Positions 1-24,937 of a stretch of 24,937 nt of DNA are shown piece by piece. Source of the DNA: a virus; the IMG/VR virus record IMGVR_UViG_3300042312_000479, positions 1-24,937 of that record; one strand, written 5' to 3'. Below the pieces are notes generated by a model. The model was not told the DNA's origin and ran no database searches. It saw only the letters and a list, made by a program, of their open reading frames with translations. The first letter of the stretch is position 1. Each line of letters opens with the position of its first letter. The translations under genes were made by a program, and so were the position numbers.

Positions 1-2
1 CT

Positions 3-674
3 GGATTAAAGCTGTATGGCGAAAACGTCTTGACTACTCAAATCTCAATGGCGCTTAAGTCTTTACAACTTAAATGGCATGGCGATTTCTTTAATGGTGA
101 TCACGCCATTAACCCTAAAGAATTTTCTGGGTTGAAGACTCGTGCAGGTGGTAGTCAGCTAATTCAAGCTGGTAGCACATCAGGCGGTGACGCTTTATCT
201 CTCAGTTCTTTGCGCCGTGCGATCGCTAAAGTACGTCCTGTTAATCCTCGCGCCCAACTACGCATCTACTCAAATCTTGAGTTAGCTTTGCGCTACCAAG
301 ATGCAATCTCTAACCCTTCGATTTCTGGCTATGTTGTGCAAACCAAGAATGATGTAGGCGTAGAAGCTCCTACTTTTAAAGGTATCCCTTGGTACGCAAT
401 CGAAGAAGACGCAGAGGGTGATCAAATCCTTGGTTTTGCGGAACAAGGATCGGGTGGCGGTGCATCTGTTACTTCTTCGATCTATGTCGTTGCGTTCAGC
501 CCTGAAGATCTTACAGGTATCCAAACAGGCGGTATTGACGTGCGTGATATGGGTGAAATGCAAACCGAAACTAAGAGACTAATCCGTATGGATTGGCTGA
601 ACAATTTCGCAACCTATAACCCTCGTTCCTTTGTTCGCCTTGCTGGTGTAAAGGACGCTGCTTTTGTCGCTTAA
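3..674 (+). CDS. Phage major capsid protein (HK97-like), 5'-truncated by window edge
   Basis: The reading frame is open from the left edge through 674, so this is the C-terminal 223 residues of a longer protein; the TTG at 30 is internal. Capsid-family features are the run LKSLQLKWHGDFF, the KTRAGG segment (E-loop/N-arm like), and the C-terminal signature GGIDVRDMGEMQTE followed by a basic stretch and NPRSFVRLAGV. That last pattern (GxxVRDLGEMQ...W.........P+A..RL) is familiar from HK97-fold capsid subunits that assemble the icosahedral shell. It is the first gene of a rightward virion block and is followed directly by a perfect palindrome. Family identity is from motif memory only. Confidence 0.78.
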   Translation, partial: GLKLYGENVLTTQISMALKSLQLKWHGDFFNGDHAINPKEFSGLKTRAGGSQLIQAGSTSGGDALSLSSLRRAIAKVRPVNPRAQLRIYSNLELALRYQDAISNPSISGYVVQTKNDVGVEAPTFKGIPWYAIEEDAEGDQILGFAEQGSGGGASVTSSIYVVAFSPEDLTGIQTGGIDVRDMGEMQTETKRLIRMDWLNNFATYNPRSFVRLAGVKDAAFVA

Positions 675-711
675 AAATATCAATTATGGGATATCCCATA
701 ATTGATATTTT
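674..711. terminator. 38-bp perfect palindrome after the capsid gene
   Basis: Bases 674-692 are the exact reverse complement of 693-711 (centre GGGATATCCC). It starts in the stop codon of the capsid gene and ends before a short T run. The RNA would form a 17-bp stem with a 4-nt loop on either strand, so it may attenuate late transcription or stabilise the capsid mRNA 3' end. The U tract is short, so full termination is uncertain. Confidence 0.55.
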
Positions 712-743
712 GCAATGCTTTCAACCCAATTAAAGAGAAAATT

Positions 744-1199
744 ATGGTCTACTCAGGCGCTTTTAAATCTACTCTCCCTAGAGCTAATAACTCTACTAAC
801 ACATCGCAAATCGATGCGTTAACAACCCTACGCGATCACGCAGCGGCGGCTATCAGTGTAACTACTAATGGCACTCCCATTGAATATCCTTTTAATGCCG
901 AAGAATCGGTAAAGGTGATCATTAATCAGGCTGCTTACTCTAGCTATGCGGCGGGCACTGTTCATTGGACTCTATCTCTTGAAGTTTGCGACACTGTTGG
1001 CGGTACTTATAGGCAAGTCGCCTCTATTGCCCCCACCGTAGCGGCTGGCGCGGCTCTCAATGGTCAAGAGGTATTCTTGAGTGGCGAACAAATCAATAAA
1101 ACTTTTGCTAATGCAAGGTTTTTAAGAATTGTCGCAACTAAACTCAGCACAGCAGGAAACCTCGTTTTTGGCGCATACCTCGTTCCATCTGGTCGCTAA
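744..1199 (+). CDS. Putative virion protein, 151 aa
   Basis: I chose the ATG at 744, preceded by an AGAG-containing purine stretch. The upstream in-frame ATG at 702 lies inside the palindrome and would add an unlikely 14-residue extension. The protein is small, Thr/Ala/Ser-rich and predicted beta-rich (segments ESVKVIINQAAYSS, TVHWTLSLEVCDT, ARFLRIVATKLST), with no recognisable enzyme motif. Position directly after the capsid gene and the composition suggest a head decoration or head-completion protein, but no family was recognised. Confidence 0.65.
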   Translation: MVYSGAFKSTLPRANNSTNTSQIDALTTLRDHAAAAISVTTNGTPIEYPFNAEESVKVIINQAAYSSYAAGTVHWTLSLEVCDTVGGTYRQVASIAPTVAAGAALNGQEVFLSGEQINKTFANARFLRIVATKLSTAGNLVFGAYLVPSGR

Positions 1200-1202
1200 A
1201 TC

Positions 1203-1391
1203 ATGAAGCAAAATCTTTATCACCCCAAAACAGGGGAATTAAGACGAATCCATCATCATGATGCTGAGGGCTGGATTGCAGACGGATGGCTAACAGCGCC
1301 CCCCGATCTAAATCCGATTATTGAGGAAGAACCAGAAGCGATCGCACCAAAGTCAAAAGCTAAAAAATCTACACCTGTAGATACTGAATAA
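1203..1391 (+). CDS. Small hypothetical protein, 62 aa
   Basis: It begins 3 nt after the preceding stop, with no clear Shine-Dalgarno, so translational coupling is likely. The N-terminal half (LYHPKTGELRRIHHHDAEGWIADGW) reads as a small folded module of the kind found near capsid genes in phages. The C-terminal third is acidic, then Lys-rich (EEEPEAIAPKSKAKK), and likely disordered. Function unknown. A terminator-like hairpin follows directly. Confidence 0.6.
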   Translation: MKQNLYHPKTGELRRIHHHDAEGWIADGWLTAPPDLNPIIEEEPEAIAPKSKAKKSTPVDTE

Positions 1392-1399
1392 CTAAACGG

Positions 1400-1428
1400 A
1401 ATAGGCGATCGCAAGGTCGCCTATTTTA
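1400..1428 (+). terminator. Hairpin terminator candidate
   Basis: A 9-bp stem AATAGGCGA (1400-1408) pairs with TCGCCTATT (1417-1425) across an 8-nt loop, and the descending arm runs into TTTTAAT. The arm and leader overlap a HIP1-like CGATCG. The descending arm plus the following A/T-rich leader is reused upstream of the gene at 4474. It could be a weak terminator or an mRNA-processing/leader element for the next gene. Confidence 0.5.
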
Positions 1429-1434
1429 ATAAAA

Positions 1435-1803
1435 ATGAGTTGCGCTCTTGAAGTACCAATTGAAAATTTTGCGGACAATCCGATAGTTATTGGTTTCCCT
1501 TGGAAAGCATCGCTATCTTTTGGTGTGGGTACTCAGGCGACTTTTGTTGGTGCTGATTTATCACTGTACGATGTTTTTTTTGCGATCGCGCCAAACGCAA
1601 AATCGTCTATTAGTATTGCCCCTACTGTTACAAAGTACTCTAACGGATTAGCGGAATTTGAATTTAGCGCAATTCAGACAAGTGCCATGTCCCCCGCGGG
1701 TCGATGGACTGGACATTGTTTTTTGCAGTTAATAGCTGGAGGATCGCCAGAATATTTTATAGAGATCTCCCCTTACGTCGTTAATCCTGTACCAATGCCA
1801 TGA
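1435..1803 (+). CDS. Putative virion-associated protein, 122 aa
   Basis: ATG follows an A/T-rich leader with no clear Shine-Dalgarno. The protein is beta-rich without charged catalytic motifs. Segments such as FPWKASLSFGVG, GLAEFEFSAIQTSAMSPAGRWTGHCFLQL and PEYFIEISPYVV suggest a single beta-sandwich, as in phage neck, tail-completion or baseplate adaptor proteins. The stop overlaps the next start as ATGA, implying coupled translation. Family not recognised. Confidence 0.6.
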   Translation: MSCALEVPIENFADNPIVIGFPWKASLSFGVGTQATFVGADLSLYDVFFAIAPNAKSSISIAPTVTKYSNGLAEFEFSAIQTSAMSPAGRWTGHCFLQLIAGGSPEYFIEISPYVVNPVPMP

Positions 1804-2201
1804 CGCAAATAGTTAAAGTCCTTAACTCGCCAACACGAATTATTAAATCTGCACCAATCCAGATTAATAACACTGGCGTATCAGCTAAGCAAAAATCCAT
1901 AAATTTTAGTTATGGCGATGTAACCACACAGACGATCTATGCATTGACAGCAGGGCAGCGGATTACTCAGGTTGAAATTGTTTTTGATGTTGCCTTTAAT
2001 GTCGTTTCTACTATTTCTGTAGGAGATAGTGGCAATACTCAAAGATTAATGACTACAGGTCAAAATAATCCGCTTTCTACGGATGTTTACGCAACGACTC
2101 CGTTTTATAAATATGTGTCAAATACCAATATTTTGCTAACTCTTAATACTGGTATGGGCGCTACTCAAGGATCAGGCGTTGTTATTGTTTATTACGAATA
2201 G
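1800..2201 (+). CDS. Putative virion protein with the YYE-type C-terminal beta domain, 133 aa
   Basis: Starts in the stop of the preceding gene (ATGA overlap). The C-terminal ~80 residues (VEIVFDVAFNVVSTISVGDSG ... GVVIVYYE) align by eye with the C-terminal domain of the next gene (IQVVIDTPFNGTANVTVGIAG ... ARILVYYSVPS), so the two share a domain. This pattern (induced periodic signal, GxxxxxxxLMTxG, terminal hydrophobic YYE) is common in small phage tail or surface-exposed proteins. Exact role unknown. Confidence 0.65.
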   Translation: MTQIVKVLNSPTRIIKSAPIQINNTGVSAKQKSINFSYGDVTTQTIYALTAGQRITQVEIVFDVAFNVVSTISVGDSGNTQRLMTTGQNNPLSTDVYATTPFYKYVSNTNILLTLNTGMGATQGSGVVIVYYE

Positions 2202-2210
2202 GAAAAAGAA

Positions 2211-2888
2211 ATGGGGCTGTTTAAAGATCTAAAAGGTACGACAGAAAGCTTTTTTCGCGTCGGTGTAAATGCTTGGAAAAATATTACGGGTGGGATTGCT
2301 GCTCGTAATGCTGCTGATAATGCCGACGTAAAGGTTCAAGCAAGCCAATTTGAAACAACTGGCAACACTGGTCTAATCATCAACGCTGACGCTGCTAATA
2401 CAGGCGCGGATTGGTCTATTACAATCAATCGTCCTGCAACTGGTATGGCGGCTGGCTACACACTGACATTACCTACTACAGACGGATCGCCGTCCGAGTA
2501 TTTGCAGACGGACGGCAGTGGCAATTTGACATGGGCTGGGGTGGGAGGATCTGCCGACAAAATGGCGGTTGATACTACTTCGCTAGCTTTTGGTACGTCT
2601 TCACCATTAACACTGTTTACGACTCCAGCTAATGCTGTAATCCATAAAATCCAAGTCGTTATTGATACGCCTTTTAATGGCACTGCTAACGTAACTGTGG
2701 GGATTGCTGGCACTACCTCTAAATATATGGGTTCGTCTCAAAACGTCTTGCAAGGCACTGCTAAAGATGTTTATGAAACGAACCCTGGAGAGGCGGCGGC
2801 TAGTGAAGCTTTGATCGCTACTTACGCAGCAGGTGGCGCTAGTGCTGGAGCTGCTAGAATCTTGGTGTATTACTCTGTACCGTCATAA
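2211..2888 (+). CDS. Two-domain putative tail/surface protein, 225 aa
   Basis: A purine-rich AGGAAAAAG precedes the ATG. The N-terminal module (MGLFKDLKG..., DWSITINRPATG...LTLP...YLQTDGSGNLTW) matches the widespread phage fibre/surface pattern LxLPxxxGxxxxxLxTDGxGxLxW. The C-terminal module (about residues 125-225) resembles the whole of the previous protein. It therefore looks like a fusion or duplication of the neighbouring single-module genes. Likely displayed on the virion, perhaps in host-surface binding, which is inferred from module type and position. Confidence 0.68.
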   Translation: MGLFKDLKGTTESFFRVGVNAWKNITGGIAARNAADNADVKVQASQFETTGNTGLIINADAANTGADWSITINRPATGMAAGYTLTLPTTDGSPSEYLQTDGSGNLTWAGVGGSADKMAVDTTSLAFGTSSPLTLFTTPANAVIHKIQVVIDTPFNGTANVTVGIAGTTSKYMGSSQNVLQGTAKDVYETNPGEAAASEALIATYAAGGASAGAARILVYYSVPS

Positions 2889-2892
2889 TTAA

Positions 2893-3174
2893 ATGAGCTT
2901 AATACCTGATCTAAAGGGAATCACTAATACTAGCTTCATGCTTAATGCTGGAGCTAGTCAAAGCGGATCTGACTGGCGAACTATTTTGCAATTACCAGCA
3001 ACGGGTCAGGGCGCAAATTTAACTTTTACTTTACCGCCAAATTACGGAACTTCGGGACAGATTTTACAAACCGATGGCACGGGTGTAATGACTTGGGTTA
3101 CTAATACGGGCGGATCTGGCTCGTCGGGCCTATCTTTTGCACAAACTACGGCAATCGCTATGCTGAGGCTTTAA
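2893..3174 (+). CDS. Single-module paralogue of the preceding tail/surface protein, 93 aa
   Basis: The start MSLIPDLKGITNTSF parallels MGLFKDLKGTTESFF of the upstream gene, and the body repeats its module: GSDWRTILQLPATG...LTFTLPPNYGTSGQILQTDGTGVMTWV. It lacks the C-terminal beta domain and ends soon after a Gly/Ser linker, so it looks like the N-terminal half as a free-standing gene. The stop overlaps the next start as TAATG. Confidence 0.65.
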   Translation: MSLIPDLKGITNTSFMLNAGASQSGSDWRTILQLPATGQGANLTFTLPPNYGTSGQILQTDGTGVMTWVTNTGGSGSSGLSFAQTTAIAMLRL

Positions 3175-4028
3175 TGTTAATTCTATCTACTACTACCGAT
3201 AAAATACAAGTGATTTTAGGCGACGCAATTGCCACTAATCAACTTGATTGTGTCGCAACTTACAAGGATATTTCAACTAGTGCATATTCTGGTAGCGCCC
3301 CTAGCTTGGTTGCGACTAATAGTACTACAGCCGTTGATTTAGTTGGCTCCCCTGCTTCTAGCACTCAGAGAATAGTTGATTTTCTTAGCGTATTTAATAC
3401 CGACACAGCCAACGCAACGGTAACTATTAGGCTTAATCGCAATGGCACTTTAGGGACACTATTTAAGTGTGTGCTTGGGATAGGCGAATTAATGACCTAT
3501 ACCGAGGGACAAGGATGGGTGGTCTACCAAAACAATGGCTCGATCAAAAATGGCTTAGTTAATGGCAACAACCCATTATCTAGTGATGTTTCTCAGGTTG
3601 TGCTAGCCAATAACGTCATTAATAACAATGCGACGGCTAACACGATGCAGGACGTGACGGGGTTAAGCTTCCCTGTTACGGCGGGTGTAGTGACATGGTT
3701 TAAATTTTTTATCCCTTACACCGCCGCCGTAACTACCACTGGATCTCGCTGGTCGATCAATGGTCCTAGCTTTACTCGATTAAATTACCTTTCATTTTAC
3801 ACAATCACAGCCACTTCCCAGAGTCTTAACTATGGCTCTGCTTATGATTTTCCTGCCACTTCAAACGCGACAAGTTTAGCGACTGGAAACATTGCCTTCA
3901 TAGAGGGGCATATTTTGCCCGCATCTAGTGGTAACGTTATCGCTCGTTTTGCGAGTGAAATTTCAAACTCCGCTATTACCGCGTTAGCAGGGTCTACGGT
4001 TAATTATCAAGATTTACTCACTATATAG
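3174..4028 (+). CDS. Putative tail/virion protein, 284 aa
   Basis: Start overlaps the previous stop (TAATG). The first ~120 residues (MLILSTTTDKIQVILGDAI..., TTAVDLVGSPASSTQRIVDFLSV, GIGELMTYTEGQGW) follow a pattern I associate with small phage virion proteins of unknown role. The second part (about 145-284) is a separate beta-rich, Thr/Ser-rich domain with aromatic pairs (VVTWFKFFIPY, RLNYLSFYTIT), which could be a receptor-exposed head. No enzymatic motif. The A-type start context and position agree with a late structural gene. Confidence 0.65.
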   Translation: MLILSTTTDKIQVILGDAIATNQLDCVATYKDISTSAYSGSAPSLVATNSTTAVDLVGSPASSTQRIVDFLSVFNTDTANATVTIRLNRNGTLGTLFKCVLGIGELMTYTEGQGWVVYQNNGSIKNGLVNGNNPLSSDVSQVVLANNVINNNATANTMQDVTGLSFPVTAGVVTWFKFFIPYTAAVTTTGSRWSINGPSFTRLNYLSFYTITATSQSLNYGSAYDFPATSNATSLATGNIAFIEGHILPASSGNVIARFASEISNSAITALAGSTVNYQDLLTI

Positions 4029-4040
4029 GAGATTCTCAAA

Positions 4041-4388
4041 ATGCCTGAAATTAAACAATATATCCTTACTCAAGTACTATCCAGCATCGTTGAATTTGAT
4101 GGCACAAATACTGATCAAATTCAAGCTCTCATTGCTAGCTCGGGACAGACTAGCTATGAAGTTTATCAACTCACATCTGAACCTCATCCTGAGATTGGAT
4201 TTGTCACCGAAATCCCACCTGAAGCAGATCCCGCAGACTATTCTAAATTCTTGTTTTTTCCTGCTCAAAATATGCCTTTACCTGTTGGCGGCTATGTTGG
4301 AGTCGAGAAATTATCGGGTAATTTGATTTTGGAGCCAGATCAGATATCATTGTTGCAAAGTCGAGACTTACGCTATCCACCCGCTTAA
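4041..4388 (+). CDS. Hypothetical protein in virion block, 115 aa
   Basis: A strong AGGAG lies 9 nt before the ATG. The protein is acidic, rich in Pro/Glu (EIPPEADPADYSKFLFFPAQ), with no membrane segment and no recognised motif. Its place between virion genes suggests a structural or chaperone-like role, but that is context only. About 85 nt without a convincing gene follow before the next start. Confidence 0.6.
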   Translation: MPEIKQYILTQVLSSIVEFDGTNTDQIQALIASSGQTSYEVYQLTSEPHPEIGFVTEIPPEADPADYSKFLFFPAQNMPLPVGGYVGVEKLSGNLILEPDQISLLQSRDLRYPPA

Positions 4389-4444
4389 TCAACAAAGCCC
4401 GTCATGTCTGGCGGTGTTGGTGCAGGATCAAGAATACTGAAATA

Positions 4445-4486
4445 GCCTATTTTAATAAAAATGACAGTACAAAATGACAGTACAAA
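4445..4486 (+). repeat. Reused 20-nt leader plus 13-bp tandem duplication at a gene start
   Basis: Bases 4445-4464 are identical to 1419-1438, the leader and start region of the gene at 1435. Immediately after, ATGACAGTACAAA occurs twice in tandem (4461-4473 and 4474-4486). The first ATG opens a 9-codon frame ending in TGA, and only the second is in frame with the 138-aa gene. The duplication therefore places an out-of-frame decoy start 13 nt before the real one. Confidence 0.75.
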
Positions 4487-4890
4487 CTGATTTACAGACA
4501 GATCTGGACGCTTATATACAATCAAACTTCCAAGGCAGTTTGGAAGAAGTGTCAGCCGATCAATTGCCTTTGCAAAACCTACTAGAATTGCAAAGTTATT
4601 TAGCGAATAGCGGTGGTGCTGCCCCTAAAGCTACAACTGCTCCTACCACGTCGGTGGCTAGTAGTGCTACATCAGTAACATTACTAGCACTCAACACTAA
4701 TCGTAAGTGGGCATCCTTCAGAAACGACAGCACTTCAGTAGCTTACATAGCTAAGAGTGGTACTGCATCTACCTCATCAGTGTATCGACTGGAACCACAA
4801 GGCTACCTATACTTTGATGATTACACTGGTATTGTTACTGGTATTTGGGTAAGTGCTAACGGAAACATGAGAATAGAGGCAGGTGTGTAA
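4474..4890 (+). CDS. Putative virion protein, 138 aa
   Basis: Start is the second copy of the duplicated ATGACAGTACAAA. After a ~45-residue acidic/helical N-terminus, the C-terminal ~85 residues carry a pattern known in small phage structural proteins: SVASSATSVTLLALNTNRKWASFRNDST...VYRLEPQGYLYF...GIVTGIWVSANGNMRIEAG. This resembles a compact beta-barrel decoration/fibre domain. Stop overlaps the next start (TAATG). Confidence 0.65.
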   Translation: MTVQTDLQTDLDAYIQSNFQGSLEEVSADQLPLQNLLELQSYLANSGGAAPKATTAPTTSVASSATSVTLLALNTNRKWASFRNDSTSVAYIAKSGTASTSSVYRLEPQGYLYFDDYTGIVTGIWVSANGNMRIEAGV

Positions 4891-5375
4891 TGGCTAGTAA
4901 TATTGTAAATCCATCTAGAGTTGTGTTGCCAGCAATTACTCTATCAGGAGCCAACGTTAACTTCGCTATCCCAACTTCAGTTCGTAGCATTATCCTTGTG
5001 GTTGCCAACCTTTCCTCCACTGGCACAAACTCAATAGGTGTTCAGCTTAGTACGGCTGCTACCTTTGCTACTACTGGTTACTTAGCTTCAGCAGACTTAC
5101 TTGCTGTGACATCAGCTCCCGCGAATACTACAGCAGCTTTTGTTATAGTCCCAGCCCCATCTGCCGCTAGTATTGTTCACGCTACTTGCCAACTGACCCT
5201 AATCGACCCCTCGACTTGGGTATTTACACAGTCGGGAGGAGGAAGCAATGCAGCTTATTCTGTCTTTGGCAATGGGTCTAGAAACATGGGAGCTTCAATC
5301 GATGGGCTTAGGCTGCTAGCTTTTGGTGGAGACACTCTTGATGGTGGGACTGCTCAACTTACTTACATCTATTAA
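4890..5375 (+). CDS. Putative virion protein, last gene of rightward block, 161 aa
   Basis: GAGGCAGG lies upstream of the ATG, which overlaps the previous stop. Composition is Ser/Thr/Ala-rich with alternating hydrophobics and no charged motif. The terminal stretch MGASIDGLRLLAFGGDTLDGGTAQLTYIY is of a type seen at the ends of phage surface proteins. Transcription converges with the leftward methylase gene 56 bp downstream, and I see no strong terminator hairpin in that gap. Confidence 0.62.
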   Translation: MASNIVNPSRVVLPAITLSGANVNFAIPTSVRSIILVVANLSSTGTNSIGVQLSTAATFATTGYLASADLLAVTSAPANTTAAFVIVPAPSAASIVHATCQLTLIDPSTWVFTQSGGGSNAAYSVFGNGSRNMGASIDGLRLLAFGGDTLDGGTAQLTYIY

Positions 5376-5431
5376 AGCTCTTAAAGTAAAAAGCGTGTAA
5401 GTAGTATGTAGCAGATACGACAAACATGTTT

Positions 5432-5983
5432 TCATATAGTTATAGATACATTGCCAAGATGCCCACAGCAAGCCTTAAACTTTTTAGCTGTGAACTTGCC
5501 AAAATAGAATAAAGTCTGGCTTGTGTCATTGCCAGATTTTTTCTTTTTGCCATCGTTCTTAGGGTTTGTGAACTCTAATCTATGGTTAAAAGTTAGGTAA
5601 CACGCAGAATAATTTTGAGCATCCAAAAACCAATTGCTAGAAGTATTACTATTTGTAAGCAGGAAAGTATTGCCAATGTGAGCATAGGTTAAAACCATCT
5701 CTACAGCCCTCTCAATGTTCCCTTTGGAGTAAGGAGGGTTAACCCATTTATTTTGGTACTGACTCCAATCCTTGCTAAATGCGTCATCAGCTTTAGTCCA
5801 AAAGGTTTGAGCTTGGATGATTTGATTTGCTCTTAAACAAGAAAATGGATCAAGATGGAAGCCTTTAACTAAATCTCGAAATGGTTCCACAATGTAACTC
5901 GCTGTATAGTTCTCATCGTTCGATTCATCGTCACTAGTAAGCACCAATGAGATGTCGAATAGATTGGGCTGTAGAGCTAGCAT
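5432..5983 (-). CDS. dam: Phage Dam-type DNA N6-adenine methyltransferase
   Basis: Matches the phage Dam family (DNA N-6-adenine-methyltransferase, PF05869-like) from end to end. The catalytic motif is NPPYSKG (~residues 82-88, the DPPY motif), preceded by LDPFSCLRAN for cofactor-side contacts and W...KWVNPP, and followed by TFLLTNSNTSSNWF, FNHRLEFTNP and QTLFYFGKF. At 183 aa the length is normal. A good GGGAGG lies upstream of the ATG. It probably methylates adenine in a short site, GATC being the usual target, and would protect phage DNA from restriction. The preceding stop abuts its start, so it is the last gene of a leftward operon. Confidence 0.87.
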   Translation of the reverse strand: MLALQPNLFDISLVLTSDDESNDENYTASYIVEPFRDLVKGFHLDPFSCLRANQIIQAQTFWTKADDAFSKDWSQYQNKWVNPPYSKGNIERAVEMVLTYAHIGNTFLLTNSNTSSNWFLDAQNYSACYLTFNHRLEFTNPKNDGKKKKSGNDTSQTLFYFGKFTAKKFKACCGHLGNVSITI

Positions 5984-6172
5984 TTATTTACCTCCCATAA
6001 ACTCATTTTTAGCAATCTTACTCACCATCGCTTGATCGCTCAAATATTTGATATGCAAGTCTTTCAGCATCTCAATCAACACATTGCGATCGCGTATATC
6101 TGCAATCTGTTCACGGAATTGGTGATGCGTGAGTTGCTTCTCTAGGGGTAAGTTACTCATGTCCTGTGTCAT
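5984..6172 (-). CDS. NblA-like small protein, 62 aa
   Basis: Length and sequence pattern resemble NblA, the ~60-aa adaptor that directs phycobilisomes to Clp protease: LPLEKQLTHHQFREQIADI...LIEMLKDLHIKYLSDQAMVSKI corresponds to the NblA layout L.LE.QF....F..QV..M...Q....L..LY.......Y..L.K. Freshwater cyanophages are known to carry nblA. The protein is fully helical with charged faces. Weak points are that the C-terminal consensus (H/QWG) is absent and the match is by eye. Start choice is either MTQDM or the second Met (MSNLPLEK). ATGA overlap with the upstream gene. Confidence 0.5.
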   Translation of the reverse strand: MTQDMSNLPLEKQLTHHQFREQIADIRDRNVLIEMLKDLHIKYLSDQAMVSKIAKNEFMGGK

Positions 6173-6357
6173 GATTGTTTGTCAAATCCAAAATAAAAAT
6201 ATTTCCACGAAATTGAAAAACAATATTTACCGTTGTAAAACTCAAATCTTGAATAAATAAGAACCTTCCAAATAGCTAAAGTCAGATTCCCCAACTCAAT
6301 GCGTAAGAGGTTTACGCCCTTGAGTTCGTCGTCTTTAGAATCTCCGATTTGAATCAT
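6169..6357 (-). CDS. Hypothetical protein, 62 aa
   Basis: I chose the ATG at 6357: it overlaps the upstream stop as ATGA and sits just after GAGGGG, while the ATG at 6378 would extend into the upstream gene. The N-terminus is polar (MIQIGDSKDDELKG) and the C-terminal half aromatic (FYNGKYCFSISWKYFYFGF). No signal peptide or known motif. Co-translated with its neighbours. Confidence 0.5.
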   Translation of the reverse strand: MIQIGDSKDDELKGVNLLRIELGNLTLAIWKVLIYSRFEFYNGKYCFSISWKYFYFGFDKQS

Positions 6358-6542
6358 AATCCCCTCAACTCTTTCCACTCAGTAACCAACATCCGATACG
6401 CCGCCAAGTCCTGATTAATTTGGCGATCAATCACGGTCTTACCAATACCGTGATCTGCCATGCGATCGCGTACCGACTCTACAAGCTTATCGATGGCTTG
6501 TTCTGTTCCTGCGATCGCGTCTTGTCTGATTTGTGCGTTCAT
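6354..6542 (-). CDS. Small helical protein, 62 aa
   Basis: Predicted almost entirely helical (IRQDAIAGTEQAIDKLVESVRDRMADHG...VIDRQINQDLAAYRMLVTEWKEL) with heptad-like hydrophobic spacing, so a dimeric coiled coil is plausible. AAAGGTGA lies upstream of the start, which overlaps the preceding stop as ATGA. No family recognised. Confidence 0.55.
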   Translation of the reverse strand: MNAQIRQDAIAGTEQAIDKLVESVRDRMADHGIGKTVIDRQINQDLAAYRMLVTEWKELRGL

Positions 6543-6808
6543 GATAGCGTCACCTTTCTTATCTCTAAAACTGGTACATTAGACCAATAATCACTACTGC
6601 CATCAGTTGATTTATTCAAAAAGCAAAGAGTTCTCTTTTCCTCAAAATCTTCTTGAACCGAATCGCAAACAATCTCGTCATCTTCAAGAAAAACAATAGT
6701 AGGGTATAGCGTGTAAGTAACCCTCTTAGACGTTTTAGAACTTCCCATCACTTGAGAAGTAATTGAGAATTTCTGACCGTCAATTTCTGCTTCGATGTAT
6801 AAATACAT
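6539..6808 (-). CDS. Hypothetical beta-rich protein, 89 aa
   Basis: ATG preceded by AAAGGTGG. Alternating hydrophobic strands (MYLYIEAEIDGQKFSITSQV, KRVTYTLYPTIVFLEDDEIV) suggest a small beta fold with an acidic middle. No recognised motif. It sits in a chain of ATGA-coupled leftward genes between the Phd-like and helical proteins. Confidence 0.5.
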   Translation of the reverse strand: MYLYIEAEIDGQKFSITSQVMGSSKTSKRVTYTLYPTIVFLEDDEIVCDSVQEDFEEKRTLCFLNKSTDGSSDYWSNVPVLEIRKVTLS

Positions 6809-6821
6809 TATTCTTCCACCT

Positions 6822-7106
6822 TTACAATTTCCATAATTTCACACACCTAACAAGTGGTTTGCCATACACTGTCAAAGTTACAGCGCCATGCTCTTCTAAT
6901 AGATTCTGGAAGTCAAATAAGCTTTTACGCATTGCATCAACTCCAATTTGCTGATCTTGAGTATCATCAGATTTAGTTTTAACAATCGTGAATATAGGCA
7001 ACTGGTTAGAGGTTACGATATATTCTTTTTTACCAGCCGCCACGGGACGACATATGCGAGTAGGGGCTTTACGGAACTCTGAGATTGTGATGTATTCTGG
7101 AATCAT
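6822..7106 (-). CDS. Phd/YefM-like protein with two antitoxin-type half-motifs, 94 aa
   Basis: The N-terminal half (ITISEFRKAPTRICRPVAAGKKEYIVTSNQLPIFTIVK) has the Phd/YefM layout: an opening strand, a helix, then T.NQ.P...I. The C-terminal half (MRKSLFDFQNLLEEHGAVTLTVYGKPLVRCVKL) repeats the same order, with the GKP turn more canonical. It may be a tandem Phd-like repressor. No adjacent RelE/Doc-like toxin is evident, so a toxin-antitoxin role is not supported; a phage regulator is equally possible. GAGAGGG precedes the start, directly after the stop of the Gly-X gene. Confidence 0.42.
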   Translation of the reverse strand: MIPEYITISEFRKAPTRICRPVAAGKKEYIVTSNQLPIFTIVKTKSDDTQDQQIGVDAMRKSLFDFQNLLEEHGAVTLTVYGKPLVRCVKLWKL

Positions 7107-7116
7107 TTACACCCTC

Positions 7117-7368
7117 TCAATCATCGCCATCGCCAGAGCCATCGCCATAGCCATAACCATCGCCATCGCCAGAGCCGCAACCAGAGCCATAGCCAGAACC
7201 ATAGCCAAAGCCGTAACCAGAGCCAGAGCCAAAGCCAGAACCATAGCCAGAGCCATAACCATCGCCAGAACCAGAGCCAAAGCCATAGCCAAAGCCAGAG
7301 CCAGAGCCAGAGCCATAGCCATCGCCAGAGCCATAGCCAGAGCCATAATCAGTATTTAGATCTTCCAT
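7117..7368 (-). CDS. Gly-X dipeptide-repeat low-complexity protein, 83 aa
   Basis: After an 8-residue leader (MEDLNTDY) the protein is 37 consecutive Gly-X pairs and a final Asp. X is limited to Ser, Tyr, Asp, Phe and one Cys, drawn from a hexanucleotide-like DNA repeat. It is a genuine gene candidate rather than a repeat shadow: a strong GGAGGT lies 6 nt before the ATG, its start overlaps the upstream gene by 13 nt, and its stop sits just before the next gene's ribosome site. The DNA repeat keeps other frames open on both strands (Ala-Ile, Ala-Leu), which I reject. The composition resembles silk-like, aggregation-prone or phase-separating sequences. Function unknown. Confidence 0.7.
   Translation of the reverse strand: MEDLNTDYGSGYGSGDGYGSGSGSGFGYGFGSGSGDGYGSGYGSGFGSGSGYGFGYGSGYGSGCGSGDGDGYGYGDGSGDGDD
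7130..7347. repeat. Hexanucleotide-like minisatellite
   Basis: On the plus strand the tract is built from imperfect 6-mers CCAGAG, CCATAG, CCATCG, CCAAAG and CCAGAA in variable order, with no stop in several frames. It encodes the Gly-X pairs on the minus strand. Such a tract is prone to slippage length change, which would add or remove Gly-X pairs without breaking the frame. Confidence 0.85.
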
Positions 7369-7643
7369 ACAGCAACCTCCGCGATTGAATCTTTCGCGAT
7401 TTCTGTCACTGACAGAATTTCAATCACTTCAGTGACTATGATTCTGTCAACTTCCGCAGGAAATTTGCAATTACTAGGATCACTAGTTCCTGTTTGAGCT
7501 AGCTGAGAAAGGGATGCTGCCCCTGCCCATTTCCATAAACGCCGAGCGTTGCGTATTGTTGCTTGCTTACCTTCAAAAGCTTCAAGAAATCCCGCGAATA
7601 CACCCGCACTGTAAGTTCGCACAATTACATATTGATCAATCAT
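7356..7643 (-). CDS. DUF6948-like phage protein, 95 aa
   Basis: The opening YVIVRTYSAGVFAGFLEAFEGKQATIRNARRLWKWAGAASLSQLAQTG matches a small phage family with the layout YVIVRTYSAGV..G.L....G....+..+RRLW.W.GA.SL..LA..G, which I recall as DUF6948. The remainder is a beta-strand pair (VDRIIVTEVIEILSVTEIA) and a Trp near the end. Function unknown. AGAGGTG precedes the start. It is the first gene of the leftward operon running to 5432. Confidence 0.65.
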   Translation of the reverse strand: MIDQYVIVRTYSAGVFAGFLEAFEGKQATIRNARRLWKWAGAASLSQLAQTGTSDPSNCKFPAEVDRIIVTEVIEILSVTEIAKDSIAEVAVWKI

Positions 7644-7777
7644 TTATTTGCACCTCTGCTTGTTTGTGTTACTCGTTAATCTCTTAACTTTTTACATAGT
7701 AGTACAAACCTTACAAACATACAACACCCTAATCATAACTATCCATCACAATAAACCCGCAAAGCATAGACTAAAAT
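7644..7777 (-). promoter_or_regulatory. Leftward operon leader with possible promoter
   Basis: Gap upstream of the DUF6948-like gene. Reading leftward, TTGTAT and TACTAT are 17 nt apart within an A/T-rich stretch. This is a weak sigma70-type match, so the promoter call is tentative. The right end holds one copy of the conserved hairpin element described separately. Confidence 0.35.
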
Positions 7778-7782
7778 CTATG
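7756..7782. repeat. Conserved hairpin element, copy 1
   Basis: CCCGCAAAGCATAGA (7756-7770), a 6-nt loop and TCTATG (7777-7782). The identical 15-mer and the same 6-nt-loop hairpin recur at 12346-12372. The arm overlaps the stop codon of the 387-aa gene. Both copies lie between the end of one leftward operon and the start of the next. Possible 3'-end, processing or protein-binding element. Confidence 0.7.
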
Positions 7783-8941
7783 GCTGGATATCGCGATACC
7801 GTAGCAGACTGCACTCGTTGTCAGGGGCGGCTTTACGGAACTCTAATCCGTAAGCGCTGTAATCAAATTTATGGTTTTTCCTGAAAGTATTCCTAGCAAA
7901 TCGACATCCCCTAGATATTGCAAGCTGATAAGCCATCTCTAGCGTCATCCATTCGTTCTCAAATTCTGTTGCTTGCACCCGTGAGAAGAAAGAAATCTCA
8001 TGATGATCACGATTGTAGCGATGGATTTCCCCTGCTACAGAGCGATTGTAAAAAAGTTTGGATAATTTCCTTAGCTCAATATTCTCGCCTAGCAGCTCGT
8101 TCAGCTTGTAAGCAATTGTTACAGCATCCTGCCATTTATCGGTAAGCACTGAGTTAATCTGCTCAGTCGAGATAATCCGTTTAGCGACTCCCTTCTGTTT
8201 GTCTGATTCAACTTTCTTGCGGGTGCGTGTGCGTTTTGGATTACTCCAATCAAGTAGCAATTTAGAAACATCAGGGTGCATCCTATACCGCTTTTTGAGC
8301 GATGGCAGATACACTTTTAGGCTTGCATATTCACCTCCGCTAGCCTTATAAGCAAGCAAAGCTTTTATACGCTGACCATCGGGGCGATCGCGGATCGGTG
8401 GTTTTTGTCGTGGGCATAACGGGGCGCTGTAGGCAAAAAAGCTGTATAGATTCAGGATTGATAGCAAACCACTCAAACAGGGCTTTAGGCACGCAAAAAC
8501 ATATAGGTACGTTGGTGATTTGCGATCGGTTAATCTTTCGCGGTTACGAATCCGCTTACGTTGCTTTTTGGCTTTCGGCTTTGCAACATTTTTAGGCGGC
8601 TTTGTCTTTGGGCGATCGCTTTTCGGTTTTGGCGGTGGAGCTGCGATCGTCTCTAACTCTGGTTCTGGTCTAGCTTTTGGCGGTTGTAATTTTGGCGCGT
8701 CACCAATATGCAAAACATTGCGATCTAATAGCGACTGCCATAGGCTAGACCACTGATTTTTATACACCAAATACCGAGCTACGAATAACGCATTAGTGGC
8801 AATAGCGCGATCGTCTTTGAGCTTGCGCCTTTGCTCATGCGCTGCGATCGCACTTAGGATCGGCGCAACTTGTCGCCATATTGCGGGGCTGGTGTCAGGG
8901 GATGGGATCGAGGGGATGCAGATGGGTAGGGTAGGTTTCAT
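7778..8941 (-). CDS. Putative DNA-binding protein, 387 aa, with possible internal frameshift pair
   Basis: Begins with an ATGA overlap to the preceding gene. Residues 1-80 are mostly helical. Residues 85-135 are a Pro/Lys-rich linker (PPPKPKSDRPKTKPPKN..., then KKQRKRIRNRER). The C-terminal half has helix-turn-helix-like spacing (LTDKWQDAVTIAYKLNELLGENIELRKLSKLF and MTLEMAYQLAISRGCRFARNTFRK). Residues ~141-182 are odd (Cys/Leu/Ser-rich, unlike the rest), and the -1 frame over 8396-8521 reads as a more natural segment (ITNVPICFCVPKALFEWFAI). A missing base in the T run at 8519-8521 plus a compensating change near 8381-8400 would explain this. It lies downstream of DnaB, so a replication or regulatory role is inferred. 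Confidence 0.55.
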   Translation of the reverse strand: MKPTLPICIPSIPSPDTSPAIWRQVAPILSAIAAHEQRRKLKDDRAIATNALFVARYLVYKNQWSSLWQSLLDRNVLHIGDAPKLQPPKARPEPELETIAAPPPKPKSDRPKTKPPKNVAKPKAKKQRKRIRNRERLTDRKSPTYLYVFACLKPCLSGLLSILNLYSFFAYSAPLCPRQKPPIRDRPDGQRIKALLAYKASGGEYASLKVYLPSLKKRYRMHPDVSKLLLDWSNPKRTRTRKKVESDKQKGVAKRIISTEQINSVLTDKWQDAVTIAYKLNELLGENIELRKLSKLFYNRSVAGEIHRYNRDHHEISFFSRVQATEFENEWMTLEMAYQLAISRGCRFARNTFRKNHKFDYSAYGLEFRKAAPDNECSLLRYRDIQP

Positions 8942-9360
8942 GAAAGTGATTTAAGAGAATTTAGTAATGTGGTCAATGCTGTATCTGGTAAGCTGTCCCA
9001 ATTCCCATAGGGGATATTGTCACGAACTTCATGCTTCTGAACAAAATTAGATAAACGATGATTGAGATCTTTACCTTCCAATAGTTTGCTTATCTCTTTT
9101 AGCAATGGCTCTCTAGTAGCCTTGTATTGTTTAGATTCGGCTATACGTTTCTCAGCACCATTGCCTATAAATTCAAAGCACCATCCGCACGTAATCCAAT
9201 CAGGTGCTTTCATCCAAGCGGTGTGATATTGGCAGTGGATACAGAATAAATCTATGCGTTCAGATTCTGGAATATATTGAATGGGATTTGTTTTATCAAA
9301 TCCCATTTCAGTTTCAAAAACTTCTTGAGCTATCAACTCATCGCGCCAATTTCTAGACAT
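8938..9360 (-). CDS. Zinc-motif protein of unknown function, 140 aa
   Basis: Two CxxC pairs, CIHC (~residues 40-43) and CGWC (~58-61), 18 residues apart, form a probable zinc ribbon (DLFCIHCQYHTAWMKAPDWITCGWCFEF). The C-terminal half is helical and charged (EPLLKEISKLLEGKDLNHRLSNFVQKH). Position straight after DnaB, with an 8-nt overlap, suggests a replication-accessory or nucleic-acid-binding role, perhaps primase-related. No primase catalytic motif is visible. Confidence 0.6.
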   Translation of the reverse strand: MSRNWRDELIAQEVFETEMGFDKTNPIQYIPESERIDLFCIHCQYHTAWMKAPDWITCGWCFEFIGNGAEKRIAESKQYKATREPLLKEISKLLEGKDLNHRLSNFVQKHEVRDNIPYGNWDSLPDTALTTLLNSLKSLS

Positions 9361-10708
9361 GGCTTGACCTCAAGTTCGCGATAGTTGAGTGAGCGCCATC
9401 CCACAAAAGTTTTACTGTCCCAGATCTGCCATATCGATTCTTGAGAACAATTAGCTCTAAAATACCTCGATCAACAGAGTCGGAATTGTAGTATTCATCC
9501 CTATAGCAGCCAATCATTAGATCGCTAGCCTCTTCAATACCGCCTGATTCTTTGGCACTGTAAATAGTTGGACGCTTATCACCTGAGTTCTTTGTGTCGC
9601 GCCCAATTTGGCATAAAACCACGACGCGAGTATCGAGTTCTTTTTTGAGTTGGTTAAGCTCTTCTAGAACGTAGTCCACACGTTCTCTAGTCATCATCTT
9701 TTGGGATGTACGAACCAAAGTTAGATAGTCAATCCCAATCATTCCGATAGAGCCATGCTCAGCATAGAATTGTCGAGAGATTGAGACAATATCTTCAATG
9801 GAACGAGCGCGATCGTTAACCTTGATCGGCAATCCTTCATAGTTTTGTTGCGCTTGCACCAATTCACCCCATTTAGTCTCTGGGATTCTACCTGTTTGCA
9901 ATTCACCTGTAGATATTTGGGCATGTTTTGAGAATAGTTTTTGAGCTTGCGAACTGCTGCTCATCTCAAGAGAAAAGAATAAAGATGGTTGATGCATCAC
10001 AAATGATGTGTAGTTGAGTAGCTCCAAAAGTACGGTAGTTTTACCCATACCTGTACTGCCAAGGATTGAGATTAATCTTTGCTTAGATAGTCCACCATCA
10101 AGCATCCAATCCAAATCTTTAAAGCCAGTTGGTAGGATTGATTCGTGAATGTTGCCAGTCTCTCTAGCCTCTGCAATGTGAGTAAGATTTATAAACTCAT
10201 CTCCCATGACATCAAACATTAAGCGGGTGTGTTCACTGCCATTCTGTAAAGTGCGAAACTCTACTAACTTTTGCTCAAACCATGAGAGCGAATCATCAAA
10301 GCTTTGCTCTTGAAAAATGCCTTGAGCCTCGCGGCAAAAGTCACGATACTTTCGAGATTTATACTTTTCGCGAATTAGCTCAGCGTACTCAACACAATTT
10401 GGCGATGGCATTGTTGATTTATAAACGCCATAGATAGCACTGCGATCGCTTAATGATGGCTCTAAGCCCTTCATTTGCTGCTTTGTAGCCATGTGTTGAT
10501 ATACGGTTTCAGGGTTAATACTGCCTTGTTTTTGGTTTAGCTCTACGCAAGCCGTAAAAATTTGACCGTAGAGGGCGGTGTAAAACATCTCGCTAGTAAG
10601 TATAGGGGTAAGCGCCTTTATCGCGTCTTGAGAGCTTAATACTGTGGCAATGACGATATTTTCTGCTACGGCTGAGCATAGACTTTCACCAGTTGATAGA
10701 TCTTTCAT
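9353..10708 (-). CDS. dnaB: DnaB-type replicative DNA helicase
   Basis: Full-length DnaB architecture, 451 aa. The N-terminal domain (residues ~15-110, ...SEMFYTALYGQIFTACVELNQKQGSINPETVYQHM) leads through a linker to the RecA-like motor. Motifs seen are Walker A GSTGMGKTT (217-225), catalytic Glu in FSLEMS (~248), Walker B MIGIDYL (323-329), the Gln sensor region VVVLCQIGRD (~362-371), ESGGIEEASD (387-396) and the arginine-finger/KNRYGRSG stretch (423-430). It unwinds DNA as a hexamer at the phage fork. ATGA overlap with the initiator gene upstream, AGGAAAG ribosome site. Confidence 0.93.
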   Translation of the reverse strand: MKDLSTGESLCSAVAENIVIATVLSSQDAIKALTPILTSEMFYTALYGQIFTACVELNQKQGSINPETVYQHMATKQQMKGLEPSLSDRSAIYGVYKSTMPSPNCVEYAELIREKYKSRKYRDFCREAQGIFQEQSFDDSLSWFEQKLVEFRTLQNGSEHTRLMFDVMGDEFINLTHIAEARETGNIHESILPTGFKDLDWMLDGGLSKQRLISILGSTGMGKTTVLLELLNYTSFVMHQPSLFFSLEMSSSSQAQKLFSKHAQISTGELQTGRIPETKWGELVQAQQNYEGLPIKVNDRARSIEDIVSISRQFYAEHGSIGMIGIDYLTLVRTSQKMMTRERVDYVLEELNQLKKELDTRVVVLCQIGRDTKNSGDKRPTIYSAKESGGIEEASDLMIGCYRDEYYNSDSVDRGILELIVLKNRYGRSGTVKLLWDGAHSTIANLRSSHV

Positions 10709-11712
10709 GATGCTTTCCTAGCTAATTTGGCGGCGTATTCTCTTGCCATGCTTGGTATTGGTGCGATGATTTCGGGTTCTTGCACTGCGATCGGGGCGGG
10801 CTGCTGTTGCGATCGCTGGGTTTGGGATTCTAAAAAGTCTTGATAGCGATCACGGGATTCGTCCCATCGTGAATCGCACTTGTCGTTTTTGGGTTCTATA
10901 GCAACCCGCACCCATTTCCTAGCATCCGATGAATCGCAAGATGTTTTGTAAGCGTCCCATCTCTTCATCAAGGGAATTAAGAATTTTAAAAATTCTTTGT
11001 CGCCTATCATCTTCTTAACTTCAGGTTCACGTTGCCTTACTTCCATCGCTCGTTGATACGGATCGATAAATTTCAGGTTTCGCGGGGCGGGGGGATTAAG
11101 GGGGGTGGGGTCTTGATTTTCGGATTTGTCTTCAAGAGCGATAGTTTCTTTTTTTTCTTCAGGTAAAGAGATTTCGATCTTGCAAGATGCTTTCATTTTT
11201 TTTTCTTGCGCTCTTAAAAATGAATTTGGATCTGAGTTTGGATCTGGATCTGCATATGGATCTGCAAGCGGGACATTGAGGGACACGTCATTTGTCCCCG
11301 TTGTGTCCCTAGGGACAGTGTTAGGACATTCAATATTTAATAATGCCTGAGCGCGTTGATTTCGCTTCTTTTCAGCCTCTTTTGCTTTACGTTGCATGTA
11401 AGCATCTGCACGTTCCATGACCCCAGAACTGTAGATAATATGCTCTTGCCATAGCTGCTTATTTATTAAGCCCAAATCTGCCAAAGTGTCAAAATATCTA
11501 ACGAGCGTTCGATCATCTGTAAGGTTTAGCGATCGCGCTAGTCGCTTCATCCAAACACTAGTAGCCTGAATCTGAAAGCCAGTATCTTCAGCTCCGTATA
11601 ACTCCTCAAGAATTACCCAGAAAAAGCCGTATCCTGCTAAACCGTGAATATCAATTAACTCAAAGATTTGATCATCTTTCCTTGAGCCAATCTCATGATT
11701 GAAGAATTTCAT
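10705..11712 (-). CDS. Replication initiator / helicase-loader-type protein (DUF4373/Lin1244-like N-terminus)
   Basis: The N-terminal ~115 residues (MKFFNHEIGSRKDDQIFELIDIHGLAGYGFFWVILEELY..., then LNLTDDRTLVRYFDTLADLGLI) match the winged-helix domain found at the start of many phage and plasmid replication initiators (DUF4373, also named Lin1244/Lin1753-like). A long charged, Pro-rich linker (~120-215) joins a helical C-terminal part (REPEVKKMIGDKEFLKFLIPLMKRWDAYK) that may contact DnaB. Adjacency to dnaB supports loading or initiation. It would bind an origin, but I found no clear iteron cluster here. Confidence 0.7.
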   Translation of the reverse strand: MKFFNHEIGSRKDDQIFELIDIHGLAGYGFFWVILEELYGAEDTGFQIQATSVWMKRLARSLNLTDDRTLVRYFDTLADLGLINKQLWQEHIIYSSGVMERADAYMQRKAKEAEKKRNQRAQALLNIECPNTVPRDTTGTNDVSLNVPLADPYADPDPNSDPNSFLRAQEKKMKASCKIEISLPEEKKETIALEDKSENQDPTPLNPPAPRNLKFIDPYQRAMEVRQREPEVKKMIGDKEFLKFLIPLMKRWDAYKTSCDSSDARKWVRVAIEPKNDKCDSRWDESRDRYQDFLESQTQRSQQQPAPIAVQEPEIIAPIPSMAREYAAKLARKAS

Positions 11713-12077
11713 TATGAGATACCGCCTTGCAATCTAAAAATACGTGAATGAAGCGCGTTAATTTCTTTGGAATAATAGTCTTGAGCGTCTTGTACCGCTT
11801 TCTCGTAGCCATCATCGGACTTAGCGATCGCCTGTAATTCGTCATTCTCTTCAAATCCCATGCAATTCTCAGCATAATCTTCCATGCGATCAGGATCTAG
11901 ATAGCCATCATCTAAATCGTCAGGATTAATAACTACATGTTCGTTATTGCAGTAGTAGCTTATTTCTCCAACTCGCAACCATGTATCAGTGTCATCATTG
12001 GCGACAAGATGCTTGCAGTTAAGGCAATTCCTGTCATTAATGATAGTTTCTCCCTCTAGCTCTTGTAAATTACTCAC
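11712..12077 (-). CDS. Acidic Cys-motif protein, 121 aa, GTG start
   Basis: GTG start overlaps the preceding stop as GTGA. CLNCKH (~residues 18-23), YYCNNEH (~41-47) and NCMGFE (~71-76) provide four Cys plus His and may hold a zinc or iron-sulfur site. The middle is strongly acidic (INPDDLDDGYLDPDRMEDYAE). The pattern recalls small phage proteins with CxxC...C...C layout of unknown role. Its stop overlaps the initiator start as TAATG, so it belongs to the replication operon. Confidence 0.6.
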   Translation of the reverse strand: MSNLQELEGETIINDRNCLNCKHLVANDDTDTWLRVGEISYYCNNEHVVINPDDLDDGYLDPDRMEDYAENCMGFEENDELQAIAKSDDGYEKAVQDAQDYYSKEINALHSRIFRLQGGIS

Positions 12078-12223
12078 GCCGCCACCTCATCAGACTTAGC
12101 GATCGCCGCTTTTAAAATACGAGTGACATAGACTTTGAGAGTTCTTTCTTCTTTGTCTGCAAGCTCTTTGAGAGTCTTTTTTAGATCCTCTTCAACTTCG
12201 ACAATTAACTGTACTTGTGCCAT
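12074..12223 (-). CDS. Ribbon-helix-helix (Arc/MetJ-type) regulator, 49 aa
   Basis: Reading from the ATG at 12223 gives MAQVQLIVEVEEDLKKTLKE, then LADKEERTLKVYVTRILKAA, then a short tail. A strand with alternating residues (QVQLIVEV), a helix (EEDLKKTLKELADKE), a turn with RTLKVYVTR and a second helix is the RHH fold, which binds DNA as a dimer. It is the first gene after the promoter at 12248-12276, and the direct repeats over that promoter suggest autorepression. GTGA overlap with the next gene. It may be the master repressor of the replication operon. Confidence 0.72.
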   Translation of the reverse strand: MAQVQLIVEVEEDLKKTLKELADKEERTLKVYVTRILKAAIAKSDEVAA

Positions 12224-12247
12224 GTAAATACCTAACTCATATTAGAA

Positions 12248-12276
12248 AGTATAAGCGATTATAAGTACTATGTAAA
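12248..12276 (-). promoter_or_regulatory. Sigma70-type promoter of the replication operon with repeat operators
   Basis: Reading leftward, -35 TTTACA (12271-12276), a 17-nt spacer and -10 TATACT (12248-12253). Two near-identical 8-mers on the plus strand, GTATAAGC and TTATAAGT, lie across the -10 and spacer, flanked by AGTA and TACT. They are suitable half-sites for the RHH protein encoded 25 bp downstream. Confidence 0.7.
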
Positions 12277-12345
12277 GCATTGCTTCCAAATGATTTTGAC
12301 GATTATCATAAGCAAAACTATATACATCAAATCCATAATCCCAAC

Positions 12346-12373
12346 CCCGCAAAGCATAGATATTTCTCTATGC
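12346..12373. repeat. Conserved hairpin element, copy 2
   Basis: CCCGCAAAGCATAGA (12346-12360), loop TATTTC, then TCTATGC. The stem here is 7 bp (GCATAGA/TCTATGC). Identical 15-mer to 7756-7770. It sits between the terminator at 12384-12408 and the replication-operon promoter. Confidence 0.7.
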
Positions 12374-12383
12374 GTGGCGACAC

Positions 12384-12408
12384 AAAAAAAGCTGCTATCT
12401 AAGCAGCT
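12384..12408 (-). terminator. Rho-independent terminator, leftward
   Basis: Leftward transcript reads AGCTGC, a 7-nt loop, GCAGCT and then seven T. It lies directly after the gene ending at 12416 and closes the two-gene unit 13088-12416. Confidence 0.85.
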
Positions 12409-12415
12409 CCCAAAA

Positions 12416-12724
12416 CTATGTTTTTGTTAATTTCCGTTCAACCTTAGCAACGATTTGCCTTACATTCTCAGGATCGCGCCCTAGCTTTTCGGCTGTTGCG
12501 ATGACCTTGCGATCGCACTCAATCCAAGCTGTGTATATCTCCCATTGCAAGGGAGTAATCCCAAAATACTTAAGCACAATTGCTTGGATTGACTGCGATG
12601 CGTTGTCACCAATAGCGGCGATCGCATCTCCTAAGATCGGGCTAAAACAGTAGGAATATGTTTTAGCCTTTATTTCGGGCGGTTTCTTAGGTCTACCGCC
12701 CCCGTGGTTGCCTCCTCTAGGCAT
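12416..12724 (-). CDS. Helix-turn-helix protein, 102 aa
   Basis: I chose the ATG at 12724 (MPRGGNHGGGRPKKPPEIKA), a common start for small phage and cyanobacterial DNA-binding proteins; the ATG at 12736 adds only MVLF. The N-terminus is Gly/Arg/Lys-rich and flexible. The C-terminal ~45 residues (WEIYTAWIECDRKVIATAEKLGRDPENVRQIVAKVERKL) have sigma-region-4-like helix-turn-helix spacing. It overlaps the preceding gene by 8 nt. Likely a transcription regulator or small-terminase-like DNA binder; which one is unresolved. Confidence 0.6.
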   Translation of the reverse strand: MPRGGNHGGGRPKKPPEIKAKTYSYCFSPILGDAIAAIGDNASQSIQAIVLKYFGITPLQWEIYTAWIECDRKVIATAEKLGRDPENVRQIVAKVERKLTKT

Positions 12725-13088
12725 AAATAACACCATCTGGATCGTCGGCTTCTACTTCTTCGCCGTCTTCATTGCGAAGAGTTTTTACTTTTTCGGGTCT
12801 GAGTGAAGCCAGTTTAAAATCTTCTTGTAATACCTTGATTAAAGATGCAACTTCAGATTGAATGCCATACTTGAAGCCAAAATAACCACCTTTAAATTCG
12901 CCGCCAATTGCCTTGATCGAAAAGTAGCCATTGCCAAAGTAGACTCTAATTTCGTCATCTTTTTTATCCCATACACGAGCTCTCACAAAACCAGCAGCTC
13001 TGTTATGCCATTCAGATCCTTTTGATTGATTCCAAAGAGTTTGTAATTTTTGTGCAAACTCTAAACCCGAAATTAGTTGTTGTGTCAT
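12717..13088 (-). CDS. Hypothetical protein, 123 aa
   Basis: AAAGGAAC precedes the ATG, about 31 nt downstream of a good -10 box. The central part is Gly/aromatic-rich and beta-like (DDEIRVYFGNGYFSIKAIGGEFKGGYFGFKYG). The end is acidic (NEDGEEVEADDPDG). No known motif. First gene of a two-gene unit with the HTH protein, closed by its own terminator. Confidence 0.6.
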   Translation of the reverse strand: MTQQLISGLEFAQKLQTLWNQSKGSEWHNRAAGFVRARVWDKKDDEIRVYFGNGYFSIKAIGGEFKGGYFGFKYGIQSEVASLIKVLQEDFKLASLRPEKVKTLRNEDGEEVEADDPDGVIYA

Positions 13089-13119
13089 TGCTTTGTTCCT
13101 TTGTTTAACTCAATAACCT

Positions 13120-13148
13120 ATTATTGATCGCCCTATAGGTTTTGTCAA
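13120..13148 (-). promoter_or_regulatory. Strong sigma70-type promoter
   Basis: Reading leftward, consensus -35 TTGACA (13143-13148), 17-nt spacer, -10 AATAAT (13120-13125, 5 of 6 to consensus). It drives the two small genes 13088-12416. It is placed between the terminator of the long Cas-containing operon and these genes, so the unit is transcriptionally independent. Confidence 0.78.
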
Positions 13149-13177
13149 TAGCAAAACCAAACTATTTTTATAGACAC

Positions 13178-13204
13178 AAAAAAGCCGTCGCGAGTGCAAC
13201 GACT
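13178..13204 (-). terminator. Terminator of the long leftward operon (after Cas6)
   Basis: Leftward transcript: AGTCGTTGC, loop ACTC, GCGACGGCT (9 bp with two G-U pairs), then six T. About 59 bp downstream of the cas6 stop. Between them lies a 7-bp inverted repeat of unclear role and a HIP1 site. Confidence 0.8.
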
Positions 13205-13262
13205 GGGAATGTGAAGTAGTCACTCTATTTTAAGCGATCGCTCCGCCGAGTGATTTTGTTAT

Positions 13263-13844
13263 TTATTCAAAAAACCCGCATCCTAGATGTTTGCGACCTC
13301 CCAACCCTTTCTCTTGTAATGTCAAAGACTCGTTAGGGCGCAAATCTGAAAACATTACAGGGTATACAGCACACGGTTGCTTTTTAATAATTAGCTGCTC
13401 CTTGCGCCCTATTGTTGGCAGTGTATCAATATCAAACTTTGCTAGTTGCTTGCCTAGCGACACCGCAAACCCAGCAAGATCGGGTTCACGATTGTTGTCG
13501 GTTTTAATTGATACCCAGGCCGCTAGATTCTCTTGAGATTTTAGCTCTGTGCCATTAACCAGCTTGAGTTTAATCAACTCTTTGCCTAAATGGATTTGAC
13601 AATCAAAAAGCATCGTTAGCTCTGTAATTAAATCTTTGGAGCAACGTAGCTTTATATTGCTTTGAGTTAAACGTAATGTGCGATCGTCAAAAATATTTGT
13701 GTTACTGATTCTACCGATCGCCCACTCATGGTTATCTTTGAACTTAGGAGATAATCCCGTCAAAGCGGAATAGAGACAATAATGGTAGTTTCTAGGGATT
13801 AAAGAGCCTTCAATACTGAAAAGAAATTCTACGAAGTTACTCAC
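13263..13844 (-). CDS. cas6: Cas6 CRISPR endoribonuclease, MYXAN-type
   Basis: 193 aa, GTG start with GGA upstream. The pattern fits the MYXAN (Cmx6) branch of Cas6: PRNYHYCLYSALTGLSP (17-33, with candidate catalytic His21), LRLTQSNIKLR (57-67), LGKEL, AWVSIK (109-114), EPDLAGFAVSLGKQL, IGRKEQLIIK, SLTLQEKGLGGRKHLGCGFF (173-192). The last part is the glycine-rich loop typical of RAMP RNases. Cas6 cuts pre-crRNA in CRISPR repeats and often stays bound to the crRNA 3' stem. It is the last gene of the leftward operon, 75 nt after the Coq4-like gene. No CRISPR array is in the window, so its RNA substrate must lie elsewhere, perhaps a host array. Confidence 0.83.
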   Translation of the reverse strand: MSNFVEFLFSIEGSLIPRNYHYCLYSALTGLSPKFKDNHEWAIGRISNTNIFDDRTLRLTQSNIKLRCSKDLITELTMLFDCQIHLGKELIKLKLVNGTELKSQENLAAWVSIKTDNNREPDLAGFAVSLGKQLAKFDIDTLPTIGRKEQLIIKKQPCAVYPVMFSDLRPNESLTLQEKGLGGRKHLGCGFFE

Positions 13845-13919
13845 GATCTTTTATTCCTTTGGTATTTGTGTATTTCTTCAATTCCGCATGACTTTCTTAG
13901 ATCGTTCGCTTCAAAACCG

Positions 13920-14630
13920 TTAGGGGCGGCGCAAAGGTAGCACTGCATATTTGTTTCTTACTTCTTCTAAAGGTAAATTAAGATCGTGTTGCCATTGCCA
14001 ATTTTCAAACAACGAGGCGGCATTAGCGCCAATATTCCAAGCTTTAGCAAGATTCGCAGCATCAATGCAATCCGTTTTGTCACTCAAAAAGATTTCAAGC
14101 TGTTCTAATAAAAGGATTGGAGCTGGTGATTTATGAAGCATTCCACTTTCAAAAGCGATGATCTCCATCTCTCCCCTTTGAGTGGTATCAGCACCTAAAA
14201 GAACATGATGCAAATCATGGATAATGATGTAGTTAGCAGGAAAAAGAGATGCTTCGGTATTAGGCGTTGGCACTGATTCAGATTGATAATATTCGGCTAG
14301 ATGCTCACCTAAACTATCAGGAATAGGATTGTTGATTGCATCAAGAAATAATGCAATAGACTCCTTGTCAGGATTTAAGCCAGCATTGATATAGGCTTTT
14401 AATCCGTAGTCGCGCTCATCTTTATCCATTGTAGGAAGGACGGATGGAACGGACTCCGAAAGCATCCCACAAGTCGGACGGACATACTCAAAACGAACAC
14501 GGCTAAAAATTAGCCATCGTTTAGCGTCATCAAACTGATTATTGTTGATCGTTAAATCAGGGCAAGAAACAACCCCAGATGCAAGTCGGCTAAATAAATT
14601 ACGGTCCGTCAAAAAGTTAGCGAGTTCCAT
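13920..14630 (-). CDS. Coq4-like metalloprotein within the Cas operon, 236 aa
   Basis: I start at the ATG at 14630, which has GGAG 8 nt upstream and overlaps cysH by 14 nt. The Coq4 zinc motif HDxxH-x11-E is exact: His138, Asp139, His142 and Glu154 in HDLHHVLLGADTTQRGEMEI, followed by AFESGML. The C-terminus (AWNIGANAASLFENWQWQHDLNLPLEEVRNKYAVLP) also follows the Coq4 layout (AW..G...A..L....W...W...L.EVR..Y...). Length is normal. Coq4 acts in ubiquinone synthesis (oxidative decarboxylation of the ring) and binds a polyprenyl lipid. Cyanobacteria make plastoquinone, not ubiquinone, so the substrate here is unknown. The N-terminal part is divergent. This position is one where type IV loci might carry csf1, but no Csf1-like zinc finger is seen. 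Confidence 0.75.
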   Translation of the reverse strand: MELANFLTDRNLFSRLASGVVSCPDLTINNNQFDDAKRWLIFSRVRFEYVRPTCGMLSESVPSVLPTMDKDERDYGLKAYINAGLNPDKESIALFLDAINNPIPDSLGEHLAEYYQSESVPTPNTEASLFPANYIIIHDLHHVLLGADTTQRGEMEIIAFESGMLHKSPAPILLLEQLEIFLSDKTDCIDAANLAKAWNIGANAASLFENWQWQHDLNLPLEEVRNKYAVLPLRRP

Positions 14631-15312
14631 TTTTATTCTCCAAAAAATGATTAAGTTTAGGATTGTTTTTTTTAATGTTTTCTTTTTGGGTTTCAACCAA
14701 AGAATGATTTATTGAGAACCAAAAAGAAGCATGAGGATTAGTGCGATCGCTATATTCGTAAGCATCTAAATATGGCAGATCATGCAAACAAGTATAAGCC
14801 CAAATGTCTTCAGTTTGCCAATAAGCCAAGGGAAAGCATCGCCATAAATTATCGCTTTTATATTGATGGATTACCCCATAATGTTTAATTGCACTGCGCC
14901 TTTTTTTACTTTCTTGCGCCCTAACTCCAACTAAAGCAACTTTGAACTTAGGATCTATAGTTGCCTGTATGCGATCGCGCACGGTATCAGGGGTAAAAGC
15001 CCATTCTGGTAATGCTATCAACTCTTGATAATTGGTAGGAAATTTACTGCGATAAGTTGCAATCACTTCAGGAAAATTAGAAACAAGCCCTGTAGCTGAC
15101 TCAATACTGCCATAGTGAAAAGCCAAAATATCAGGACAAATCGACTGCACTAAATGAAGCATTACGACTGAATCTTTACCCCATGACACCGCAACATAAG
15201 AAGGTGCGATCGCTAAAGCCTCTCGAATAATCTCTTTAGCTTTCTCAACTTTGCGCTTAAATGTTGGCAGTGTCGCATGAGCTAAAAAAGCATCGCGTTC
15301 TATTCTCTCCAT
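14617..15312 (-). CDS. CysH/PAPS-reductase-family PP-loop protein
   Basis: 231 aa. The PP-loop ATP-binding motif is SWGKDS (43-48), followed by VGVRAQESKKRR (128-139) and RCFPLAYWQTEDIWAY (158-173), all standard for the PAPS reductase/DndC/IbrA superfamily. The C-terminal ECGxH motif carrying the catalytic Cys of true PAPS reductases is absent, so classical sulfonucleotide reduction is unlikely. An adenylating or sulfur-transfer reaction on another substrate is more plausible. Start at 15312 overlaps csf3 by 13 nt with no strong ribosome site, so translation is coupled. CysH-like genes are characteristic partners of type IV-B CRISPR-Cas loci, but also occur alone in phages. Confidence 0.85.
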   Translation of the reverse strand: MERIERDAFLAHATLPTFKRKVEKAKEIIREALAIAPSYVAVSWGKDSVVMLHLVQSICPDILAFHYGSIESATGLVSNFPEVIATYRSKFPTNYQELIALPEWAFTPDTVRDRIQATIDPKFKVALVGVRAQESKKRRSAIKHYGVIHQYKSDNLWRCFPLAYWQTEDIWAYTCLHDLPYLDAYEYSDRTNPHASFWFSINHSLVETQKENIKKNNPKLNHFLENKNGTR

Positions 15313-15986
15313 ACATTATCCGTTGGCATATAGCACATAGTTCTATTGGATTGCACAAAATACGGTGTTCGCCACCCCCAGTTCATCATATTGATAGATT
15401 GAGGTTGTGGAATCATATTAATTGGCATTGGTCGGGCTAAACTATTACCTCTCCACAAATGCCAATCATATTCAAAAGGAAGTACTTCCCATTTGTGTAC
15501 CTGCCCGCAACCTTGCGATCGCTTCTTACCAAGATGCGTAACATTTAGAATTAGTTCGCTAATCTTGTCAGCATTGCCAATCGCAAACCAGTGTATAGTC
15601 TGCATTTCGCGATCATATCGTGGCAAGTCATAGGCTTTAAAATGCCCTTGCGAACTATCAACCTTAGCTTTCTTTTTACCCCAATCAAGGTGTAGTTCTT
15701 GCTTGTCCCATCGCTTACGGTAACGCTGAGTTTGTTGATGATTTTCGATGTAGTGTGGTGAACTCACAGCCCAATACCACTCGCCTTTGAGCGTCTTCCG
15801 AGCGATCGGCATTTCATCAAAAATCAAGGGCAGATTCTTTTTGGCATCCGCAGCCGTTGGATTAGGCGTGATTAACCCTAATTGGTCTAACAATTGATAC
15901 TCAATCAGGGCATCAAAGCTAGGGGACCAGTCATCATAGGCAACTAGCGGCGTTGCCATGTGTGCAATTATTTGGAGGTTATCCAT
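15300..15986 (-). CDS. csf3: Cas5-family RAMP protein (Csf3-like)
   Basis: 228 aa. The start has AGGAG upstream and overlaps csf2 by 8 nt. Csf3-like features are an opening strand LQIIAHMATPLV, FDALIEYQLL (24-33, the usual HLDALL-type helix), MPIARKTLKGEWYWAVSSPHY (59-79) and the RAMP glycine-rich loop LGKKRSQGCGQVHKWEV (152-168). Cas5/Csf3 caps the crRNA 5' handle and joins the Cas7 backbone in type IV effectors. It has no nuclease motif of its own. The family call rests on motif layout plus adjacency to the Cas7 gene. Confidence 0.74.
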   Translation of the reverse strand: MDNLQIIAHMATPLVAYDDWSPSFDALIEYQLLDQLGLITPNPTAADAKKNLPLIFDEMPIARKTLKGEWYWAVSSPHYIENHQQTQRYRKRWDKQELHLDWGKKKAKVDSSQGHFKAYDLPRYDREMQTIHWFAIGNADKISELILNVTHLGKKRSQGCGQVHKWEVLPFEYDWHLWRGNSLARPMPINMIPQPQSINMMNWGWRTPYFVQSNRTMCYMPTDNVWRE

Positions 15987-17187
15987 TCAATAAACTCCTA
16001 ATATCGCTTTTAGAATCAGCAAGAAATCCTTTGTAATCTTCGAGATATTCTTTATACCTTGCATGAGATTCAGAGGCGCGATCGCTTAATTTCTGAGCAT
16101 GAGGTGTAATCGTCATAAACTCACCGCGATCGCCCTCCGCAGTCTCAAACCAGAATTGCATAGAACATAGTCCGCAACCCGTTCCTGATTGACCGCCTAA
16201 GTATGGCGATTCAGCAAACTTGAGTAAAGCATCAGCAATAAATCCTTCTTCGATTCTGGTGACGTTTGCGCTCCAATAAGAGTACAAAGTAGCACCTGTT
16301 TGAAGTAGCCAATTACCCATGATCATCTGTTGGCTTTTCTCTCTTTCGGGCTTTGCTTTGTCACCTTTCCCTTTCTTAGTTTCTTCAGAAACTATGCCAA
16401 ATAGATCGCCTTGAGAAATCATCTTTTGAGGTTCTGGAGTAGCGCCGATCAAATGTTTTGCAAAGTTAGGATCGTGAAGTGAATCGCGCCTTGTCTTTTG
16501 GCTATAGGTAAGCCAATCGGAATAATATCGAAGCCTTTCTCCCAAGAACGGCATCCATTCAGCAAGCAATGCCTTTAGATCGTAATTATTAACATCCGAA
16601 GGAGAACCATGATGTAGCCATTGATTCACTCGTTGACTATGCTGTAAGTCTTTGCCATCGATAATCTGCTCTAGTGCTGGTATGACTTCGATTGGCAACG
16701 CAGGGGGGAACATCTGATAAAGATACTTAGCGCTCTCTACACAAGCCAAATAAGCATCACCAACAGCGATCCGACCGTGCACCATTTGAGCATCGGATAC
16801 ACCAAACAATCCTTTAGGTTTGGCGGTTCCTAGTACTGAGAGGCATGGCAAAAGCTGACGGATTTTTCTATCCAAATCCAAATCATTACCCGTGCCACCA
16901 TCAATCGCGCCGCCACAAAATAGAGCGTGATGCATCGTTGGCGATACTTGCACACCAATCTGAGATAAGAAAGAATCAATACCACACCGCCTTAAAATTC
17001 GATTGCGTAGTGAGTTGCCAGAAAGTGTGAAAACTTCAGAGGGATTGCCTTCTAAATCCGTCACCTTCATTGTTCGCAAGTTTGTTTGATTGCCTACGGA
17101 CTCACTGATATGGGACAAAGGCTGTAGCAAAGTAATCTGCAAATGTAGTTTGATATTATGGCGATCGTGTGGGTTGTAATTAAGCAT
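15979..17187 (-). CDS. csf2: Cas7-family RAMP backbone protein (Csf2-like)
   Basis: 402 aa. RAMP layout: first strand KLHLQITLLQPLSHISES (13-30), LSGNSLRNRILRR (55-67, the conserved arginine-rich helix after a Gly), CLSVLGTAKPKGLFGVSDAQMVHGRIAVGDA (115-145), a mid-domain insertion, and YLGGQSGTGCGLCSMQF (329-345), the glycine-rich C-terminal loop. Cas7/Csf2 polymerises along the crRNA spacer and holds it for target pairing. A Lys/Glu-rich insert (~268-286) is probably the flexible thumb region. It overlaps genes on both sides by 8 nt. Type III Cas7 is the main alternative, but the Csf3-like and CysH-like neighbours favour type IV. Confidence 0.75.
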   Translation of the reverse strand: MLNYNPHDRHNIKLHLQITLLQPLSHISESVGNQTNLRTMKVTDLEGNPSEVFTLSGNSLRNRILRRCGIDSFLSQIGVQVSPTMHHALFCGGAIDGGTGNDLDLDRKIRQLLPCLSVLGTAKPKGLFGVSDAQMVHGRIAVGDAYLACVESAKYLYQMFPPALPIEVIPALEQIIDGKDLQHSQRVNQWLHHGSPSDVNNYDLKALLAEWMPFLGERLRYYSDWLTYSQKTRRDSLHDPNFAKHLIGATPEPQKMISQGDLFGIVSEETKKGKGDKAKPEREKSQQMIMGNWLLQTGATLYSYWSANVTRIEEGFIADALLKFAESPYLGGQSGTGCGLCSMQFWFETAEGDRGEFMTITPHAQKLSDRASESHARYKEYLEDYKGFLADSKSDIRSLLNG

Positions 17188-17704
17188 TGATAGTAGCCTC
17201 TACATCTAGAGTATTTTCTGTTTCTTCTGGAATATTCAAAGCGCGATCGCTTTCAAAGCGAACACGACAATAAGTAGTAATAATGTGCGGTCTTGATTTG
17301 CACAAACCGAGGATATGGCGATCGCTTATCCCGTGAGGTTTAAGAGAGTTGAGAATATCTTGCCATCCGAGCCATTGCAAATGTTGATCGCTATCAATTT
17401 GCTGAATGTCTCCCATACTGCCATCATCATTCACAGTAGCCCGTAAAACCACTTGTTTTGGCGCGATTATGCGAGTCCATTCTTTTGGGTTGAGGTGTGC
17501 AACAATAAGCTTCTTGGCTAAATTCTCAATGTAGTCGTCGATATTGCGAGAGGGAATAGCAGCATTTTGGATACTGCTTTGAAAATATTCCCATGTTTTT
17601 AAGCCCATGGCAGGGCTTTTGCCCTTGTCTCTACAGCGAAAAACCCAGTAACTAAGCGCACTGGCTAAAGCTGTAACCCTGTCTTCCGTTTCTATTCCAT
17701 ACAT
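17180..17704 (-). CDS. Unknown protein, candidate small subunit of the Cas complex, 174 aa
   Basis: Its 3' end overlaps csf2 by 8 nt, the position of cas11 in type IV-B loci, so membership of the complex is inferred from position. The first ~75 residues are helical (EDRVTALASALSYWVFRCRDKG..., TWEYFQSSIQNA, IDDYIENLAKKLIVAHL), compatible with a small-subunit bundle. The rest includes a strand VVLRATVNDDG and a segment HIITTYCRVRFESDRALNI. It is larger than typical Cas11, and no Csf1-type zinc finger is present. GAGA precedes the start. A non-Cas phage protein remains possible. Confidence 0.5.
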   Translation of the reverse strand: MYGIETEDRVTALASALSYWVFRCRDKGKSPAMGLKTWEYFQSSIQNAAIPSRNIDDYIENLAKKLIVAHLNPKEWTRIIAPKQVVLRATVNDDGSMGDIQQIDSDQHLQWLGWQDILNSLKPHGISDRHILGLCKSRPHIITTYCRVRFESDRALNIPEETENTLDVEATINA

Positions 17705-17732
17705 AAATATTTCTCGTACATCTACGGTGTTT

Positions 17733-18074
17733 TTATTCTAGATCACAAACAGCATTCCAAGCCGCCAACTTAGCTTTACCGACAGACACACCACGCGCCC
17801 TAGCATGGTCAAAAGCTTTATTACGCAGTCTACTTAACTCACGCGCCCGCATCTCCTTTGGTGTCGCCTTACGCAGTTTAGGAATAGCGCGATAATTACC
17901 CTCAACGCATTCAATATGCAAGCGCCTGTTACCGTATGCGATCGCGCCTTGGTTAAGAAGTAAGCGCAATGCGCTCGTATTGATTTGCGTGCATATTTCG
18001 ATATAGCGCAGAGAGTAAGAGCCGCGATGGGTGGTAAAAAAGCCGATGAGCTTAGCTCGTTCAATTTCTTGCAT
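17733..18074 (-). CDS. Putative winged-helix protein, 113 aa
   Basis: The N-terminal half (AKLIGFFTTHRGSYSLRYIEICTQINTSALRLLLNQGAIAYGNRRLHIE) suggests a winged helix: helix, helix, recognition helix and a wing hairpin. The C-terminal half is basic and helical (KATPKEMRARELSRLRNKAFDHARARGVS), fitting nucleic-acid binding. The start overlaps the upstream stop as TAATG. It lies 28 nt before the 174-aa gene, so it may regulate or accompany the Cas cassette. No family recognised. Confidence 0.55.
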   Translation of the reverse strand: MQEIERAKLIGFFTTHRGSYSLRYIEICTQINTSALRLLLNQGAIAYGNRRLHIECVEGNYRAIPKLRKATPKEMRARELSRLRNKAFDHARARGVSVGKAKLAAWNAVCDLE

Positions 18075-18460
18075 TAATCATGCTCTCCATCATCATCAAT
18101 AATCGCAACCTGTGGCGGTGCGATTGGTGTGGGGTTTATGGCTAGTAGGAGCTTACAGAGTGCGAGTGCTGGTGATAGCGCATCATACTCAATAGGGCTG
18201 GTCAAAGTTGTTGCTCGACAAGCTGACCCTGTTCCATGCATAGCAGGAAGATAAATAAGGCGGTAGCATATCTTAAATGACTCAAACACCTTAACAATCG
18301 CATCCAAGCTCTCGACATAATTAGGGATAAACTTACGTAGCTCTGGATGTGTTGCGTTAGTGCCGATGTACGTTTTCTTGGTTGCGCTGGTATTCCAGTT
18401 TTCGATCTCAGTCCATCCTGCGATCGCTGCAACTGCGCGGTTAATTTCTTCGTTAGTCAT
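18074..18460 (-). CDS. Phage ABA-sandwich-like protein, 128 aa
   Basis: Pattern MTNEEINRAVAAIAGW..., then IPNYVESLDAIVKVFESF and a later Ala-rich helix (DALSPALALCKLLLAI) resembles the small phage alpha-beta-alpha sandwich family: TNxExNxxVAxxxGW...P.Y..SLDA....A...C.A.L. Function unknown in all members I know. A likely paralogue is encoded at 20615-20980. It overlaps the preceding gene by 8 nt. Confidence 0.58.
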   Translation of the reverse strand: MTNEEINRAVAAIAGWTEIENWNTSATKKTYIGTNATHPELRKFIPNYVESLDAIVKVFESFKICYRLIYLPAMHGTGSACRATTLTSPIEYDALSPALALCKLLLAINPTPIAPPQVAIIDDDGEHD

Positions 18461-18671
18461 TTTTAATATTGTATTTATTCAAAAGATCAATAAAATCACG
18501 AGAAGCATCAGCGCGTTTTTGCTGTATAGTCGCCAGTTGATCTTCAGTGTAAAAGTTCCTATTCATCAATGCCGTATCGTATTGAATAATTTTTACTTCA
18601 AGATTTAGCATTAACGCCATATCTTCTCGAACGCGATCTAGAGCGTGATTATATCCAGTCGCCTTATACAT
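18453..18671 (-). CDS. Small helical protein, 72 aa
   Basis: All-helical, with two probable coiled-coil segments (HALDRVREDMALMLNLEVKIIQYDTAL and YTEDQLATIQQKRADASRDFIDLLNKY). Overlaps both neighbours by 8 nt, so coupled translation in the operon. No family recognised. Confidence 0.55.
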   Translation of the reverse strand: MYKATGYNHALDRVREDMALMLNLEVKIIQYDTALMNRNFYTEDQLATIQQKRADASRDFIDLLNKYNIKND

Positions 18672-19242
18672 TGTTTACCTCCAAATAATCTTCAACAAAT
18701 TTCACCCGATCACCCAAATCCATGCAGTCTTTTGGCAACTCCTTATAAGGCAAATCCAAATAATAGAGCATCCCTAAAAGCTGAGTATGCAACTTGAATA
18801 TTAACGGTTGATTAATCGCCGCTTTGTACTCACGCTCGACAAAAGGGATAGCGGGCGGGATTAATACAATCTTGCCAAAATACCGAGCCGTAACATTAAA
18901 GCAATCTTGCAAATACTCCATAACCTCAGACTGTGTATGCTTATCTAACTCACCATTGACAACATCAGTAAGCAAGTAAGCAGCCATATCCAACGGTGTG
19001 CGATCGCATATAAAGCTAGGCTCGTCAACGTCAAACCAGATGTCTTCAGCTTTAGCCAAAATCTTTTGCTGTAAAAACAACCTAGTGCGGATATCAAGTT
19101 TATCTGATGGGTGGAATTTATGCTCCAAAAATACAGTACTCGCATCAATAGGAATATATGGGATTCCTAGAGAATGCGACAAGGCGATCGCCAGTGTGGT
19201 TTTACCTGTACCGTGAGCGCCGCATAATCCGATGTTAGCCAT
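18664..19242 (-). CDS. P-loop nucleotide kinase-like ATPase, 192 aa
   Basis: I chose the ATG at 19242: GGAGGTG lies 6 nt upstream and the P-loop follows at the usual distance. Walker A is GAHGTGKTT (8-16). A second motif, FICDRTPLDMAAYLL, is the DR.P.D lid/substrate-base region of thymidylate- or deoxynucleoside-kinase-like AAA_28 proteins. LVIPP-type strand (KIVLIPPAIPFVEREYK) follows. It probably phosphorylates a (deoxy)nucleotide or a small ligand for phage DNA synthesis, in line with the dCTP deaminase gene upstream; the substrate cannot be read from sequence. Confidence 0.72.
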   Translation of the reverse strand: MANIGLCGAHGTGKTTLAIALSHSLGIPYIPIDASTVFLEHKFHPSDKLDIRTRLFLQQKILAKAEDIWFDVDEPSFICDRTPLDMAAYLLTDVVNGELDKHTQSEVMEYLQDCFNVTARYFGKIVLIPPAIPFVEREYKAAINQPLIFKLHTQLLGMLYYLDLPYKELPKDCMDLGDRVKFVEDYLEVNNV

Positions 19243-19459
19243 TGTCTTCACCTCCAATATCAATTACTCCCTTGTCCAAGCACTGCATTATCAGTGCTAA
19301 CTCGCCTTTTAGATCTTCCAGTGTTGTGCCAACAGGTGTTACTTCTTCGTGGCTCCAACTGGTTAATTCGCCCTTACTATTTGGGTAAAACTCGCGGATA
19401 GCAAACAACTCATCACCATTTTCAAGGGTTTGCTTTGAGATTCGATACGTCCAACTCAT
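19235..19459 (-). CDS. Small conserved phage protein, 74 aa
   Basis: MSWTYRISKQTLENGDELFAIREFYPNSKGELTSWSHEEVTPVGTTLEDLKGELALIMQCLDK fits a common phage mini-family with the layout SW.YR........G.E.FAI.EVY....G....W......V.G.SLEEL...L..M..AL. Function unknown. TAATG overlap upstream, 8-nt overlap downstream with the P-loop gene. Confidence 0.6.
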   Translation of the reverse strand: MSWTYRISKQTLENGDELFAIREFYPNSKGELTSWSHEEVTPVGTTLEDLKGELALIMQCLDKGVIDIGGEDNG

Positions 19460-19689
19460 TATTTCAAATCCCCAACAATCATCTCAAAAATGCTATGGGT
19501 GCAACAGCCCATAAATTTAAAATTATCTGCGGCGATCGGGTCGGTTGGATTACCGTCGGCATCAGTCCAAAACATTTGCGGTTTATAAACCTCGCCGTTT
19601 AGCGTGAACTCAATGCTTTCAATGTTCTGGCTATCCCAAAGAGCTTTTTGCGCTAGCCATGCTTGGATGTCTTCAATCTTGACGATCAT
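19459..19689 (-). CDS. Hypothetical protein, 76 aa
   Basis: I start at the ATG at 19689 (MIVKIEDIQAWLAQKALWDSQN), 4 nt after the dcd stop; the longer frame to 19806 would run through dcd. One Cys pair (GCCTHSIFEM) sits near the end, and a WTDADGNPTDP turn in the middle. No known family. Translation is probably coupled to dcd. Confidence 0.5.
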   Translation of the reverse strand: MIVKIEDIQAWLAQKALWDSQNIESIEFTLNGEVYKPQMFWTDADGNPTDPIAADNFKFMGCCTHSIFEMIVGDLK

Positions 19690-19693
19690 CTTT

Positions 19694-20236
19694 TTATATT
19701 CTCTTCTCTGGTTTTGCTGGTTGCGTATCCAAATCGTTGTTATACCGTCCTGTTTCTGAGTAATCATGCCTTGGATAAGCCGTCTCAGCAAAAACGATTT
19801 GACCAATTCGCATCATGGGATAGATAGGTTGCCGAGCCCAAATACGATGGTTTAATAACTCTAAGGTCAGCTTTGAATTGTTAAAACCACCATCAATCCA
19901 TACTGCCAAAACGTGACCCCATCCTGATCGCCCTCTACTTGACTTAAGCCTAAACTCTGCTGAGTAATTACTCGGCATATTGAAAGTCTCGTAGGTACAA
20001 GTCAGAATAAAACTTAGTGGCGATACCCAAAACGGGTTTGATTCTGAGTACTTGGTTAAGTCGTGAGTAGTAAACTCTTGACCCGTTAGACATCGCTTAA
20101 GCCAGTTATTCTCAGTTTTCAGCGTGTAGCCTATCCGCACATCGAGTGATTGTGGGTTAAGCATTGCTTTGTCAAATGGCACGATAACGCCCTTTTCTTC
20201 GCAAAGCTTTTCGATTTCGTGGTCAACTAGCGTCAT
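19694..20236 (-). CDS. dcd: dCTP deaminase / dUTPase-family enzyme
   Basis: 180 aa from the ATG at 20236; a TTG 6 nt upstream is an alternative, both after GAGG. Family motifs are NPQSLDVRIG (27-36), AEFRLKSSRGRSGWGH (the nucleotide phosphate loop), AVWIDGGFNNSKLTLELLN (with the catalytic Glu in TLEL) and YPMMRIGQIVF. Deaminates dCTP to dUTP (some members also hydrolyse dUTP), feeding thymidylate synthesis for phage DNA. It lies in an operon with a kinase-like gene. Divergence in the middle makes pure dUTPase activity possible. Confidence 0.82.
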   Translation of the reverse strand: MTLVDHEIEKLCEEKGVIVPFDKAMLNPQSLDVRIGYTLKTENNWLKRCLTGQEFTTHDLTKYSESNPFWVSPLSFILTCTYETFNMPSNYSAEFRLKSSRGRSGWGHVLAVWIDGGFNNSKLTLELLNHRIWARQPIYPMMRIGQIVFAETAYPRHDYSETGRYNNDLDTQPAKPEKRI

Positions 20237-20384
20237 TTTCAAATAACCTCAAAATCCTAGAACTAGCACCCATCTTCTGAGCTTTTGCGCGAGATGCTTC
20301 TACCCTATACCGATCTTCCATCTGCTGTGATGAAATGGCGATCGGGATGCGCTGTTTTTCTGGCTGTTTTTCTGTGTCACTCAT
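20223..20384 (-). CDS. Short basic hypothetical protein, 53 aa
   Basis: Reading from the ATG at 20384 to the TGA at 20223-20225 gives MSDTEKQPEKQRIPIAISSQ and then a basic helical stretch (RYRVEASRAKAQKMGASSRILRLFEN). It overlaps dcd by 14 nt and the upstream gene by 8 nt, closing an otherwise unexplained gap in the operon, which is the main support. Function unknown. Confidence 0.5.
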   Translation of the reverse strand: MSDTEKQPEKQRIPIAISSQQMEDRYRVEASRAKAQKMGASSRILRLFENDAS

Positions 20385-20634
20385 GATTATTTTTACTTAT
20401 AAATTCTTGAACAAGTACCAATCGATCTTCATTGTTTAACAATGGGTTAGCGGCGATCGCCATTTCTATGGCTCTTAATCCATCAAAAGAATATTTGGTA
20501 GCGCTAAGCTCACATTCAAAACCCCTCAAAAGCTTTTGCCATTCAGGAATAATGACAATTTTGCTGACTTCTTCATTGGCTTTTTCTAGGTACAACCTAT
20601 TGTTTATACTAACTTCAGTCTGACTTGTAGCCAT
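20377..20634 (-). CDS. Hypothetical protein, 85 aa
   Basis: Two ATGs at 20637 and 20634 follow GGAG; I use the second for its 7-nt spacing. The protein is helical and mildly acidic (LYLEKANEEVSKIVIIPEWQKLLRGFECELSATKYSFDGLRAIEMAIAA). No motif recognised. It overlaps the ABA-sandwich-like gene upstream by about 20 nt. Confidence 0.52.
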   Translation of the reverse strand: MATSQTEVSINNRLYLEKANEEVSKIVIIPEWQKLLRGFECELSATKYSFDGLRAIEMAIAANPLLNNEDRLVLVQEFISKNNHE

Positions 20635-20980
20635 CATTATTCTCCATACAGTGAATAAATAGATAACACATGGCTTTAGCTGCTGTATCAGAGTACTTTT
20701 CGCCTTTAGGATTAGAAGCAAAATAGCCAATATCACCATTATCTGCTACGCCTTTTTGTAAAGTGTAAGTCAACACATAGTCATCAAAAGCTTGTGTGAT
20801 TGCGTCTAGAGATGTGTCATATTTTGGCACTGGAATATATTGCTTACTGCCATCAAGAGGGTTTCTAGCGGTTGATCTGTCGTTAATTCCACAGAGTCCA
20901 TCTAAAACAAATTCTTGATAATCACCAGTAAACCCGCAAAGCTCAGCGACTTTCTTTCGGATTGAGATCGTGTTAGTCAT
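20615..20980 (-). CDS. Phage ABA-sandwich-like protein, 121 aa
   Basis: Shares with the protein at 18074-18460 the layout of an N-terminal helix, a P.YD.SLDAI..AF..Y segment (VPKYDTSLDAITQAFDDYVLTYTLQKG) and a C-terminal Ala/Cys helix (DTAAKAMCYLFIHCME). GAGAGGG upstream of the ATG, 3 nt after the preceding stop. Function unknown. Confidence 0.58.
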   Translation of the reverse strand: MTNTISIRKKVAELCGFTGDYQEFVLDGLCGINDRSTARNPLDGSKQYIPVPKYDTSLDAITQAFDDYVLTYTLQKGVADNGDIGYFASNPKGEKYSDTAAKAMCYLFIHCMENNDGYKSD

Positions 20981-20983
20981 GCT

Positions 20984-21217
20984 CTAAACCCTCTCTACCT
21001 TAATCAAATCACCAATCTTGCAGTAAAGCACTGCACATAAAGCATCGATCAAATGACGCTCTAAATACTCGAACTTGTCTTGCTCTAATCGCGATATTTT
21101 TTGTGTACTGCATCTAGTTTTAGAATTAGCCACAATCAACCAATCCTCACAAAGCCTTGCTAGCTCTTCTTGAGTTAGCGATCGCTTTTTGCGTAAACTT
21201 TTAAGCTCTAGTTTCAT
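20984..21217 (-). CDS. Cro/CI-type (XRE) transcription regulator, 77 aa
   Basis: Helix-turn-helix pattern LRKKRSLTQEELARLCEDW (8-26), then KISRLEQDKFEYLERHLIDALCAVLYCKIGDLI. LTQEELARL is the first and second helix of HTH_3, and IGDLI the standard end helix. The loop between helices is longer than usual (LIVANSKTRCSTQ), which is odd. As the first gene of the long leftward operon beside a repeat-rich divergent control region, it is a good candidate for the repressor of both directions. Confidence 0.72.
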   Translation of the reverse strand: MKLELKSLRKKRSLTQEELARLCEDWLIVANSKTRCSTQKISRLEQDKFEYLERHLIDALCAVLYCKIGDLIKVERV

Positions 21218-21391
21218 GGCTTCCTTGAGTAACTAATCACTATTATACTACCTACTAGTCATTTATTGATTAGCTTTTACTTATATAAAACGGCTAAAAG
21301 TACTGATAATACTAATCATTGGTGTATTGACTATTCATTAGATGAGCAGTAATGTATATACAGAAATTAACTTAGTAAACAGGAAAACGCA
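21218..21391. promoter_or_regulatory. Divergent control region with repeated operator-like octamers
   Basis: Leftward, a perfect -10 TATAAT lies at 21242-21247 ahead of the XRE gene, without a good -35. Rightward, TTGACT (21328-21333) may be a -35 with a poor -10. Related octamers occur five times: ACTAATCA at 21232 and 21311, ACTAGTCA at 21254, ACTATTCA at 21330 and an inverted copy (TGATTAGC) at 21267. They overlap the -10 and could bind the XRE regulator. The rest is A/T-rich with no gene. Confidence 0.55.
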
Positions 21392-21778
21392 ATGACCGCT
21401 ACACAACTCGCTCCAATCGCAGAAGCAATCGCACTAGAGTTGCAAGACTTGAGAGAAAACCACGAATACGAAAAAAATCAATGCCAAGCGGCGATCGCTA
21501 AAGGCGACTTTGTAAGAGCTTCACGCTCTATGCATGAATGCATGATCTGGCAGTATAACCAATCGTTTTGCGATTCATTTACTAGTAGTTTTGATTTAGA
21601 TGTCAATTTGTTTGACGCAAGCTACATCGCCAATCGCATCGGTTCTTTGATGGCTAATATCCTTTGCACAGTATCGAATCCACGCGCCGCCGATCTTGCT
21701 TTGCAAGACGCTCAAAAGGAGCAATACAAGTTTTTGGTTAAGGTGCAAAAGATGATCGCTCGTAGAGAGGCTGCTTAA
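21392..21778 (+). CDS. Hypothetical helical protein, 128 aa
   Basis: ATG preceded by AGGA. Helical throughout (IAEAIALELQDLRENHEYEKNQCQAAIAKGDFVRASRSMHECM, RAADLALQDAQKEQYKFLVKVQKMIARREAA) with three Cys but no spaced metal motif. First gene of the rightward unit controlled by the divergent region; probably early. Function unknown. Confidence 0.58.
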   Translation: MTATQLAPIAEAIALELQDLRENHEYEKNQCQAAIAKGDFVRASRSMHECMIWQYNQSFCDSFTSSFDLDVNLFDASYIANRIGSLMANILCTVSNPRAADLALQDAQKEQYKFLVKVQKMIARREAA

Positions 21779-21781
21779 CCC

Positions 21782-21958
21782 ATGACAGAAACACAACCCG
21801 AATACACATTATCAACGCGATCAACCTATCAAGAATCCGCTCTGAGCGAAGAAAATAGCCTCATTACTAAGCTGCTAAGCGTCAAGGATGAAACAGGCAA
21901 TCGCAAGGTCAAGAAGTCGAAACTAACTAGATATTACGAGAGTAAATTTAGTAAATAA
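21782..21958 (+). CDS. Short hypothetical protein, 58 aa
   Basis: ATG at 21782, 3 nt after the previous stop; TAA at 21956-21958. Translation begins MTETQPEYTLSTRSTYQESA, and the end is basic (KVKKSKLTRYYESKFSK). Polar, probably partly disordered. Spacing within a tight gene series is the main support. Confidence 0.48.
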   Translation: MTETQPEYTLSTRSTYQESALSEENSLITKLLSVKDETGNRKVKKSKLTRYYESKFSK

Positions 21959-21964
21959 ACAATC

Positions 21965-22240
21965 ATGATCAGAACAACAGCAGGACAAATCGGCGCTTCA
22001 TCCTATGGAGTAATCGATATTAAAAAGATAGCTTTATTCTTTGGTGCATCACAAACAGCGTCAATCACTGACTTGATTGATTATCCTGTCGATTTAGATA
22101 CACATAAACTAGCTAGGTTTGCATTGTCTGATAACCAATTGGCAACAATTACAGGATTGCTAGATGCAGTTATTGAGATTGTCGCTATTGAATCGCAACC
22201 AATTGTAGGAATGACTGAGGTTTATTGTGAAAATAATTGA
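21965..22240 (+). CDS. Hypothetical protein, 91 aa
   Basis: ATG 6 nt after the preceding stop, no clear Shine-Dalgarno. The sequence has a Gly/Ser turn (AGQIGASSYGVIDI), then helices (ASITDLIDYPVDLDTHKLARFALSDNQLATITGLLDAVIEIV). No motif recognised. Its end overlaps the next gene by 14 nt. Confidence 0.5.
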   Translation: MIRTTAGQIGASSYGVIDIKKIALFFGASQTASITDLIDYPVDLDTHKLARFALSDNQLATITGLLDAVIEIVAIESQPIVGMTEVYCENN

Positions 22241-22514
22241 ACTAGCCAAAACCGTTTTAAAAGAAAAAGCTGAGCTAGCAGTACTCAGGCAAACGATCGC
22301 AGATTTGCAAGAGCAAGAAAATAGATTACGCAATGAAATCGCAAGCCTTGATCGTCAATTCTCTCAAGAGTTTGGTCGCCTAGCCGACCTTGCTGATGAG
22401 AAATCTTTGGACCATTCTGTAGTTGTAGAAATTGATCAACAAGTTTACACAATTCGATATAAAGAGCTTAAAGGGCTTGTTATATCAGCTAATCAGATTT
22501 TAAAGGAAGAGTAA
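22227..22514 (+). CDS. Coiled-coil protein, 95 aa, GTG start
   Basis: GTG with GAGG upstream. Residues ~5-55 form a long charged coiled coil (LKEKAELAVLRQTIADLQEQENRLRNEIASLDRQFSQEFGRLADLADEK), followed by a short beta segment (VVVEIDQQVYTIRYKEL). Likely a dimeric adaptor or regulator; function unknown. Confidence 0.58.
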   Translation: MKIIELAKTVLKEKAELAVLRQTIADLQEQENRLRNEIASLDRQFSQEFGRLADLADEKSLDHSVVVEIDQQVYTIRYKELKGLVISANQILKEE

Positions 22515-22523
22515 CAAACAGCC

Positions 22524-22787
22524 ATGGACACAATGCTAGACACACCCAAACCAGCAAGCGACTATGTGGAGATCCCTGATTGGCTTGAGACTGAGATTTT
22601 AGAGCTATCAAAAGATGTTGATGAGATCGCCTTATTAGTGACCGACTTAGGGGGATCGTTATGGCTTCTTAGTTGGTTGAGTCATCCATCAGCAAAAATA
22701 TCTGAACAAGCTAACGAATGGCTTAAAACACAATCACGCGACACATTCAAGAGCTTACTCCAATGGGTAGCGATGGAGCTGATTTAG
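22524..22787 (+). CDS. Hypothetical protein, 87 aa
   Basis: The ATG lacks a clear Shine-Dalgarno; an upstream AAAGGAAGAG ends the previous gene. The sequence is acidic and helical, with an LLVTDLGGSLWLLSWLSHPSAKI stretch that is hydrophobic but too interrupted for a confident membrane helix. No family recognised. About 50 nt with a 10-codon frame and a HIP1-like site follow. Confidence 0.5.
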   Translation: MDTMLDTPKPASDYVEIPDWLETEILELSKDVDEIALLVTDLGGSLWLLSWLSHPSAKISEQANEWLKTQSRDTFKSLLQWVAMELI

Positions 22788-22838
22788 GCATGACAGCGGC
22801 GATCGCGAATTGGATTAATTAATAACAAAGGAGTAACC

Positions 22839-23075
22839 ATGAAAGTAAAATTAACTGCTACCAGAAATATTGAATCGTTTATAGAAAATGGATCTATTGT
22901 TGGATTCAATTGTACAAAACCTAAAATCTTTGACGGTTTTGTGGAAGTTAAGTTAGAAAATCTTATTGATTTTTATAAATTAATATGCAATCTCTCAACA
23001 GAAAACAGTTTGATTATAAGCTCTGCTGATGAGTCAGAATGTGACATTGAGATTTACAACGATTATAGAGAATAG
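22839..23075 (+). CDS. Hypothetical protein, 78 aa, end of rightward unit
   Basis: Strong AAAGGAG upstream of the ATG. Beta-rich start (MKVKLTATRNIESFIENGSIVGFNC), then KIFDGFVEVKLENLIDFYKLI and an acidic end. No motif recognised. A strong terminator hairpin begins 10 nt after the stop. Confidence 0.55.
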   Translation: MKVKLTATRNIESFIENGSIVGFNCTKPKIFDGFVEVKLENLIDFYKLICNLSTENSLIISSADESECDIEIYNDYRE

Positions 23076-23084
23076 TAACCACAG

Positions 23085-23125
23085 CAAAAAGAGAGAGCGA
23101 TCGCAATGATCGCTCTCTCTTTTTG
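23085..23125 (+). terminator. 18-bp perfect-stem terminator
   Basis: Bases 23085-23102 pair perfectly with 23108-23125 across the loop GCAAT. The descending arm ends in TTTTT and the ascending arm starts with AAAAA, so it works in both directions. The stem contains GCGATC, a HIP1-like sequence. It closes the rightward unit. Confidence 0.85.
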
Positions 23126-23217
23126 TCTATTTATAAGGCTTTGGCTTTGGCTTACCTTTGGGCTTAGGTTTCATTTTCATGGCAGTGGTTCTGTGACTTA
23201 ACACTTTTATTATCGCA

Positions 23218-23250
23218 GATTGTCCTCAAGATTTAATTTAATAGATCATC
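23218..23250. repeat. 33-bp exact direct repeat, copy 1
   Basis: Identical over 33 bp to 23865-23897. Read leftward it contains TTGAGGACAATC and is followed, 38 nt on, by an ATG opening a 17-codon Lys/Pro-rich frame. The 239-bp gap 23076-23314 otherwise holds only the terminator and no convincing gene. Confidence 0.85.
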
Positions 23251-23314
23251 TCTGACAAGGCGATCGTAAAACTGTTGATGGGATTCTCTGGGAAGTGGTG
23301 TTAAGTTCATGCCT

Positions 23315-23839
23315 TCACAAAGTTAAATATTCAGTACTAGGCAAACTGTCCAAATCGACAGTAAATTTTTCTTTAAGCCAATTTGGAAAACCTTTAGGAT
23401 AAGCTCGTTTTAAATCTCCAACAGTAAAGCCTAAAACACCGCCGACCCAAGGTTCTGTTACCACATCAAAGGCAATGTGCAAACAACAAGAAAAAGCATT
23501 GCTTACCCTATCTGCTATCTCAAAGCGCAAATTATTGTAAGCCTCTAGTTCCTCTTCGGTACAGTCTTCTGACTGGCTCCTTGTATCAACAAAGCGATCT
23601 AACTTTGCTCGTTCAAGCCTATTACCCATTAAATGAGCATAATCCACGACCTCAGTGGAATACTCAGAGATAAGGTCGTAGACATCCTCTAGGTTATTCC
23701 ATTTGGGATAATCGGTCGCATATTTAAAGAAAGTGTGCAGTTGATTAACCGTCCAGCCGTAGTAGCGATCATGTTTAAAACTAGCCTTAGCCAAGCGAAA
23801 AGCGAGATCTTTTAATCGTTTGAGTTGTAGTTCTGTCAT
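23315..23839 (-). CDS. Hypothetical protein, 174 aa, bracketed by 33-bp direct repeats
   Basis: Mostly helical N-terminus (LQLKRLKDLAFRLAKASFKHDRYYGWTVNQLHTFFKYA) and an acidic middle (SQSEDCTEEELEAYNNLRFEIAD), with a Gly/aromatic segment (EPWVGGVLGFTVGDLKRAYPKGFPNWLKEKF) near the end. No recognised motif. The 33-bp repeats on both sides suggest a separate module that was inserted or duplicated. Start ATG at 23839 has only a weak purine stretch (GGAGAAAACC). Confidence 0.55.
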   Translation of the reverse strand: MTELQLKRLKDLAFRLAKASFKHDRYYGWTVNQLHTFFKYATDYPKWNNLEDVYDLISEYSTEVVDYAHLMGNRLERAKLDRFVDTRSQSEDCTEEELEAYNNLRFEIADRVSNAFSCCLHIAFDVVTEPWVGGVLGFTVGDLKRAYPKGFPNWLKEKFTVDLDSLPSTEYLTL

Positions 23840-23864
23840 GGTTTTCTCCGATGTGGTCTGGGGT

Positions 23865-23897
23865 GATTGTCCTCAAGATTTAATTTAATAGATCATC
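23865..23897. repeat. 33-bp exact direct repeat, copy 2
   Basis: Second copy of the 23218-23250 sequence. It overlaps the stop codon of the upstream gene (23896-23898) and lies in the leader of the 174-aa gene, 25 nt before its ATG. Confidence 0.85.
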
Positions 23898-24060
23898 ACT
23901 CAATTCTAGTATTAGTAACAACGATCGCCGCGAGTTCGCGGTTGATTTTGCTGCGTAGTTCAATCAGTTGAGCGCGTAACGCTTTTTCGTCTAAACCCTT
24001 GTTTTGGGCTGCGTATTTCATTTCGTCAGTCAATGCGTATATGCGGGTTAAATCGATCAT
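23896..24060 (-). CDS. Short helical hypothetical protein, 54 aa
   Basis: I start at the ATG at 24060 (MIDLTRIYALTDEMKYAAQN), with AGAGGT 7 nt upstream; the frame to 24087 lacks that. Helical (GLDEKALRAQLIELRSKINRELAAIVV). Its stop lies in the 33-bp repeat. Function unknown. Confidence 0.5.
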   Translation of the reverse strand: MIDLTRIYALTDEMKYAAQNKGLDEKALRAQLIELRSKINRELAAIVVTNTRIE

Positions 24061-24271
24061 TTTGCTAACCTCTGGAAATAGTGGCAAGTGTATCTGTTAC
24101 CAGTCTTAATCACAACGTTACCGCCCTTTTTGCGACATAGCCTAGAAGCCTCTTGATTGCTTCTAGCTGTGATTTTACCAAGGTCAGAGAAGCCATTGCC
24201 AACGGTGCGATTAACTTGCGCGATCGCGGGGTGGAGATAGAAAGCAATGCGAGGATTAGTAGATATTTCAT
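24057..24271 (-). pseudogene. Small secreted protein interrupted by an apparent 1-nt frameshift
   Basis: From ATG 24271 the frame gives a signal-peptide-like start MKYLLILALLSISTP, then becomes basic nonsense and stops. The neighbouring frame reads AIAQVNRTVGNGFSDLGKIT, then LCRKKGGNVVIKTGNRYTCHYFQ, up to the TGA at 24057. Joining them with one extra base in the G run at 24228-24231 gives a 71-aa protein with a classic ...TPAIAQ cleavage site and two Cys in the mature part. The 215-nt span is exactly one base short of 72 codons. It may be a real mutation or a homopolymer error. The 3' end overlaps the next start. Confidence 0.55.
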
Positions 24272-24342
24272 GGTTTAATATTTGGTAGAAATGCAGTTTT
24301 TCGGGTTTCAGCGATCGCTTGTCATGGGGCGATCGCTGATTT

Positions 24343-24937
24343 TTATTGGAGCAATGACGCTAAATATTTAACTCTAAGCAATGGCACAACAGCGCACTGA
24401 GGGACGATCGCATTACCTAATGCTGAAAGTCTGTCCAGCCTATTGGGAAGCCCTGCATCCACTCCACAAACTGGGGGCTCAATACTTGCCCAGTGGCTAA
24501 GCCTAGAATGTGATCCAATGTTGGCTGATTTCGCAATGCTTCGCTCGGCGCTCCTGTCTCCTTGGCTAGATGTGCTGTTGGTGTCGGTAATAGCTTTTGC
24601 AATGCAGTTACTAGACCGTCTCCGCTTGTTTTGCTTGACCCCTTGCGGTTGTGGTTCCCGCAAACTGAAGGGGTAGGTAGAAGCAATCGCAACTTGACAT
24701 CTAATTTGGTCTGCCCAGGTCGATGGCTCTTTTGAAAACTGTAAGCCTGTGGGGTAGGCAATGAGAAATATTCGCTCTCTAAGGTGTGGCGCTCCAAGGG
24801 CGGCTGCGCTGATAACTTGCCATTCCGCATCATACCCGCTTTCGGAAAGGCTCCTGAGAACTTCTCTAAATCCGTTGCGAAAAGCTCCTGCGACGTTTTC
24901 CCAAATAAGGAAAGTTGCTCTACTCTCTTTGTAGATT
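24343..24937 (-). CDS. dcm: DNA cytosine-C5 methyltransferase, C-terminal part (5' end beyond window)
   Basis: The frame is open from the right edge to TAA at 24343. Motifs of C5-methyltransferases in order are FLIWENVAGAF (motif IV-type ENV), RSLSESGYDAEWQVISAAAL, then GAPHLRERIFLIAYP (motifs VI-VIII), a ~90-residue target-recognition region, then PPVCGVDAGLPNRLDRLSAL and GNAIVPQC (motifs IX-X). The catalytic PCQ motif lies off-window. It methylates cytosine in phage DNA, likely for restriction escape. Within 24417-24935 a second frame on the same strand is also open and methylase-like; see findings. Confidence 0.85.
   Translation of the reverse strand, partial: IYKESRATFLIWENVAGAFRNGFREVLRSLSESGYDAEWQVISAAALGAPHLRERIFLIAYPTGLQFSKEPSTWADQIRCQVAIASTYPFSLREPQPQGVKQNKRRRSSNCIAKAITDTNSTSSQGDRSAERSIAKSANIGSHSRLSHWASIEPPVCGVDAGLPNRLDRLSALGNAIVPQCAVVPLLRVKYLASLLQ
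24417..24937 (-). other. Second open frame inside the dcm gene, methylase-like
   Basis: Open from the right edge to TAG at 24417; an internal ATG occurs at 24833. It reads SLFGKTSQELFA, then AGMMRNGKLSAQPPLERHTL, three LPTP motifs (SLPTPQA, LLPTPSV, LLPTPTA), and ends LSPQFVEWMQGFPIGWTDFQH. This motif string also occurs in proteins annotated as methyltransferases. The nucleotides coding GFPIGWTD here code GLPNRLDR in the dcm frame, so part of the resemblance follows from overlap. Whether it is translated is unknown. Confidence 0.5.

Follow-up and report, generated by a model that had tools for sequence, protein, structure and literature searches.

A Cas6 of the type I-MYXAN family as the terminal gene of a phage-borne type IV-B operon

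Among CRISPR subtypes, type IV-B poses the question of where its guides come from and what purpose it serves, and it is said to have lost Cas6-based processing. It has been reviewed as having neither an array nor a crRNA-processing enzyme (PMC8175902, PMC7937560), and most of its loci are array-less in the 2025 classification (PMC12669027). The only IV-B complex studied, that of Mycobacterium, was assembled on non-specific RNA and showed no crRNA enrichment despite the co-expression of Cas6 and an array (PMC7937560). The IMG/VR virus record IMGVR_UViG_3300042312_000479, analyzed here over its 24,937 bases (the window), encodes a Cas6 among type IV-like genes. The question that this locus raises is what such a protein does in a IV-B operon, and which RNA it would act upon.

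The operon is located on the minus strand and has the order Cas11-Csf2-Csf3-CysH-Coq4-like-Cas6, being cas6 the terminal gene. From cas11 to the Coq4-like gene, each gene overlaps the next by 8-14 bases; the start of cas6 then follows at a distance of 75 bases. The features, from upstream to downstream, are:

17733..18074, minus strand: gene of 113 aa with no family match, which in the window clade immediately precedes cas11 (93-100% identity in relatives)
17180..17704, minus strand: cas11, type IV small subunit (PADLOC PDLC01696, 5.7e-13)
15979..17187, minus strand: csf2, type IV Cas7 (PADLOC PDLC01724, 4e-43)
15300..15986, minus strand: csf3, type IV Cas5 (PADLOC PDLC01727, 3.3e-47; TIGR03116, 1.8e-17, below cut-off)
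14617..15312, minus strand: cysH-like gene, with codons 1-65 constant and the remainder varying among relatives (PF01507, 6.7e-13)
about 13920..14630, minus strand: Coq4-like gene with an HDLHHVLLG...E motif, within the swapped cassette described below (PF05019, E=2e-4, below cut-off)
13918..13948, minus strand: stub of the csf1 5′ end, ATGCAGTGCTACCTTTGCGCCGCCCCTAACG, reading MQCYLCAAPN, upstream of cas6 and overlapping the end of the Coq4-like gene (25-nt matches, translation)
13263..13844, minus strand: cas6, I-MYXAN family (TIGR02807), 193 aa, GTG start (Pfam, NCBIfam, PADLOC, structure model)
13178..13204, minus strand: terminator-like hairpin with T-run, AGTCGT..ACGGCT-TTTTTT, directly 3′ of cas6 (sequence, alignment)

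The type IV-B genes csf2, csf3, cas11 and a cysH-like gene thus stand together in the window, and the Csf3, Csf2, Cas11 and CysH-like neighbors bear out a previous reading of the sequence alone, in which Cas6 was joined to type IV-like genes. The Coq4-like gene between cysH and cas6 had been missed there; its assignment is weak in the window, whereas its homologue in a distant phage contig (G404) matches PF05019 above the cut-off (2e-6). DinG was not found among the operon proteins scanned. The terminator-like hairpin is conserved in the alignment of relatives, most of which have AGCCGT, preserving the stem. Between this hairpin and cas6, at 13219-13258, lies a small palindrome, TCACTC..GAGTGA, the core of which is a HIP1 site; it is missing in L058, L064, L018 and L023 and is possibly a mobile mini-element. 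Elsewhere in the window (7091-7382), a tandem repeat of 6/12/18 nt encodes a protein made of Gly/Ser/Tyr repeats (GYGSGSGSG), and other frames of this stretch contain long ORFs rich in Ala.

The protein matches Cas6 models of Pfam (E=1.2e-32), of PADLOC (Cas6, 1.2e-34; Cas6 MYXAN, 1.2e-30) and of NCBIfam, where TIGR02807 (cas6_cmx6, type I-MYXAN) aligns over model positions 2-195 of 197 (E=4.5e-30) and scores 105.1 bits, above its curated cut-off of 98.85. Searches against these three libraries gave no Csf5-type match, among whatever Csf5 models they contain. Both features on which the sequence-only reading had placed the protein in the MYXAN branch of Cas6 and not with Csf5 are present, namely a C-terminus rich in glycine, GLGGRKHLGCGFF, and the segment PRNYHYCLYSAL; G180, G182, C189 and G190 of the C-terminal loop are invariant in 14 sequences. 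An AlphaFold2 model of moderate confidence (pLDDT 74, pTM 0.51) has as best PDB match the Cas6 of a type I-B CAST (8fcj, E=3.6e-11; 8fcu), followed by Pyrococcus Cas6. The identity as an I-MYXAN Cas6, and not Csf5, is hence confirmed at the level of family models. Nor is the reading frame a chance one, since other phage contigs have it at the corresponding position with 94-95% identity.

The predicted active site is altered. Most MYXAN Cas6 proteins have a histidine in DHxY, in PxxH or in both, and the CAST clade has the second only; the PxxH position presumably corresponds to the catalytic His46 of Pyrococcus Cas6. In the window clade, Y20 and K36 replace both canonical histidines, and a new histidine, H21, adjoins Y20. 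As for the RNase-relevant residues, the loss of which was to count against the sequence-only reading, they have therefore gone from the two MYXAN positions, while H21 has appeared next to one of them. The Cas6 of Sulfolobus has no histidine in its active site and is nonetheless active (PMC3652601). Both histidines are retained in the IV-B Cas6 of G404 and in that of a Gloeobacter plasmid, which makes catalysis by these two proteins plausible. The window-clade gene is under purifying selection: dN/dS is 0.14 against L026 (67% identical) and 0.19-0.66 within the clade, mostly 0.2-0.35.

When viral contigs were scanned, at least nine phage contigs showed the same operon, with a Cas6 94-95% identical to that of the window and Csf2 and Csf3 mostly 94-100% identical. 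Cas6 is present in 13 of the virus records searched, the window counted, and a profile search returned the same 13 plus the Gloeobacter plasmid. In L031 cas6 begins four bases before cysH ends, and in L030/L036 before the end of the cupin gene; these overlaps suggest that cas6 is translated as an operon member and, together with the terminator-like hairpin that follows, point to Cas6 as an integral part of the operon. Contig G404 (30.9 kb) is only distantly related (Csf2 52%, Csf3 43%, CysH 48% identity) and keeps the order Cas11-Csf2-Csf3-CysH-Coq4-Cas6; its Cas6 is 23% identical to that of the window, yet scores 172 bits with TIGR02807. The homologue in G406 scores 85.7 bits, just under the cut-off. 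In Gloeobacter morelensis plasmid pGMOR1 (NZ_CP063846) the operon reads Cas11-Csf2-Cas6-Csf3-CysH-cupin-Csf1; at L176:16738-18840 the same plasmid also encodes a type I-D-like Cas3 helicase, whose gene overlaps one for a DNA methyltransferase, with no other annotated cas genes close by. Five records, G397 (75.5 kb, probably a complete genome), G405, G408, G409 and G410, have the type IV genes and csf1 without Cas6.

The Csf3 model had no match in 386 cyanobacterial genomes and was positive in 7/7 control records of the same search; no Csf2 relative was found among 50,697 named-phage records, nor by an alignment search of genome contigs. Since Csf3 was not found in the genomes nor Csf2 in the named phages, the lineage is confined in this sample to phages and one plasmid. 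The phage records are, except for two, fragments or of uncertain completeness. The host is very probably a cyanobacterium, because the window contains 38 HIP1 octamers (GCGATCGC) against 0.18 expected. Some loci have been interrupted: a GIY-YIG endonuclease gene is inserted between csf2 and csf3 in L037 (7199-7576, Pfam-supported) and L049 (6353-7183, by eye), L043 and L044 have gaps at this place, and the type IV locus has decayed in L049/L050.

How cas6 came to its present place can be followed in the sister phages, in which csf1 comes after cysH. In the window cas6 takes that place and a csf1 5′ stub remains; 25-nt matches link this stub to the beginning of csf1 in L041, L061, L062 and L026. 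L026/G406 have a fusion of the same stub with the cas6 N-terminus, and an intact csf1 lies a few genes further. We read this as module recombination in situ, visible in the sequence itself, because cas6 occupies the place of csf1 and the stub is left behind; the recombination between CRISPR types that had been suggested earlier thus finds its trace. Loss of Csf1 from the window clade was considered and rejected: csf1 is not in the window fragment, and it lies intact about 50 kb away in the long relatives G395 and G396.

In a tree of 45 Cas6 sequences, built without Csf5 and non-MYXAN Cas6 outgroups, the window clade is fully supported on a branch of ~2.7 substitutions per site, and the G404 and Gloeobacter proteins are placed elsewhere, on long branches. 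Monophyly of IV-B Cas6 is neither shown nor rejected (p-AU 0.38), so that one ancient acquisition followed by fast evolution and several acquisitions are both possible. No close chromosomal relative was found in the 386 cyanobacterial genomes, the best being ~27-33% identical; in view of this and the long branch, a grouping with a particular host Cas6 is not supported.

The same segment of the operon also exchanges other genes. Similarity among relatives stops sharply at 15117-15121, within cysH past codon 65 (seven records), and resumes at 13831-13907. When the window (15121-13831) is compared with L030, L031, L033, L037, L004, L009, L040 and L047, the variable part is the CysH C-terminus followed by a Coq4-like gene of either of two kinds, by a cupin gene or by no gene; cousins have a glycosyltransferase plus a cupin-like gene, or a DNA methyltransferase replacing cysH. 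Between the csf1 stub and cas6 the window has a remnant resembling the L031-type CysH end (GIEEIHKYQRNKRS vs GIEKMHKYQRNKK), apparently a scar left by a previous cassette.

If Cas6 is to act on CRISPR RNA, this RNA has to come from somewhere, and no CRISPR array was found in the window. The 80-kb relative G396, probably complete because it has an exact 127-bp terminal repeat, encodes Csf1, Cas6 and the rest of the system; a simple spaced-repeat search gave no array in it, and Cas12u2 was not found. Arrays with a 37-nt repeat are present in G395 (L132:8613-8915, minus strand), G398 (L159:13911-14382), G399 (L162) and G423 (L169:1007-1308). Each directly follows a Cas12u2 (type V-U2) gene (7e-107), the 3′ end of which overlaps the first repeat, an arrangement that brings to mind an array arisen by duplication of a TnpB guide-RNA scaffold. 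G398/G399 have the array and a decayed type IV locus without Cas6; Both Cas6 and an array are present in G395, and likewise in two contigs from a single metagenome (49629). The arrays track with Cas12u2, not with Cas6. The simplest reading is that the RNA substrate of Cas6 is probably supplied in trans, possibly by the infected host, since G396 has Cas6 without an array and the other arrays go with Cas12u2. The recruitment of Cas6 to process repeat RNA of the host, which the sequence-only reading had offered as an option, agrees with the array-less G396.

Searches for this RNA, limited to the records examined, identified neither a host nor a cognate repeat for Cas6. MYXAN-like repeats were not found in the phages, only the terminator, a promoter-like stretch and the small palindrome lie downstream of cas6, and a search for host arrays with the Cas12u2 repeat gave two isolated 3-mismatch matches only. 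The Gloeobacter plasmid has two loose 25-nt spaced-repeat candidates for an array. A 30-nt hairpin, TATATTTTGATCCTTGGTAGGGATTGAAAG, recurs in two phages without Cas6 (G408, L156:6598, 6700 and 9360; L042:1986 and 4142). It is repeated in G408/G411, where one copy precedes cas11 by ~70 bases; it has the look of a solitary CRISPR repeat, and is absent from the 386 cyanobacterial genomes at 2 mismatches.

Building on what is observed directly (gene identities, conserved order, purifying selection and the lack of an array in a complete relative), we propose that the operon encodes a phage IV-B ribonucleoprotein with Cas6 as its dedicated RNA-capture and maturation subunit, a tentative reading to which we give somewhat less than even odds (about 0.45). 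The complex would consist of a Csf2 backbone, Cas11, Csf3 and Csf1 encoded elsewhere. The guide RNAs would be transcribed in trans, most likely from CRISPR arrays of the host; Cas6 would bind, and may cleave, their repeat hairpins and deliver the guides to the Csf complex. In this way the phage would borrow or sequester guides of the host while infecting it. The window-clade protein, its active site altered, may merely bind and cap RNA. CysH and the adjoining swappable enzyme (Coq4-like, cupin or others) would act downstream of the complex. We count in favor of this reading the order kept in G404, the location of cas6 inside the plasmid IV-B operon, its dN/dS, the case of G396 and the HIP1 excess and, as precedent, the structural match to I-B CAST Cas6, since CASTs have been reported to use host crRNAs via Cas6 (PMC11656645). 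We count against it the Mycobacterium complex on non-specific RNA (PMC7937560), the substituted histidines of the window clade, the outcome of the repeat searches, and the close relatives, G397 included, that keep the IV-B genes without cas6. A more far-reaching version, quite unlikely in our estimation, is a guide-hijacking machine: Cas6 would strip or bind guides from host CRISPR transcripts and load a nuclease-free IV-B complex, the target nucleic acid would be chemically modified by CysH together with its exchangeable partner enzyme (Coq4-like, cupin, glycosyltransferase, methyltransferase), and cassette exchange would diversify the modification.

Several other explanations were weighed. 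Cas6 could be a counter-defence factor that cuts or sequesters host pre-crRNA and so disarms host CRISPR, sharing the operon for co-expression only; a phage-borne gene in a replaceable, variable neighborhood resembling an arms-race locus, in a lineage with an array-less complete member, fits this idea, but linkage to csf2, csf3 and cas11 in three divergent lineages, in phages and a plasmid, exceeds what co-expression needs, and we hold it to be unlikely. Similarly improbable is that the window-clade Cas6 is a non-catalytic structural subunit capping RNA in the IV-B complex while host enzymes do the processing: Y20, K36 and the long branch speak for it, and against it stand H21 next to the lost position, the Sulfolobus enzyme (PMC3652601) and the G404 and Gloeobacter proteins with both histidines.

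That Cas6 processes the phage's own array beside Cas12u2, with the IV-B complex using those guides, appears very unlikely. The 37-nt repeat does fold into a strong hairpin ending ATTGGAAG, and both Cas6 and an array are present in G395 and in the two contigs of metagenome 49629; however, the array goes with Cas12u2 and not with Cas6, since G398/G399 have it while lacking Cas6 and G396 possesses Cas6 but no array, and the Cas12u2 gene extends with its 3′ end into the repeat. We give hardly any credence to Cas6 as a functionless passenger of recombination. Scars and cassette turnover surround the gene and sister phages do without it, but the gene is under purifying selection, is conserved at 94-95%, shows translational overlaps and recurs in three lineages, which tells against this. 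A conserved IV-B lineage with Cas6 and without an array makes it testable which RNA IV-B uses: the specificity of Cas6 would indicate the repeat, and therefore the source of the RNA. The contrasting active-site states and the natural series of CysH cassettes provide material for testing the role of CysH.

With respect to known systems, the locus resembles type I-MYXAN and I-B Cas6, including that of the I-B CAST (8fcj), in family model, overall fold and glycine-rich C-terminal loop; it differs in that identity is 24-33%, both canonical histidine positions are substituted, and Cas6 stands among type IV, not type I, genes. Like type IV-A (Cas6/Csf5), it joins a type IV effector to a Cas6-like protein of its own; unlike in IV-A, that protein has no Csf5-model match, CysH is present and no array adjoins. 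The four related contigs with TnpB/Cas12u2 and an adjacent short array resemble the type V-U2 locus known from cyanophage CL131 (PMC6293099), a separate system which does not track with Cas6. The pGMOR1 locus likewise combines IV-B genes, a MYXAN Cas6, CysH and a small partner enzyme in a single operon, but there cas6 lies between csf2 and csf3, csf1 is within the operon and both histidines are kept. Standard IV-B, as in the Csf complex of Mycobacterium sp. JS623 and plasmid loci, has in common with the window csf2, csf3, cas11 and a CysH-like gene, and with relatives of the window csf1 in the genome and, in a complete one, the lack of an array. It differs from the phage-borne window clade, in which csf1 is detached and the swapped CysH cassette contains a Coq4-like or cupin gene. 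The primary surveys (Pinilla-Redondo 2020, Moya-Beltran 2021) may mention IV-B loci with cas6. We regard the operon as a variant of IV-B, and not as a new type, set apart from standard IV-B because cas6 is in the operon of the window and its relatives.
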